From Vibrio astriarenae (lineage in GTDB: Bacteria > Pseudomonadota > Gammaproteobacteria > Enterobacterales > Vibrionaceae): a stretch of DNA of 64,000 nucleotides. Location of the stretch: contig NZ_CP047475.1 in NCBI RefSeq assembly GCF_010587385.1, positions 3,056,327-3,120,326 of the forward strand. Direction: 5' to 3'. Positions 1 through 64,000 of the stretch are shown piece by piece. Position 1 is the first letter of the stretch. Each line of letters begins with the position of its first letter. The notes under the pieces are model-generated. The model was not told where the DNA came from, did not search any database, and saw only the letters and a list, made by a program, of their open reading frames with translations. The position numbers and the translations under genes were made by a program.

Positions 1-105
1 TGACACTCATCTAAAAAACACACCCTCTCATATGTGTTTTACGCATTAGTTATAACTAGATGCGATGAGATGACAACAATAATTCGAATCAAGCAGGATC
101 GAAAA

Positions 106-1260
106 ATGAAACGGCTTACAACACTAGCGATGTCAGTGGCGCTAGGTTTACCTCTTGTTGCTAACGCAACTGTAGACTCTCGCTCATTTGCAATGGGCGG
201 CACAGGTGTCGCCTCGGCGACTTACCTTACCAGCAGTATTCACAACCCAGCGCTAGCCTCTCAATACGGCGATAGCGACAACTTCGGTATGATTTTTCCG
301 ACTTTTAGTGCACGTGTTCATGATAGCAGTGACATGGTGGATACTATTGACCGCTTTGATGATGCATTTATGCGCTGGGAAGATGATATCTGGGGTGGTA
401 ATCCTGATGCTGATCCCTCTGAGTGGCAAAACATCCTACGAGAACTGCAAGGTGAGGTCTTAACCGCAGAAGCGAGTACTGGCATTATTATCGCGATTCC
501 AAATAAGTACCTTAGCACTAATTTCTTTGCGCTACTAAACGCAAACGTGATTGGCGTACCACTGGTTGATGAACGAGATTTTAATCCTGATATTAATGAC
601 CCAGATGACCTGCACTCCAGTGTCTACGCATTAGGCGGTGCAACGCTCGATGTCGGTCTTACCTTCGCTAAGCAATTTGATTGGTTCGATAAGCCGCTTC
701 ACTTGGGTATCTCACCAAAAATGCAGCAAATGCTGTCACTAGGCTATGGCGAATCAGTCAACGACTTTGAAGACGATGATTTTGACTTCGATGATGCTAA
801 TACTGAGGCTGCTTTCAACATGGACATCGGTGCTGCGTATGAGCTAACCGACAAATGGAATCTAGCGTTTTCGGCTCGCAACCTTATCTCGCGAGAACTT
901 GAAACTAACGAATACCTCGGCCAAACATCCACTTACGTGATCAAACCAGAGTATGTTGTTGGCGCATCTTACGATCGTGGATGGTACACACTAACCACAG
1001 ACGTTGATCTGACTTCAAAAGAGTACTTCAAAGAGATTGACTACAAAACGCAATATGCACGCTTCGGTGCAGAGCTTGATGCGTGGCGCTGGGCACAAAT
1101 CCGTGTTGGCTATGCCCACTCGATGACTGATCATGCTGATGATGTGGTCACTGCAGGTCTTGGCTTGAAACCGTTCGGCCTCTTTGGCTTAGATCTCTCA
1201 GGCTCATACGGCACAGACAACAATTATGGCATCTCTGCGCAAATGATTCTCCATTTCTAA
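106..1260 (+). CDS. TraF-family outer-membrane protein
   Basis: The 384-residue product begins with a signal peptide (residues 1-21, ending ANA) and ends in Phe, as many outer-membrane beta-barrels do. The mature part opens with the R-S-F-A-M-G-G-T-G segment followed by N-P-A-L-A, which is typical of the chromosomal 'conjugal transfer protein TraF' family (PF13729) of gamma-proteobacteria. These proteins are probably barrels related to FadL/PorV and are not part of a conjugation system; no tra genes are nearby. An acidic stretch rich in Asp/Glu/Phe lies near residues 223-237. I chose ATG 106 over the in-frame ATG 34 because an AGGA precedes it and it starts directly with a signal peptide. The substrate is unknown. 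Confidence 0.8.
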   Translation: MKRLTTLAMSVALGLPLVANATVDSRSFAMGGTGVASATYLTSSIHNPALASQYGDSDNFGMIFPTFSARVHDSSDMVDTIDRFDDAFMRWEDDIWGGNPDADPSEWQNILRELQGEVLTAEASTGIIIAIPNKYLSTNFFALLNANVIGVPLVDERDFNPDINDPDDLHSSVYALGGATLDVGLTFAKQFDWFDKPLHLGISPKMQQMLSLGYGESVNDFEDDDFDFDDANTEAAFNMDIGAAYELTDKWNLAFSARNLISRELETNEYLGQTSTYVIKPEYVVGASYDRGWYTLTTDVDLTSKEYFKEIDYKTQYARFGAELDAWRWAQIRVGYAHSMTDHADDVVTAGLGLKPFGLFGLDLSGSYGTDNNYGISAQMILHF

Positions 1261-1290
1261 ACCATCTCGCAATACGTCATCATTTTAAGT

Positions 1291-1322
1291 CAAAGCCCCC
1301 ATGGATGGGGCTTTGTTCTTTT
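1291..1322 (+). terminator. Rho-independent terminator after the TraF-family gene
   Basis: An AAAGCCCC/GGGGCTTT stem is followed by TTGTTCTTTTT, 30 bp after the stop codon at 1260. Confidence 0.8.
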
Positions 1323-1326
1323 TACC

Positions 1327-2238
1327 CTATCTCACACACATCACATTAAGCAGCGACTTACCCGAAAGCTGATTCACCTGCCCACTGGTAAATAGCCCCT
1401 TACGCTCCTCTCCCCAATAAGGAAGGTGCACTGGCCATTCTCCGTTATCCATAATTTTCGCCTTGAGAAACTGCTGCCACTCACTGCCGCTTGGCAGGCG
1501 CATTTTAAGCTGCTGACAGGTTTTTGTTGCGGAAGCGTAGTTCAATCGAGTCCAAGGGAGGCCGTGTTCCATATAGAACTGCTCATCACTGAACATCAAG
1601 TAAGGCACCGCATAGTTTAGTCCGTTGACCACGCTCTCTAGACGAATCGCGACTTCTGATTGATATTGGCTGGCTTGTGCTTGTGGCAATTCGCCAATTG
1701 CAACGGGTTGGCTCGCTTGGACACTAGGCTGGGGTTTCTGCTTCATTGGAGCTGCTGGTTTAGGCTTAGGCTTGCTGGCAGTGCGCGATGGTGCCGCAGT
1801 GGTAGCGCCCTGCTTGTACACCGCACGCACAAAGGCTTCTTTGTAGCCGTTCACCTTTTTCACATTGCGCAGGTCTGCATTGGCATCAGATAGGGTTTTA
1901 TAAGGGCCAATTAAGCAACGAGCACCGCTCTTTTCTGGCTTTGCCCACACATCCGTTTTAATCACGTCATAGAGAGGCTTGGCTTCTTTTAGCGTTAGAG
2001 GTTTAGGAAAGATTCCACACTGAATCCAGAAAATCGACACTGACTTTTTAGGTTGTTGCTTCCCCCAAAGCCCATCACCAACGGGGCAACTTGCATTCAA
2101 CACAGCGAGCTCTGTGTTTGATGCTTGAGTTGCATCACACAAAAAATCTTGTGCCACCGCTGAAGAGCTGGCAAGCCCCCAACAAAGCGTACCAATCATT
2201 GCCGCTGTTTTGCCCCAATGGCATTTCAAACCGTCCAT
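1327..2238 (-). CDS. SPOR-domain exported protein
   Basis: This 303-residue protein has a signal peptide (about residues 1-30, ending AVAQ). A SPOR-like region follows at about residues 67-130, recognised by F-W-I-Q-C-G-I-F and a later C-L-I-G-P-Y; SPOR domains bind denuded peptidoglycan at division sites. Next come a Lys/Pro/Ala-rich linker (about 150-190) and a Cys-containing C-terminal domain I do not recognise. Cysteines are unusually frequent for a periplasmic protein and may form disulfides. ATG 2238 has AAGGAA at good spacing; a GTG at 2265 is in frame but its AGGA is too close. It sits between convergent terminators as a single gene. Function beyond cell-wall binding is inferred. Confidence 0.75.
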   Translation of the reverse strand: MDGLKCHWGKTAAMIGTLCWGLASSSAVAQDFLCDATQASNTELAVLNASCPVGDGLWGKQQPKKSVSIFWIQCGIFPKPLTLKEAKPLYDVIKTDVWAKPEKSGARCLIGPYKTLSDANADLRNVKKVNGYKEAFVRAVYKQGATTAAPSRTASKPKPKPAAPMKQKPQPSVQASQPVAIGELPQAQASQYQSEVAIRLESVVNGLNYAVPYLMFSDEQFYMEHGLPWTRLNYASATKTCQQLKMRLPSGSEWQQFLKAKIMDNGEWPVHLPYWGEERKGLFTSGQVNQLSGKSLLNVMCVR

Positions 2239-2283
2239 ATCTTGCTGTTCCTTTGCCGCTTTCACGATTCCTACTTAGGCAAT

Positions 2284-2313
2284 GCAAAAAAAGAGCCGCA
2301 TTGTGCGGCTCTT
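2284..2313 (-). terminator. Terminator of the peptide ABC operon
   Basis: An AAGAGCCGCA/TGCGGCTCTT stem with a 3-nt loop is followed on the minus strand by seven T, about 70 bp after the last permease gene. Confidence 0.85.
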
Positions 2314-2381
2314 ATTACTTCCGTTTGCTAGAACCTAAGTTCTAGTTTATACAGCTTTTTTCGTTTGCGTGTATAAGTGGG

Positions 2382-3320
2382 TCACCCTTTGTAGATTTTC
2401 GGGTTAAACACATCACGCAGCCAGTCACCAAGCAAGTTGATCACCAATACAAGGGTTATTAACACGATACCTGGGAAGGCAGTGATCCACCAAGCCCCAG
2501 AGAAGATGTAGTTAAAACCAATACTGATCAGTGCGCCCAACGAAGGCTGGTCTACAGGAAGACCTAAACCTAAGAAAGACAGCGCTGCCTCGGACATGAT
2601 CGCATTCGCTATCTGTACTGTTGAAATCACCAAGATCGGTGATAAACAGTTTGGCAAGATATGACGGAACATGATACGTGGTGCTTTAAAACCCATCACA
2701 CGCGCCGCTTCCACGTACTCTTTCTTCTTCTCTGCCAATACGGTTGCACGCACGGTACGTGCATACTGCGGCCATTCGGCGATACCGATAATCACCACCA
2801 GCATCACTACGGCGTATTGACTATAGAACTGACTGCCAAAGCTCGCTTTAAAAATTGCAGAGACGATGATCGCCACCATCATGGTTGAGAAAGAGAGCTG
2901 AATATCCGCAAAACGCATCAAGAAGCTATCAATACGGCCACCGAAGTAACCCGCCGATAAGCCAATCACAATACCCAAGAACAGTTGTAAACCAACAGCG
3001 AGGAAGCCAATGGTCAGTGACAGACGCGAGCCATAAAGGATCGTCGATAAAATATCACGCCCCTGCTCATCGGTTCCCAACAAGAACTCGGGCTCCCCCC
3101 CATCTAACCAAGATGGTGGCAGTTCTGAGTTCATGATATTAATTGAACCTAGGTCATATGGATCGCTCGGTGCAATCAAGGGAGCGGCTAATGCTGCGAA
3201 TAAAAAGGTTAAGAATACTGCAAAGCTGAACATCGCCACTTTGTCGCGGACAAAGTAGTAAATGAAGTCAGAGTTCTTAAAACGCTCCCAACGAGAAGGA
3301 GCTGCTGCTACTTGTTCCAT
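2382..3320 (-). CDS. Peptide ABC transporter permease, DppC/OppC type
   Basis: This inner-membrane permease has 312 residues. One N-terminal transmembrane helix (about 30-50) is followed by a periplasmic loop carrying L-G-T-D-E-Q-G-R-D (81-89), the hallmark of OppC/DppC/SapC permeases, then further helices. The cytoplasmic EAA loop, which docks the ATPase, is at about 201-224 (E-Y-V-E-A-A-R-V-M-G). It starts 2 bp after the preceding permease gene stops, so the two are translated together and should form the heterodimeric pore. It is the last gene of the importer operon read leftward from 7932. Exact peptide specificity cannot be read from the sequence. Confidence 0.92.
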   Translation of the reverse strand: MEQVAAAPSRWERFKNSDFIYYFVRDKVAMFSFAVFLTFLFAALAAPLIAPSDPYDLGSINIMNSELPPSWLDGGEPEFLLGTDEQGRDILSTILYGSRLSLTIGFLAVGLQLFLGIVIGLSAGYFGGRIDSFLMRFADIQLSFSTMMVAIIVSAIFKASFGSQFYSQYAVVMLVVIIGIAEWPQYARTVRATVLAEKKKEYVEAARVMGFKAPRIMFRHILPNCLSPILVISTVQIANAIMSEAALSFLGLGLPVDQPSLGALISIGFNYIFSGAWWITAFPGIVLITLVLVINLLGDWLRDVFNPKIYKG

Positions 3321-3322
3321 GA

Positions 3323-4300
3323 TTATGCTCCTTTACCGGTAATGTTGACGGTTGGGTTAATAAGACCGTACAGAAGGTCGACAATGGTGTTTGTCACCAC
3401 AAAGATAAGGCCCACAAAAATAACGTAAGCAGTAATCAGTGGAGTATCGACGCGGTTAATCGCATCAAGGAACAACAAGCCCGTACCTGGCCATTGGAAC
3501 ACTGTCTCCGTCAGGATGGTGTAAGCCACCATAGTACCGATCTGTACACCACCCACAGTGATAACGGGCAGCATGGTGTTTTTCAGTGCGTGTTGGTAGT
3601 AGATTTTGTTTAGGGCCAAGCCTTTCGCTTTACCAAATTTAATGTACTCAGAGCTCAGTACTTCTAGCATTTCAGAGCGGACTAGACGAATAAACAAAGG
3701 CAGCATGATTGAAGCCAGAGCAATACATGGAAGCACTAAATGACGCAAGCCATCAAGATTAAAGAAACCAGACTCCCAGCCTAACAAGTTGGTGGTTTCT
3801 CCCCGACCATAGGAAGGCAGCCAGCCCAACTCTATCGAGAACACATACATCAGCATGATGGCCGTCAGGAAGACCGGAATAGAGATACCGATACTACTCC
3901 CCGCCATCACCAATTTGGTGAAGAAACTTTTCGGGTGAATCGCGGAGTACACACCCAGCGGAATCGACAGCACCACAATAATCAGCGTGGCACCAAATAC
4001 CAGCTCAAGCGTTGCCACTAAGCGGTCAAGGATGACATCCACCGCAGGGCGTTTGAAGAAATAGGATGTGCCGAGATCGCCCTGCAGAGCGTTACCGACA
4101 AATCGTGAATACTTTGTAATGAAGGGATCATTCAAGCCCAGTTCATCACGTAGCGCTTGACGTTCGGCTTCAGAAACCGATTGACCAACTAGCTCACGCA
4201 ATGGGTCCCCGAGGTTGTCTTGAATGGCAAACGCCACCAAACTGATCACAAACATCACTATCAGTGCCTGATACAGGCGCTTGACCAGAAACGAAAACAT
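3323..4300 (-). CDS. Peptide ABC transporter permease, DppB/OppB type
   Basis: This 325-residue inner-membrane protein begins with a hydrophobic helix (about 8-28) and the G-D-P segment typical of OppB/DppB. Helices lie at about 97-118 and 135-157 and in the last third. The EAA loop is near 218-245 (E-Y-I-K-F-G-K-A-K-G). It pairs with the DppC-type permease immediately downstream (2-bp gap). A 234-bp gap holding a strong hairpin separates it from the binding-protein gene upstream, so the permeases are probably made in lower amounts than the binding protein. Confidence 0.92.
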   Translation of the reverse strand: MFSFLVKRLYQALIVMFVISLVAFAIQDNLGDPLRELVGQSVSEAERQALRDELGLNDPFITKYSRFVGNALQGDLGTSYFFKRPAVDVILDRLVATLELVFGATLIIVVLSIPLGVYSAIHPKSFFTKLVMAGSSIGISIPVFLTAIMLMYVFSIELGWLPSYGRGETTNLLGWESGFFNLDGLRHLVLPCIALASIMLPLFIRLVRSEMLEVLSSEYIKFGKAKGLALNKIYYQHALKNTMLPVITVGGVQIGTMVAYTILTETVFQWPGTGLLFLDAINRVDTPLITAYVIFVGLIFVVTNTIVDLLYGLINPTVNITGKGA

Positions 4301-4488
4301 TCCTTGCCCCTTTACTTTCCATGAATTTCAGTCTGTGACTCTGACTGTTCCTTTCCGTGGCGTAACAAGCCGTGCGAACTTCATTAGTGGTTCGTTTTAT
4401 TTCGTGCTTATCAATCGGGAAAAGACGAGTGAGTCGGATGTTCAGTCTCAAAAATGGCACCTAGCCCGACTGAACAAAGCTAAGTACC

Positions 4489-4522
4489 AAAAACCGTGAG
4501 TACCCACTAACTGGGTACTCAC
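4489..4522 (-). terminator. Attenuating hairpin after the binding-protein gene
   Basis: A perfect 10-bp stem (GTGAGTACCC/GGGTACTCAC) with a 7-nt loop starts 13 bp after the stop at 4535. On the minus strand it is followed by GGTTTTTGG, an imperfect U-tract. This fits partial termination or 3'-end protection that raises binding-protein mRNA over permease mRNA. A second, weaker inverted repeat (GTTCAGTC/GACTGAAC) lies at 4440-4475. Confidence 0.7.
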
Positions 4523-4534
4523 TGACTACCTTAC

Positions 4535-6085
4535 TTATTTAACCTTTAGGTCACCGAAGTAAGGGAAGTTCATTGCATTGACGATAGGTGCAATCTCAAC
4601 GTTAGATTTTGCTGCCCACGCTAGGTTCTGCCAGTGTAGAGGAACAAACGCTGCGTCGTTGTACAGGATAGTTTCAACTTCTTGTAGCTGAGCTGCACGT
4701 TTCGCTGGGTCTGTTTCAACGTTAGAAGCATCCACTAGCTTGTCTAGCTCAGGGTTTGAGTAGTGACCACAGTTGTACTGACCACGACCTGTCTCTTCGT
4801 TACGCGTCATCGTCAGGAACTCAGAGAAGTTCGCTGAATCTTCCGTATCTGAGTGCCAACCGATCATCAGCATGTCTGCAGCACACTTGTCGAACTCTGG
4901 CCAGTATTGCGCTTTAGGCATCGTTTTCAGGTCAACCTTGATACCGATTTTCGCTAGCATCGCTGCTGTCGCTTGCGCAACTTTCGCATCGTTCACGTAA
5001 CGGTTGTTTGGTGCCATCATAGTTAGCGTGAAGCCATCTGCGTAACCCGCTTCGGCCATTAGCTCTTTCGCTTTCGCTACATCGTAGCGAGGAGTAAGCT
5101 CTGCTTTATAACCCGCGTAGCCTTCAGGACCTTGCTGGCCTGCAGTCGTTGCGAAACCGCGCATGATGCGCTTAACAATACCTTCGTTGTTGATTGCGTG
5201 AACGATCGCCTGACGAACGCGTACGTCCTTCAGTGCTTCATTGCTGTTTTGGTTCAGTTGGAAGGTAATTAGACGCGTACCTGGAAGCGTCACTAGGTCA
5301 ACACCGCTCGCTGATTCAACACGGTTGTGATCGTTTGGCGCAACAGGGGCAATCATGTCTACACCGCCAGAAAGTAGCGCAGCGACACGAGTCGCGTCTT
5401 CTTTGATTGGTACTAGCGTTAGCTTGTCAACGTTACCTGTGTCTTCATCCCAGTAATCACCGAAGCGTTCAAATACTGTCTGTACACCCTGCTCACGAGA
5501 AGCGACAACGAATGGACCTGTACCAGAAACGTTGGTTGAAGCGAACGAGTTACCGTGCTTCACCACTTCTGCTTTGTCTTTACCGTCCTCAGTCGTGCCA
5601 GAGTAGAATTTGCTGTCCATTGGGAAAATGTAAGTCGCAGTCTGAAGAACCAGTGGGTATGCACCCTTAGAGATGATTTCTACTGTGTAATCATCCACTT
5701 TTACCATCTTCTCGTACGGTTCGAAGATAGCTTTAAAGTCTGGAGACTCTTTTAGACGATCGAAAGTCCAAACGACATCGTCCGCTGTTAGATCGTTACC
5801 CGAGTGGAACTTCACACCTTCACGTAGCTTGAAGCGGAATGTTGTGTCATCAACACGCTCCCAAGAAGCTGCTAGGCGAGGTTCAAAGTCTAATTCCTGT
5901 GTGTAACGAACTAGCGGATCAAATACCATGTGTGACATTTGAAGCGTACCACCAGACAACTGCTCATGTGGGTCAAGTGATACTGGGTCAGCATCGTAAG
6001 CAACTTTGATTTCAGCTGCTGCTGCACCAAAACTTAGGCCTGCTGCCATTAATGCCACTGCTATTTTGCTTTTCATGGTTTTCAT
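4535..6085 (-). CDS. Periplasmic peptide-binding protein of ABC importer (SBP family 5)
   Basis: This 516-residue solute-binding protein has a clean signal peptide (1-24, ending AAAA). The mature protein shows the family-5 (DppA/OppA) pattern: S-L-D-P-H near the start, then F-K-L-R-E-G-V-K-F-H with A-D-D-V, the conserved region around the substrate cleft. It should capture peptides in the periplasm and deliver them to the two permeases encoded downstream. The chosen ATG at 6085 has a strong AAGGAG eight bases upstream; a start at 6112 would add nine residues with no ribosome-binding site. It lies between the ATPase gene and the permeases and is followed by a hairpin. Nickel or heme binding is possible in this family, but dipeptides or oligopeptides are more likely. 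Confidence 0.9.
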   Translation of the reverse strand: MKTMKSKIAVALMAAGLSFGAAAAEIKVAYDADPVSLDPHEQLSGGTLQMSHMVFDPLVRYTQELDFEPRLAASWERVDDTTFRFKLREGVKFHSGNDLTADDVVWTFDRLKESPDFKAIFEPYEKMVKVDDYTVEIISKGAYPLVLQTATYIFPMDSKFYSGTTEDGKDKAEVVKHGNSFASTNVSGTGPFVVASREQGVQTVFERFGDYWDEDTGNVDKLTLVPIKEDATRVAALLSGGVDMIAPVAPNDHNRVESASGVDLVTLPGTRLITFQLNQNSNEALKDVRVRQAIVHAINNEGIVKRIMRGFATTAGQQGPEGYAGYKAELTPRYDVAKAKELMAEAGYADGFTLTMMAPNNRYVNDAKVAQATAAMLAKIGIKVDLKTMPKAQYWPEFDKCAADMLMIGWHSDTEDSANFSEFLTMTRNEETGRGQYNCGHYSNPELDKLVDASNVETDPAKRAAQLQEVETILYNDAAFVPLHWQNLAWAAKSNVEIAPIVNAMNFPYFGDLKVK

Positions 6086-6167
6086 TGCATAACTCCTTAT
6101 GCGGGAATCCAATCCCTAGTTGTTGTGTTTGCGTCTGTTTGTTCCAAGAGAACTTGGTTTTGCTATT

Positions 6168-6199
6168 ACTCCCAACCCTGAACGACCTGTGTTGGGAGT
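6168..6199. repeat. Inverted repeat between the ATPase and binding-protein genes
   Basis: Arms ACTCCCAAC (6168-6176) and GTTGGGAGT (6191-6199) flank 14 bp. A second small hairpin, CCAAG/CTTGG, lies at 6143-6156. Neither has a U-tract, so processing or mRNA stabilisation is likelier than termination. Confidence 0.5.
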
Positions 6200-6210
6200 G
6201 AATCTTTTGC

Positions 6211-7932
6211 TTATACCGCCGCTGATACGATCTCTTCACGAAGGCCTGTAAATTCTGGCATCAACGAGATCAACTGCTTGCTGTATTCATGCTGAGGGTT
6301 AGTGAATAGCTGCTCAGTTGGCGCTACTTCTAATAAGGTACCCATCTGCATCACACCTACTCGGTCACACATCTGACGAATAACCGGCAAGTCGTGGCTG
6401 ATAAACAACATGGTGAGGTTCAGTTCATCCTGCAAGTCCTTAAGCAGGTTGAGGATCTGTGCTTGTACCGATACATCGAGCGCCGATGTTGGCTCATCAC
6501 AGATAAGAAGACGTGGGCGCGTTGCTAATGCACGTGCAATAGAAATACGCTGACGTTGACCACCCGAGAACTCATGCGGATATTTCACTCCCGCCATACG
6601 ACCAAGACCAACGTGATCAAGGAGATCATTAACGATCGCGCGCGTTTCCGCTTCGTTGCTCGTCAACTTATGGAAACGAATTGGCTCTGCGATGATATCG
6701 AAGATTTTCATGCGCGGGTTCATTGAGGTGTATGGGTTTTGGAACACCATCTGCATCTGACGACGCAATGGGCGGCGCTCTTTTTCCGAGCGAAGTGAGG
6801 TTAAATCGACCCCTTCAAAACTCACACGGCCAGAGTTTGGCTCGTACAGACCCGCAATCACGCGCGCAATCGTAGACTTACCTGAACCTGACTCACCGAC
6901 AAGACCAAAGGTTTCACCCTCTTTCACTTCAAAGCTCACGTTGTTCGAGGCTTGCACGTATTCACGGCGACTTTCAAACAGAGAGTCTTTCGTGATAAAG
7001 CGTAGATTCACGTTTTCCACTTGTAGCAGTGAGCCCGTGTACTCTCGATGGTCTTGGCTTTGACCCAACCAGTGGTTTTTCACATCCAGCGGCTTCATCT
7101 CTTTGGCTTCTTCGATGTAGCTCACGAGTGGGAAGCGATCGAGCTTTATATCTGAACGCGGAACTGCAGAGATTAAGCTGTGCGTGTACGAGTGCTCTGG
7201 CGTACCCAGCACTTGTTTGGTTGGGCCAAACTCAACCAATTCACCGCGATACATCACCGCAACACGGTCAGTAACGTTAGATACCACACCCATATCGTGA
7301 GTCACCAACATGCAGCCCACGTTGTTCTTGATACACAATTCACGAATCAACCCAAGGATTTGGTCTTGAATCGACACATCAAGTGCGGTGGTCGGTTCAT
7401 CAGCGATGATCAGGTCAGGCTCACCCGCAAGCGCTATCGCAATCACCACACGCTGACGCATACCGCCAGAGAATTGGTGAGGATACTGTTTTAGGCGGTT
7501 TTCAGGCTGTGGGATGCCCACTTGATTCATTAGAGATAGCGCACGTTCATACGCTTCTTCATCACTGACGTTCATATTGGCGTGAATCGTCTCTTTCAAC
7601 TGCTGTTCAACAGTAAAAAGTGGATTCAAAGAAGTCATTGGATCTTGGAAGATAAAACCAATTTTTGAGCCGCGTACTTTACGCATCTGCTCAGGAGTTA
7701 AGCCAGAGATCTTTTCACCATCAAGAAACACTTCACCATCAGCAATGGTGCCTGGAGGGCTAAGGAGATCGATCACCGCGTTACCTACGGTTGACTTACC
7801 GGCACCCGATTCACCAACAACACCAACGATCTCTCCTCGCTCAATATTAAAGGAAAGTGCTTTTACAGCGGCGTGTACACCATGCCGAGATGGGTACTCG
7901 ATGCGAAGATTTCTAACTTCTAAAAGAGACAT
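6211..7932 (-). CDS. Double ATP-binding subunit of peptide ABC importer (DppD-DppF fusion)
   Basis: A 573-residue protein with two complete nucleotide-binding domains in tandem. The first has Walker A G-E-S-G-A-G-K-S (40-47), signature F-S-G-G-M-R-Q-R (154-161) and Walker B L-I-I-A-D-E-P (174-180). After an oligopeptide/dipeptide-type C-terminal tail, the second (about 300-560) has G-E-S-G-S-G-K-S, F-S-G-G-Q-R-Q-R and L-L-I-C-D-E-P. Enteric bacteria usually make these as separate DppD and DppF chains; here one polypeptide supplies both sites, as in YejF/GsiA. It is the first gene of the importer operon and follows a long non-coding region. Both ATP sites look intact. Confidence 0.93.
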   Translation of the reverse strand: MSLLEVRNLRIEYPSRHGVHAAVKALSFNIERGEIVGVVGESGAGKSTVGNAVIDLLSPPGTIADGEVFLDGEKISGLTPEQMRKVRGSKIGFIFQDPMTSLNPLFTVEQQLKETIHANMNVSDEEAYERALSLMNQVGIPQPENRLKQYPHQFSGGMRQRVVIAIALAGEPDLIIADEPTTALDVSIQDQILGLIRELCIKNNVGCMLVTHDMGVVSNVTDRVAVMYRGELVEFGPTKQVLGTPEHSYTHSLISAVPRSDIKLDRFPLVSYIEEAKEMKPLDVKNHWLGQSQDHREYTGSLLQVENVNLRFITKDSLFESRREYVQASNNVSFEVKEGETFGLVGESGSGKSTIARVIAGLYEPNSGRVSFEGVDLTSLRSEKERRPLRRQMQMVFQNPYTSMNPRMKIFDIIAEPIRFHKLTSNEAETRAIVNDLLDHVGLGRMAGVKYPHEFSGGQRQRISIARALATRPRLLICDEPTSALDVSVQAQILNLLKDLQDELNLTMLFISHDLPVIRQMCDRVGVMQMGTLLEVAPTEQLFTNPQHEYSKQLISLMPEFTGLREEIVSAAV

Positions 7933-8570
7933 GTATCAGACCTCTACTGCTTTAGACAGTTTTCTGCCCTGTCTGAGATCCGGCTATCGCGCAATCCACG
8001 CAAAACACCAAATCAATATGATTCCATTCAAACCAGAATTTTATTCTGGCTAATTACAAGGATGACAATGTGGCAAATATTTCACGAAAAAGCAACAAAG
8101 AAGGGATAAAAACTCAATTTTCCCTATCAAAAGCATTTCTGACTGAATATTTATTAATCGATTGATATATATTAATTCACGCCTAACCAATGCTTTTGAC
8201 AGCACAATCGTCGGCATAAACACTCTGCAGCACGGACTAACTGTACTTGAGCTGTTTTCATGTGCACCAAGATAGTGCATAAAAGATGAATAGTCATATC
8301 TCGACGTTAAATTTAACATAGTTAAAACATTAACCTAGCTAGAAATAAAAATACAGGATCAATTATAAGTAAAATAAGGAAAGGACAGACATTTCATCTG
8401 GTTAAATTGTAAACTGTGGCGTTATGGTAGGATGGGTGATTCATTGTGGTGCAGTGGGAGGTTGGAGGGAAGTTTTGCTGCTTAGGAAATGAAGACGAGT
8501 TTTTAGAATACAGATTTTAGAGTACAGAGGTGCACACGCTTGGCTTCTGTATTCTTCTTTTCCCCTGAAA
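7933..8570. other. Non-coding region upstream of the ABC operon
   Basis: No convincing gene is present; short open frames here have no family features or ribosome-binding sites. The left 330 bp are AT-rich and should hold the ABC operon promoter. At 8263-8279 lies TGCACCAAGATAGTGCA, close to the NtrC enhancer consensus. The right end (8506-8566) carries one copy of a short dispersed palindromic repeat. Confidence 0.6.
8506..8566. repeat. Dispersed imperfect palindromic repeat, copy 1
   Basis: AGAATACAGA (8506-8515) and TCTGTATTCT (8544-8553) form a perfect 10-bp inverted repeat around TACAGAGGTGCACACG, followed by TTCTTTTCCCCTG. A clearly related element lies at 10135-10199. Two copies within 2 kb of intergenic DNA suggest a small REP/MITE-like family. 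Confidence 0.55.
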
Positions 8571-8572
8571 CG

Positions 8573-8684
8573 AAAAAAACCTCGTCTTTCGACAAGCGTT
8601 TCATGTAGTGGTCGGTGAAGAGGGATTCGATCGGACTGGCGTTCCAGCCCACGACCCGCATGCACTTTCTCTACCGCTGTAGGG
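8573..8684 (-). pseudogene. Decayed duplicate of tRNA-Pro 3' end with its terminator
   Basis: A 27-bp block (8604-8630) is identical to 8723-8749 and contains the CCA end, acceptor strand and part of the T-arm of the intact tRNA-Pro. Beyond it the sequence diverges, so no cloverleaf can form. Below it is a second GAAA-loop terminator (CTTGTC/GACGAG stem with seven T, 8573-8596) resembling the one that follows the intact gene. The whole terminator-plus-tRNA-end module is therefore present twice, by tandem duplication or as a relic of site-specific integration. Confidence 0.7.
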
Positions 8685-8691
8685 CAGATAG

Positions 8692-8718
8692 CAAAAACCC
8701 CCGTCTTTCGACGAGGGT
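8692..8718 (-). terminator. Terminator of the tRNA operon
   Basis: An ACCCTCGTC/GACGGGGGT stem closed by a GAAA loop with a following T-run lies 10 bp past the tRNA-Pro CCA end. Confidence 0.8.
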
Positions 8719-8727
8719 TCTGTGTAG

Positions 8728-8804
<77 letters not shown>

Positions 8805-8869
8805 ACTTGTGTTTTATCTCTAGTGAGAAGGGAAACTTAAACGTTACCGTCCTAATTAAAAGAAATTAA

Positions 8870-8945
8870 TGGGGTGGCTAACGAGATTCGAACTCGCGAC
8901 CACCGGAATCACAATCCAGGGCTCTACCAACTGAGCTATAGCCAC
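8870..8945 (-). tRNA. tRNA-His (GUG)
   Basis: A 76-nt cloverleaf with encoded CCA, anticodon GUG in loop TTGTGAT, and D-stem GCTC/GAGC. The base at 8946 supplies the extra 5' G (G-1) required by histidyl-tRNA synthetase. Identical to 9135-9210. Confidence 0.97.
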
Positions 8946-8992
8946 CATCAATTTTTGCATTTACCGCTATATTATAGCCATAAAATAAAGAG

Positions 8993-9069
<77 letters not shown>

Positions 9070-9134
9070 ACTTATGTTTTATCTCTTTCGAGAAAGGAAG
9101 CTAATGCTACCATACCCATTCAAAAAAGAAAGAA

Positions 9135-9210
9135 TGGGGTGGCTAACGAGATTCGAACTCGCGACCACCGGAATCACAATCCAGGGCTCTACCAACTGAG
9201 CTATAGCCAC
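9135..9210 (-). tRNA. tRNA-His (GUG), second copy
   Basis: Identical to 8870-8945, with encoded CCA; the following C at 9211 encodes G-1. Confidence 0.97.
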
Positions 9211-9243
9211 CATTATTTTTTACCGATACATCCTCCAGGGCAA

Positions 9244-9320
<77 letters not shown>

Positions 9321-9341
9321 ATGCCCTATCGGCGGAGTGGA

Positions 9342-9370
9342 ATAATACGGATATCACACAAGGTCGTCTA
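9342..9370 (-). promoter_or_regulatory. Sigma-70 promoter of the tRNA operon
   Basis: On the minus strand, -35 TAGACG (9365-9370) and -10 TATTAT (9342-9347) are separated by 17 bp. The -10 is followed by a GC-containing discriminator (CCACTCCGCC) of the kind found at stringently controlled stable-RNA promoters. The rest of the intergenic DNA up to 9632 shows a TATAAT-like box at 9499-9504 that could drive the cytochrome gene. Confidence 0.7.
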
Positions 9371-9632
9371 GTGTTTTTTTTAACTTTTTTTGCGTTTGAT
9401 GCCTTTTTCGTCAATCAAAGTGTGACGAGTACCTATTTTGGTCGTAAAAAACAGTGACAACACAGTTTCAATCGGTTTATTGCAACAAATTATCGGGATA
9501 TAATCACCTGATATTTACAATGATTTAACAGCTATATGCCTTTCTTTCTCGCAAAGCAGCGCATGGAAGCAGCCTACAACAATAAAAAGGTCGGCTTTGC
9601 CCGCCTCGGAACGTAAAGTGAGTTTATTGGAT

Positions 9633-10043
9633 ATGTCTCGTAAAATGATTAGTGCATTTTTTGCCACCCTAGCTTTTTCTAGCGCAGCGATGACTGCTAA
9701 CGTAAGCCAAGCAGAATACGATGCCATTGAACAGCGCATCCAACCCGTAGGTAATGTTTACCTTGCAGGCAGTGAGCCGGTGGTTGAAGAAGTTGCATCA
9801 GGGCCACGTGATGGTGCTACGGTGTACAGTATGTTCTGTACCGCCTGTCACGGCACTGGCGTTACTGGTGCGCCGAAAACGGGTGACGCGGGAGACTGGT
9901 CGCCACGTATCGCACAAGGTATGGACGTGTTAGCTGACCACGCCATCAATGGCTTTAATGCCATGCCACCGAAAGGCTCGTGTATGGATTGTTCTGATGA
10001 CGAGATCATTGCTGCGATTGAGCATATGATTGAAGGGATTTAG
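9633..10043 (+). CDS. Cytochrome c5 family protein
   Basis: This 136-residue monoheme c-type cytochrome has a signal peptide (about 1-27, ending VSQA). The heme-binding motif C-T-A-C-H is at 69-73 and the probable axial ligand is Met111 (N-A-M-P-P-K-G). Two further cysteines, Cys117 and Cys120, lie in the C-M-D-C-S-D-D-E motif characteristic of cytochrome c5, where they form a disulfide. It should shuttle electrons in the periplasm. The start is not settled: ATG 9633 gives a standard signal peptide, but GTG 9618, preceded by GGAA, would add five residues. A 7-bp tandem repeat array begins at the base after its stop codon. Confidence 0.9.
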   Translation: MSRKMISAFFATLAFSSAAMTANVSQAEYDAIEQRIQPVGNVYLAGSEPVVEEVASGPRDGATVYSMFCTACHGTGVTGAPKTGDAGDWSPRIAQGMDVLADHAINGFNAMPPKGSCMDCSDDEIIAAIEHMIEGI

Positions 10044-10099
10044 TTAAAGGTTAAAGGTTAAAGGTTAAAGGTTAAAGGTTAAAGGTTAAAGGTTAAAGG
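10044..10099. repeat. Heptanucleotide tandem array, 8 x TTAAAGG
   Basis: Eight perfect copies of TTAAAGG start at the first base after the TAG stop of the cytochrome c5 gene. Copy number can change without touching the protein. A second, differently spelled 7-bp array lies at 17705-17809 in the same kind of position. Confidence 0.95.
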
Positions 10100-10134
10100 G
10101 ATTGTTCTCGTTACTCGTTTCCGTGTCAAAAAAT

Positions 10135-10199
10135 CAGAATACAGAGGTGCTCGTGTTGGATCCTCTGTAGTCTGAAATCTAACTTCTTCTTTTACCTGT
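10135..10199. repeat. Dispersed imperfect palindromic repeat, copy 2
   Basis: GAATACAGAGG and CCTCTGTAGTC form an imperfect palindrome around GTGCTCGTGTTGG, followed by TTCTTCTTTTACCTG. It aligns with the element at 8506-8566. It lies between the 7-bp array and the 3' end of rep. Confidence 0.5.
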
Positions 10200-10204
10200 C
10201 CTTG

Positions 10205-12220
10205 CTACTTCTTGAACATCGAACGAAGATTGGCGATATGTGCTTGCCCTTTCGCCATACGCTCCTCCTGGGTCACTGGCTTTTTAACCACTTCCCACTC
10301 TACGTCATCGTGAGGCAACTCGTCTAAAAACCTGCTTTGGGTCGGTTTAATCAGTTCACCAAACTGGCGGCGCTCTTTACACATGGTAAAGGTCAGCTCT
10401 CGCTGGGCACGTGTAATGCCCACATACATCAGACGACGTTCCTCTTCGACATTGTCTTCATCAATACTGGTTTGGTGAGGCAAAATGCCCTCTTCTGTTC
10501 CCATGAGGTATACGTATGGAAACTCAAGACCTTTAGATGCATGCAGAGTCATCAACTGAACAGCATCACTGTCCTCTTCTTCTTCACCACGCTCCATCAT
10601 GTCGCGCAGTGTCAGGCGCTGAACCACCTCTTTGAGTGTCTTCTCTTCTTGGTCATAGTTGTCTCCTTCAAGGTCAGAGACTATCCAAGAGTAGAGATCA
10701 GAGACGTTTTTCATTCTCATCTCTGCCGCTTTAGGGCTACTTGACGTCTCGTAGAGCCAATCTTCATAGTTGATGTCACGCACCAATGAACGCACGGCTT
10801 CAACGGTATTACCGCGCTCGGCTTGGTCAGCCACAGCAACCAACCACTTGGTAAAGCGACGTAGGTTTTCCAAACCACGTCCCGATAAGGTTTGCTCCAG
10901 TCCCATCTCGAAGCTGCATTCAAACAGACTTTTGCCACGCATATTGGCATAGCTGCCGAGTTTCTCTAGCGTCACCGGTCCTATCTCACGGCGCGGCGTG
11001 TTAACGATGCGCAAAAATGCATTGTCATCATCCGGGTTCACCAATACGCGCAAATAAGCCATGATGTCTTTGATCTCTGCTCGTGCGAAGAAAGACGTAC
11101 CACCAGAAATTTTATATGGCACACGGTTTTGCATTAGAGATTTTTCAATCAAACGCGATTGGTGGTTGCCTCTATATAAGATGGCGTAATCACCGTAGTG
11201 AGTACGATTTAGAAACTTGTGAGCGATGATTTCACCCGTGATGCGCTCAGCTTCGTGCTCTTCATTTTTCGCATTCAACACTTTGAGCTTTTCACCATCT
11301 GGAATTTCCGAGAACAGTGACTTTTCGTAAACGTGTGGGTTGTTAGCAATAAGAATGTTCGCCGCGCGCAAGATTCGACTGGTCGAGCGATAGTTTTGCT
11401 CAAGTTTAATCAAACGTAAGCTTGGATAGTCCTCGCCAAGCAACACAAGGTTTTGCGGCTTTGCACCACGCCAAGAGTAGATCGACTGGTCATCATCACC
11501 AACGACGGTCAAACGCCCGCGTTCACCGACCAATAACTTCACCAACTCATACTGACTGGTATTGGTATCTTGGTATTCATCCACCAGCAGGTAACGGATG
11601 CGACTCTGCCAACGCTGGCGGACTTCTTCATTGCTGCGCAGCAGCAGTACTGGAAGCAGAATTAAGTCATCGAAATCAAGTGCGTTATAGGCCTTCATCT
11701 GCTTGTCGTACATTTCAAAACAGAAAGCAAACAACTGCTGCTGTTCACCTTGCGCACGTGCTATCGCCTGCTGTGGCGTCAGCATATCGTTCTTCCAGTT
11801 CGAAATTGTACTAAGAAGCTGTCTTAATAAATCTTTATCGCCGTCCAATTGCTTTTCTGTCAGCTCTTTGAGCAGCGCTAACTGATCTTGGTCATCAAAA
11901 AGGGAAAAGCTGGCCTTTAAACCCAAGTGTTTATACTCGCGCTTGATGAGGTTCAAACCCAAAGTATGGAATGTTGAGACCATCAAACCTTTTGATTCGG
12001 CTTTGCCCAGAGTTTGCCCTACACGCTCTTTCATCTCACGTGCCGCTTTATTTGTAAAAGTCACCGCCGCAATGTTTCTGGCTTTGTAGCCACACTGCTG
12101 AACTAAATAGGCAATCTTATTGGTGATCACACGCGTCTTGCCCGAGCCAGCACCAGCAAGCACGAGGCATGGACCAGAGACGTATTTCACTGCTTCATCT
12201 TGAGCTGGATTCAGTTTCAT
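10205..12220 (-). CDS. rep: ATP-dependent DNA helicase Rep
   Basis: This 671-residue superfamily-1A helicase aligns closely with E. coli Rep from the first residues ([11 protein letters not shown]). Visible motifs are Walker A G-A-G-S-G-K-T (23-29), motif Ia [12 protein letters not shown], motif [10 protein letters not shown], motif [16 protein letters not shown], motif IV Q-N-Y-R-S and motif VI V-G-I-T-R-A-Q. Rep moves 3'-5' on single-stranded DNA, travels with DnaB and clears proteins ahead of the fork. UvrD is the close paralogue, but the N-terminus and length (671 against about 720) fit Rep. It appears to be transcribed alone. Confidence 0.97.
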
Positions 12221-12466
12221 TAAGACTACTCTCTTTTACTAAGCAAACGGGTAAGGCGATTTTGGTGGGCAATGATATACCTAATCACTACTTTGATGCG
12301 AGCGACAGCGCATCTACTGCCGTGCTCAACAATCTACATTATAAATCGCCAATGGACTTTGAGGTTACTTTTGCTTACACCTGTTATAACCAAGTTACCA
12401 ACCGACAAGCAAAATGAATCTAAAGTAAAAATAACTTTTCATTGATTTTTACCATTGGTAACGATT

Positions 12467-12490
12467 TATAATGAATGAACGTTCATTCAC
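12467..12490 (+). promoter_or_regulatory. TetR operator and promoter of the efflux operon
   Basis: A perfect 18-bp palindrome, TGAATGAACGTTCATTCA (12472-12489), directly follows a -10 box TATAAT (12467-12472) and would cover the transcription start. TetR/AcrR-type repressors bind such sites, so the regulator encoded 12 bp downstream should repress its own operon. Confidence 0.85.
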
Positions 12491-12501
12491 TTGGAGGATT
12501 T

Positions 12502-13080
12502 ATGAGTAAGAAGGAATCCGATAAGCGACAACGAATCCTGGAATCGGCAGAGAAGCTCATTGCTGAAGTCGGCTTCCAAGGGCTCTCAATGAACCGACTG
12601 GCAAAAGATGCGGGCGTTGCGGCAGGTACCATCTACCGCTACTTCGAAGATAAGGATCACCTACTCGACGAAGTCAGAATTGATGTTATGCGCCGTGTGG
12701 CCACAGAAGTTCAGAAAGATCTTGATGAATCCACCGACGTCAAACAGCGATATCGACAAGCGTGGTTCAACATCTGGCATCTCGCTGAATCAAACGCATC
12801 ATCATTTAGCAGCCGACTACAGTACGACTCACTACCCTGCTCTGATTTCTACCGAAAGCGAAAGCAAGAGCTACAATTATTCTCCAAGGTCAATCAGATC
12901 TTTGATGATGGTAAGGAGCAAGGAATCTTTAAGCCGTTGGCGAATGAGATTCTCGCTGGGCTGACATTTGAGGCTTGCGCCACGATCTCGCGTAAAAACG
13001 CTATGGGCCTTTACGTGTTATCACCCCAAGATATTGAAGCTGCATTTAATGCCAGTTGGGATGCCATTATTAATCACTAA
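12502..13080 (+). CDS. vexR: TetR-family repressor of the RND efflux operon
   Basis: This 192-residue TetR/AcrR regulator has an N-terminal helix-turn-helix (about residues 26-46: L-S-M-N-R-L-A-K-D-A-G-V-A-A-G-T-I-Y-R-Y-F) and a divergent ligand-binding domain. GGAGG precedes ATG 12502, so the longer in-frame start is unnecessary. It is followed after 18 bp by the adaptor gene and then the pump gene, and preceded by a perfect palindromic operator. The arrangement matches vexRAB of V. cholerae, where VexAB exports bile salts and detergents; assignment of the symbol rests on gene order and family. Confidence 0.85.
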   Translation: MSKKESDKRQRILESAEKLIAEVGFQGLSMNRLAKDAGVAAGTIYRYFEDKDHLLDEVRIDVMRRVATEVQKDLDESTDVKQRYRQAWFNIWHLAESNASSFSSRLQYDSLPCSDFYRKRKQELQLFSKVNQIFDDGKEQGIFKPLANEILAGLTFEACATISRKNAMGLYVLSPQDIEAAFNASWDAIINH

Positions 13081-13098
13081 TTCGGAGTTCAGAACAGA

Positions 13099-14205
13099 AT
13101 GAAAAAGTGGACTTTCTTCATGTTGCTTATTGCCATCCTACTGTTTGGTAGCGTGATTGGCTTTAACATGTTCAAACAACAAAAAATCGCTGAATACATG
13201 GCCAACAGGCCAGAGCCAGAATTCCCAGTAACGGCCGTTAAAGTCGACGCTGTCGATTGGGTTCCTGTGATCGATGCGATTGGTTTTATCGAGCCAAACC
13301 AAGGTGTTACTGTGGCAAACGAAACCAGCGGTGTCATCAAGAAGATTCTGTTCGATTCAGGTAAACAAGTCGAAGAGAACCAGAAGCTGGTGCTACTGGA
13401 CTCGGAAGTCGAACAAGCAAACCTTAAGAGTTCACAAGCTCGCCTACCCGCGGCAAAAGCAAAGTATGAACGCTACCAAGGCCTATTCAAAAAAGGCTCT
13501 GTGTCGAAAGAAGCATTCGATGAGGCTGAGGCAACGTATTTCTCTCTTTTAGCTGACATCGATAGCCTTGAGGCGTCGATTGACCGCCGTGAAATCAAAG
13601 CGCCTTTCGCCGGTATCGTGGGTATTCGTAACGTCTATCTGGGTCAATACCTGCAGGCTGGTACGGATATTGTGCGTCTTGAAGATACGTCTGTGATGCG
13701 ACTGCGCTTTACCGTGCCGCAAACTGACATCTCTCGTATCCACATCGACCAAAGCATCGAAATCTTCGTTGATGCGTATCCAGAGAAAACCTTCCAAGGC
13801 TCTATTTCGGCGATCGAACCAGCAGTTAACGTACAAAGTGGTCTGATCCAAGTGCAAGCGGATATCCCAAACAGTGATGGTCTGCTGCGCTCTGGTATGT
13901 TTGCTCGCGCCCACATCATCCTGCCAAAAATCGTTGATCAGGTAACACTCCCGCAAACGGCGATTACCTTTACGCTTTATGGCGATAACGTCTATATCGT
14001 GAGTGAAGAAGACGGTGAAACCCGCGTTAAGCAACAGGTAATAAAAGTGGGTGAACGCACAGCCGATATTGCACACATTCTTGAAGGTGTGAAACCGGGT
14101 GACACCGTGGTCACTTCCGGTCAGGTGCGTTTGAGTAATGGCGCCAAAGTGAAGGTGGTTGAAAGCGATGCGACAACACCACCTGCTGAAACTCCGATGC
14201 TGTAA
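13099..14205 (+). CDS. vexA: RND efflux periplasmic adaptor
   Basis: A 368-residue membrane-fusion protein. An N-terminal hydrophobic segment (about 5-24) anchors or exports it. A split lipoyl domain follows (G-V-T-V-A-N-E-T-S-G-V-I ... I-K-A-P-F-A-G-I-V-G-I-R), with an alpha-helical hairpin (about 95-155) between its halves and beta-barrel and membrane-proximal domains at the C-terminus. It links the inner-membrane pump encoded 11 bp downstream to a TolC-type channel, which is not in this window. The tail is short and Pro/Thr-rich. Confidence 0.9.
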   Translation: MKKWTFFMLLIAILLFGSVIGFNMFKQQKIAEYMANRPEPEFPVTAVKVDAVDWVPVIDAIGFIEPNQGVTVANETSGVIKKILFDSGKQVEENQKLVLLDSEVEQANLKSSQARLPAAKAKYERYQGLFKKGSVSKEAFDEAEATYFSLLADIDSLEASIDRREIKAPFAGIVGIRNVYLGQYLQAGTDIVRLEDTSVMRLRFTVPQTDISRIHIDQSIEIFVDAYPEKTFQGSISAIEPAVNVQSGLIQVQADIPNSDGLLRSGMFARAHIILPKIVDQVTLPQTAITFTLYGDNVYIVSEEDGETRVKQQVIKVGERTADIAHILEGVKPGDTVVTSGQVRLSNGAKVKVVESDATTPPAETPML

Positions 14206-14216
14206 GCGAGGCGACT

Positions 14217-17200
14217 ATGCGTTTTACTGATGTTTTTATTAAACGTCCGGTACTCGCCGTATCGATCAGCTTCTTGATCGCACTGCTTGGTATGCAAGCA
14301 ATGTTCAAGATGCAGGTTCGCGAGTACCCTGACATGACCAACACGGTAGTTACGGTGACAACCAGTTACTACGGTGCGTCCGCTGACCTTATCCAAGGTT
14401 TTATCACTCAGCCGCTCGAGCAAGCTATCGCTCAGGCTGACAACATTGACTACATGACGTCATCGTCGGTGCTGGGTACGTCAACCATTACCGTCAACAT
14501 GAAGCTCAATACCGACCCGAATGCGGCATTGTCAGACATATTGGCAAAAACCAACTCGGTTCGCTCCCAGCTGCCAAGTGAGGCTGAGGATCCAACGGTA
14601 ACCATGTCTACCGGGTCAACGACCGCGGTGCTGTATATCGGCTTTACCAGTGATGAGTTGTCCTCAAGTCAGATTACCGACTACCTAGAGCGCGTAATCA
14701 ACCCGCAGCTGTTTACGGTGAACGGTGTGTCTAAAGTTGATTTGTATGGTGGTATGAAATACGCGCTGCGCGTATGGCTTGATCCTGCAAAAATGGCGGC
14801 GCTCGACCTAACGGCGACTGACGTGATGGGCGTGCTCAACGCCAACAACTATCAATCTGCAACTGGTCAAGCAGTCGGCGAGTTTGTGCTATATAACGGC
14901 TCGGCAGATACCCAGGTGTCTAACGTTGCTGAACTGGAAAACCTCGTGGTGGGCTCGATTAACGGTAACATCATCCGCTTGGTGGATATTGCAAAAGTGA
15001 CGCTTGAGAAGAGTCATGATGTTTACCGTGCAAGTGCCAACGGACAAGAAGCCGTCGTTGCTGCCATCAACGCCGCACCGAGTGCTAACCCGATCAACAT
15101 CGCCGCTGATGTCTTGGACTTATTGCCTCAACTAGAGCGCAATCTGCCAAGCAATATCAGCATGAACGTCATGTATGACTCGACCGTCGCGATCAACGAA
15201 TCCATCAATGAGGTTATCAAAACCATCGTTGAGGCAGCGATTATCGTATTGGTGGTCATCACCCTGTTCCTTGGCTCATTCCGTGCGGTTCTTATCCCTA
15301 TCGTGACTATTCCTCTCTCTTTGATTGGTGTAGCAATGGTGATGCAAGCGATGGGTTTCTCATGGAACTTGATGACCCTTCTGGCGATGGTATTGGCGAT
15401 TGGTTTGGTGGTCGATGACGCCATCGTTGTCCTAGAGAACGTTGACCGTCATATCAAGCTTGGAGAATCACCATTTCGCGCAGCCATTATCGGTACGCGA
15501 GAAATCGCCGTGCCGGTTATCGCGATGACTTTGACCCTAGGCGCGGTATACGCACCGATTGCATTAATGGGTGGTATTACAGGCTCCCTATTTAAAGAGT
15601 TTGCATTAACGCTTGCGGGGGCGGTATTTGTCTCGGGTATCGTGGCATTGACGCTATCACCAATGATGTGTTCAAAGATGCTTAAGGCCAACGAGAAGCC
15701 GAGCAAGTTTGAGCAGAAGGTTCATAGCGTGCTTGACCGCATGACCGAGCGGTACGCCAACATGCTTAAGGCTGTCATGTTGCACCGCCCTGTCATCATT
15801 GGCTTTGCGATCATCGTGTTTGCAACACTTCCAATGCTATTCAAGTTCATCCCAAGTGAGCTTGCACCAGCTGAGGATAAAGGCGTGGTGATGTTGATGG
15901 GTACTGCACCATCCAATGCCAATCTCGACTTTATGCAAAACACCATGAATGACGTCAATGAAATCCTCTCTGATCAGCCAGAGGTTGCGTTTGCTCAGGT
16001 GTTTACTGGTGTGCCTAACTCTAACCAAGCGTTTGGTATTGCCTCTATGGTTCCTTGGAGTCAGCGTGAAGCTAGCCAGTCTGAAGTAGCAAACCGTGTC
16101 AGTGGCTTAGTGGCGAATGTACCTGGCATGGCGGTGACAGCATTCCAGATGCCTGAGCTTCCGGGTGCCGGTTCTGGTCTACCGATTCAGTTTGTTATCA
16201 CCACGCCAAGTAGCTTCGAGAGTCTATTTACTATCGCCAGCGATATTCTTGCGGAAGTGACGGCAAGCCCACTGTTTGTCTACACCGACCTGGACCTGAA
16301 CTACGACTCGGCAACGATGAAAATCAGTATCGATAAAGACAAAGCCGGTGCTTACGGTGTGTCTATGCAAGATATTGGTATCACACTGAGTACCATGATG
16401 GCGGATGGTTACGTTAACCGTATCGACTTGGATGGTCGCTCGTATGAGGTGATCCCACAAGTTGAGCGTAAGTGGCGTCTGAACCCTGAGTCGATGAATC
16501 AATACTATGTGCGTGCTGCCAATAGCAATGCTATCCCACTCGGTAGTCTGATTACGATTGATGTGGTGGCCGAGCCTCGCTCACTGCCTCACTTCAACCA
16601 GCTCAACTCGGCGACTATTGGTGCAGTAAATAGCCCGGGCGTGGCTATGGGTGATGCCATCAATTGGTTCGAGGACATTGCGCAGAGCAAGCTGCCAAGT
16701 GGCTATAACCACGACTATATGGGTGAGGCTCGTCAATATGTGACAGAAGGTAGTGCACTCTACGCCACCTTTGGTTTGGCACTGGCGATCATCTTCTTGG
16801 TATTGGCGATTCAGTTTGAATCGATCAAAGACCCGGTGGTGATTATGGTCTCCGTACCACTCGCTATTTGTGGTGCCTTGATTGCCCTGGCCTGGGGCGC
16901 TGCCACCATGAACATCTACTCGCAGGTAGGTTTGATCACCCTCGTGGGGCTTATCACCAAGCACGGTATCTTGATCTGTGAGGTTGCCAAAGAAGAGCAG
17001 CTACACAACAAGCTATCGAAGATGGATGCAGTAATGGAAGCGGCGAAAGTGCGTCTTCGTCCAATCTTGATGACGACGGCCGCAATGATTGCCGGTCTGA
17101 TTCCACTGATGTACGCAACCGGTGCCGGTGCTGCGCAGCGCTTTAGTATTGGTATTGTTATCGTTGCTGGCCTCGCAATTGGTACGCTCTTTACCTTGTT

Positions 17201-17339
17201 CGTTCTGCCAGTGATTTACAGCTACCTCGCGGAACAACACAAACCGCTACCGGTATTCGTTGAGGACAAAGACCTGGACAAACTGGCGCGTGTTGATGAG
17301 TGCAAAGCCGCCCATCGAGAGTTAGCAGAGAAGAGCTAA
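14217..17339 (+). CDS. vexB: RND multidrug efflux pump
   Basis: This 1,040-residue hydrophobe/amphiphile efflux transporter of the inner membrane has TM1 at about 11-29, a large periplasmic loop, TM2-TM6, a second large loop and TM8-TM12. TM4 carries the proton-relay pair in G-L-V-V-D-D-A-I-V-V-L-E-N (about residues 395-407). The C-terminal half has the conserved G-L-I-T-K-H-G-I-L segment. It exchanges protons for drugs, detergents or bile salts and works as a trimer with the adaptor encoded just upstream. By gene order it corresponds to VexB of V. cholerae; relatives MexB, MdtB and others cannot be excluded from sequence alone. Confidence 0.88.
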   Translation: MRFTDVFIKRPVLAVSISFLIALLGMQAMFKMQVREYPDMTNTVVTVTTSYYGASADLIQGFITQPLEQAIAQADNIDYMTSSSVLGTSTITVNMKLNTDPNAALSDILAKTNSVRSQLPSEAEDPTVTMSTGSTTAVLYIGFTSDELSSSQITDYLERVINPQLFTVNGVSKVDLYGGMKYALRVWLDPAKMAALDLTATDVMGVLNANNYQSATGQAVGEFVLYNGSADTQVSNVAELENLVVGSINGNIIRLVDIAKVTLEKSHDVYRASANGQEAVVAAINAAPSANPINIAADVLDLLPQLERNLPSNISMNVMYDSTVAINESINEVIKTIVEAAIIVLVVITLFLGSFRAVLIPIVTIPLSLIGVAMVMQAMGFSWNLMTLLAMVLAIGLVVDDAIVVLENVDRHIKLGESPFRAAIIGTREIAVPVIAMTLTLGAVYAPIALMGGITGSLFKEFALTLAGAVFVSGIVALTLSPMMCSKMLKANEKPSKFEQKVHSVLDRMTERYANMLKAVMLHRPVIIGFAIIVFATLPMLFKFIPSELAPAEDKGVVMLMGTAPSNANLDFMQNTMNDVNEILSDQPEVAFAQVFTGVPNSNQAFGIASMVPWSQREASQSEVANRVSGLVANVPGMAVTAFQMPELPGAGSGLPIQFVITTPSSFESLFTIASDILAEVTASPLFVYTDLDLNYDSATMKISIDKDKAGAYGVSMQDIGITLSTMMADGYVNRIDLDGRSYEVIPQVERKWRLNPESMNQYYVRAANSNAIPLGSLITIDVVAEPRSLPHFNQLNSATIGAVNSPGVAMGDAINWFEDIAQSKLPSGYNHDYMGEARQYVTEGSALYATFGLALAIIFLVLAIQFESIKDPVVIMVSVPLAICGALIALAWGAATMNIYSQVGLITLVGLITKHGILICEVAKEEQLHNKLSKMDAVMEAAKVRLRPILMTTAAMIAGLIPLMYATGAGAAQRFSIGIVIVAGLAIGTLFTLFVLPVIYSYLAEQHKPLPVFVEDKDLDKLARVDECKAAHRELAEKS

Positions 17340-17355
17340 ACAAGCGCTAATCGAC

Positions 17356-17382
17356 AAAAGGCCACGAAAGTGGTCTTTTTTT
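17356..17382 (+). terminator. Terminator of the efflux operon
   Basis: An AAAGGCCAC/GTGGTCTTT hairpin with a GAAA loop and T-run, about 20 bp after the pump stop codon. Confidence 0.85.
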
Positions 17383-17453
17383 CGCCCTGATATGGCGACA
17401 ACTTCGTAGTGATTACATAGAATGTGAACAAATTGATAGGAGTTTGATTCATC

Positions 17454-17705
17454 ATGTTTGATCCAAAGAAACTAGAGCAAGTTGCAAAGCAAATTCATGA
17501 CTCTATGCCACAACCAGTGAAAGACCTAGGTGCAGACGTAGACCAAAAAGTTCGCCAAGTTATCCAAGGCCAACTCAATAAGCTAGATGTTGTTAGCCGC
17601 GAAGAGTTTGATGTGCAAACACAAGTTCTATTACGCACACGTCAAAAGCTGACAGAAATGGAGCAAAAGTTGGCAGATTTAGAAGCTAAGATCGCTGATA
17701 AGTAA
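17454..17705 (+). CDS. ubiK: Ubiquinone biosynthesis accessory factor UbiK
   Basis: An 83-residue protein of the UbiK/YqiC (BMFP) family. The N-terminal amphipathic helix ([14 protein letters not shown]) binds membranes, and the C-terminal coiled coil (about 48-83, with the [17 protein letters not shown] motif) drives oligomerisation. UbiK works with UbiJ, also encoded here (35813-36418), as an accessory of the aerobic ubiquinone-synthesis complex. It is a single gene. The last base of its TAA stop is the first base of a 15-copy 7-bp tandem array. Confidence 0.93.
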
Positions 17706-17809
17706 AGGCTCAAGGCTCAAGGCTCAAGGCTCAAGGCTCAAGGCTCAAGGCTCAAGGCTCAAGGCTCAAGGCTCAAGGCTCAAGGCTCAAGGCTCAAGGC
17801 TCAAGGCTC
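17705..17809. repeat. Heptanucleotide tandem array, 15 x AAGGCTC
   Basis: Fifteen perfect AAGGCTC units, followed by a partial AAGGCC, overlap the ubiK stop codon by one base. The array lies between ubiK and a bidirectional terminator, so it would be transcribed in the ubiK 3' UTR. Confidence 0.97.
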
Positions 17810-17823
17810 AAGGCCAGAATTGA

Positions 17824-17852
17824 AAAAGCTTGCCAGGTTGGCAAGCTTTTTT
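17824..17852. terminator. Bidirectional terminator between ubiK and ilvC
   Basis: A perfect 12-bp stem AAAAGCTTGCCA/TGGCAAGCTTTT with a 3-nt loop; T-runs on both strands serve the convergent ubiK and ilvC. Confidence 0.9.
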
Positions 17853-17883
17853 GTTAGGTGTGTTTCTATTGTGTGCTAATTAA

Positions 17884-19368
17884 TTAGCCACCAACAGCGA
17901 TGTGCTTCATGTCTGTCATGTAACCACGTAGCTCTTCACCGATGTACTCAACTGGGTGGTTGCGGATAGCATCGTTAACTTCGATTAGGCGCTGGTTATC
18001 GACTTGGTTAGAAGACTCACCTAGACCTTTACCAATGACATCTGTGTTCACCGATGGCATGAACTTTTCACGTAGTAGTGGTGTTGCTACGTTCGCAAAT
18101 AGGTAGTTACCGTACTCTGCTGTATCGGAGATAACCACATTCATCTCGTACAGGCGCTTACGTGCAACTGTGTTTGCGATTAGCGGTAGTTCGTGTAGTG
18201 ACTCGTAATAAGCCGACTCGTCGATGATACCAGAAGCTGTCATTGCTTCAAATGCTAGCTCAACACCAGCACGAACCATAGCAACCATCAAGATACCGTT
18301 GTCGAAGTACTCTTGTTCAGCGATTTCAAGATCACTCGATGGGTAGTTTTCAAACGCTGTTTCTGCCGTCTCTGCGCGCCAGCCTAGTAGATTTTTGTCA
18401 TCATTTGCCCAGTCAGCCATCATCGTACTTGAAAACTCACCTTCGATGATGTCATCCATGTGCTTGTTGTAAAGCGGACGCATCAGTTCTTTCAACTCTT
18501 CTGAAAGCTCAAATGCACGGATTTTCGCTGGGTTAGATAGGCGGTCCATCATGTGGGTGATACCACCAAACTTCAGTGCTTCTGTAATTGTTTCCCAACC
18601 AAATTGAAGTAGTTTACCTGCGTAGCTTGGGTCGATACCGTCAGCAATCATCTTCTCGTAGCACACGATTGAGCCAGCTTGAAGCATGCCACAAAGGATT
18701 GTCTGCTCACCCATAAGGTCAGATTTTACCTCAGCGACGAATGAAGACTCTAGACAACCTGCACGGTGACCACCGGTTGCCGCTGCCCATGCCTTAGCGA
18801 TATCCCAACCTTCGCCTTTCGGATCGTTCTCTGGGTGAACGGCAATCAGAGTTGGAACACCAAAGCCGCGCTTATACTCTTCACGAACCTCAGTACCAGG
18901 ACACTTAGGAGCCACCATCACAACGGTGATGTCAGGGCGAATTTGCATACCCTCTTCAACAATGTTGAAACCGTGTGAGTAACCCAATGCCGCACCTTCT
19001 TTCATTAGTGGCATTACCGTTTCTACAACGTTAGTGTGCTGCTTATCCGGAGTTAGGTTTACCACTAGGTCAGCTTCAGGGATGAGCGTCTCGTATGCGC
19101 CCACATTGAAGCCGTTCTCTTTTGCGTTTTTGTATGATTGACGCTGCTCATCAATCGCTGCTTGGCGAAGTGCGTATGACACGTCCAGACCAGAATCACG
19201 CATGTTTAGACCTTGGTTAAGGCCTTGTGCGCCACAGCCCACGATGACTATTTTCTTACCTTTTAGGAAATCTGCTTCTGTTGCAAATTCTTCACGATCC
19301 ATAAAACGACAGCGACCTAGTTGGTCCAATTGTTGGCGTAGGTTTAGGGTATTGAAATAGTTAGCCAT
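17884..19368 (-). CDS. ilvC: Ketol-acid reductoisomerase, class II
   Basis: The 494-residue length is typical of the long class II enzyme of enteric bacteria and vibrios. The Rossmann motif V-G-C-G-A-Q-G (43-49) binds NADPH. Two repeated C-terminal knotted domains contain the metal-binding acidic residues (for example [12 protein letters not shown]). IlvC converts acetolactate or acetohydroxybutyrate to the dihydroxy acid in valine and isoleucine synthesis. It diverges from ilvY, and the two tandem IlvY boxes in the gap indicate induction by acetohydroxy-acid substrates. Confidence 0.98.
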
Positions 19369-19489
19369 GAGGGCTTCTCCTTACAGTGAATTCATCCATC
19401 AAACTTGGTTGAGGTCAGCATCTTTGCTGAATGATTCCATACTAAATCAGGCATTTGATTGCTTAAAGTGATATATTCACAACTTGTCG

Positions 19490-19530
19490 TTGCAAATAAT
19501 GCAACAACCTACTTTTTGCAAGGAATGCAA
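19490..19530. promoter_or_regulatory. Two IlvY operator boxes
   Basis: Two perfect inverted repeats of form TTGCA-N5-TGCAA lie at 19490-19504 and 19516-19530, with centres 26 bp apart. The second ends nine bases before the ilvY start codon. This matches the tandem O1/O2 arrangement by which IlvY represses itself and activates ilvC. Confidence 0.85.
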
Positions 19531-19539
19531 CACACAACC

Positions 19540-20430
19540 ATGAATATCAAGTCTCTCCAATTGTTCATACATTTGTGTGACAGCCAAAGTTTTAGTCGCA
19601 CAGCGACCGCGATGCACATCAGTCCTTCGGCATTAAGTCGCCAGATTCAAAAGCTCGAACAGGAAGCGGGTCAACGACTGTTCGTGCGAGACAACCGTAG
19701 CGTTGAGTTAACGCCAGCCGGAAAACGACTCTTTCCTGTCGCCATGAAGATTGTCTCTGAGTGGCATCAGTTCCACACCTCAAATAGCAGTGAAGAGCAA
19801 ATCTTAAAGGGCGAGATACGTCTATTTTGTTCCGTCACCGCCAGCTATAGCCATTTGCCAGATTTGCTCTCAGAGTTCCGTCTGCAACACCCTTTCATTG
19901 AGTTTAAGCTGTCGACAGGCGATCCCGCTCAAGCGATAGATAAAGTCTTGAATGACGAGGCCGATATTGCCATCTCAGCTCAGCCCGACACCCTACCCGC
20001 TCGCTTAGAGTTTGAGACGATTAGTGAGATACCACTTTCCGTAATTGCGCCTTCAGGGGTCAGCCAGTTTAGCGAAGCACTGCAAGGCAATGAGATAGAT
20101 TGGAATCAAGTCCCCTTTATTGTCTCGGAGGCTGGAACAGCTCGGGAGCGAGCCAATAGTTGGTTTAAAGCAATGAAGATAAAGCCTAATATCTATGCTC
20201 AAGTGTCTGGGCATGAGGCGATTGTCAGTATGGTCGCGCTAGGCTGTGGGGTTGGCATAGCCCCCGATGTCGTGATCAACAACAGCCCAGTGAAAGATAA
20301 AATCACTCGACTAAAAACCACCTCAATCGCGCCCTTTAAGCTTGGCGTGGTTTGCAAAGGCTCACAAAAGGATAATCCGCTGGTCAAAGCGTTATGGCAG
20401 GTGGCAGAAAATACCTACATTGCGCCTTAG
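19540..20430 (+). CDS. ilvY: HTH-type transcriptional activator IlvY
   Basis: A 296-residue LysR-type regulator. The winged helix-turn-helix covers residues 1-60 (S-F-S-R-T-A-T-A-M-H-I-S-P-S-A-L-S-R-Q-I), and the periplasmic-binding-protein-like effector domain runs from about 90 to 290. IlvY activates the divergent ilvC when acetolactate or acetohydroxybutyrate accumulates. ATG 19540 gives the family length (E. coli 297); the upstream in-frame ATG 19459 would translate through the operators. Confidence 0.95.
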   Translation: MNIKSLQLFIHLCDSQSFSRTATAMHISPSALSRQIQKLEQEAGQRLFVRDNRSVELTPAGKRLFPVAMKIVSEWHQFHTSNSSEEQILKGEIRLFCSVTASYSHLPDLLSEFRLQHPFIEFKLSTGDPAQAIDKVLNDEADIAISAQPDTLPARLEFETISEIPLSVIAPSGVSQFSEALQGNEIDWNQVPFIVSEAGTARERANSWFKAMKIKPNIYAQVSGHEAIVSMVALGCGVGIAPDVVINNSPVKDKITRLKTTSIAPFKLGVVCKGSQKDNPLVKALWQVAENTYIAP

Positions 20431-20443
20431 TTAACCCTGCAAA

Positions 20444-20476
20444 GCAAAAGAGCAATCCGTTGGCTTGCTCTTTTGC
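20444..20476. terminator. Terminator between ilvY and hemN
   Basis: A 12-bp perfect stem GCAAAAGAGCAA/TTGCTCTTTTGC between convergent genes, 14 bp from each. Confidence 0.8.
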
Positions 20477-20489
20477 ATTCAATGATAAG

Positions 20490-21893
20490 TTAAATCACGC
20501 GAGAGAACTGCTGCTGACGCGCCTTGTCACGAAGGTATTTATCAAAGCACATACAGATGTTTCTGATCAGCAGGCGACCACGCAATGTGACTTCAATCTG
20601 CGTTGGAGACACCTCAACCAATTCATCATTGATGAAGGTCTGTAGCAGTTCAAGGTCTTGCTTGAAGTACTGCTCAAACTGAAGGTCAAAGCGACGTTCA
20701 ATGGCGGTCTTATCCAACTTAAAGTTACAGATAAGCTCCTTAATCACTTCACGACGAATCAGGTCATCATTGTCGAGTGCCACGCCACGCCATATCGCAT
20801 GACGCTGCTCCTCCACTTGAGCGTAGTAGTGCTTCAGCTCTTTTTGGTTCTGTGCATAAGCATCACCTGCCATCGAAATCGCCGATACACCAAAGCCGAT
20901 GAGGTCGCACTCTCCCTGAGTCGTATAACCCTGGAAATTACGATGCAGCTCACCTTCGCGCTGGGCAACAGCTAGTTCATCATCTGGCAGCGCAAAGTGG
21001 TCCATACCGATGAACTGGTAGCCAGCCCCCGTCAAAGTCGCGATAGTATCTTGCAAGATAGCCATCTTCTCTTTGGCTTGTGGTAGGTCTTCATCTTTTA
21101 TTTTGCGCTGTGCAGCAAACAGCTGAGGCATGTGAGCATAGTTAAAGACAGACAAACGGCCTGGCTGCATTGCTAATACCTGCTCGAGCGTGGCAGCAAA
21201 CGACTCTTTAGTCTGTTTTGGCAAGCCATAAATGAGATCGAGGTTGGTGGAGCGGAAGCCAAGCTTTTTCGCCCGCTCAACCATCGCAATAATGAACGCT
21301 TCATCTTGCTCACGATTGACCAGTTTCTGTACTTCTTTGTTGAAATCTTGCACGCCAATACTCAGACGGTTAAAGCCCTCACTGCGCAGGTGATCAAGCA
21401 TGGTCAGCTCAATCTCGCGCGGGTCAACTTCAATGCTGATTTCTGCCGTCTCATCAAAGGCAAATTCACCACGCAGGATGGCCATAACACGGCTGATTTG
21501 CTCTTCTGACAAGAAGGTTGGCGTGCCTCCGCCAAAATGCAGCTGAGTCACACGACGCCCTTGCAGTAGCGAAGCACGAGTGCGGATCTCAAGCTCTAGC
21601 ATATCCAAGTACTCATCCGCTTTGTGCGAGTGACGAGTGATCACTTTATTACAGCCACAGTAGTAACAAAGCTTGTGACAGAATGGGATGTGGATGTACA
21701 GAGATAGCGGGCGTTCTGGGTACTGAGTACAAGCCATATCGTAATCTGACACCGTAAACATCTCATGAAACTCCAACGCAGTTGGGTATGAGGTATAACG
21801 AGGCCCTGAATAGTTGTATTTATCCAGTACCGCTTGATCCCAAACAATCTGTTGCTGGTTATCGTCCAGTTGAGACTTTACTTCATGAGACAT
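20490..21893 (-). CDS. hemN: Oxygen-independent coproporphyrinogen III oxidase
   Basis: A 467-residue radical SAM enzyme. The cluster motif is F-C-H-K-L-C-Y-Y-C-G-C (Cys72, Cys76, Cys79), followed by F-G-G-G-T-P and the HemN C-terminal domain. It decarboxylates coproporphyrinogen III to protoporphyrinogen IX without oxygen during heme synthesis. Length and the N-terminal R-Y-T-S-Y-P-T-A motif distinguish true HemN from HemW. It ends a leftward run of genes (methyltransferase, yihI, DUF2489, hemN). The start at 21893 has GGAATT at suitable spacing; ATG 21899, two codons earlier, is possible. Confidence 0.96.
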   Translation of the reverse strand: MSHEVKSQLDDNQQQIVWDQAVLDKYNYSGPRYTSYPTALEFHEMFTVSDYDMACTQYPERPLSLYIHIPFCHKLCYYCGCNKVITRHSHKADEYLDMLELEIRTRASLLQGRRVTQLHFGGGTPTFLSEEQISRVMAILRGEFAFDETAEISIEVDPREIELTMLDHLRSEGFNRLSIGVQDFNKEVQKLVNREQDEAFIIAMVERAKKLGFRSTNLDLIYGLPKQTKESFAATLEQVLAMQPGRLSVFNYAHMPQLFAAQRKIKDEDLPQAKEKMAILQDTIATLTGAGYQFIGMDHFALPDDELAVAQREGELHRNFQGYTTQGECDLIGFGVSAISMAGDAYAQNQKELKHYYAQVEEQRHAIWRGVALDNDDLIRREVIKELICNFKLDKTAIERRFDLQFEQYFKQDLELLQTFINDELVEVSPTQIEVTLRGRLLIRNICMCFDKYLRDKARQQQFSRVI

Positions 21894-21945
21894 GGTCATA
21901 ATTCCAATTTATCACTATCAGAGAAAATGCTATGGGCACCTGATG

Positions 21946-22434
21946 CTACACCATCTGAATATTAATTTGATTGTTCAAGGGCTGAATCTGCTGCTTAAGC
22001 TGCTTCAGCTCCTCAACAATCGCATCATTCAAACGTGACTCTGCCTTTTGGCGAGCCAAGTTCTGTTTCATTCGCTCACGTTTTTCCAATGCTTGACGCT
22101 CCTCACCTCGAGCCATGTCTTTAACCACATGATATAGCTCCGAAATGGCTGGATAAGTCGCATCAAAATCCACTCTGTCTTCTCCCTGAACATAATCCAT
22201 GATGCTGTACACACGGATACTGATCTCAGAGAGGTCACACTGCCCTTCGATGCCAGCGGCGCAAAGGGTGTTAACGCTATCGAAAATATTGCTATTGCGC
22301 TTCTCGATAGCCAACTTCATGTGGTGCTGTTGCAACTCCGTTTGCTTTTTAAGTTGCAGCAGAAGGTAACCAGCATAGCTGGCCAGGCCGACAACAATCA
22401 GCCCTCCAATGATCGCTAGTAAGGTTACATTCAT
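21946..22434 (-). CDS. DUF2489 membrane-anchored protein
   Basis: A 162-residue protein with one N-terminal transmembrane helix (about 4-27), a cytoplasmic domain with two conserved-looking Cys (C-A-A-G-I-E-G-Q-C), and a long charged C-terminal helix (about 105-150, rich in Lys/Glu/Gln) that could form a coiled coil. It matches the DUF2489 family, widespread in vibrios next to yihI and hemN. No function is known. It begins 8 bp after yihI stops and is probably co-transcribed. Confidence 0.75.
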   Translation of the reverse strand: MNVTLLAIIGGLIVVGLASYAGYLLLQLKKQTELQQHHMKLAIEKRNSNIFDSVNTLCAAGIEGQCDLSEISIRVYSIMDYVQGEDRVDFDATYPAISELYHVVKDMARGEERQALEKRERMKQNLARQKAESRLNDAIVEELKQLKQQIQPLNNQINIQMV

Positions 22435-22442
22435 AGCCGTTA

Positions 22443-23006
22443 TTATCCTTTAAAATCGTTCAGATCTAAGTCTTCAAATTGAGAAAGAAGATCATCATCG
22501 CTTGCTGGACGCTTCGCAGCCTTCACAGGCTGTTCAACAATCATCTCTTCTTCCACGTCGATCTCGTCTTCTAGATCTTCGTCGTAGATGCCCAGTTGCT
22601 TCATCAGCACTTCCATGCGATCAAGTTTCTGGTCAACGTATTTCTGCAGACCTGCACCTAGCTTCTCACCGTTTTCAAGGCGATCCAACAGCACAATCAA
22701 CTGTGCATCGTTCTCGATCGCAGCCAACTCTTGCTCAGCAGAGACACGACGCTCTGCTTTGGTCTTCTTCTTCGGCGCTTCAACAATCAGAGGGATCTTC
22801 TTCTTGCTGCCCAAGCGAGGGTCGCGCTGTTGACCTGTGGTTTGCGCCTTCTCAGCTTTCGCATCTGAGTTGCGGTTACCTGTTTTTAAACCTTTGCGCT
22901 TCTTTAGTCTTTTACGCTCACGGCCTTCTACATCTGACTGTGTACGATTACGAACAACGATAACGTCTAAGTTACCGCCTGATCTTGCTTTCTTTGTACG
23001 ACTCAT
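22443..23006 (-). CDS. yihI: Der GTPase-activating protein YihI
   Basis: This 187-residue, highly charged protein has a basic N-terminus (S-R-T-K-K-A-R-S-G-G, then R-K-R-L-K-K-R-K-G-L) and an acidic C-terminus ending L-L-S-Q-F-E-D-L-D-L-N-D-F-K-G. YihI stimulates the GTPase Der and so tunes 50S ribosome assembly. Its start overlaps the stop of the upstream methyltransferase gene by 4 bp (ATGA), giving translational coupling. In E. coli yihI is also near hemN and csrC, and the same neighbourhood is seen here. Confidence 0.93.
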   Translation of the reverse strand: MSRTKKARSGGNLDVIVVRNRTQSDVEGRERKRLKKRKGLKTGNRNSDAKAEKAQTTGQQRDPRLGSKKKIPLIVEAPKKKTKAERRVSAEQELAAIENDAQLIVLLDRLENGEKLGAGLQKYVDQKLDRMEVLMKQLGIYDEDLEDEIDVEEEMIVEQPVKAAKRPASDDDLLSQFEDLDLNDFKG

Positions 23007-23644
23007 TGCTGGGTCTTCCTCAGTAAAATTACGTCTTTACCAATAAATTCAAGTTCGAGCCTATCCCGCTCCGCCAAGAACTGAAACGTTGCACGACTGA
23101 AAAAGACCACATGAGTTGGGTCATTTTTGTAGTGCCACGCAGCAAACGCCTCTGCGTCGATAACCATCTTGGTCATAAGACCAATCCAGCCTCCCGGCTT
23201 AACCAGATTCAACCATTGTTGCCACACTTTACCCGGCTCATAGAGATGCTCGATCACCTCCGTTGCCGTCATAAAGTCATAGGCCTGACTCAATACTTCT
23301 CGCTGCGGATGATAGTAAATATCGTACAGCGCCATTGAGTGTCCCGCTTCTTGCATCATTAAGTGTAGTGTTGGACCAGGTCCACAGCCAAAATCGAGGC
23401 CAGATGAAGCGGGTTGAATACGTTCGAGTATGGGGTCGACGACTCGTGAAAGAAACCCTCGGTAACCCATATCTTGCGGATTATTATCATGAAGATCGTA
23501 GTGAGACTTTTCTGCCTCCGCATCCAATCGCTGCTCTTGCGGCACAAACACTAACTGACAACGTTGGCACTGCTGATAGCTCCTACGTTTGTCTTGAAAA
23601 AAGTGCTGTGTGTCATTGTGATAACACAAGGGACATGAATGCAT
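23003..23644 (-). CDS. Class I SAM-dependent methyltransferase with zinc-ribbon-like N-terminus
   Basis: A 213-residue protein. The N-terminus has two Cys pairs (C-P-L-C at 4-7 and C-Q-R-C at about 26-29), suggesting a small zinc ribbon. A methyltransferase fold follows, with glycine motif I L-D-F-G-C-G-P-G-P (about 98-106) and a later W-I-G-L-M-T-K strand. The acceptor is unknown. AGGA lies upstream of ATG 23644. It is the first gene of the leftward yihI-hemN operon and lies just past the terminator of a CsrB/C-like RNA. Confidence 0.82.
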   Translation of the reverse strand: MHSCPLCYHNDTQHFFQDKRRSYQQCQRCQLVFVPQEQRLDAEAEKSHYDLHDNNPQDMGYRGFLSRVVDPILERIQPASSGLDFGCGPGPTLHLMMQEAGHSMALYDIYYHPQREVLSQAYDFMTATEVIEHLYEPGKVWQQWLNLVKPGGWIGLMTKMVIDAEAFAAWHYKNDPTHVVFFSRATFQFLAERDRLELEFIGKDVILLRKTQQ

Positions 23645-23685
23645 AACGAGATCCTCAAATAAGGATGCGAAACATACCAGAAATA

Positions 23686-23717
23686 GAAAAAAAGCGATAG
23701 GTCACCCTATCGCTTTC
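23686..23717 (-). terminator. Terminator of the CsrB/C-like RNA
   Basis: An AAAGCGATAGG/CCTATCGCTTT stem with a 3-nt loop and seven T on the minus strand. It lies 42 bp upstream of the methyltransferase start, so the RNA and the operon are separate transcripts. Confidence 0.85.
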
Positions 23718-24115
23718 TGACTGCCTTAACGGCTAAAATGTGTTGCACTCAATGAGGTGCACCAATATTCCATTTGTTTTTTTCGCTTTCCCTGCAAAAA
23801 GTTTTATTTGTTCATCATCCTGATGAGTTTTTCCGATCCGTCTTTACTTCCTGTTGCTGAGCTAATCTTTAGCCTGCTCCATTCCACTGTCTTTTCCTTA
23901 GACGAAAGTTAACCATCCATATCGCAATAAGCGTCCTGCCGATTGTTCTATCCATGCTGGTTCTTTCAAGCTTCCAAGCCTGCTTCCTTGGAGACCTTCT
24001 TGGTCTATCGTCCTTAATCAGCATCCTGCTGATGGGAGTACTTTATCCCAGCCGCTATTTGGAACAAGCTCAAAATCGGGATTTTTCAACCTAATTTCAC
24101 TATTTTTTCTCATTT
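23686..24115 (-). ncRNA. CsrB/CsrC-family regulatory RNA
   Basis: There is no open frame here, but the minus strand carries 17 GGA triplets between 24050 and 23765, many as AGGA, AAGGA or ATGGA and several at apparent hairpin tips (for example CAGCAGGATGCTG). That is the defining feature of CsrB/CsrC RNAs, which titrate the translational repressor CsrA. The location agrees: csrC of E. coli lies between yihA (engB) and yihI. A TGCTAATAT extended -10 at 24122-24130 places the 5' end near 24115, and the hairpin at 23686-23717 gives the 3' end, so the RNA is about 430 nt. Which Vibrio paralogue this is cannot be decided here. Confidence 0.85.
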
Positions 24116-24150
24116 ACTTTAATATTAGCAACTTAAAAAAAACAATCCGC

Positions 24151-24200
24151 AAATTGCCATTTACAGTATGGCAGATCTCGCACACGCTCTATGGCAATTT
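24151..24200. promoter_or_regulatory. Inverted repeat upstream of the CsrB/C-like RNA
   Basis: AAATTGCCAT (24151-24160) and ATGGCAATTT (24191-24200) form a perfect 10-bp inverted repeat with 30-bp spacing, centred about 50 bp upstream of the predicted -10. Between them lies TGTGCGAGATCTGCCATA on the minus strand, only a partial match to the GacA/UvrY/VarA consensus. An activator-binding role is inferred from position. Confidence 0.5.
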
Positions 24201-24250
24201 AGTGTGCTACTGATTTTCACTGAAAAATCGAAACTTGTTTGACATCACAG

Positions 24251-24281
24251 AAAACAAATAAGGCACCCTTCGGTGCCTTAT
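24251..24281 (-). terminator. Terminator of cytochrome c4 gene
   Basis: A perfect 10-bp stem ATAAGGCACC/GGTGCCTTAT with a 4-nt loop and TTGTTTT on the minus strand. Confidence 0.85.
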
Positions 24282-24315
24282 CATACAAATTCTATTCATC
24301 AGACCGATGTCGATC

Positions 24316-24933
24316 TTAGTGCAACCCGCCAACATACTGCGACAGGATAGCAATATCGTCATCAGTCAGTTTCTGAGCAATATCACGCATCATGGCATTC
24401 ATATCATTGCCACGCTCACCTGATCGGAACCTCTCAAGCTGCGCTTTAATATAGTCTGGTTGCTGACCTGAAATTTTAGGAAAGCCAGACAACTCAGTAC
24501 CATTACCTCGCGGACCATGACAGGCGATACACGCAGTCAAACCGCGCTCCGCATCACCGGCGGCGTAAAGCACTTTTCCTTGGTCAACGACATCTTCGGG
24601 TGTTGTTGCATGCGCAATTGGCACCGATGCGTAGTAAGCAGCAAGGTCAGCCATATCTTCATCAGACAGAGGCATCGCCATCCCACTCATCACTGGGTCA
24701 TAACGGCCTTGCTTTCCGGCACTGGTCATCCCCAGTTTGAAATCTTGTAACTGCTTTTCAATGTACTTTGCGTGTTGACCTGCTATGGTTGGATAGATAG
24801 CAAGCTGACTGTTGCCATCGGCTCCATGACAAGCTGCACACGTGAGAGATTTTGCCTTACCAGCTTCAATATTGCCTGTTGCCCAAGCCGAACAACTGAC
24901 GATAAGGCTTAAGATTAGCGCTAATTTCTTCAT
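24316..24933 (-). CDS. Diheme cytochrome c4
   Basis: A 205-residue periplasmic electron carrier with a signal peptide (1-19, ending WATG) and two similar halves, each a class I cytochrome c domain. Heme motifs are C-A-A-C-H (32-36) and C-I-A-C-H (135-139), each followed by G-x-x-G-N; candidate axial methionines are in M-S-G-M-A-M-P and N-A-M-M-R. Cytochrome c4 passes electrons from the bc1 complex to terminal oxidases. It is divergent from engB, as in other vibrios, and terminated by its own hairpin. Confidence 0.94.
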   Translation of the reverse strand: MKKLALILSLIVSCSAWATGNIEAGKAKSLTCAACHGADGNSQLAIYPTIAGQHAKYIEKQLQDFKLGMTSAGKQGRYDPVMSGMAMPLSDEDMADLAAYYASVPIAHATTPEDVVDQGKVLYAAGDAERGLTACIACHGPRGNGTELSGFPKISGQQPDYIKAQLERFRSGERGNDMNAMMRDIAQKLTDDDIAILSQYVGGLH

Positions 24934-25082
24934 GACATTCCATTATAATTATCAAGCTTCCAGTACCACTGTGGGGTGTCACTCATGGTACACTATTGCG
25001 ACCTTGTGCCGAGCACAGTTATTTTACACAATTTCACAAAAAAGTAATCAATCGACTACACAAAGTCGAGATGGAGTTAACA

Positions 25083-25751
25083 GTGAGCGTAAAAATTCAT
25101 TATCAAAACACCCACTTTATTACCAGTGCGCCAGATATTCGTCATCTTCCAGAAGATGAGGGCATCGAAATTGCGTTCGCTGGACGTTCCAATGCGGGTA
25201 AGTCTAGCTCACTGAACCGTTTGACTAACCAGCGTAGCCTAGCCAAAACCAGTAAAACACCGGGCCGTACTCAGCTGATCAACCTATTTAAGGTGACGGA
25301 CGGCTGCCACATCGTTGACCTACCAGGGTATGGCTTTGCGCAAGTACCACTTGAGATGAAGAAAAAGTGGCAAAAGTCTCTCGGTGAATACCTACAGAAA
25401 CGCCAATGCTTGAAAGGCTTGGTGGTTTTGATGGATATCCGTCACCCAATGAAAGACCTTGACCAGCAGCTTATCTACTGGGCAGTGGATAGTGGTATTC
25501 CTGTTCAAGTTCTGCTGACTAAAGCGGACAAACTCAAGCAAGGCGCTCGCAAAGCACAAGTATTGAAAATCCGCGAAGAAGCAAAAGCGTTCGGTGGTGA
25601 TGTACGTGTCGACGCATTCTCGTCATTAAAGGGACTTGGCGTTGATGTTCTGCGCAACAAGCTCGATGAGTGGTTCGCACCGGCTATCGAAGCGCTAGCA
25701 CAAACTGAAGAAGAGCAACAAAGCGACGACGAAGGTCAAGCTGACGCTTAA
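25083..25751 (+). CDS. engB: Ribosome biogenesis GTPase EngB (YsxC/YihA)
   Basis: This 222-residue GTPase has G1 G-R-S-N-A-G-K-S-S (34-42), the T-P-G-R-T switch region, G3 D-L-P-G-Y-G and G4 T-K-A-D-K, followed by the C-terminal S-S-L-K-G-L-G. It acts in late 50S subunit assembly. The GTG at 25083 is preferred: GGAG lies six bases upstream and the protein then begins like E. coli YihA. The ATG at 25071 contains that same GGAG, and the longer frame from 24996 has no support. The acidic C-terminal tail (E-E-E-Q-Q-S-D-D-E) is usual in vibrios. Confidence 0.95.
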
Positions 25752-25779
25752 GCTCAGGCCTTATCGGTTCTGAAATATC

Positions 25780-25809
25780 GCCTCACTCATCAATGAGTGG
25801 GGCTTTTTT
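25780..25809 (+). terminator. Terminator of engB
   Basis: A GCCTCACTCAT/ATGAGTGGGGC stem followed by six T, 30 bp after the stop. Confidence 0.85.
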
Positions 25810-25842
25810 ATATCTGTGGTTTCTCGATCAAATGGTAGAAAA

Positions 25843-25897
25843 ATAAAAACCCCACTGCGGTGAGTGGGGTAACGGGAGAGAAATTAAGGTAATAATT
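25843..25897 (-). ncRNA. Candidate small RNA between engB and spf
   Basis: On the minus strand an extended -10 (TGCTATACG, 25904-25912) is followed by about 55 nt with no open frame, containing an unpaired-looking TTTCTCTCCCGTTA and ending in a strong terminator (CCCCACT/AGTGGGG stem and T-run, 25843-25870). No gene on this strand needs the terminator, since Spot 42 ends at 26219 with its own. I recall a second small RNA being reported downstream of spf in Aliivibrio salmonicida; identity with this one is inference. Confidence 0.5.
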
Positions 25898-26218
25898 ATT
25901 ATGCGTATAGCATTCCCGATTTTTGGTTACGTTTCAATCACTTTTAACAGGTGCGCAACACAAGACTAAATTACAATAAAATTTATTAAAAACAACTAGA
26001 TATGCAAAAATATGAGATTTTAGAGCAGTTGATTGAAAGCTTAAAATAACAAAAGTGTGATTGTCATTTTGCTACATAACTCGTTGGAAATTTTCTGTCG
26101 TTTGAAGATGGGAAATGTTCGTCTCTGTCCATGAAGAGTATAAAAACAGAGCGCTAGCAAAAGAAAATGACAGACCTTAAGTCATTGATTTTAATATGCG
26201 ATATTTTTCTTTCGCCCA

Positions 26219-26325
26219 ATAAAAAACGCCCCAGCTAAAAACTAGCTGGGGCGGCTGAATCAGCCTAATCCAATAACGTGAAACAAAAGGTCTGAAAGAT
26301 AGAACATCTTACCTCTGTACCCTAC
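26219..26325 (-). ncRNA. spf: Spot 42 RNA
   Basis: The minus strand matches E. coli Spot 42 almost base for base at the 5' end (GTAGGGTACAGAGGTAAGAT, then GTTCTATCTTTCAGACCTTT). It ends with a GC-rich terminator (CGCCCCAGCTA/TAGCTGGGGCG with six T). Spot 42 is a CRP-repressed, Hfq-dependent RNA that represses secondary carbon-source genes when glucose is present. Its place between polA and engB is the same as in enteric bacteria. The loop between the conserved stems differs from E. coli, as expected. Confidence 0.97.
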
Positions 26326-26436
26326 GCAGATAAATGTACAACAATCAGTCAGAAAATGAAACTGATTTTGTAGTTTTTTTTCATTAAAGTTTTATTAACT
26401 TACAGTAAACACCTGTCGTACCTAGGTTAATTAACG

Positions 26437-26467
26437 ATAAAAAAAAGCCAACTCTTGTGGGCTGGCT
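26437..26467 (-). terminator. Terminator of polA
   Basis: An AGCCA/TTGGCT hairpin with eight T on the minus strand, 34 bp after the polA stop. Confidence 0.75.
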
Positions 26468-26500
26468 CATGTAATTTAGTCGATTTTGTGCATTTTTTGT

Positions 26501-29296
26501 CTAGTGCGCCTGATCCCAGTTATCACCATGACCCGCTTCAGCAACAAGTGGAACGGCTAATTCAGCAGCAGACTCCATTAATTCTTGTACTTTACTTTCA
26601 ATTTCGGACAATGATGACTCTTCCACTTCCAATACCAGTTCATCGTGTACTTGCATCAGTAGTTTCACACGCCCCTCACCGTGAGCTTCAATCCATTCAT
26701 CCACCAACAACATCGCCTTTTTGATGATATCTGCAGCAGTACCCTGCATCGGCGCGTTAATGGCCGCACGTTCCGCCGCCTTTCGACGCATGCCATTACG
26801 TGACTTGATTTCAGGCAGATGTAAGCGACGACCAAAGATAGTCTCTACATAGCCCTGCTCTGAAGCCGCACTGCGAGTGTCCTCCATGTACTGCATAACA
26901 CCAGGGTAACGCTCGAAGTATTTGTCCATGTACGACTGCGCTTCACCACGCGGAATACCCAGCTGTTTTGCCAAACCAAAGGCACTCATGCCGTAGATGA
27001 GACCGAAGTTCACCGCTTTTGCTCGGCGACGCTGCTCACTGGTGACATCTGCGATATCAACCCCAATGATCTCAGCGGCTGTCGCTGCGTGGATATCTTT
27101 ACCGTCACGGAAAGCCGATAGTAGCGCTTCATCACCAGACAGGTGCGCCATGATACGCAACTCAATTTGCGAGTAATCGACAGCGAGAATCTTGTAGCCA
27201 TGCGGCGCAACAAATGCCTGACGAATACGACGCCCCTCTTCGTTACGGATAGGGATGTTCTGCAGGTTTGGATCCGTCGATGACAAACGACCTGTCGCGG
27301 TGACCGCTTGATGATAAGAGGTATGCACACGACCTGTTTCAGCGTTGATCATCTTAGGCAGTTTATCCGTGTAAGTTGACTTCAACTTCGCTAAGCCACG
27401 ATATTCGAGAATCAATTTTGGTAGCGGGTAATCCAGCGCAAGCTCTTGAAGCACTTCCTCATTGGTTGATGGTGCGCCTGATGGTGTTTTCTTTACCACT
27501 GGCAGCCCCATTTTTTCAAACAAGATCGCTTGTAGCTGCTTTGGCGAGTTCATGTTGAACTCTTGCTCCGCTATCTCATACGCCTGCTGCTCAAGCTCAT
27601 CGAGACGAGCGGCAATCTCTTGTGATTGCGCACCAAGAAGCATGTCATCAATAAATACGCCTGTGCGCTCCATTCGTGAGAGAACCGGCACCAACGGCAC
27701 CTCGATCTCTTGATAGATTCGATTAAGTTTCTCATCTTGCTCAAGGCTTTGGCTCAAGCGGTTGTGCAAGCGCAAGGTTACATCGGCATCTTCTGCTGCA
27801 TATGGCGACGCTTGCTCAAGTTCAATTTGGTTAAAGGTCAGCTGCTTTTTGCCCTTACCCGCTATCTGCTCAAATGAGATGCAGCTATGCTGCAAGAAGC
27901 GCAGTGCCAAGCTATCCATATCATGCTTGCCACCAACACTATTGAATACGTAAGAAGCCAACATGGTATCGTGCTTAATGCCCTTCATCTCAATCTCGTA
28001 GCGCGCTAGCACGCTAGCGTCGTACTTGAGGTTTTGGCCAACCTTAGCTTGGTTCTCATCTTCCAGAATAGGCTTGAGCTGCGCCAGTACCCAATCACGA
28101 TCAAGCTGCTCTGGTGCATCAAGGTAGTCATGCGCGACAGGAACGTAAGCGGCCACCCCTTCCTCTGTTGCGAAAGAGAGACCAACCAAGTTAGCAACCA
28201 TGTAGTCCAAGCTGTCTGTTTCAGTGTCAAAAGCAAAGACCTCACTGGCTTTGAGCTTGTCTAACCACTGAGCAAATGTCGCTTGATCAAGCACGGTTTC
28301 GTACTGACTGCGATCAATCGTCACCGCTGATGTATCCATCTGTGACTGAGATGTCGAAGAAGAATTGCTTGAGTTTGATGCAGCTGAGCCATCGGCTTCC
28401 ACAACACCTGTACCACCCTCTAGAAGCTCATTTAGCCAAGACTTGAAGACCAACTGACCAAACAGTTGAATCAATTCATCTTTGTTTGGGTCTTGTTTAA
28501 CCAGAGATTCTGGCGTTTCTTCAAGCTCCACGTCCAGCTTAATCGTCGCTAACTCATAAGACAGCATGGCGTTGTCTTTGTTGTCCACCAGCTTCTTGGC
28601 CATCGTTTTCGAACCGCGGAAGCCAAGCGGTGCAATATCATCAAGCTGCTCATACAGTTTCGTCAGGCCACCAATACCTTGCAGCAGTGCCGTCGCCGTC
28701 TTATCACCAACACCAGGAACACCAGGAATGTTATCGACTTTATCACCCATCAACGCAAGATAATCGATGATCAGCTCAGGTGGGATACCAAACTTCTCGA
28801 TAACGCCCTCACGATCCAACACGACATTGGTCATGGTATTGATCAAAGTGACGTTCTCATCCACCAACTGGGCCATATCTTTATCACCCGTACTGATCAA
28901 CACCGGCATCCCTGCTTGAGAAGCTTGATATGCCAGCGTACCAATCACATCATCGGCTTCAACACCCGGAATCGATATTAACGGCAGACCCATTGCACGA
29001 ATGACATTGTGTAACGGCTCAATTTGGCAGCGCAAATCATCCGGCATTGGTGGTCTATTCGCTTTATATTCTGGATACATATCATCACGGAACGTCTTCC
29101 CTTTCGCATCAAACACCACCGCGATTCGCTCAGAAGAGAATTGACGCATCATACTGCGCAGCATATTCACAACGCCATAGACGGCATTGGTAGGAATGTC
29201 GCCATTACTCATCGTGCCTGGGTAAGCATGAAAAGCGCGGTATAAGTAAGAAGAACCGTCGATAAGAATCAACGGATTATCAGGAATACGAGCCAT
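26501..29296 (-). CDS. polA: DNA polymerase I
   Basis: A 931-residue three-domain enzyme. The 5' nuclease is at about 1-290 ([13 protein letters not shown], then [12 protein letters not shown]). The 3'-5' exonuclease begins near 325, with an intact exo I motif F-D-T-E-T-D-S-L, so proofreading is expected to work. The polymerase has motif [10 protein letters not shown], the O-helix [14 protein letters not shown] and motif C V-H-D-E. Pol I removes RNA primers and fills repair gaps. A Ser/Asn/Gln-rich linker (near 300-320) before the exonuclease domain is longer than in E. coli. Three DnaA-box matches lie in the 270 bp upstream. Confidence 0.98.
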
Positions 29297-29418
29297 AATT
29301 TGAGGTATCCAAAGATGAGCTGAAAATAGTGTGCTTAGAATGCCACGACAAAGGCTAGGTTTCTATGCGATACAGAGGAAAACGCTGGACTATTTTCTTG
29401 ACAGCCGCAACCAAGGCC

Positions 29419-29569
29419 TGTGGATAAGTCTGTTCATATAATTTTCGCCATGGAGAGCAGTTATTCACACTCTAGCAAAAAAAAATAGTTAAACCCCTGT
29501 TTTAAAGAAGATTAACTCAAGATCCACACCTAGCATTTCGATCGCTGAATGATCCTTGATTGTGGAAAA
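29419..29569. promoter_or_regulatory. DnaA-box cluster upstream of polA
   Basis: Three matches to TTWTNCACA: 29419-29427 (TTATCCACA on the minus strand, perfect), 29461-29469 (TTATTCACA, plus strand) and 29561-29569 (TTTTCCACA, minus strand). DnaA stimulates polA in E. coli, so these may be functional; the rest of 29297-29682 shows nothing else I recognise. Confidence 0.55.
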
Positions 29570-29682
29570 ATGTATTTGCATTAGTGATAACGCACCTGAA
29601 TCTTCGATCCAATTGCGCAACACATACGACTAAAACATAGTCGGTCATTGGATAAGATCAAATAGGAACAAGCCAAAAAGAA

Positions 29683-29890
29683 AAAAGCGGCTTCATTATG
29701 AGAGCCGCTTAGCAAATGAGGTTGTAATGATTTCATAAGAAATACAGCCACTACACCGAAAGCTACAAATTACACTGGAAGCAATGTGAGCAATGTCGTG
29801 TCTGAGTGAACAAAGTCATTGGCGCAGCTGAAGCTACCATGAAGCACCTTTCCACCCGATACTTCGCCTTTGCCTTTATTCCCTTTGACG
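29683..29890 (-). ncRNA. ryhB: RyhB iron-regulated small RNA
   Basis: The minus strand contains the conserved RyhB core, ACGACATTGCTCACATT followed by GCTTCCAGT, at about 29790-29815; it pairs with mRNAs of iron-using proteins. The 3' end is a strong terminator, AAGCGGCT/AGCCGCTT with TTTTCTTTTT (29685-29712). Promoter elements TTGCAT and TATTGT with 17-bp spacing put the start near 29890, giving about 208 nt. That is longer than the ~90 nt E. coli RNA but similar to V. cholerae RyhB, which lies in the same neighbourhood near polA and hemB. A Fur box overlaps the promoter. Confidence 0.95.
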
Positions 29891-29896
29891 AAATAA

Positions 29897-29925
29897 ACAA
29901 TAATAGTTCTCATTTTCAAATGCAA
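29897..29925 (-). promoter_or_regulatory. ryhB promoter with Fur box
   Basis: -35 TTGCAT is 29920-29925 and -10 TATTGT is 29897-29902. CAATAATAGTTCTCATTTT (29898-29916) resembles the Fur consensus and covers the spacer and -10, so iron-loaded Fur should block transcription. Confidence 0.8.
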
Positions 29926-29957
29926 GCGTTAATTGAGAATTAATCTCATCTTTCTGC

Positions 29958-30410
29958 CTATTTGAGATCCACAAGGCTTTTAATGAAGTGGATACGCGAT
30001 TCGCGTAATGGATCCACTGACTCAAAGTCCTCAATTTGATAACCATTGCGGATCAACAAGCGCAGCATACTTGGAAACTGATTGCGTGATTTCACTTTAA
30101 GACCTCGATAACCTCTATCGGCAACCCACGCTTCTTGCCTATCTAATAGCTTTTGAGCGACCCCTTTGTTCCTCGCCGCAGGAGAGACACCACCGAACCA
30201 GCTATAGTAAGTTTGCTGATCGATTTGGTAGCCAATCTTAAAGCCAAGTAACTGCTCTCCTTCCAGAGCCACGAGCACGAGCACGCCTTGCTTATCATCG
30301 AGCCTCAGAGCAAGGCTATCGGTTGTTTCTTTGCGTGCAAACTCTGTAATTTGCTCAACCACCTGCACCACTTCCTCGAGCGTACCCGGTCGAATTTCAA
30401 TCGCTGACAT
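29958..30410 (-). CDS. GNAT family N-acetyltransferase
   Basis: A 150-residue acetyltransferase. The acetyl-CoA loop is A-R-N-K-G-V-A-Q-K-L-L (Q/R-x-x-G-x-A type, about residues 85-95), after the beta-4 strand Y-S-W-F-G-G-V-S-P. The acceptor substrate is unknown. ATG 30410 has GGGAG eight bases upstream; the in-frame ATG 30491 has no ribosome-binding site and would translate through the hemB terminator. That GGGAG directly abuts the hemB terminator's T-run, so expression may depend on read-through from hemB or on a promoter inside hemB. Confidence 0.8.
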   Translation of the reverse strand: MSAIEIRPGTLEEVVQVVEQITEFARKETTDSLALRLDDKQGVLVLVALEGEQLLGFKIGYQIDQQTYYSWFGGVSPAARNKGVAQKLLDRQEAWVADRGYRGLKVKSRNQFPSMLRLLIRNGYQIEDFESVDPLRESRIHFIKSLVDLK

Positions 30411-30424
30411 TTTGCTTTCTCCCA

Positions 30425-30463
30425 AATAAAAAGGGCTGATGCTCTGATAAGGAGCATCAGCCC
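30425..30463 (-). terminator. Terminator of hemB
   Basis: A perfect 12-bp stem GGGCTGATGCTC/GAGCATCAGCCC with a 7-nt loop and TTTTTATTT on the minus strand. Confidence 0.9.
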
Positions 30464-30499
30464 ACAAAAAGCATAAGACCAAGCTTAGCAACTGTATCG

Positions 30500-31633
<1,134 letters not shown>

Positions 31634-31744
31634 TCACTATGCGTTAATCGCGCTAGCAAATACAGCACAAAATCACTGCTTGCTTTGAAAAAGCGCAAGG
31701 GTAAGCTATCACCTATCTATCGAAGACAAAATGAATAGCTAACC

Positions 31745-32506
31745 ATGATTGATACCCACGCCCATATCTATGCTTCTGAGTTCGACCAAGACCGCGATGA
31801 GGTTGTCGAGCGCGCCCTTGCTCAGGGTATTAACCAAATCCTACTCCCAAATATCGACCTCGATTCGATAGTGCCTATGCTGGCAACGGAAGCTCGTTAC
31901 CCAGACGTCTGCCGCTCTATGATGGGACTACACCCTTGTTATGTCGATGGCGATGTTGAGCAAACACTTGCGACGGTCAAGGTCTGGTTCGATAAACACC
32001 CATTTATTGCTGTGGGAGAGATTGGTATCGATCTCTATTGGGATAAGACCTATCGTCAAGAGCAAGAGTGGGCGTTCACGACTCAACTTAATTGGGCTAA
32101 AGCGCTTAACCTACCCGTCGTCATCCACACGCGTGATTCGATAGAAGAGACCTTGACCCTGCTTGAACAGGAGCAAGATGGTCAGCTACGAGGGGTATTC
32201 CACTGCTTCGGTGGCAGTGTTGATGAAGCGAAAGCGATCAACGAGCTTGGCTTTCATCTTGGCTTAGGCGGCGTTTCTACCTTTAAAAATGGGGGTATGG
32301 ATAAGGTTATTCCACATCTTGATCTTAGCAAAGTTATCCTAGAAACAGACTGTCCTTACCTTGCACCAGTACCACATCGCGGTAAGCGCAATGAACCGGC
32401 CTATACTCAATTAGTCGCTCAGCGTGTCGCTGATCTTCGTGAAATGAGCATAGAAGAGGTTGATGTTCTCACCACCGACAATGCGCGAAAGCTCTTCAAG
32501 CTTTAA
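31745..32506 (+). CDS. tatD: TatD family 3'-5' deoxyribonuclease
   Basis: A 253-residue metal-dependent TIM-barrel nuclease. Metal ligands are D-T-H-A-H (3-7), G-E-I-G-I-D-L-Y (near 96-103), V-I-H-T-R-D, F-H-C-F-G-G and E-T-D-C-P-Y-L. TatD enzymes degrade DNA, including damaged DNA; they are not part of the Tat translocon despite their frequent location beside it. Here the gene converges with tatABC and shares a bidirectional terminator. Confidence 0.92.
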   Translation: MIDTHAHIYASEFDQDRDEVVERALAQGINQILLPNIDLDSIVPMLATEARYPDVCRSMMGLHPCYVDGDVEQTLATVKVWFDKHPFIAVGEIGIDLYWDKTYRQEQEWAFTTQLNWAKALNLPVVIHTRDSIEETLTLLEQEQDGQLRGVFHCFGGSVDEAKAINELGFHLGLGGVSTFKNGGMDKVIPHLDLSKVILETDCPYLAPVPHRGKRNEPAYTQLVAQRVADLREMSIEEVDVLTTDNARKLFKL

Positions 32507-32512
32507 CTTCCC

Positions 32513-32550
32513 AAAAAACAAACAGACCAAGCACAAGGCTTGGTCTGTTT
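32513..32550. terminator. Bidirectional terminator between tatD and tatC
   Basis: A perfect 13-bp stem AAACAGACCAAGC/GCTTGGTCTGTTT; the minus strand has the better T-run (TTTGTTTTTT). Confidence 0.88.
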
Positions 32551-32589
32551 ATAGGTGTCGAGTTTATAAGTATCGAGCGTTTATCTCAG

Positions 32590-33336
32590 CTACTCTTCTT
32601 CCGCTTCTGGGGCTTCTTTACGAGTATAAAAACGAGCAAAGAACAAACCGACCTCAAACAACAAACACATTGGGATTGCCAATAGGGTTTGCGAAATCAT
32701 ATCCGGTGGCGTGAGCATCATGCCAACGACGAACGCACCAACAATGATATATGGGCGCTTTTCTGCCAGTGTTTTCGGGTCTGTTGCTCCTGTCCAACAT
32801 AGCAAGATAATGGCAACAGGCACCTCAAACGCAATACCAAAGGCCATGAACAGTGCCAATACGAAATCGAGATAGCTCGAGATGTCGGTAGCAAACTCAA
32901 CTCCACCCAATGAAATCGCGGTAAAGAAGCCAAATACCAGTGGGAATACCACAAAGTAAGCAAAGGCAACACCACAATAAAACAGCAGCGAGCTTGAGAA
33001 CATCAGCGGCATGATCAGCTTACGCTCATGTTTGTAGAGGCCTGGAGCAACAAATGCCCACACCTGATACAAAATAAAGGGTACCGCGATAAATACCGCA
33101 CTAATCAACGTTAGCTTTAACGGTGTAAAGAAGGGAGAGGCAACATCGGTTGCAATCATGGTTGCCCCTTCAGGCAAGCGCTCTACTAAAGGCGCTGAAA
33201 CAAACTCATATATTTCGTTTGAAAAGTAAATCAAGCCAATGAAGATCACCAATACCGCTGCGATAGCGCGCAATAGGCGGTCGCGCAGCTCTAGTAAGTG
33301 CGCGATCAGTGGCTGGGTTTGTTCAACAGAAGACAT
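32590..33336 (-). CDS. tatC: Sec-independent protein translocase TatC
   Basis: A 248-residue inner-membrane protein with six predicted helices. The N-terminal [10 protein letters not shown] matches the twin-arginine signal-recognition surface (H-L-x-E-L-R), and F-x-T-P-L-K is in the first periplasmic loop. With TatB it binds folded, cofactor-containing cargo. ATG 33336 has GAGGATAATT upstream; the 'ATCCTCTTGG' unit there is directly repeated (33341-33362). A strong terminator-like hairpin separates it from tatB. Confidence 0.96.
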
Positions 33337-33413
33337 AATTATCCTCTTGGATATCCTCTTGGGATGACGATGAGACATGGCAGTAAGCCATGCCGTTATC
33401 CAATAATCATAAA

Positions 33414-33441
33414 GGCAAAAAGAGCTGCACAATGCAGCTCT
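33414..33441 (-). terminator. Internal terminator between tatB and tatC
   Basis: A perfect 9-bp stem AGAGCTGCA/TGCAGCTCT with a CAA-sized loop and TTTTTGCC on the minus strand, immediately after the tatB stop. A second hairpin (CATGGC/GCCATG, 33377-33393) follows. Confidence 0.75.
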
Positions 33442-33446
33442 ATCTA

Positions 33447-33869
33447 TTAATCAGCTTTCGAGTCTGGCTGCTTAACATCTAATGTTTCGCTAGCCGCGGA
33501 CACGTCTACTGATCGCTTAGGCTGCGTATCGACCGTGTCTGTCTGATTCGGCTCGGCAGACGCATTCTCTTTGGTTGCAGCATATGGTCGCTGCACGTCT
33601 TGCGCTGCTTGCTTTAGCTCATCGATGGAAGACTTCAACTCTGGAGAGAGGTCCTGCATTCCCATTTGCTCCGCTTTTTTCAGGTTCTCTTGCAGTTCTT
33701 GAACCTTGAGCTCATGAGACAGTTCGTCTTTTACATTATTCGCCATTGCTTTCGCGCCGGAGATAAAGCGAGACACACTGCGAATCGCGTGAGGTAGGCG
33801 CTCTGGCCCCAGAACCACCAGCCCCACAACAGAGATTAATACCAGTTCCCAAAAACCGATATCAAACAC
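33447..33869 (-). CDS. tatB: Sec-independent protein translocase TatB
   Basis: 140 residues: one N-terminal transmembrane helix (about 3-20) with the conserved E at position 8 (F-W-E-L), then G-P-E-R-L-P and an amphipathic helix, then a polar, probably disordered tail. TatB forms the receptor complex with TatC. It starts 3 bp after tatA stops. Confidence 0.95.
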
Positions 33870-33872
33870 GGA

Positions 33873-34115
33873 TTACGCCTGCTCTTTGTCTTTCTTTGTT
33901 TCTTCAACAGAAGCGTCGGTCTTCTGCTGTTCGATGTTTTTCTGTTCGAAGTCAGCGTCTTTTTTCTTTGCTGCCTCATCATCGTTCATCGCATTCTTGA
34001 AGCCCTTTACTGCGCTACCAAGATCACCACCGATGTTACGTAGTTTCTTTGTACCAAACAGTAGAACAACGATTACGGCAATAATAAGAAGTTGCCAAAC
34101 ACTAATACCACCCAT
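33873..34115 (-). CDS. tatA: Sec-independent protein translocase TatA
   Basis: 80 residues: a short transmembrane helix (about 4-20), the F-G-T-K-K-L-R hinge and the amphipathic helix G-S-A-V-K-G-F-K, then a charged tail. TatA oligomerises to form the transport pore. The operon reads tatA-tatB-tatC, 36 bp after ubiB. Confidence 0.96.
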
Positions 34116-34151
34116 TCTCTATTCCTCGGGTTATTATTAAGAAAATCTCAA

Positions 34152-35816
34152 CTATCGACGGTATGCTCGCCAGCTTAGTAGCCAAGCAACGCACCCACCA
34201 ACCGCACCAAACAGTGATAATTCATCATACTGATGGTGATTCATTAGTATCGCTGAACACACCATAAGTGTGGCACCGATACCAAATAAAAACTGTCCAG
34301 TCGCCTGATTGCGTTTGGAATCTCTATACCCTTGATAGAGCCTTTCCATCTTCACATTCATCGACTTACCTTGCTTCAAGCTATCGTACAGCAGTTCTGG
34401 CAATTCAGGCAATTTTTCCGCCCAAAATGGTGCGCGATCTTTCACTGCGTTCACAACCGCCATTGGGCCGACTTGATTCATCATCCACTTTTCAAGAAAC
34501 GGCTTCGCCGTATCCCATAAGTCTAGCTGTGGATAGAGTTGACGCCCTAATCCTTCAACGTAAAGCAGCGTCTTTTGCAATAACACCAACTGTGGCTGCA
34601 CTTCCATATTGAAGCGGCGGGCGGTATTGAACAGATTTAACAATACGTGGCCAAACGAAATCTCACACAGCGGCTTAGCAAAAATAGGCTCACAAACAAT
34701 ACGGATTGCGAACTCAAACTCATCGACATTGGTTTCACGTGGAACCCAACCCGACTCAACATGAAGCTCAGCAACACGTCGATAATCACGGTTAAAGAAC
34801 GCAAGAAAGTTCTCAGCAAGATAACGCTTATCGTCGCTGTTTAGCGTGCCGACGATACCGCAGTCCAGACCAATCCACTGAGGATTCTCTGGGTGTGCTT
34901 TTTCAACAAACACATTACCAGGGTGCATATCGGCATGGAAAAAACTGTCACGGAACACTTGAGTGAAGAACACACTCACACCGCGCTCGGCCAACAGCTT
35001 CATGTTCGTACCATTGGCACGCAAACCTTCGATATCGGAAACCTGATAACCATAGATACGCTCAGAAACCATCACCGTCTCATTGCTATGGTCGGTAATC
35101 ACCTCCGGTACGTAGAGCTCTTCACTGCCTTCAAAGTTGCGTCGCAGTTGAATCGCATTTGCCGCCTCACGGCGCAAATCCAGTTCATCAATCAGGGTCT
35201 TTTCGTATTCCCGTACGACTTCGACTGGCTTGAGCCGACGCGCTTCAGGAAGCATCTTAGCCACCAGGTGCGCCATGCGGAACATCAGTTTGAGATCCGC
35301 ATCAATCACCGGACGAATATCCGGGCGAATGACCTTGAGTACCACCTCTCGACCAGAGTCTTTTAGTTTGGCTGTGTGAACCTGAGCAATTGACGCAGAA
35401 GCCAGTGGCACCTCATCAAAGTCGGTAAACCACTGCTCAAGCTTACCACCTAACGCCTTTTCCATTTGTTCACGGGCCATTCGGCCATCAAAGGGGGCGA
35501 CGTTATCTTGCAACTCTGCTAGTGGGTCGGCGATGTGCGGCGGAAGCAGGTCTCTGCGCGTTGACATCATTTGGCCAAACTTAATCCATACTGGGCCAAG
35601 TTCTTGCAGTGCCTCACGTAAACGCTCGCCAAGCTCCTTGTCACTGTGACGATTTTTCATCCAAAACAGCGTTTTACGCATCAAACGCGGAGTTTTGAAG
35701 CGTTGCGAAACGTCCGCACTAAACGGAGATTGCTCGTTAGGCAGGAGATCATCCAAACCATACTCAAGATGGACTTGAATGATGCGATAGAGACGTTTTA
35801 GCTCTGACAGTGTCAT
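34152..35816 (-). CDS. ubiB: Ubiquinone biosynthesis protein UbiB (ADCK/ABC1 atypical kinase)
   Basis: A 554-residue member of the UbiB family. It has the K-x-G-Q motif ([16 protein letters not shown]), the Ala-rich loop A-S-A-S-I-A-Q-V-H, the catalytic-loop [10 protein letters not shown] and D-C-G-I-V-G. Two C-terminal transmembrane helices (about 503-550) anchor it to the inner membrane. It is an ATPase needed for aerobic coenzyme Q synthesis, perhaps extracting lipid intermediates. Its start overlaps the ubiJ stop by 4 bp, and ubiE-ubiJ-ubiB form one operon. Confidence 0.96.
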
Positions 35817-36418
35817 AGCGTCTCCAGCAGTGCATTGAGGCGAGCTTCAACCTGCGCAGCTTGGCTTTTTACATCATCGACTTGGTCACAAAAATGAGCT
35901 ACCTCTAACGGTGCAGGTGCAATGCGCCACTCTTCTGTTAACACCTCTGCGATGTGCCTTTGATGACGCTGCGCTCGTTGTTGAACAAACTGCCCAACTT
36001 GTTTGACGCTATACACCGCTGAATGAGCAAAAGCATCACCTGTCGCTTTTGACAGCCACTCTTCCACGTCTGGTTTCGCCTCATCAAAAAGTTTTGCTAA
36101 TGATTGAGCCAGCTGAATATCACCTTCAAGCACCAACTTATCTTGTTTGATCAAACGCGTGATATTCGATTGGTCTTTCAACTCAGGCAGCACAGCAAGC
36201 GATAAAGAGAGATCGCAGTCAGGCTCGCCCTCATAAGCCGCCAACACATCAATTTGCTGGCTAAAGACAAAAGTCAGGCCATGATTGAGCTCTTTGATGT
36301 GAACCCGAATCACCTTCCCCTTTAAGCGAGCAAGGCGCTGCTGAGCATCACTACTCTCGTTAATACAGAGGTTCAACGCGGTCTCAATGCCCGCGGTGAC
36401 TAATGGCATCAATGGCAT
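35813..36418 (-). CDS. ubiJ: Ubiquinone biosynthesis accessory factor UbiJ
   Basis: A 201-residue protein with an SCP2 lipid-binding domain (about 15-110, including [13 protein letters not shown]) and a C-terminal coiled coil. UbiJ binds ubiquinone intermediates and scaffolds the Ubi hydroxylase/methyltransferase complex with UbiK. It is 9 bp after ubiE and overlaps ubiB. Confidence 0.93.
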
Positions 36419-36427
36419 ACAGCCTCC

Positions 36428-37210
36428 CTAAAACTTGTAGCCTCGGTGAAGCGCCACAATACCGCCCGTCAGATTATAGTAGCTCGTCTGGTCAAAACCG
36501 GCGTTATCCATCATACCCTGCAGAGTCTCTTGATCTGGGTGCATGCGAATGGATTCAGCCAGGTAGCGGTAACTTTCTGCATCGTTTGCCACCAGCTCAC
36601 CCATTTTCGGCAATAAGTGGAAAGAGTACGCATCGTAGATTTTAGAGAGAGGGTCAAGGATCGGTTTAGAGAACTCTAGCACCAACAAACGACCGCCAGG
36701 CTTAAGAACGCGATACATAGAGCGCAGGGCTTTGTCTTTATCGGTCACATTACGTAGACAGAAGCTAATCGTAATGGCATCAAAATAGTCATCAGGGAAT
36801 GGCAGCTCTTCGGCATTCGCTTGCACATAGTGCACGTTACCAACGATACCTGAATCGCGCAGCTTGTCGCGACCCACATTCAGCATTGAATTGTTGATAT
36901 CGGCTAAAACAACATGGCCTTTTTCACCCACAATTCGCGAGAATTTTGCGGTCAGGTCACCAGTACCACCACCAAGATCGAGAATACGCTGACCTGGGCG
37001 AGCACCACTGCAATCAATCGTAAAGCGCTTCCAAATGCGGTGGATACCACCCGACATTAAGTCGTTCATTAGGTCATATTTTGCTGCCACTGAGTGGAAG
37101 ACTTGCGCTACTTTCTGCACCTTCTCTTCTTTCGCTACCGTCGTAAAGCCAAAGTGAGTGGTGCTAGGGTTTTCTTGCTCTAGTTGCGTGTTTACACTGG
37201 TGTCCGTCAT
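36428..37210 (-). CDS. ubiE: Demethylubiquinone/demethylmenaquinone C-methyltransferase UbiE
   Basis: A 260-residue class I methyltransferase. It has F-x-S-V-A-x-K-Y-D-x-M-N-D (UbiE signature 1), glycine motif [10 protein letters not shown], and signature 2 [10 protein letters not shown]. It methylates the quinone ring in both ubiquinone and menaquinone synthesis. First gene of ubiEJB; the promoter should lie in the short gap after rmuC. Confidence 0.97.
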
Positions 37211-37287
37211 TATCTGTCCTCTTGGTGCAGCGAACGTCGTGGGGAAGAACTTAAGCGTATCTTACGCCTCCCTAATGCTGCAGCGAA

Positions 37288-38817
37288 CTAGTTTACTTTA
37301 TCCTCTATCGGTTGTCTTTCTGCTTGTTGCATTTGTGTATCTGGATCATTGTGCGACAGCTCAGACAGGGCTGGAGAAATTGGACGCTTTATCTCTACAC
37401 CTAGCTGTTTAAAGCTTTCTGCCTGACGAATAGCGTTGCCTCGACCTGTTGCCAGCTTGTTCATTGCACCTTGATATTGCTGGTTTGCTTTGTCTAATGC
37501 CCCACCGAGGCCTTCCATATCATCAACAAATAGGCGCAACTTGTCATAAAGCTTGCCTGCACGCTCAGCAATCAGCTTGGCATTTTGATTCTGGCGATCA
37601 TTGCGCCACAGATTGTCAATCGTGCGCAAGGCCACCAACAACGTGGTTGGGCTCACCAGTAAGATGTTGTTATCGAACGCATCACTCACTAAGCTTGGGT
37701 CAGCCTCAATGGCGACTTGGAAAGCAGGCTCTACCGGGATAAACATCAACACATAATCAAGGCTCTCGATACCTTGCAGTTGATGATAGTCTTTCTGCCC
37801 TAACCCTTTAATATGCGCTCTAACCGATAGCAAGTGCTCACTTAACGCACGTTTTCGCTCGGTATCTTCCTGTGCGTTAAAATAGCGTTCATAGGCGACA
37901 AGCGTCATCTTAGCATCAATAATCACCTGCTTGCCTTGCGGTAGATTGACGATCACATCGGGCTGATAGCGTTTACCTAGCTCACTCTTATAGCTGGTTT
38001 GTGTTGTGTATTCGTGCCCTTCACGCAGTCCTGATTCAGCCAATACACGCGCAAGCACCACTTCCCCCCAGTTGCCCTGTTGCTTATTATCGCCTTTCAG
38101 TGCGTTGGTTAAGTTGACGGCTTCCTGGGTCATTCGCTCATTCAGCTGCTGCAATTTTTGCAGCTCATGAACTAAGGTGTGACGCTCTTTGGCTTCAACG
38201 GTAAAGCTATCACTGACCTGTTTCTTGAACCCTTCTAATTGCTCTTTAAGGGGGGATAACAACCCTTCTAAACTGGTCTTGTTTTGCTGATCAACCTTGG
38301 CGGTTTTCGCCTCAAACAACTGATTAGCAAGTTGCTCAAACTGCTGTTTCAAGCGCTCTTCGGCTTGTTCAAGCAACTGCAACTTCTCTTGATTTGCTTT
38401 GCTCTCTTGTTGGTGACGCGCTTCTTGCTCACGCAGGCTCGCCTCAAGCTCTGACTTTTGTTCACGCATTACCTCCAAGTCATGAGCATACTGCTCGCGC
38501 TCATTGCGCAGTGACTCAAAATGACGCAGTTTTTCGAGCATTGCCATCATCTTGCCATGGGTTTGTTTGAGCTCGTGCGCAGCTTTATCTCTTTCAATAT
38601 CGAGCTCGTCCAACTCTTGCTGGCTCTGCACTAAACTCTGTTTTAGTTGTTGACTCTCTGATTGATGTAGCTGGCTTTTCAGCTCAAGCTCTTGCTCAAG
38701 CAGTTGGCATTGTGCCTGTAACTTATTTTTCATCCACCAGCTGGCAACACCGGCGCTAATTATGCTGCCTCCAGCCAATGCCATTAGTGTGGTTTGATGA
38801 TCGAGGAGCCACTGCAT
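37288..38817 (-). CDS. rmuC: DNA recombination protein RmuC
   Basis: This 509-residue protein has an N-terminal transmembrane helix (about 9-25), a long Gln/Glu/Leu-rich coiled coil (about 30-200) and a C-terminal nuclease-like domain (G-N-W-G-E-V-V-L-A-R-V-L-E/A, Y-Q-P-D-V-I-V-N-L-P, V-I-I-D-A-K-M-T-L). The D-x-K core is that of PD-(D/E)xK nucleases. RmuC limits inversion at short inverted repeats. ATG 38817 is chosen; an upstream in-frame start at 38895 would run through a LexA-like palindrome. Confidence 0.94.
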   Translation of the reverse strand: MQWLLDHQTTLMALAGGSIISAGVASWWMKNKLQAQCQLLEQELELKSQLHQSESQQLKQSLVQSQQELDELDIERDKAAHELKQTHGKMMAMLEKLRHFESLRNEREQYAHDLEVMREQKSELEASLREQEARHQQESKANQEKLQLLEQAEERLKQQFEQLANQLFEAKTAKVDQQNKTSLEGLLSPLKEQLEGFKKQVSDSFTVEAKERHTLVHELQKLQQLNERMTQEAVNLTNALKGDNKQQGNWGEVVLARVLAESGLREGHEYTTQTSYKSELGKRYQPDVIVNLPQGKQVIIDAKMTLVAYERYFNAQEDTERKRALSEHLLSVRAHIKGLGQKDYHQLQGIESLDYVLMFIPVEPAFQVAIEADPSLVSDAFDNNILLVSPTTLLVALRTIDNLWRNDRQNQNAKLIAERAGKLYDKLRLFVDDMEGLGGALDKANQQYQGAMNKLATGRGNAIRQAESFKQLGVEIKRPISPALSELSHNDPDTQMQQAERQPIEDKVN

Positions 38818-38866
38818 GGTCACAATCCTTAAGTTAGCGAGTAAGTCTCTAATAATGGTATTTTTA

Positions 38867-38886
38867 TACTGGATAAATGTCCAGTT
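38867..38886. promoter_or_regulatory. Candidate LexA box between rmuC and the EamA gene
   Basis: TACTGGATAAATGTCCAGTT has the CTG-N10-CAG core and flanking T/A bases of LexA boxes, with perfect ACTGGA/TCCAGT arms. It sits 50 bp upstream of rmuC and 63 bp upstream of the divergent transporter gene. Confidence 0.5.
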
Positions 38887-38949
38887 TTGACGCAAATAAG
38901 AGTGGCTATAAACTAGGCGTCCCTAACCCGTTTTTATATGGACATCATC

Positions 38950-39864
38950 ATGAACGAGCGCCGCGCTCTGTTATTTGGCCTATCTGCCGTGCTTCTTTGG
39001 TCAACGGTGGCCACCGCATTCAAATTGACGCTAGCCGAGTTTTCTCCGATTCAAATGCTCACCATCGCCAGCATGGTTTCCGCGCTTGCCTTGTTTTGCG
39101 TCTGCGCGGCAAAAGGAACCCTCAAGCAAATAGCACCAACCTTTCTCGCCAACCCTGGCTACTACCTATTGCTCGGCTTGATCAATCCTTTGGCCTATTA
39201 TCTCATTCTGTTCAAAGCTTACGATCTGCTTCCTGCCTCACAAGCACAAGCCATCAACTACAGTTGGGCAATCACCTTAACCCTGATGGCGGCCGTATTT
39301 CTTGGCCAGAAAATCCGCAAACAAGACTGGATAGCTTGCGCATTGAGTTACTTTGGCGTGATTGTCATTGCGACCCAAGGTGATCTATTGAGCCTCAACT
39401 TTGAGAGCCCACTTGGTGTTGGTCTCGCCCTACTCTCGACACTGCTGTGGGCGGGTTACTGGATCCTCAATACCAAAAACAAAGCGGACCCTATTGTCGC
39501 CGTTCTTCTCGGTTTTTTGGTGGCGATTCCATTTGCCATTGGATTGATGATTTATGAAGGTATCGGCTTTGCCAATATTACCCAACAGGGCTGGCTTGCT
39601 GTGACTTATGTGGGTCTTTTTGAAATGGGGGTGACCTTCGTTTTGTGGCTATCTGCTCTCAAGCTGACCAACAACACGGCACGCATCAGTAACCTGATAT
39701 TTGCTTCGCCCTTTATTTCCCTCATGCTTTTATCGACTATTATCGGCGAGGATATCCACCCGAGCACGTTGGTAGGACTCGTGCTGATTATTATTGGCTT
39801 GGTGATACAACAACTAAAAATAAGGCCAACCAACAACAATTCAGCTTCCGAACGCAAAGCCTGA
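38950..39864 (+). CDS. EamA/DMT superfamily transporter
   Basis: A 304-residue inner-membrane protein with ten predicted helices in two EamA repeats (about 5-135 and 147-295). The substrate is unknown; relatives export amino acids or metabolites. ATG 38950 has GGA seven bases upstream, better than ATG 38938. It diverges from rmuC across a LexA-like site, which is unusual for a metabolite exporter. Confidence 0.85.
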   Translation: MNERRALLFGLSAVLLWSTVATAFKLTLAEFSPIQMLTIASMVSALALFCVCAAKGTLKQIAPTFLANPGYYLLLGLINPLAYYLILFKAYDLLPASQAQAINYSWAITLTLMAAVFLGQKIRKQDWIACALSYFGVIVIATQGDLLSLNFESPLGVGLALLSTLLWAGYWILNTKNKADPIVAVLLGFLVAIPFAIGLMIYEGIGFANITQQGWLAVTYVGLFEMGVTFVLWLSALKLTNNTARISNLIFASPFISLMLLSTIIGEDIHPSTLVGLVLIIIGLVIQQLKIRPTNNNSASERKA

Positions 39865-39950
39865 GAAACGTATTCAAGTCTATACAACTGGACTCGATCA
39901 TACTCAACAACAGGCGTATCATGTGGGGCCTATTTTCTTGCTTTATAGAT

Positions 39951-39976
39951 AGAAGCCTAAGTAGTTAGGCTTCTTA
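39951..39976 (+). terminator. Probable terminator after the EamA gene
   Basis: A perfect 10-bp stem AGAAGCCTAA/TTAGGCTTCT with a GTAG loop, but only a weak T-run. Confidence 0.5.
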
Positions 39977-40015
39977 TAGCACCCAGTGTGCAAGTAACAT
40001 GGATTGGAGCATCAC

Positions 40016-42067
40016 ATGTCCAGTAAAAAACCCCACCAGCTCGAGGCGACTCTCAAACAGTTTTGGGATGGCCTTGATGACCACGCTTGGATAAAGGATC
40101 TCAATGGGGTTTATGTACAATGTAATACCGCCGTCGAAAAAGCCTGGAGTCGCCCTCTCTCATCCATTATTGGCAAAACCGACTACGAGATCTTCGACAA
40201 AGATCTCGCCGACAAATTCTTGGTGACCGACAACATTGCCCTTTCTACCGGAAAACAGCACATCGTCGAAGAGTGTGCTCGGGCTGATGAGAATGGCCAA
40301 GAGATATGGCTGGAAACCATTAAATCCCCTGTGATTGACGATGACGGCCAGGTCATTGGGGTTTCTGGTATGACACGTAACGTCACCCGCAGAAAGCAGG
40401 TAGAAAACCAACTTGCGCTGGCAGCAAAAATTTTTCACAACTCCAATGAAGGTATGATAATCACTGATGTGCGCGGCAACATCATGGATGCAAACCCTGC
40501 TTTTTCTAACATTACGGGATATACGCTTTCTGAAGTCATTGGCCGCAATCCTCGTCTGCTTCAATCGGGCATGCATAATGTCGACTTTTATCGCTCAATG
40601 TGGAGCACACTCGAAAATGACCTGCAGTGGAAAGGTGAGTTTATTAATCGCCGAAAAGATGGCTCCCTATATCCACAAATGACCACCATTACTAAGGTTC
40701 TGGACAATAACCAGCAGTTGATGAACTTCATCTGCGTATTTGAAGATGTCTCGGTACAAAAGGCGCATGAAGAAAAACTCGAAAAGCTCGCTTTCTTTGA
40801 CCATCTAACAGAGCTTCCGAACCGAGCGACTCTGCTTAAGACCATGAATGAGCAGATCATTCATGCCAGTAACACGCAGCAGATGTTTGCAACCCTATTT
40901 CTCGACATAGACCACTTCAAGCACATCAATGACTCCTTCGGTCATCAAAGTGGCGATCAGATTCTAACCGAGCTTGCTCGCAGACTTCGCTCTCAGCTTG
41001 GTCGTCATGACCATATTGCTCGTATCGGGGGGGACGAGTTTGTTATTTTGATTACAGATATCGTCTCTATGGTTGAAGTGACTGCGGTTGTTGAGCGCAT
41101 CTTTAGCTTGTTCAACCAAAGCTTCAACTTAATACCCAACGAGTCTCTGCGTATTTCCACCAGCATTGGCATTGCCATGTACCCAAGTGATGGACTTGAT
41201 GCAGAAGCGTTACTAAAAAATGCTGATACAGCGATGTATCTTGCCAAAAACAATGGGCGCAACGGTTACGCCTTTTACACCCCTGAATTAACCGATGTCG
41301 CTCTCTCACATGTGCGCATTCAATCAGCCCTGCATAATGCGCTAGAGCAAGAGCAGTTTTCCCTCGCGTATCAACCTCAGTTCGACCTAGCCAATAACCA
41401 GTTAAAAGGGTTTGAGGCACTGTTGCGCTGGACGCATCCGGAGCTCGGTAATGTCTCCCCTGCACAGTTTATCCCCATTGCTGAGCGCACAGGGTTGATT
41501 CAAGCCATTGGGTATTGGGTGTTAACCAGTGCATGCCAACAAGCAAAGCGCTGGCTGGATGAGGGGCATAACTTCGGAAAGATCGCGGTGAATGTCTCTG
41601 CGGTACAACTGAGACAGCGTGATTTTATTGATAAGCTCACTCAAATCCTACTCAACACGGGCTGCCCTGCCAGTCGTATCGAGATAGAGATCACTGAGGG
41701 TTTCCTAATTGATAACAAAGATCAGGCCATTCATGATCTGCAACTGCTGCAAAAGCTTGGTGTGAGTGTCGCGCTGGATGACTTTGGTACCGGTTACTCT
41801 TCTCTCTCGTACTTGAAAGGCTTGCCGCTCAACAAACTCAAGATTGATCGCTCGTTCATCAATGATGTACCTGACAACAATGAAAGCAACTCGATCGTTA
41901 ATGCGATTATTGCAATGGCTAAAACGCTTTCCCTAGAGGTGATTGCAGAAGGGATTGAGCAGGCAGAACAGATGGACTATTTAACCCAAAGTGGCTGCCA
42001 CAGTGGCCAAGGCTATTTCCTTGGTAAACCACTCACGACAAACGATGCCACCCAAGTCATCAGATAA
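40016..42067 (+). CDS. PAS-PAS-GGDEF-EAL cyclic-di-GMP protein
   Basis: A 683-residue protein without transmembrane segments. Two PAS/PAC modules come first (about 10-130, with W-I-K-D-L-N-G and G-K-T-D-Y-E-I-F; and 135-255, with I-I-T-D-V-R-G-N-I). The GGDEF domain (about 265-420) keeps R-I-G-G-D-E-F. The EAL domain (about 430-680) keeps E-A-L-L-R-W, N-V-S, E-I-T-E, D-D-F-G-T-G-Y-S-S and A-E-G-I-E. Both active sites look intact, so it may make and degrade c-di-GMP depending on a cytoplasmic signal sensed by the PAS domains. GGAG lies upstream of ATG 40016. It stands alone. Confidence 0.92.
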   Translation: MSSKKPHQLEATLKQFWDGLDDHAWIKDLNGVYVQCNTAVEKAWSRPLSSIIGKTDYEIFDKDLADKFLVTDNIALSTGKQHIVEECARADENGQEIWLETIKSPVIDDDGQVIGVSGMTRNVTRRKQVENQLALAAKIFHNSNEGMIITDVRGNIMDANPAFSNITGYTLSEVIGRNPRLLQSGMHNVDFYRSMWSTLENDLQWKGEFINRRKDGSLYPQMTTITKVLDNNQQLMNFICVFEDVSVQKAHEEKLEKLAFFDHLTELPNRATLLKTMNEQIIHASNTQQMFATLFLDIDHFKHINDSFGHQSGDQILTELARRLRSQLGRHDHIARIGGDEFVILITDIVSMVEVTAVVERIFSLFNQSFNLIPNESLRISTSIGIAMYPSDGLDAEALLKNADTAMYLAKNNGRNGYAFYTPELTDVALSHVRIQSALHNALEQEQFSLAYQPQFDLANNQLKGFEALLRWTHPELGNVSPAQFIPIAERTGLIQAIGYWVLTSACQQAKRWLDEGHNFGKIAVNVSAVQLRQRDFIDKLTQILLNTGCPASRIEIEITEGFLIDNKDQAIHDLQLLQKLGVSVALDDFGTGYSSLSYLKGLPLNKLKIDRSFINDVPDNNESNSIVNAIIAMAKTLSLEVIAEGIEQAEQMDYLTQSGCHSGQGYFLGKPLTTNDATQVIR

Positions 42068-42072
42068 GAAAA

Positions 42073-42095
42073 ACCCAGCATCACTGATGCTGGGT
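42073..42095 (-). terminator. Terminator of the flavoprotein gene
   Basis: An ACCCAGCATCA/TGATGCTGGGT stem with a minus-strand TTTTTCTT; it may also stop the convergent GGDEF-EAL gene. Confidence 0.8.
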
Positions 42096-42125
42096 ATATA
42101 AAATCTCGGTCTACATCGGTGAAGC

Positions 42126-43319
42126 TTAGACCCACTGGCCTGCCACAAACCCTGAGCTCCAACACCACTGAAAATTGTAGCCTCCCAGCCAACCCGTCAC
42201 ATCCATCACCTCACCAACAAAGTACAGGCCTTCAACTGACTTACACTCCATGGTTTTTGATGATAGATGGTCTGTATCAACACCACCTAAAGTCACTTCG
42301 GCGGTTCGGTAACCCTCTGTACCATTCGGTAGGATAGTCCAATTTTCTAAACGCTCGACAATCTGTTCAAACTGCTTAGCATTGTATTGTTTCAGCGGCT
42401 TATCATCTAACTCTCGGCGAGCAATTAGCACTTCCACTAAACGCTTAGGCAGTACTTTTGCCAGCGTGTTCTTGAGGCTTTGGTTCGGGTGCTTCTCTCG
42501 CGAGTTCTCAAGCAAGCTGGCGATATCGTCATTCGGTACCAAGTTGATGCTCACAGGCTGACCTGCTTTCCAGAAAGAGGAGATCTGCAACACCGAAGGG
42601 CCAGATAAACCACGATGAGTGAACAACAGCGCTTCTTTAAACATGGTGCCATCTTGCGCGGTGATCTCGCTCGGAATCGCAATACCCGACAGCTCATCTA
42701 ATGCCTGCTTATCTTCTTTGTGCAAGGTAAATGGCACCAGACCTGCGGTGGTTGGCATCACTGGCAGCCCAAACTGCTCAGCAATTTTATACCCAAATGG
42801 CGTTGCGCCAAGCTTTGGCATCGACAAGCCACCGGTCGCCACCACCAAAGAATCACATGTGTATGACTCGGTATTGATACTCAAGGAGAACCCCTGTTCT
42901 CGTTTCTCAATCGAGTGAACATCCGCCTGATACTGCAGCGCTACATTAGGCATGTCACACTCTGCCAGCAGCATTTTTACGATGTCTTTTGCCGTATGAT
43001 CCCCAACACAAAATAGCTGACCATGGTCGCGTTCTTCAAACTCGATACCATGCTTGCTCACCATAGAGATAAAGTCCCAATTGGTGTATTGCGAAAGCGC
43101 TGACTTCACAAAATGTGGGTTGTTGCACAGGTAATTCTGCGCGCTGACATCGTAATTGGTGAAGTTACAACGACCACCGCCAGAGATAAGAATTTTACGT
43201 CCCGGCTTTTTTGCGTGGTCCACAACAAGTACGCGACGCCCTCGCTTACCAGCTTCAGCCGCACACATTAATCCTGCTGCGCCCGCACCAATAATCACTA
43301 CATCAACGTGCTTACTCAT
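42126..43319 (-). CDS. NAD(P)/FAD-dependent oxidoreductase, HI0933/YhiN family
   Basis: A 397-residue flavoprotein. The dinucleotide motif is G-A-G-A-A-G-L-M-C-A (about 11-20), and the family signature P-G-R-K-I-L-I-S-G-G-G-R-C-N-F-T-N follows. The C-terminal G-G-V-D-T and the F-V-G-E-V-M-D-V-T-G motif close the FAD site. The physiological reaction of this family is uncertain. ATG 43319 is preferred; the GTG one codon earlier is possible. Confidence 0.9.
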   Translation of the reverse strand: MSKHVDVVIIGAGAAGLMCAAEAGKRGRRVLVVDHAKKPGRKILISGGGRCNFTNYDVSAQNYLCNNPHFVKSALSQYTNWDFISMVSKHGIEFEERDHGQLFCVGDHTAKDIVKMLLAECDMPNVALQYQADVHSIEKREQGFSLSINTESYTCDSLVVATGGLSMPKLGATPFGYKIAEQFGLPVMPTTAGLVPFTLHKEDKQALDELSGIAIPSEITAQDGTMFKEALLFTHRGLSGPSVLQISSFWKAGQPVSINLVPNDDIASLLENSREKHPNQSLKNTLAKVLPKRLVEVLIARRELDDKPLKQYNAKQFEQIVERLENWTILPNGTEGYRTAEVTLGGVDTDHLSSKTMECKSVEGLYFVGEVMDVTGWLGGYNFQWCWSSGFVAGQWV

Positions 43320-43344
43320 CACTTGTTACTCACTTTTAAGCAGA

Positions 43345-43374
43345 AATAAAAAAGGATGTGCAAATGCACATCCT
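43345..43374 (-). terminator. Terminator of uspB
   Basis: A palindromic stem AGGATGTGCA/TGCACATCCT with TTTTTTATTT on the minus strand, 57 bp after uspB. Confidence 0.8.
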
Positions 43375-43431
43375 CCATGATTGGTGGCTATTTTAGCGGC
43401 AAAGCCTATCCATGCCAACTTTAGTTTATTG

Positions 43432-43755
43432 TCACAACATAAACGCAGCAAACACCGTCACAGCAAGAAGGGTCATGCTCAAGACGAATAAGCCCCGAAC
43501 TCGCACACACTTGTCTATGAACGCGGTATCGTGGTGTTGCAGATACTCCCGCGTGCGTAGATAGTGGAACAGGCGCACCTGTTTGGTGTAGTTTCCATGT
43601 GTGGTGAAGAAGCCCCCACCATCTACTTGCTGATAAAGCAATGGGTGAGCTTCGCGCATTATATATATCAGGGATCGCAGTGCGGTGAGGTATCTCGCCA
43701 AATTGACGGTACTCACTACCATTAGTGAAAATAGAATAACATCGCTGCTGATCAT
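43432..43755 (-). CDS. uspB: Universal stress protein B
   Basis: A 107-residue inner-membrane protein with helices at about 4-24 and 88-106 flanking a polar loop, matching UspB in length and in the L-R-Y/L-R-T-R-E-Y segments. In E. coli UspB is induced in stationary phase and confers ethanol tolerance. It is near ferritin and uspA, a conserved vibrio block. Confidence 0.9.
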
Positions 43756-43832
43756 CTCTCCTCCCTACACCTTGTCATGGGCGAGCAGAGATGATCGTGA
43801 TAGTCCTTAGCGCAGGGCCGTCGGGATATATC

Positions 43833-44360
43833 TTACTCCGCTGGCGAATCCATGATCGAAGATGAGCCTTCTTTTGCCATTGCAGCTAAATCTTTATCAA
43901 TGAAGAACAACGCTTTACCATCTTCACCAACCAGATCCAGCTTGTCTAAAATTCCCTTAAATAGCTTCTCTTCCTCGTGTTGCTCTGCCACGTACCACTG
44001 CAAGAAGTTAAAGGTAGAATAGTCTTGAGAAGAGAACGCCACATGTGCCAGCTTGTTGATTTTTTGCGTAATCATCTGCTCATGCTCATAGGTTTCTCGG
44101 AACACATCACCAAGACTCTCAAATTGGTGCTTTGGTGCTTCAATCGCACCCAGAATCGGCATCGCACCCGTCTCACTTACATACGTAAAGAGGCGCTGCA
44201 TGTGCTCCATCTCTTCTACAGCATGAGCACGTAAGAATTCAGCCGCTCCCTCAAACCCCTTGTCTTCACACCAAGCACTCATTTGTAAGTATAGATTGGA
44301 TGAGAAAAATTCCAGATTAATTTGCTCGTTGAGCTGCTCTACCATTTCGTTAGCTAACAT
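43833..44360 (-). CDS. ftnA: Non-heme ferritin
   Basis: A 175-residue ferritin of FtnA type. Ferroxidase ligands are visible in the order E-F-F-S-S-N-L-Y (helix A, E17-type), A-V-E-E-M-E-H (helix B), and [11 protein letters not shown] (helix D). Twenty-four subunits form a shell storing ferric iron. AGGAG five bases before ATG 44360 fixes the start; the longer frame to 44414 has none. RyhB and a Fur-box gene in the same window suggest coordinated iron control. Confidence 0.95.
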
Positions 44361-44569
44361 TGGGACTCCTAGTACCTTTATTCTAATATCCGCTAGTGTA
44401 CGCCGCTGCGGCACGTTTTAACGTGACCTCTTTTGACTTATCAGCATACCTTTGAGATCAAAGATAACACTTTGTACCAAAGAAGTGGATATGCGATCAC
44501 TGCAACATTCCCCCCAAAGGGTTAGTGCTAAGCTGAGGTTAATCAAACGGTGTTCATGGAGGTGTAGTT

Positions 44570-44995
44570 ATGAGTTATCAACATATTCTGGTGGCTGTCG
44601 ACCTAACGCCAGACAGCCGATTGCTGATCGATAAAGCGGTCTCTCTAGCCCAACCTTTGGGTGCCAAAGTCTCGCTGGCACATATCGATGTGAACTATGC
44701 TGAGCTATACACTGGTTTAGTGGATATCAATCTCGCCCAGACCCAAGATCAAGCCGCTGCCGGCTCCCTACGCCAGCTTAATGAGCTTTGTGAAGCAACA
44801 GATTATCCGATTGCAAACACACTGGTGGGTGCCGGAGATCTCAGTAGTGAGCTGTGTGAATCGGTTGAAGAGATGGATATCGACTTAGTGGTTTGCGGTC
44901 ACCACCAAGACTTCTGGAGTAAGCTGCTATCGTCTACGCGCCAGTTGATTAACTGCACACCGGTGGATGTGCTTGTGGTGCCAATTAAGGACTAA
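44570..44995 (+). CDS. uspA: Universal stress protein A
   Basis: 141 residues with the UspA fold: first strand H-I-L-V-A-V-D-L and C-terminal V-D-V-L-V-V-P. The ATP-binding G-x-x-G-x(9)-G-S motif of ATP-binding Usps is absent, consistent with the non-nucleotide-binding UspA class. GGAGG precedes the start. It diverges from ftnA. Confidence 0.93.
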   Translation: MSYQHILVAVDLTPDSRLLIDKAVSLAQPLGAKVSLAHIDVNYAELYTGLVDINLAQTQDQAAAGSLRQLNELCEATDYPIANTLVGAGDLSSELCESVEEMDIDLVVCGHHQDFWSKLLSSTRQLINCTPVDVLVVPIKD

Positions 44996-45004
44996 CGAAT
45001 CCGA

Positions 45005-45529
45005 TTAATGTAGCGATTCTACCGAAGCATCTTGGCTAAGGCTCACACTCGATGCCTGTTCGATTTTTTGCTTGAGCTTTTGATGCTTCTTCGCCAACTT
45101 GCGCTGCTTTTTAAGCACCTTTTTCATCGCTTTAAGATGCTTTTTCTGTTTCTTAATCGCTTTCTTCGCCTGTTTAAGCGTTTGTTCACTGCTATCGAAC
45201 TCGATTGGGCTATCACTCTTGACTAACGGTAGCGCCGTTATCTGAGTGAGCTTCTCATCTGCGACTTTATTCACTATTGGTTCTGGCCGTATTTCAGCGG
45301 GCTGGGTTATCGTCTCTTGCAGCAAGCCACATTGGCTCTGTTGCTCCTGTTGAGCTTTTTTCTGACAAGATAGAGGCGGGATAGCGGCTGGCTTGCATAG
45401 ACGGGATTGGTCGTCGGCACTGCGCGCGCACGAACGACATACAAACTTTGGCTCAGCAACCAAGCGATGGATATCCCCCAAATGCTCTTGGATGTCGCGT
45501 CGATTCAGTTTGCAAAGACGTTTAGTCAT
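45005..45529 (-). CDS. Unknown Lys- and Cys-rich protein with upstream Fur box
   Basis: I do not recognise this 174-residue protein. The N-terminal third holds six cysteines (C6, then C-R-S-C at 31-34, and single Cys near 45, 55 and 67), a pattern compatible with metal binding. The C-terminal half (about 115-160) is an extreme Lys/Gln/Leu repeat (A-K-K-A-I-K-K-Q-K-K-H-L-K) likely to form a long basic helix or coiled coil. No signal peptide is visible. A good Fur-box match starts 21 bp upstream of the start codon. It converges with uspA (9 bp apart) and lies close to ferritin. An iron-related role is inferred from context alone. Confidence 0.65.
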   Translation of the reverse strand: MTKRLCKLNRRDIQEHLGDIHRLVAEPKFVCRSCARSADDQSRLCKPAAIPPLSCQKKAQQEQQSQCGLLQETITQPAEIRPEPIVNKVADEKLTQITALPLVKSDSPIEFDSSEQTLKQAKKAIKKQKKHLKAMKKVLKKQRKLAKKHQKLKQKIEQASSVSLSQDASVESLH

Positions 45530-45549
45530 ACCGCTTACCTAACTAAAAA

Positions 45550-45564
45550 TAATAATGATTCTTA
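45550..45564 (-). promoter_or_regulatory. Candidate Fur box
   Basis: TAATAATGATTCTTA matches 11 of 14 fixed positions of the 7-1-7 Fur motif (TGATAAT-N-ATTATCA), directly upstream of the Lys/Cys-rich gene. Confidence 0.65.
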
Positions 45565-45609
45565 ATTAGGTATAACGCGAATCTGAAGCGCACGCAAGCG
45601 GTTAATCGC

Positions 45610-46395
45610 TTACTCGCTGTCCATTGCCGCTTTGACGTAGACATCAAATCGATTCTTCTTAGTTTCGATCTTCATTGAAGGCGCTTGGTCAGCCAAAAAT
45701 GGCGCGTAATCAGGCCTTTTCACAACCACACGTTTCGTTGCCAGGTGCATGGCGGGTTGCCACAAGCCATCCGCATCGTGATCGGCTCCTACCAGAGATT
45801 GAAACACTCGCATCTCCTTTTTCACTAAAGCCGATTTCTTTTTGTTATCCGGATGTGGGTACATTGGGTCGAGATACACCACATCTGGCTGAACAAAGCC
45901 CTCTCGATCAGCCAGTTCATCGAGCGCATCATGACTGGACGCGTGGAGTAGCGACATACGCTCACTCACCCAATGGCCTATCTCCGAATCTTGCTGCGCG
46001 CGAGCCAAACCATCGTCAAGTAGCGCTGCGACCACGGGGTGACGCTCTACCATCTGCACATTGCAGCCAAGTGATGCAAACACAAAAGAGTCACGCCCTA
46101 AACCAGCAGTGCCATCCAACACGGTTGGAGTCACGCCTTTGTTTAATCCCACTGCCTTAGCAATAGATTGACCTTTTCCACCACCAAATTTGCGACGATG
46201 AGCAACAGCACCAGTAACAAAATCCACAAAGATCGCCCCAAGCTTCGGCTCATCAAGCTTACGCAGCTCCAAACGCTCAGGCGTCAGCACCAAGGCAAAC
46301 TCACTACTAGAGTCATGTTGTAATCCCCAGCGAGAAACCAGCTGTTCAAAATGAGTAGTTTGCGATGTATCTTCGCAGATCAACTGTAGGCGCAA
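45610..46395 (-). CDS. rsmJ: 16S rRNA (guanine(1516)-N2)-methyltransferase RsmJ
   Basis: A 261-residue SAM-dependent methyltransferase. It has [13 protein letters not shown] (motif I) and the catalytic V-Y-L-D-P-M-Y-P-H of the RsmJ/YhiQ family, with [11 protein letters not shown] downstream. It methylates G1516 of 16S rRNA. It is a single gene divergent from asnC. Confidence 0.94.
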
Positions 46396-46505
46396 GGTAG
46401 GCTCCGAAATAAGTACAAATTTGTGTCATGGTGAGTGTACCCAATTTTACTGGGATGCTCTAAGATAAACAGCACTTTTCACCGATAGAAATGGAGTCTA
46501 TCGCA

Positions 46506-46964
46506 ATGCAGACCACAAAACTCGATGACCTTGATCGCGCCATTCTAAAAACGTTAATGGAAGATGCACGCACTCCTTACGCTGAAATGGCCAAAGAGTT
46601 TGATGTCAGTCCTGCAACGATTCACGTACGCATCGAAAAGATGAAGGCGGCAGACATTATCCAAGGCACCGAGGTGATCGTGAACACCAAAAAGCTCGGT
46701 TATGACGTGTGCTGTTTTATTGGTATTAATCTCAATGCAGCAAGGGACTACCACTCTGCACTGGAAAAGCTGAACGCATTAGATGAAGTGGTCGAAGCGT
46801 ATTACACGACAGGCGCGTATAACATCTTCGTCAAACTGATGTGTAAATCGATTGAAGAGCTACAGTTTGTTTTGATTGATAAACTGCAAGCAATTGATGA
46901 AGTACAATCCACCGAGACGCTAATCTCGCTGCAAAACCCCATCAATCGCAATGTCAATCCGTAA
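46506..46964 (+). CDS. asnC: Transcriptional regulator AsnC (Lrp/AsnC family)
   Basis: 152 residues, the same length as E. coli AsnC and similar along it. The N-terminal helix-turn-helix contains Y-A-E-M-A-K-E-F-D-V-S-P-A-T-I-H-V-R-I-E-K. The C-terminal RAM domain has E-A-Y-Y-T-T-G-A-Y-N-I-F-V-K and ends S-T-E-T-L-I-S-L-Q-N-P-I. AsnC senses asparagine and controls asnA, which is not in this window. ATG 46506 is chosen; the ATG at 46491 overlaps the GGAG. Confidence 0.94.
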   Translation: MQTTKLDDLDRAILKTLMEDARTPYAEMAKEFDVSPATIHVRIEKMKAADIIQGTEVIVNTKKLGYDVCCFIGINLNAARDYHSALEKLNALDEVVEAYYTTGAYNIFVKLMCKSIEELQFVLIDKLQAIDEVQSTETLISLQNPINRNVNP

Positions 46965-46972
46965 TACCAGCG

Positions 46973-47257
46973 TTACTTCTTAGCTAGGAACTCACGCAAC
47001 TCTTCAGGGCTGATACCTTGCTCTGCGAGTTGCTTTGCTAGAATATCCACTTGCTCTGACTTTCGTGATTCAATCACTTCCTGAAAGTGGAAAACCATAT
47101 CACGCAGCATCTCAATCGGGACTTGCTTTGCAGCGCTGCGAATACGCTCTGCACTTTGGTTGCCTAGCTCACTAAGCAACTTACCATACATTACCTTTTC
47201 TGGGCTCGAGTCTAGTTGCTCAAGTAGTTTTGCCATTTCATAGGTCGTTAACGACAT
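46973..47257 (-). CDS. tsrA: TsrA, H-NS-like global regulator without DNA-binding domain
   Basis: A 94-residue protein beginning S-L-T-T-Y-E-M-A-K-L-L. Residues about 45-94 (I-E-M-L-R-D-M-V ... L-A-E-Q-G-I-S-P-E-E-L-R-E-F-L) align with the oligomerisation domain of H-NS (compare I-A-D-G-I-D-P-N-E-L-L). The H-NS C-terminal DNA-binding region is absent. This is the architecture of TsrA, which in V. cholerae represses type VI secretion and virulence genes with H-NS, and the asnC neighbour agrees. The ATG at 47257 is chosen; the frame open to 47395 runs through a long hairpin. Confidence 0.85.
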   Translation of the reverse strand: MSLTTYEMAKLLEQLDSSPEKVMYGKLLSELGNQSAERIRSAAKQVPIEMLRDMVFHFQEVIESRKSEQVDILAKQLAEQGISPEELREFLAKK

Positions 47258-47320
47258 GATTATTTTCCACTGTATGAACCCAGACTCAGAGTGTATTTGG
47301 AGAGTGCCACGCGTCGAAAA

Positions 47321-47386
47321 CGCACTTTTACTGAGTGGGTATTTTTTAAAAGAGTACGAGGCGTACAAATATACCCACAAAGTGCG
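47321..47386. repeat. Nested hairpin in the tsrA leader
   Basis: Three nested inverted repeats: CGCACTTT/AAAGTGCG (47321-47328 and 47379-47386), GTGGGTAT/ATACCCAC (47335-47342 and 47371-47378) and GTACG/CGTAC (47354-47358 and 47362-47366). Together they fold into a 66-bp branched or bulged stem between the MFS gene and tsrA. Confidence 0.7.
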
Positions 47387-47434
47387 CAAAAACAAAGCAC
47401 TGTAAGTCAGTTCACTTGCGACCGCACCTCGCTC

Positions 47435-48619
47435 TTATGCGATTTCACCGTGCCAGCGCTTAGCTGATTGAGTCATCAGAACCAACAAGCCTGGTGCACT
47501 CAATAGCATTAGGAACACCATATGATGACTCGATTGTTCAAACCAGCCTTGAGTTAACGTGACTAATAGCCCGGCGCCTGTCATTTGAAACAGCCCTAAC
47601 AAGGCGGAAGCCGTTCCCGCTTTATCACCAAAGGGGGCAAGTGCTTGTCCTGCTGCTGCGCCAAGGATAAAGGCAAACCCTGTTGAAGCAATAAACACTG
47701 GCAACATAAATGCCATCGGTGTTGCATTGTTGGCACCGTATGCCATCAATACCGCCGCAAACACCAGCAAGCTGATCCCGATAATCAATGTGCGATAGGC
47801 GCCCATTGATTGCAGGAAGCGCGGCCCGATAAAACACGCGGCAATATTAATGCATGCATTAATGGTAAACCAAACGGTAAACTCTGACATACTCAGCCCT
47901 AACTGGCCCATCAACAAATTCGGTGCGGCGGTAACATAACCAAGAATCACCCCCATGGCGATCAAACACATCGAGGCATGGAACAGAAAGCTTGGGTGGC
48001 TCAGCACGTCTTTGTAGTGCTGAACATTGACGACTTTTACCGCTTCATCGGATCGCTTTTCACTTGGCATGAGTACCAGTACGATCAAGCCAACAACCAA
48101 AGCGAACACCGCCATAGTCGTAAAGTTCGCGCGCCAACCAAACCACTCCGTCAGCCAAGCGCCCAAGATAGGAGCCATCGCCGGTATAAAACAAATGATG
48201 CCATTGAGGTAGCTGATCATTTTGCCGCTCTCTTTCGCTCCGTAGATATCCCTCACAGAGGCAAACGCGGCCACTGATGTCGCACACGCGCCTAAACCTT
48301 GCAGTATACGTGCGACTAACAACCATTCGATACTTGAACTAAACCAAGCCAATACCGAGGCTACTCCGTAGATCGAAGCGCCAATCAAAGCCACTTGTTT
48401 GCGACCAACGCTATCAGCTAAGGGACCAGTAAATAGTTGCCCAACACCCATGGCAATCATAAACCAGGTAATCGTATCTTTGACTAAAGTAGGTTCCACG
48501 TGAAACTCCGCACCAATCTCCGGTAGTGCCGGTAAGTAAATATCGATACCGAGCGGACTAAACAGAACCAAAAGTGCGAGTACAGCAATCATAGATTTGG
48601 AACAGGTTGGAGATGGCAT
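47435..48619 (-). CDS. MFS multidrug exporter, Bcr/CflA family
   Basis: 394 residues with twelve predicted helices. Family marks include the first-helix S-P-L-G-I-D-I-Y-L-P-A-L-P, motif A G-P-L-A-D-S-V-G-R-K-Q-V in loop 2-3, and R-I-L-Q-G-L-G-A-C in helix 4. It should export drugs or metabolites with protons. A divergent LysR regulator and a palindrome in the gap suggest local control. A parS site is embedded in its fifth percentile of codons (E-F-H-V-E-P, about residues 38-43). Confidence 0.9.
   Translation of the reverse strand: MPSPTCSKSMIAVLALLVLFSPLGIDIYLPALPEIGAEFHVEPTLVKDTITWFMIAMGVGQLFTGPLADSVGRKQVALIGASIYGVASVLAWFSSSIEWLLVARILQGLGACATSVAAFASVRDIYGAKESGKMISYLNGIICFIPAMAPILGAWLTEWFGWRANFTTMAVFALVVGLIVLVLMPSEKRSDEAVKVVNVQHYKDVLSHPSFLFHASMCLIAMGVILGYVTAAPNLLMGQLGLSMSEFTVWFTINACINIAACFIGPRFLQSMGAYRTLIIGISLLVFAAVLMAYGANNATPMAFMLPVFIASTGFAFILGAAAGQALAPFGDKAGTASALLGLFQMTGAGLLVTLTQGWFEQSSHHMVFLMLLSAPGLLVLMTQSAKRWHGEIA
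48492..48507. other. parS centromere site 1 (within MFS gene)
   Basis: GGTTCCACGTGAAACT fits the degenerate chromosomal parS consensus NGTTNCACGTGAAACN. It is one of three sites in 6.9 kb. Confidence 0.75.
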
Positions 48620-48673
48620 GCAGGAACCTAAACTGAATAAGTGTAATTTGCCGTATATCGTATAGAATCAACA

Positions 48674-48702
48674 ATATGACTAGAAGTGGTAATTAGTCAT
48701 AT
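48674..48702. promoter_or_regulatory. Palindromic operator between MFS and LysR genes
   Basis: ATATGACTA (48674-48682) and TAGTCATAT (48694-48702) form a perfect 9-bp inverted repeat with an 11-bp spacer, 28 bp upstream of the lysR-type gene. It is a plausible LysR-type binding site. Confidence 0.65.
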
Positions 48703-48729
48703 CTATTATTCCCAATTGGAATGTAATGT

Positions 48730-49665
48730 ATGGCCAAAACAACCAGAGTTGATCTCAATCTCCTTATTCAACTTGATGTTCTTCTTGAAGAACTCAATGT
48801 CACTCGGGCTGCGAATCGACTGTGTTTAAGCCAGTCCGCTGTGAGTAAAAACCTTGCTCGTCTGCGACTGCAGTTTGATGACCCCCTATTCATCCGGACA
48901 CCGCAAGGCTTGAGCCCAACCCCTCGCGCACTCGCGCTTAAACCCAGAGTTCGGCAAATGGTGTATCAGCTGGACCAGCTTAATGAGCCCGAGCACTTTG
49001 AGCCCAAATCAAGTCAACACCGTTTTCAGCTCGCGGCCGTAGAGAGTGTATACCCACTGGTCTTGCCTTACTTTATGCCAGACGTCTTTAGCCATGCGCC
49101 AAACATCAACTTTTCCACTCACACTTGGGACAGCAATACCTTTAAACGCATTCTCGATGGTGAACTCGATATGGGGATCACGGGTAAGGATATTGATATC
49201 AACGACGCCAGACTCACGATGCTTGCTCCGAGTGGTATTGGTGAGCAAGAGATCTATCGTGATGAGCAGATGTGTGTAGTACGCAGCGATCATCCTGTCC
49301 TCAAACAGCCATGGACATTGGAGAACTATCTTAGCCTTCGCCATGTCCAAGTTCGTTGTGATGGCAATGATCGCTGGCTGCTTGATTATCGACTTGCCGA
49401 TCGAGGATTAGAGCGAGACATCGCCATCACGGTGCCAGACTTTAACAGCGCAGCCAGTTTATGTACCTATTCAGACTTAGTGTTCACCGCCCCAGCCCAC
49501 TTTACTAAGATGGTAAGTCATCAACTGGGGTTAAAACTACTGCCGCTGCCAATGAGATTTCCACCGATGGCATACACTCTATTTTGGAGTAAAGAGAGAG
49601 AATCTGACCCAGCAATAAACTGGCTCAAGAAGATTATCGTAGAAAAAACCGCCCATCTAAGATAA
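48730..49665 (+). CDS. LysR-family transcriptional regulator
   Basis: A 311-residue regulator. Residues 1-65 carry the winged helix-turn-helix (N-V-T-R-A-A-N-R-L-C-L-S-Q-S-A-V-S-K-N-L), and the C-terminal two-thirds is the effector-binding domain. The N-terminus (V-D-L-N-L-L-I-Q-L-D-V-L-L-E-E) is of the NodD/LeuO-like subgroup. It probably controls the divergent MFS exporter; the inducer is unknown. Confidence 0.88.
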   Translation: MAKTTRVDLNLLIQLDVLLEELNVTRAANRLCLSQSAVSKNLARLRLQFDDPLFIRTPQGLSPTPRALALKPRVRQMVYQLDQLNEPEHFEPKSSQHRFQLAAVESVYPLVLPYFMPDVFSHAPNINFSTHTWDSNTFKRILDGELDMGITGKDIDINDARLTMLAPSGIGEQEIYRDEQMCVVRSDHPVLKQPWTLENYLSLRHVQVRCDGNDRWLLDYRLADRGLERDIAITVPDFNSAASLCTYSDLVFTAPAHFTKMVSHQLGLKLLPLPMRFPPMAYTLFWSKERESDPAINWLKKIIVEKTAHLR

Positions 49666-49734
49666 AAAGAGTGTCTAGGCTTTCGCACTCTAATGGCGAT
49701 GCGAAGTGCAAAAACAACAAAGGAAACTATCCGG

Positions 49735-51525
49735 ATGGATCAACAAACACAGCAAAAGGTGACTCAACTACGTAATTGGTTGAGCGAGCAGCAATTTGAC
49801 GCTTTTATTCTGCCCCATGAAGACGAGTATCTAGGCGAATACATTCCTCAGCACAACGAACGCTTACACTGGTTAACTGGCTTCACGGGTTCCGCTGGCG
49901 CGGCAGTTGTGACGTCTACTAAGGCGGCGATTTTTGTTGATGGTCGCTATACCGTTCAGGTGACTAAGCAGGTTCCTGACACTGTGTTTGAATATCGCCA
50001 CCTTATCGAAGAGCCGGCATTAGATTGGATTGTTGATAATGTTGCAGAAAATGGCCGTATTGCCATTGACCCTCGTATGCACAATGCCAATTGGCTTGAA
50101 GCTGCTCAAGCTAAACTAAGCAAAAAGCACCAAGTGGTTCTGGTTGAAGCAAACCCTATTGACGCTTTATGGCATGATCGCCCTGCACCACAGTTATCGG
50201 AAGTGCGTTTGATGGAAACGCAAGCTGTCGGTCTAGATAGCCAAGCCAAGCGTACATCGATTGCCAAACTCGTCGAGCAAGCGGATGCAGATGCCGCGGT
50301 CATTACTGCCCTAGACTCAATTGCGTGGCTCCTCAATATCCGTGGCTTGGATGTATCACGCTTACCGGTTCTGCTCTCCCACGCCATTTTACACCGCGAC
50401 GGACAGGTCGAGTTTTTCATTGAACCCTCTCGTCTTCCTGATACGTTCAGCCAGCATGTCGGTGAGGGTGTGTCAGTTGTTGAGCCAGCACTACTTGAAC
50501 AAAAGCTTGAAGCGCTATCAGGCAAATCAGTGATTGTGGATCCTGCAACCAGCAATGCTTGGATTAAGCTCGTACTGCAAAATAGTGGCGCAAAAGTGAT
50601 TGCTCAAGCTGACCCTTGCCTACTGCCGAAAGCACGTAAAAACGACGTTGAAATTGCGGGTATGAAAGCCAGCCATGTACGTGACGGTATTGCGATGGTT
50701 AACTTTCTTTCATGGCTAGACAGTGAAGTCTCTCAAGGCAATCTATTTGATGAGGCACAACTTGCTGACAAGCTAGAAGCATTCCGACGTCTCGATCCAA
50801 CACTTATCGACCTGAGCTTTGATACCATTTCTGCAGCTGGCAGTAATGCCGCTATGTGTCACTATAATCATGAGAACCAACCTGAGCCAGGCAAGCTCAG
50901 CATGGACTCTTTATACCTTGTTGATTCTGGCGGTCAGTACCTTGACGGTACCACGGATATCACACGAACCATCGCTATCGGTCAACCGAGTGATGAAATG
51001 AAGCGCCAATTTACACTCGCTCTTAAAGGTCACATCGGTATTGCGCGTGCGCGATTCCCTGCGGGCACTCGTGGCTATCAACTTGATACGCTAGCTCGCC
51101 AGCACTTGTGGGCCGAAGGCTTTGATTATGACCACGGTACCGGTCACGGTGTGGGTCACTTCCTCAGTGTGCATGAAGGACCACAAAGTATCTCCAAGCG
51201 CCAAATCGATGTCGCATTAGAAAAAGGGATGGTGCTCTCTAACGAGCCGGGTTACTACCGTGCTGATGCATTCGGCATTCGCATTGAAAACCTTGAGTTG
51301 GTGGTAGAACTGCCGACACACGGTGACTTCCCAGTGCTGGCATTTGAGTCGTTAACTCGTTGTCCAATCGATGTGCGAAATATTGAAGTGGATCTGCTCA
51401 CCAAACCAGAACTGGCTTGGCTCAATGACTACCATGCTAAAGTATGGCATGACCTCCATGAGCAAGTTGAGGGTGATACTAAGCACTGGCTTGAGCGAGC
51501 AACACAGCCACTTAAACACAGCTAA
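49735..51525 (+). CDS. Xaa-Pro aminopeptidase P family, M24B
   Basis: A 596-residue metallopeptidase with two N-terminal creatinase-like domains and a C-terminal pita-bread catalytic domain. Metal ligands appear in order: D-S-G-G-Q-Y and G-T-T-D-I-T-R-T (two Asp), H-G-T-G-H-G-V-G-H (His), and E-P-G-Y-Y and I-E-N-L-E (two Glu). It removes the first residue from X-Pro peptides. The length matches eukaryote-like aminopeptidase P rather than the ~440-residue E. coli PepP. ATG 49735 is preferred over ATG 49693. Confidence 0.9.
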   Translation: MDQQTQQKVTQLRNWLSEQQFDAFILPHEDEYLGEYIPQHNERLHWLTGFTGSAGAAVVTSTKAAIFVDGRYTVQVTKQVPDTVFEYRHLIEEPALDWIVDNVAENGRIAIDPRMHNANWLEAAQAKLSKKHQVVLVEANPIDALWHDRPAPQLSEVRLMETQAVGLDSQAKRTSIAKLVEQADADAAVITALDSIAWLLNIRGLDVSRLPVLLSHAILHRDGQVEFFIEPSRLPDTFSQHVGEGVSVVEPALLEQKLEALSGKSVIVDPATSNAWIKLVLQNSGAKVIAQADPCLLPKARKNDVEIAGMKASHVRDGIAMVNFLSWLDSEVSQGNLFDEAQLADKLEAFRRLDPTLIDLSFDTISAAGSNAAMCHYNHENQPEPGKLSMDSLYLVDSGGQYLDGTTDITRTIAIGQPSDEMKRQFTLALKGHIGIARARFPAGTRGYQLDTLARQHLWAEGFDYDHGTGHGVGHFLSVHEGPQSISKRQIDVALEKGMVLSNEPGYYRADAFGIRIENLELVVELPTHGDFPVLAFESLTRCPIDVRNIEVDLLTKPELAWLNDYHAKVWHDLHEQVEGDTKHWLERATQPLKHS

Positions 51526-51579
51526 AAACCCATCGCTCAATACACACTATTCCGTATAAGTAAGAGCTCTGTATAAATT

Positions 51580-51612
51580 AAAGCGCCTCTTGGAAAACCA
51601 AGAGGCGCTTTT
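51580..51612. terminator. Bidirectional terminator between the aminopeptidase gene and thiH
   Basis: A perfect 14-bp stem AAAGCGCCTCTTGG/CCAAGAGGCGCTTT with an AAAA loop. Confidence 0.9.
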
Positions 51613-51620
51613 TGTTGGAC

Positions 51621-51636
51621 TGTTTCACGTGAAACA
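51621..51636. other. parS centromere site 2 (intergenic)
   Basis: TGTTTCACGTGAAACA, the canonical 16-bp palindromic ParB-binding site, lies just beyond the thi operon terminator. Confidence 0.93.
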
Positions 51637-51654
51637 CTAACGTGATAATCGGAA

Positions 51655-52767
51655 TTATCCTGAATAAGCAGAGTGCCAGTCACGCCAAACAGGGTCAAAC
51701 CCTTTGGCGCGAATGGCTTGCTCTACACACGAAGCGCTGCGCTCATCACTAATTTCGAACTGTTCTAACTCGACGTCATCCATCGCATACCCCCCGGGTT
51801 GCGTCTTGGAAGCCGCCGACATAGTCGTGATCCCCAATGGCAAAACCGCATCTCTAAACGCCTGCGATTCTCGAGTTGATAGTGACAATTCCACTTCTGG
51901 ATTAAGTAAGCGGTAGGCGCAAATTAGTTGAACTAACTGCTTGTCGTTCATTACTGACTTGGGTTGTAAACCACCCTCACAAGGGCGAAGGCGTGGGAAA
52001 GAGATCGAGTAACGCGTTTGCCAATAAGTACGCTCAAGGTAATCCAAATGAGCAGCAACATAGAAACAGTCAGTACGCCACTCTTCAAGACCAATCAACG
52101 CGCCAATCCCAATCTTATCGATGCCCGCCTTAGCCAATCGATCGGGGGTTTCCAGTCGATAGTCAAAGTCCTGCTTCTTACCACGAAGATGATGCTGAGC
52201 ATAAGTCGATGGGTGATACGTCTCTTGATAGACCATCACCGCATCCAAACCTAGCTGTTTGAGCTCAGCATACTGCTCTTGCTCAAGAGGCTGAACTTCC
52301 ATTGCAAGATAGTTAAACTGCTGCTTGATCACCGGGACCATTTGGCGGAAGTAGTTCATCCCGACTTTGGTTTCATGTTCACCCGTCACCAACAGCACAC
52401 TATCAAACTTCATCTTCTTAATCGCCGCTACCTCAGCCTCAATTTCTTGCTGATCGAGAGTACGGCGCTTAATGCGGTTCTCCATTGAGAAGCCACAATA
52501 GGTGCAAGCGTTAGCGCATAAGTTTGAAAGGTAGAGTGGAATGTACAGCGACATGGTGTTGCCAAATCGCTTACGAGTTAACGCATAAGACTGCTGCGCC
52601 ATCTGCTCCAAATATGGCTCTGCCGCTGGCGAAATGAGTGCCTTAAAATCTTCCAGATCACGCTTAGGCTTATTTAAGGCACGTTCAACATCATGGCCGG
52701 TCTTGCTCATGATTGAGAGCGATATATCGTCCCAATCCATTTGATTAAAGCGCTGCAAAAAACTCAT
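51655..52767 (-). CDS. thiH: 2-iminoacetate synthase ThiH
   Basis: A 370-residue radical SAM tyrosine lyase. The cluster motif is C-A-N-A-C-T-Y-C-G-F (C-x3-C-x2-C). It cleaves tyrosine to dehydroglycine for thiazole formation by ThiG under low oxygen. It is the last gene of the thi operon; GGGAG precedes ATG 52767. Other bacteria use ThiO instead. Confidence 0.96.
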   Translation of the reverse strand: MSFLQRFNQMDWDDISLSIMSKTGHDVERALNKPKRDLEDFKALISPAAEPYLEQMAQQSYALTRKRFGNTMSLYIPLYLSNLCANACTYCGFSMENRIKRRTLDQQEIEAEVAAIKKMKFDSVLLVTGEHETKVGMNYFRQMVPVIKQQFNYLAMEVQPLEQEQYAELKQLGLDAVMVYQETYHPSTYAQHHLRGKKQDFDYRLETPDRLAKAGIDKIGIGALIGLEEWRTDCFYVAAHLDYLERTYWQTRYSISFPRLRPCEGGLQPKSVMNDKQLVQLICAYRLLNPEVELSLSTRESQAFRDAVLPLGITTMSAASKTQPGGYAMDDVELEQFEISDERSASCVEQAIRAKGFDPVWRDWHSAYSG

Positions 52768-52783
52768 CGTGGCTCCCTAGCTA

Positions 52784-53551
52784 TTACAGCTCATCAAGGA
52801 ATGAGGTGAGTGGACTCGACGCCACCGCATGAGAAACCTGCCCAGCAAGCCCTGCCTCATAAGCAGTCCGTCCTGCTTCAACAGCTTGCTTAAATGCACG
52901 CGCCATAGCCACTGGGTTTGATGATGCAGCGATTGCCGTATTCACCAAAACGGCATCCGCGCCCATTTCCATTGCACGGGCGGCATGGGATGGCGCACCA
53001 ATACCCGCATCGACAACAACAGGCACATTCGCTTGGTCGATGATAATCTCGAGAAAATCGTGAGACGCAATGCCTTTGTTCGAACCAATTGGCGCTCCCA
53101 AAGGCATCACCGCGGCACAACCCACCTCTTCTAATCGTTTACATAGCACCGGGTCAGCATGGCAGTATGGCAACACTGTGAAGCCATCACGCACCAACTG
53201 CTCTGCGGCCGCTAGCGTTTCAATTGGGTCAGGCATAAGATACTTAGGGTCGGGATGAATCTCGAGTTTCAACCATGACGTACCCAACGCTTCTCGGGCT
53301 AAGTGGGCGGCGAAAATCGCATCTTTCGCGTTCTTGGCACCAGAGGTGTTAGGCAGTAGGCTCACGCCACACGCCACCAAAGGCTGGAGAATGTCATCTT
53401 GCTGGTCGTTCACATCCACACGCTTTAGCGCCATCGTCGCTAACTGACTCCCCGACTCTTGAATCGCTTGCGTCATCAACTGGCTGCTAGAGAATTTACC
53501 AGTACCGGTAAAAAGGCGAGATGAAAAGGTTTTGTCTGCAATCTTTAGCAT
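52784..53551 (-). CDS. thiG: Thiazole synthase ThiG
   Basis: A 255-residue TIM-barrel enzyme. It has the A-L-K-R-V segment with the Schiff-base lysine candidate, and [14 protein letters not shown] phosphate loop typical of ThiG. It assembles the thiazole ring from DXP, dehydroglycine and ThiS-thiocarboxylate. It lies 3 bp after thiS; GGAGG precedes the start. Confidence 0.96.
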
Positions 53552-53554
53552 GGT

Positions 53555-53764
53555 TTATCCTCCGGCAATTGCTTGAAACAGTGAAATCGCATCGCCTTCG
53601 CTAAGCAAGGTTGATGACCATTTATCACGAGAAATAACTTGGTTGTTAATAGAAAATACGCACCCTAAATTAGGCAACGAAAACTGACTAATAATATCTT
53701 CTAAGCTCGATTGAGCTTCGACTTGCTGCGCTTGGTCGTTAATCACAATGTTAATTAGGTTCAT
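53555..53764 (-). CDS. thiS: Sulfur carrier protein ThiS
   Basis: A 69-residue ubiquitin-like protein ending in Gly-Gly (F-Q-A-I-A-G-G), where ThiF adenylates it and sulfur is attached as a thiocarboxylate. It overlaps thiF by 4 bp. Confidence 0.95.
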   Translation of the reverse strand: MNLINIVINDQAQQVEAQSSLEDIISQFSLPNLGCVFSINNQVISRDKWSSTLLSEGDAISLFQAIAGG

Positions 53765-54552
53765 GATGCGATCTCATTATTATCATGGCTTGAATTTGAT
53801 GATGCACAAACCAAACAGGTACTATCCCTGCTTGTTGAGAGCTGTTGCCAGCCCATGGTTAATCCATCAAACAGGTGTAAGGTATTAGGCTTGAGTGCAA
53901 AGGCGCCGAGAGCGAGAAACTGAATGGCAGCTAGGGATTGATAATTACCCATGGTGCCAACCACTGGGCCGATGATGCCACTATCGCTACACTTACCCGC
54001 CTGTGGTAGCTCATCAAACGGATAGATACATCGATAGCATCCAGCACTTTTTTCTGATGCAAAGTCAAAGACACAGAACTGTCCCTGCCAACCGATAGCA
54101 GATGCAAATACCAACGGCGTTGATTGATTAAAGCAGACACGATTGATCAGCTGTCGAGATTGAATATTATCGGTACAATCAAGAACGACATCCGCTAGCA
54201 TCACCTCAAGGTTTAGCTGACTTTCGGCCAATCGCTTATTGATGACACGCACGTTCACCAACGGATTAAGTTGTCTAAGTTGCTCGGCCATTGCGGCGGT
54301 CTTGTCTTGTCCAACCTGTACATCGCGATACACCACTTGTCGCTGAAGATTACTCGAATCAACGCAATCATCATCCACCAGCACCACGCGGCCGACGCCT
54401 GCAGCGGCAAGATACAGACCTGCCGCAGAGCCTAAACCACCACAACCGATAATCAAAACGTGGCTATCAGACAAACGGGATTGACCGTGTTCTCCAATAT
54501 TGGGCAAAGCGATCTGACGTTGGTAGCGCAGGAATTCTTGGTCGCTAAGCAT
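53761..54552 (-). CDS. thiF: Sulfur carrier protein ThiS adenylyltransferase ThiF
   Basis: A 263-residue E1-like enzyme. It has the nucleotide loop [15 protein letters not shown] for ATP binding, and D-C-T-D-N. Zinc ligands are two Cys pairs: C-Y-R-C (near 175) and C-L-V-C (near 250). It activates the C-terminus of ThiS. ATG 54552 has GGAG seven bases upstream and overlaps thiE by 8 bp; ATG 54585 would overlap by 41 bp. Confidence 0.95.
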
Positions 54553-55798
54553 AGTTTGACTCCAATACGACGCGAGATCTATCACTCATTACCGCGTCAA
54601 ATTGCACCTTAACCGCCAGAGGGTCATCGGCCAATGTGATCGCTCTAACCACCGCTAAACTTGATACGCCACACTGCCATACTTGCTTAGCATTGGTTAA
54701 ATCGATACCGCCGATCGCTACCGTTGGATAACCTAAGTCACTCTCGCTAGTGTACGGAATCGAGTCTATCAGACTTTGATAGTGCGCCAGACGAATCAAA
54801 CCTTGTGGTTTTGAAGGCATCTGTTTGGTGGTGGTCGGGAATATATGCCCTAGAGCGATATAGCTCGGATTGATTTGAACAATACGCAATAGCTCATAGT
54901 AACCATGTGTTGATAAACCAAGGCAAATGCCTGCTTGGGCTAACTGGCTCAGGTTCGACTCTTCAATGTCCTCTTGCCCAAGATGCACGCCGTATGCACC
55001 ATGCTTAATGGCGAGTTGCCAGTAGTCGTTGATAAACACTTGAGCATCATACTCACGCCCCAGCTCAATCGCTCGCCTCACTTGAGCCTCTAGATCGGGT
55101 GTACGTGTATCTTTGATTCGCAGTTGTGTGGTTTTAACCCCTAGCTTGAGTACAGCTTCAATCCAATCAACGCTATCAACCACTGGATAAAGACCGATCT
55201 GGTGTTTATCCATGGATGGAAACTGCGTCTGTTCAGCATTCGCCGCCCACCCGACACGGACGTTCAAGCGGGCATCGTCCAAGATCGGTGTAGGAAACAC
55301 TTGGTAATCATGTGCCCATGTTTCACGTGAAACATTAAGCTGTGCTCGGGAAAATGTCAGCGCATCTTCAATCGGAAAATCGAGAGCGAGCAGTGTGACG
55401 ACCCAAGAAAAATGCTCCAGCGCATCGCGGTTGAACGACGAGTCATAACGAAGTGCGCGAGTTTCCCCTTGATGCTGCCAAAGGTCAATGTCGCATTCGC
55501 TATCTTCAATACCAACAAAGATTTGGTTCGAACGCGTATTACTCGCTCGATAATCATCAACCGTGAGCTGAGCGTTATAGTGAAACTGAAGATCCACGTA
55601 ATCATCACTATCAGAACCGAATCCTAGATCATGAGTAATCGTCGTCGTGGTGTTGTCGCTTTGAAGTTGAAAGCAAGATGTTGGGCTTACACCCAACATC
55701 ACTGAATCCGTTGCAAAACCATGTTGTTGTGCAACGGATAGACACTGCTGTAACTTCTCGGTTAATTCGATCTGCTGATGCGGAACGAGCAGTTGCAT
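54545..55798 (-). CDS. thiE: Thiamine-phosphate synthase ThiE with ThiD-like N-terminal extension
   Basis: 417 residues, about twice the usual 210. The C-terminal part (about 198-400) is a complete Thi[45 protein letters not shown] and A-I-G-G-I. It joins the pyrimidine and thiazole halves of thiamine. The N-terminal ~195 residues lack recognisable catalytic motifs but near 145-175 have [14 protein letters not shown], like the C-terminal helix of HMP-P kinase ThiD. It lies directly between thiC and thiF. A parS site encodes V-S-R-E-T in that helix. Confidence 0.9.
55319..55334. other. parS centromere site 3 (within thiE)
   Basis: TGTTTCACGTGAAACA, a perfect canonical parS, is inside the coding sequence of the ThiE N-terminal extension. 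Confidence 0.93.
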
Positions 55799-57748
<1,950 letters not shown>

Positions 57749-57868
57749 TTATGACAAATTTGGGATAAAAATGCTTGGCGGATAGATGCGACAAGAGGCA
57801 TCGAAAGAGAAGTTGAGCGGTTCTTTCGAGCTTAATAAGGTTCACATAGAGCTTGGTGAACGCTTTCT

Positions 57869-57950
57869 CTTGTTCCCTTCGCTGGTATTAACCAGATCAG
57901 GTTCAACGGATCCCGAATGAACGGTCTCAGCCTAAAGGCACTCCGACAAG
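57869..57950 (-). promoter_or_regulatory. TPP riboswitch (thi box)
   Basis: The minus strand reads CTTGTCGGAGTGCC, then GGCTGAGA, GATCCGTTGAACCTGATCAG, TTAATACCAGCG and GGGAACAAG, the complete conserved TPP aptamer with P1 pairing CTTGT/ACAAG. Downstream, GTTCAC (near 57856) and GTGAAC (near 57840) can form a hairpin in the expression platform 100 bp before thiC. TPP binding should switch off thiCEFSGH. Confidence 0.97.
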
Positions 57951-58029
57951 TATCAGCTCACTATGTTGCTGTGAGTGGTTTGATTATAAGAAAATGTTGG
58001 CGACAAACCAATCGGATCACTGAATATTG

Positions 58030-58413
58030 TTAGCTCTTTATCAAAAATTGAAAGCCGATCCATGCTGCCGAAATACTTAGCAAGACATTCAACAAGACAT
58101 TCAATCCCATCTTAAAGAATGCCCCCTGCTGCATCAGCAGCACGTTGTCCATTGAGAAAGTCGAGAAGGTCGTCAGCGCGCCTAGAAAGCCAAGCCCGAT
58201 GATCTGACGCCATGGTTCGGTAGCAAGCATCTCGTTTTCGAATGCGGCAATCAAGCAACCCATAGCAAAAGAACCCACCACATTGACTGTCAGTGTGCCA
58301 TAAGGGAATCCACGACCAAAAAGCTGTACACACAACTCCGAAACTAAATATCTAGAACAAGCACCAAATGCGCCACCAAGTGCAATAAAGCCCAAAATGG
58401 AAAGTTGCCCCAT
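58030..58413 (-). CDS. crcB: Fluoride ion channel CrcB/FluC
   Basis: A 127-residue inner-membrane protein with four helices. It has G-G-A-F-G-A-C-S-R-Y, P-Y-G-T-L-T-V-N-V-x-G-S-F-A-M-G and G-F-L-G-A-L-T-T-F-S-T-F-S, the Asn and double-Phe elements of the dual-topology fluoride channel. It expels fluoride. I see no fluoride riboswitch upstream. Confidence 0.95.
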   Translation of the reverse strand: MGQLSILGFIALGGAFGACSRYLVSELCVQLFGRGFPYGTLTVNVVGSFAMGCLIAAFENEMLATEPWRQIIGLGFLGALTTFSTFSMDNVLLMQQGAFFKMGLNVLLNVLLSISAAWIGFQFLIKS

Positions 58414-58548
58414 TTATCCTCTCCCATCCGTCAAAAGTGTCGAAAAATCATGCAAACAAGTATACGTGATTACCCACAAACAACAATAAAATGAAAAAGT
58501 TACAGGAGTCACTTTTAGGCCGTTTTATCGACTGGCAATTAATAGACG

Positions 58549-58575
58549 TAAAAAAGGGTGCCACTTGGGCACCCT
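58549..58575 (-). terminator. Terminator of ibpA
   Basis: An AGGGTGCC/GGCACCCT stem with TTTTTTACG on the minus strand, 19 bp after the ibpA stop. Confidence 0.85.
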
Positions 58576-58593
58576 ATTCGAATTTAGTAGAGA

Positions 58594-59028
58594 TTAACCT
58601 TCTAGCAAGTTGCTGCCATTAATGGCAATCTTGCGAGGTTTCATCGCTTCAGGGATTTCGCGCTCTAGGTCCACATGCAGTAAGCCATTTTCCATTGTTG
58701 CGCCAGTTACCTTCACATAATCAGCCAATTGGAACTTACGCTCAAAATCACGCTCTGCGATACCTTGATAAACGTAGTTCTTGCCCTCATCTGCTTTACG
58801 CTCACCTTTAACGATCAGCATGTTCTCTTTTTGAGTAAGGTCGATTTGGTCATCAGCGAAACCGGCTACAGCCATTGTAATGCGGTAGTGGTTATCATCT
58901 TTCTGTTCAATATTGTATGGAGGGTAACCGCCTGAGCTGTTTTTCGCTGTGTTTGCTTCCATCATGTTGAATAGACGATCGAAGCCAATTGCGTTGCGGT
59001 ATAGTGGTGTGAAATCTACAGTTCTCAT
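58594..59028 (-). CDS. ibpA: Hsp20-family small heat-shock protein
   Basis: A 144-residue chaperone of the IbpA/IbpB type: N-terminal [15 protein letters not shown], an alpha-crystallin domain (about 35-125), the A-x-x-x-n-G-L-L motif (M-E-N-G-L-L-H-V) and a C-terminal tail with the I-A-I pairing motif. It binds unfolding proteins to prevent irreversible aggregation. AAGGA precedes ATG 59028. A long leader and a sigma-32 promoter lie upstream. Confidence 0.95.
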
Positions 59029-59276
59029 AATGCTATCCTTTTTAGTAAGCAATAGTCTTAGCGTGAACGCACTCAATCGACACTGAGAGTGATCGAGGTA
59101 CTGGCTAAGAGATCCTTTTGATACTCCACTGGTCTCACCTTGGACGATGCTGGGACATATCTGGGATCGATTTAAAAGTCATCTGCTGCTGACCTATCCT
59201 CTCTTGAGCGACAGCCAGTCAACACGTTCAGAGTTGAAGCACTTCTAGTCTCTAGCAAGTACCTCAGCCTCTTCAT
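59029..59276 (-). promoter_or_regulatory. Long 5' leader of ibpA, possible RNA thermometer
   Basis: The transcript from the sigma-32 promoter has about 248 untranslated bases with no open frame. Next to the start codon, TTGCT (near 59049) can pair across the Shine-Dalgarno AAGGATAGCA, as in ROSE-type thermometers of ibpA genes. The fold is inferred by eye. Confidence 0.5.
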
Positions 59277-59282
59277 AAATAG

Positions 59283-59311
59283 ATATGTGGACGCGACAAA
59301 TCACTTTCAAG
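59283..59311 (-). promoter_or_regulatory. Sigma-32 heat-shock promoter of ibpA
   Basis: CTTGAAA (59305-59311), 14 bp, then CCACATAT (59283-59290): one mismatch from the sigma-32 consensus CTTGAAA-N13-15-CCCCATNT. Confidence 0.85.
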
Positions 59312-59362
59312 CGAAAAAACAAAATTATTTTTCTTCTCCTTATTTTTTATGACGTTATAAAC

Positions 59363-59392
59363 AAAAAAAACACCGCCGAGTTGGCGGTGTTC
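59363..59392 (-). terminator. Terminator of gyrB
   Basis: An ACACCGCC/GGCGGTGT stem with eight T on the minus strand, 30 bp after the gyrB stop. It isolates ibpA from gyrB. Confidence 0.92.
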
Positions 59393-59421
59393 TGATGACT
59401 CTATGATGAAAAAGCGACGGC

Positions 59422-61842
<2,421 letters not shown>

Positions 61843-61853
61843 TTACTCTCTAT

Positions 61854-62945
61854 TTATCTTTGCTCAATATTGCCCTGTTCCACATGGAACAGCTTACCTT
61901 GCTCATCGCGCATATCGGCGATTTGCTCTTCGGTGATCGAGCTTACAAAAACTTGAGCCCCCGTCGCCTTCAAGCAGTCAGCAAGACGCTTACGACGTTG
62001 GCTATCTAATTCAGATGCAAAGTCATCAATAAGATAGATACACGGCTTTTCGGTCACTTGAGTCAGGTGTTGTCCCTGAGCGACACGCAGCGCGCACACC
62101 ATCAACTTGAGTTGACCGCGTGACAACACATCCTCAACCGGAGTGCCGTTCACTTTAATGCGTAGATCAGCTTTATTTGGGCCACTAAAGGTGTACCCGA
62201 GCGACTGATCGCGCTCAAAATTTCGTTCTAGCAACTGGTCATAAGGGGTATCCTTGTCCCAGCCCCTATAATACTTCAATTGAATATCAAATTCTGGCAA
62301 AAATGCTTGGCACATCTCTTGTGCCACCGTGGTCATCTGCTCCACATAAGCTTGTCGCCAATGGCTGATTTTCTCTGCCAATTCTGCTAGCTGCTTGTCC
62401 CAGTAGCTTAGCTCGCGATAGCTCTTGGCATCTTTGAGCAATGCGTTTCGTTGCTTGTTAAGACGCTTAAATCGTCCCCACGCTTCATGAAAACCCGCTT
62501 CGGTGTGAAACACCCCCCAGTCGATAAACGCACGACGGAATTTAGGGCCATCGGTCAAGAGCTCAAACCCTTCAGGGTGAATCAATTGCAGTGGCAAAAT
62601 CTTCGCGAGCTGAGCCAACTTTTGCCCAGACTGACCGCCTATTTTAACCTCTGTTGAGCCATCACGCTGCTTATTTATGCCAACAGGTAGCTCAAATTGA
62701 TCGCGTGTCAAAGAATGCTCTTGGACGCGACCATGAACAAACAGTTCAGGCTGGTCATTTTGAATCACGCGTCCGGTTAAAGTGCTTTTAAAAGAACGAC
62801 CATGACCTAGTAAATAGATAGCTTCAAGAACGCTGGTTTTGCCACTGCCATTGGCACCGACAAGAAAATTAAAGCCTGGTGACGGGTGAATGTCACAGGC
62901 TTTAATATTACGGAACTGCTGAATAATCAGACGAGAGAGAGGCAT
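61854..62945 (-). CDS. recF: DNA replication/repair protein RecF
   Basis: A 363-residue SMC-like ATPase. Walker A is G-A-N-G-S-G-K-T-S (about 33-41), the signature is L-S-R-G-Q-L-K, and Walker B is [12 protein letters not shown]. RecF with RecO/RecR loads RecA at gaps. It begins 1 bp after dnaN stops, a conserved arrangement. Confidence 0.97.
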
Positions 62946-62946
62946 T

Positions 62947-64000
62947 CTAGAGTCGAATTGGCATCACAACGTACATAGCGCTGTCATCATCGGCGTTCTC
63001 AATCAGCGCACTCGCATTGGCGCTCGACATCGACAGTCGGACGGTTTCACAACGCAAGGTGTTCAGAACATCCAGAACGTAGTTTACGTTGAAGCCAATC
63101 TCAATCGCTTCGCCCTCGAACTGCACATCCAATAGCTCTTCTGCTTCTTCCTGCTCTGGGTTATTGGCGGTAATGCGCATATCACCACCATCAAGATTGA
63201 CACGCACACCACGGAATTTCTCGTTAGATAAAATCGCAGCGCGAGAGAAGGCTTGACGCAACTCATCGCAGCTCGCTTCTAGCGTTTTGTCAGTACTTTG
63301 TGGCATGACACGGCGGTAATCTGGGAAGCGACCATCCACCAGCTTAGAAGTGAAGGTAAAGTTGTTTACCTCCGCACGTAGGTTTGAGCTACCAATTTGC
63401 AGTTCGACAACTTGCTCAGGTGCATCAAGCAGTTTCACCAACTCCTGGACACCCTTGCGTGGCAAAATAATCTGTTGATTTTCTGCCGCCGCACTCAATT
63501 CAGTTTGCGACACCGCCATACGGTGACCATCGGTTGCGACACTGCGCAAAGTGGTGCCGTCAATCTCAAATAGCATACCGTTGAGGTAGTAGCGCACGTC
63601 TTGGTTAGCCATCGAAAACTGAGTTTTATCGATCAGTGCTTTCAGCTCTGCCTGTGTCAGGCTGATCGCAACGTCACTCTGCCAATCTTCAATATTAGGG
63701 AAGTCATTCGCAGGGAGTGTGGCAAGAGAGAATCGACTGCGCCCAGAGCGCACTTGCACACGCTCTCCTTCAAGTACGAAGGTAATTTGAGAAGCGTCAG
63801 GCAAGCTGCGGCAGATATCAAGAAACTTACGTGACGGAACGGTAATACTGCCCGCTTCACAATCGCTCTCTAACGCCACCTTACTGACCAGCTCAACCTC
63901 TAGGTCTGTCGCTGTCATCGATAGCGTGTTGTTCTCAACCTTAATTAAAAGGTTACCGAGAATGGGTAGCGTTGGACGACCACCCAATGCACCAGAAACT
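62947..64000 (-). CDS. dnaN: DNA polymerase III beta clamp, 5' end outside window
   Basis: The frame is open to the window edge, with V-S-G-A-L upstream of [12 protein letters not shown], so about 17 N-terminal residues lie beyond it. Three tandem clamp domains can be followed; [25 protein letters not shown] and the C-terminal Y-V-V-M-P-I-R-L are near-identical to E. coli DnaN. The clamp tethers polymerase III to DNA. dnaA should be the next gene upstream. Confidence 0.97.

What the first reader, a model, noticed from the sequence alone, without database searches (positions are those of the whole stretch)
48492..55334. Three parS sites in 6.9 kb mark the ori-proximal centromere
TGTTTCACGTGAAACA occurs perfectly at 51621-51636 and 55319-55334, and GGTTCCACGTGAAACT, fitting NGTTNCACGTGAAACN, occurs at 48492-48507. 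They lie 3.1 and 3.7 kb apart, about 9-16 kb from dnaN. V. cholerae chromosome 1 also carries a small cluster of parS sites near the origin, so this is likely the segregation locus of the main chromosome.
Basis: partly seen in the sequence, partly recalled or inferred. Interest (0 to 1): 0.7.

Follow-up and report, generated by a model that had tools for sequence, protein, structure and literature searches.

The report
Vibrio main-chromosome centromere, written inside genes
This is the DNA handle (parS cluster) by which a Vibrio-type bacterium pulls its main chromosome apart before division; the kind is well known, but here three of four copies sit inside protein-coding genes, and at one of them the handle, not the protein, fixes the codons.

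Summary
These four are the only exact matches to NGTTNCACGTGAAACN in the 4.80-Mb genome, 17.7-38.3 kb from an oriC-like region followed by mnmG-rsmG-parA-parB. C2 carries a different motif instead (12 of 12 parS2-like sites). So this is the ParABS1 centromere of the main chromosome; V. cholerae ParB1 ChIP-seq on its three sites is published.

What I add: the cluster is tied to the thiamine operon. In the best 80 of 189 confirmed ThiE loci the site is inside thiE, always in one frame (VSRET/VSRGT/VPRET), 80 of 80, with a partner just after thiH in 79. The thiE codons are frozen at DNA level. The ubiB site is all-or-none: 17 of 23 genomes with ubiB within 33 kb of thiE, 0 of 21 with it farther on the same contig; VPRET replaces mostly VP[x]DT. 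Phylogeny leaves that link unproven. parS inside genes is known elsewhere. No ParB binding was measured in this organism.

The parts
34152..35816 (-). ubiB (ABC1 kinase-like, Pfam PF03109; the name ubiB is recalled), host gene of site 4
48492..48507 (+). parS1 site 3, inside the MFS gene (read as EFHVEP, in another reading frame than in thiE)
47435..48619 (-). Bcr/CflA-type MFS transporter gene, host gene of site 3
51621..51636 (.). parS1 site 2, perfect palindrome, intergenic, just downstream of the thiH stop
51655..52767 (-). thiH
   Evidence: TIGR02351, above cut-off
52784..53551 (-). thiG
   Evidence: PF05690
53761..54585 (-). thiF-type adenylyltransferase
55319..55334 (.). parS1 site 1, perfect palindrome, inside thiE, codons 156-160 (GTT TCA CGT GAA ACA = VSRET), before the TMP-synthase domain (residues 208-387)
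54545..55798 (-). thiE with a ~190-residue N-terminal extension (PRK12290 type)
55799..57736 (-). thiC
57857..57955 (-). TPP riboswitch upstream of thiC, heading the thi gene row that holds sites 1 and 2
   Evidence: RF00059, 78.8 bits
62947..63987 (-). dnaN; it continues in frame across the contig end into C1:1, which supports a circular C1

Best explanation
The four sites are parS1, the ParB1-loading sites of the ParABS system of the main chromosome. ParB1 (C1:12578-13495) binds each 16-bp palindrome, closes as a CTP-dependent clamp, slides off and fills the surrounding kilobases; ParA1 then moves the ori region of the replicated chromosome apart. Inferred from relatives: binding, spreading and segregation. 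The core pair (thiE linker and thiH end, 3.6-3.9 kb apart) is an old fixed unit of Vibrio that travels with the thi operon; the MFS and ubiB sites are accessory and come and go. In thiE the DNA site, not the protein, fixes the residues.
For: Exclusivity: 4 of 4 exact genome places are in this window. A gap between mioC and mnmG with 4 DnaA-box-like motifs and up to 13 GATC in 300 bp, then mnmG-rsmG-parA-parB; dnaN reads through the contig junction. ParB1 matches solved ParB/Spo0J/Noc structures and has G170, K171, S172, R173, N178, G201, R204 and GERRWRA. Genus sample: 60 of 61 genomes carry the motif; 56 of 59 with a usable ThiE match have it in, or within 600 bases 5' of, the matched thiE stretch, 55 of these 56 with another site 3.6-3.9 kb downstream. 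Named loci (best 80 of 189 confirmed): 80 of 80 in thiE in one frame, 79 of 80 within 185 bases after the thiH match. In 81 ThiE, four parS codons are the four most codon-conserved of 135 conserved columns (0.98-1.0 against means of 0.47 and 0.39 for other 4- and 6-fold codons); the only residue changes (S to P once, E to G 15 times) fall on consensus N positions. V. cholerae ParB1 ChIP-seq: three peaks at three parS within 7 kb, about 18 kb covered, no other binding (passages of PMC6238139).
Against: No ChIP or genetics for this organism was at hand. parAB1 lies 21-42 kb from the sites. ParB1 has H at position 162, where PMC7383237 lists a conserved parS-contacting Q. ParA was not above the cut-off of any NCBIfam model listed. 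Three of 59 genomes with ThiE lack a site at thiE (G014, G021, G036), one of 56 lacks the downstream partner (G012), and the reduced genome G025 has no exact site.
Confidence: 0.96

Rival explanations
1. Only the two perfect palindromes are working parS sites; the asymmetric sites in the MFS gene and in ubiB are protein-coding coincidences.
For: Both deviate from the full palindrome (3 mismatches of 16). 25 of 74 sequences with the MFS gene do not fit even the symmetric consensus there (two of the 25 by one base), and 43 of 61 genomes lack the ubiB site.
Against: The ubiB state is all-or-none: 18 genomes with 0 mismatches, none with 1, one with 2, 42 with 3-6. Where the palindrome differs in the MFS gene it is often still a palindrome (8 sequences with GTTCCACGTGGAAC). 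In V. cholerae all three peaks bind, the weaker two modelled with 3 and 29% lower affinity.
Confidence: 0.12
2. The thiE site is kept because ThiE needs VSRET in its linker, so conservation says nothing about a centromere.
For: V-[SP]-R-[EG]-T is present in all 81 ThiE.
Against: Eight extended ThiE of another genus of the family have variable residues there (one, L112, shares ET) and no exact parS in their loci. Codon choice is fixed at 4- and 6-fold degenerate codons, and the alignment is gappy on both sides.
Confidence: 0.03
3. The palindrome is an operator for a thiamine-operon regulator or part of a terminator.
For: Sites 1 and 2 lie in or at the end of the thi operon, near a hairpin with T-run at about 51580-51615 (read by eye).
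Against: The operon has a TPP riboswitch. Two sites are in unrelated genes. In other genera the same motif sits at least 21 kb from thiE on the same contig (G065, G069, G074, G093).
Confidence: 0.02

Closest known systems
parS1 cluster of Vibrio cholerae chromosome 1 (ParABS1)
   Same: Three sites within 7 kb (PMC6238139 passages), about 60-65 kb from oriC1 (PMC9140986 and PMC4091711 passages). V. mimicus, its close relative (recalled), has sites in thiE, right after thiH and in the MFS gene, spanning 6.9 kb.
   Different: Here the three sites are 17.7-24.5 kb from oriC and a fourth in ubiB widens the cluster to 20.6 kb.
Intragenic parS sites of Pseudomonas aeruginosa
   Same: Nine of ten predicted parS lie within coding sequences; the authors mutated them without changing the proteins (PMC4368675 passages).
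   Different: Codon-level conservation across species was not part of the passages seen; whether the host genes correspond was not checked.
Extra parS in repABC replicons of Alphaproteobacteria
   Same: The authors suggest that extra parS are positively selected even within coding sequences (PMC9040568 passage).
   Different: Plasmid-type replicons, not a main chromosome.
Universal chromosomal parS (Bacillus subtilis type)
   Same: parS1 is described as identical to it (PMC3141006 passage).
   Different: Nothing at the level of the motif; host genes were not compared.
parS2/ParB2 of Vibrio chromosome 2
   Same: Also a ParABS system; the genome has a parB on C2 and 12 parS2-like sites, all on C2.
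   Different: Different motif (its consensus is recalled), different replicon.

Membership tests
Chromosomal ParABS centromere (parS1) | Match to the parS consensus beyond chance | tested here: met
   4 places, shuffle mean 0.02; reversed control 0 in the genome
Chromosomal ParABS centromere (parS1) | Clustered near oriC of one replicon only | tested here: met
   17.7-38.3 kb from the oriC-like region, 0 of 4 on C2
Chromosomal ParABS centromere (parS1) | parA-parB1 on the same chromosome, next to rsmG/mnmG | tested here: met
   (parB 195 bits, cut-off 58.45; ParA is assigned from several families, none above its cut-off)
Chromosomal ParABS centromere (parS1) | ParB with parS-type reading residues (R173, G201) and the CTP motif GERR | tested here: met
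   against PMC7383237 passages; one other contact, Q162, is H here; GERR as CTP motif is recalled
Chromosomal ParABS centromere (parS1) | ParB binds and spreads at the sites | not testable with these tools
   needs ChIP-seq; seen in print here for V. cholerae
Chromosomal ParABS centromere (parS1) | Same locus as in other Vibrio | tested here: met
   80 of the 80 loci kept (of 189) have the thiE site
parS2 (chromosome 2) | TTTACANTGTAAA motif (recalled) | tested here: not met
   12 of 12 matches are on C2, none in this window

The most novel reading that the evidence does not exclude
Gene position relative to the centromere dictates protein sequence: a gene near the thi-borne core centromere (ubiB, the MFS gene) can be recruited as an accessory centromere, its residues being rewritten to spell parS (VP[x]DT to VPRET in UbiB), and it loses the site when rearrangement carries it more than about 35 kb away. 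Accessory parS would then be under selection only near the ParB domain of the core pair. A further, untested step is that transcription from the TPP riboswitch through the thiE site links thiamine supply to ParB loading.
Probability: 0.3. Interest if true: 0.55.

Novelty: new member of a known kind. Interest (0 to 1): 0.3.

Why it matters
It gives the main-chromosome segregation locus of this organism with exact coordinates. It also offers a clean case of overlapping codes: a centromere that sets codons, and perhaps amino acids, in metabolic genes. The thiE/thiH pair is so constant in the Vibrio genomes sampled that it can help to locate the centromere in draft genomes. The ubiB site gives a natural experiment on how far from a core centromere an extra parS is still kept.

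Tried and rejected
Weak matches (up to 3 mismatches, including 61876 in the recF end and C1:3037909) were dropped: 33 genome places against 29 for the reversed control. 'Codons fixed' in the MFS gene and ubiB was not used as evidence where groups were formed by having the site, because that is circular; only the thiE test (all 81 sequences, no selection on the site) and the all-or-none pattern were used. The ubiB-distance link was tested on a quick ubiB tree without the site's own codons: 7 changes on the best tree, at least 3 forced by starred branches, but only 2 independent pairs on starred branches (6 on all), median p = 1, and long branches are flagged; it is an association, not proof. 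Six genomes with ubiB within 33 kb lack the site (G012, G013, G033, G040, G048, G057). I looked for ubiB at the accessory sites of other genera; the five loci fetched for this (G063, G070, G107, G111, G119) gave no ubiB match: in G063 the site lies between two other reading frames, in G107 in recF; the other three were not examined further. Linear ubiB-thiE distances of 2.7-3.7 Mb in 13 genomes become 137-214 kb if the contigs are circular (12 of 13, the thirteenth's length was not looked up). The papers of Yamaichi 2007, Livny 2007 and Baek 2014 are recalled and could not be read. Searches: parS with thiE and Vibrio, 0 papers; parS with ubiB, 1 unrelated; parS with synonymous and coding terms, 0; two wider listings (15 of 55 and 10 of 14 shown). 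That parS can lie inside genes is in print; on seeing this I lowered interest from 0.35 to 0.3.

Full report
Observation. The three sites are exactly as described. Shuffled windows give a mean of 0.02 matches. In the whole genome (4,799,333 bases, 2 contigs) there are four places, all here, and the reversed pattern gives none. A simple base-composition estimate expects 0.28 symmetric matches in 4.8 Mb.

Place on the chromosome. The window is the last 64 kb of C1, which has 3,120,326 bases. dnaN at the window's end continues in frame into the first bases of C1, so C1 is most likely circular. The first 20 kb of C1 hold dnaA, mnmE, mioC, a gap with 4 DnaA-box-like motifs and up to 13 GATC in 300 bp, mnmG, rsmG, parA and parB. 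Taking that gap as oriC, the sites lie 17.7, 21.4, 24.5 and 38.3 kb away. C2 has its own parB and 12 places with the parS2-like motif TTTACANTGTAAA, none of which is on C1 (consensus recalled).

ParB1. It matches ParB/Spo0J/Noc chains of solved structures. By the numbering of PMC7383237 (passages read) it has G170, K171, S172, R173, N178, G201 and R204, and H instead of Q at 162. The paper calls R173 and G201 absolutely conserved in ParB.

Where the sites sit. Site 1 is inside thiE, site 2 directly after the thiH stop, site 3 inside an MFS transporter gene, site 4 inside ubiB. The thi operon has a TPP riboswitch.

Conservation of the core pair. A ThiE scan of named genomes confirmed 189 loci, of which the tool kept the best 80, all titled Vibrio, Vibrionaceae or Vibrionales. 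Of these, 80 have an exact site inside thiE, always at an offset divisible by three, and 79 have one within 185 bases after the thiH match; L087, a contig end, holds no thiH. One of the six search peptides began with the last two residues coded by the site. A second sample of 61 genomes of the genus overlaps the first (for example G022, G029 and G056 show the contig lengths or site places of L073, L033 and L076), so it is not independent. In it 60 genomes have at least one site and there are 191 in all. Of 59 genomes with a usable ThiE match (G025 has none, G054 only a weak one), 56 have a site in thiE, or within the 600 bases that I allowed 5' of the matched stretch, and 55 of these have another 3.6-3.9 kb downstream. 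The distance to rsmG, used as a stand-in for oriC, runs from 20 to 72 kb in 11 genomes of known contig length, so the pair moves while its inside stays fixed.

DNA-level constraint. In 81 aligned ThiE (80 loci and the window) the codons GTT, TCA, CGT, ACA of the site are the four most codon-conserved of 135 conserved columns: 1.0, 1.0, 1.0 and 0.98, against means of 0.47 (53 other 4-fold columns) and 0.39 (31 other 6-fold columns). The residue changes seen, S to P once and E to G in 15, are those that hit the N positions of the consensus. Eight extended ThiE of another genus have variable residues there and no exact site in their loci; six extended ThiE with the motif, four of the genus and two of further genera, all read VSRET. 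Related sequences are not independent, so these figures are descriptive.

Accessory sites. A looser count finds an exact site in or within 60 bases of the MFS match in 42 of 73 loci. In ubiB, 18 of 61 genomes have the exact site: 17 of 23 where ubiB is within 33 kb of thiE on one contig, 0 of 21 where it is 38 kb or more away on one contig, 1 of 17 where the two are on different contigs or thiE was not usable. With the site UbiB reads VPRET; without it mostly VP[x]DT with 3-6 mismatches; only G025 has 2 and none has 1. On a ubiB tree without these codons the trait changes 7 times, at least 3 by starred branches, but independent pairs are too few for a test.

Outside the genus. Of 24 genomes of 12 other genera, 23 have exact sites. 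Two genera have the thiE site (G063, G068); in one the site lies just upstream of a short thiE (G090, G107, G123). In four genomes with both on one contig (G065, G069, G074, G093) the sites are 21-31 kb from thiE. Whether the sites of the other genera lie near oriC was not checked.

What is known. In V. cholerae ParB1 binds three sites within 7 kb, covers about 18 kb and binds nowhere else (PMC6238139, passages). The cluster is about 60-65 kb from oriC1 and moving it rearranges the chromosome (PMC9140986 and PMC4091711, passages). That these V. cholerae sites lie in the thi region is recalled, and supported by the same three positions in V. mimicus. In P. aeruginosa nine of ten predicted parS lie in coding sequences (PMC4368675, passages), and selection for parS inside genes has been suggested for repABC replicons (PMC9040568, passage). 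The finding is thus a new instance of a known centromere. The codon-level test in thiE and the ubiB pattern are the parts that I did not find in print, with the main older papers unread.

Noticed in passing
G025 (1.0 Mb genome of the genus): The only one of 61 genus genomes without an exact parS1; no ThiE match either, and ubiB there has a 2-mismatch form. Whether it lost parAB1 was not checked.
   Followed up: partly
L130-L135, L137, L138 near position 10000: Several species have one more perfect parS; where both are on one contig (L130-L135) it is 44-57 kb from the nearest other site; in L131 it is intergenic between a 198-aa and an 828-aa reading frame, the latter GGDEF/EAL-like by eye. The window's genome has no such site.
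   Followed up: partly
L206:4415: In another genus a parS-type site lies in recF, in the stretch coding WGVFHVEP.
   Followed up: no
window 54545-55798: ThiE carries a ~190-residue N-terminal part without a Pfam match; another genus of the family has a short ThiE with parS just upstream.
   Followed up: partly
window 8728-9320: tRNA array Pro-His-Pro-His-Arg that looks like a tandem duplication.
   Followed up: no
window 26220-26335 and 29738-29805: Matches to Spot 42 and RyhB sRNA families.
   Followed up: no
G076: A genome of another genus, rated 100% complete in about 30 contigs, with no match to the pattern at all.
   Followed up: no
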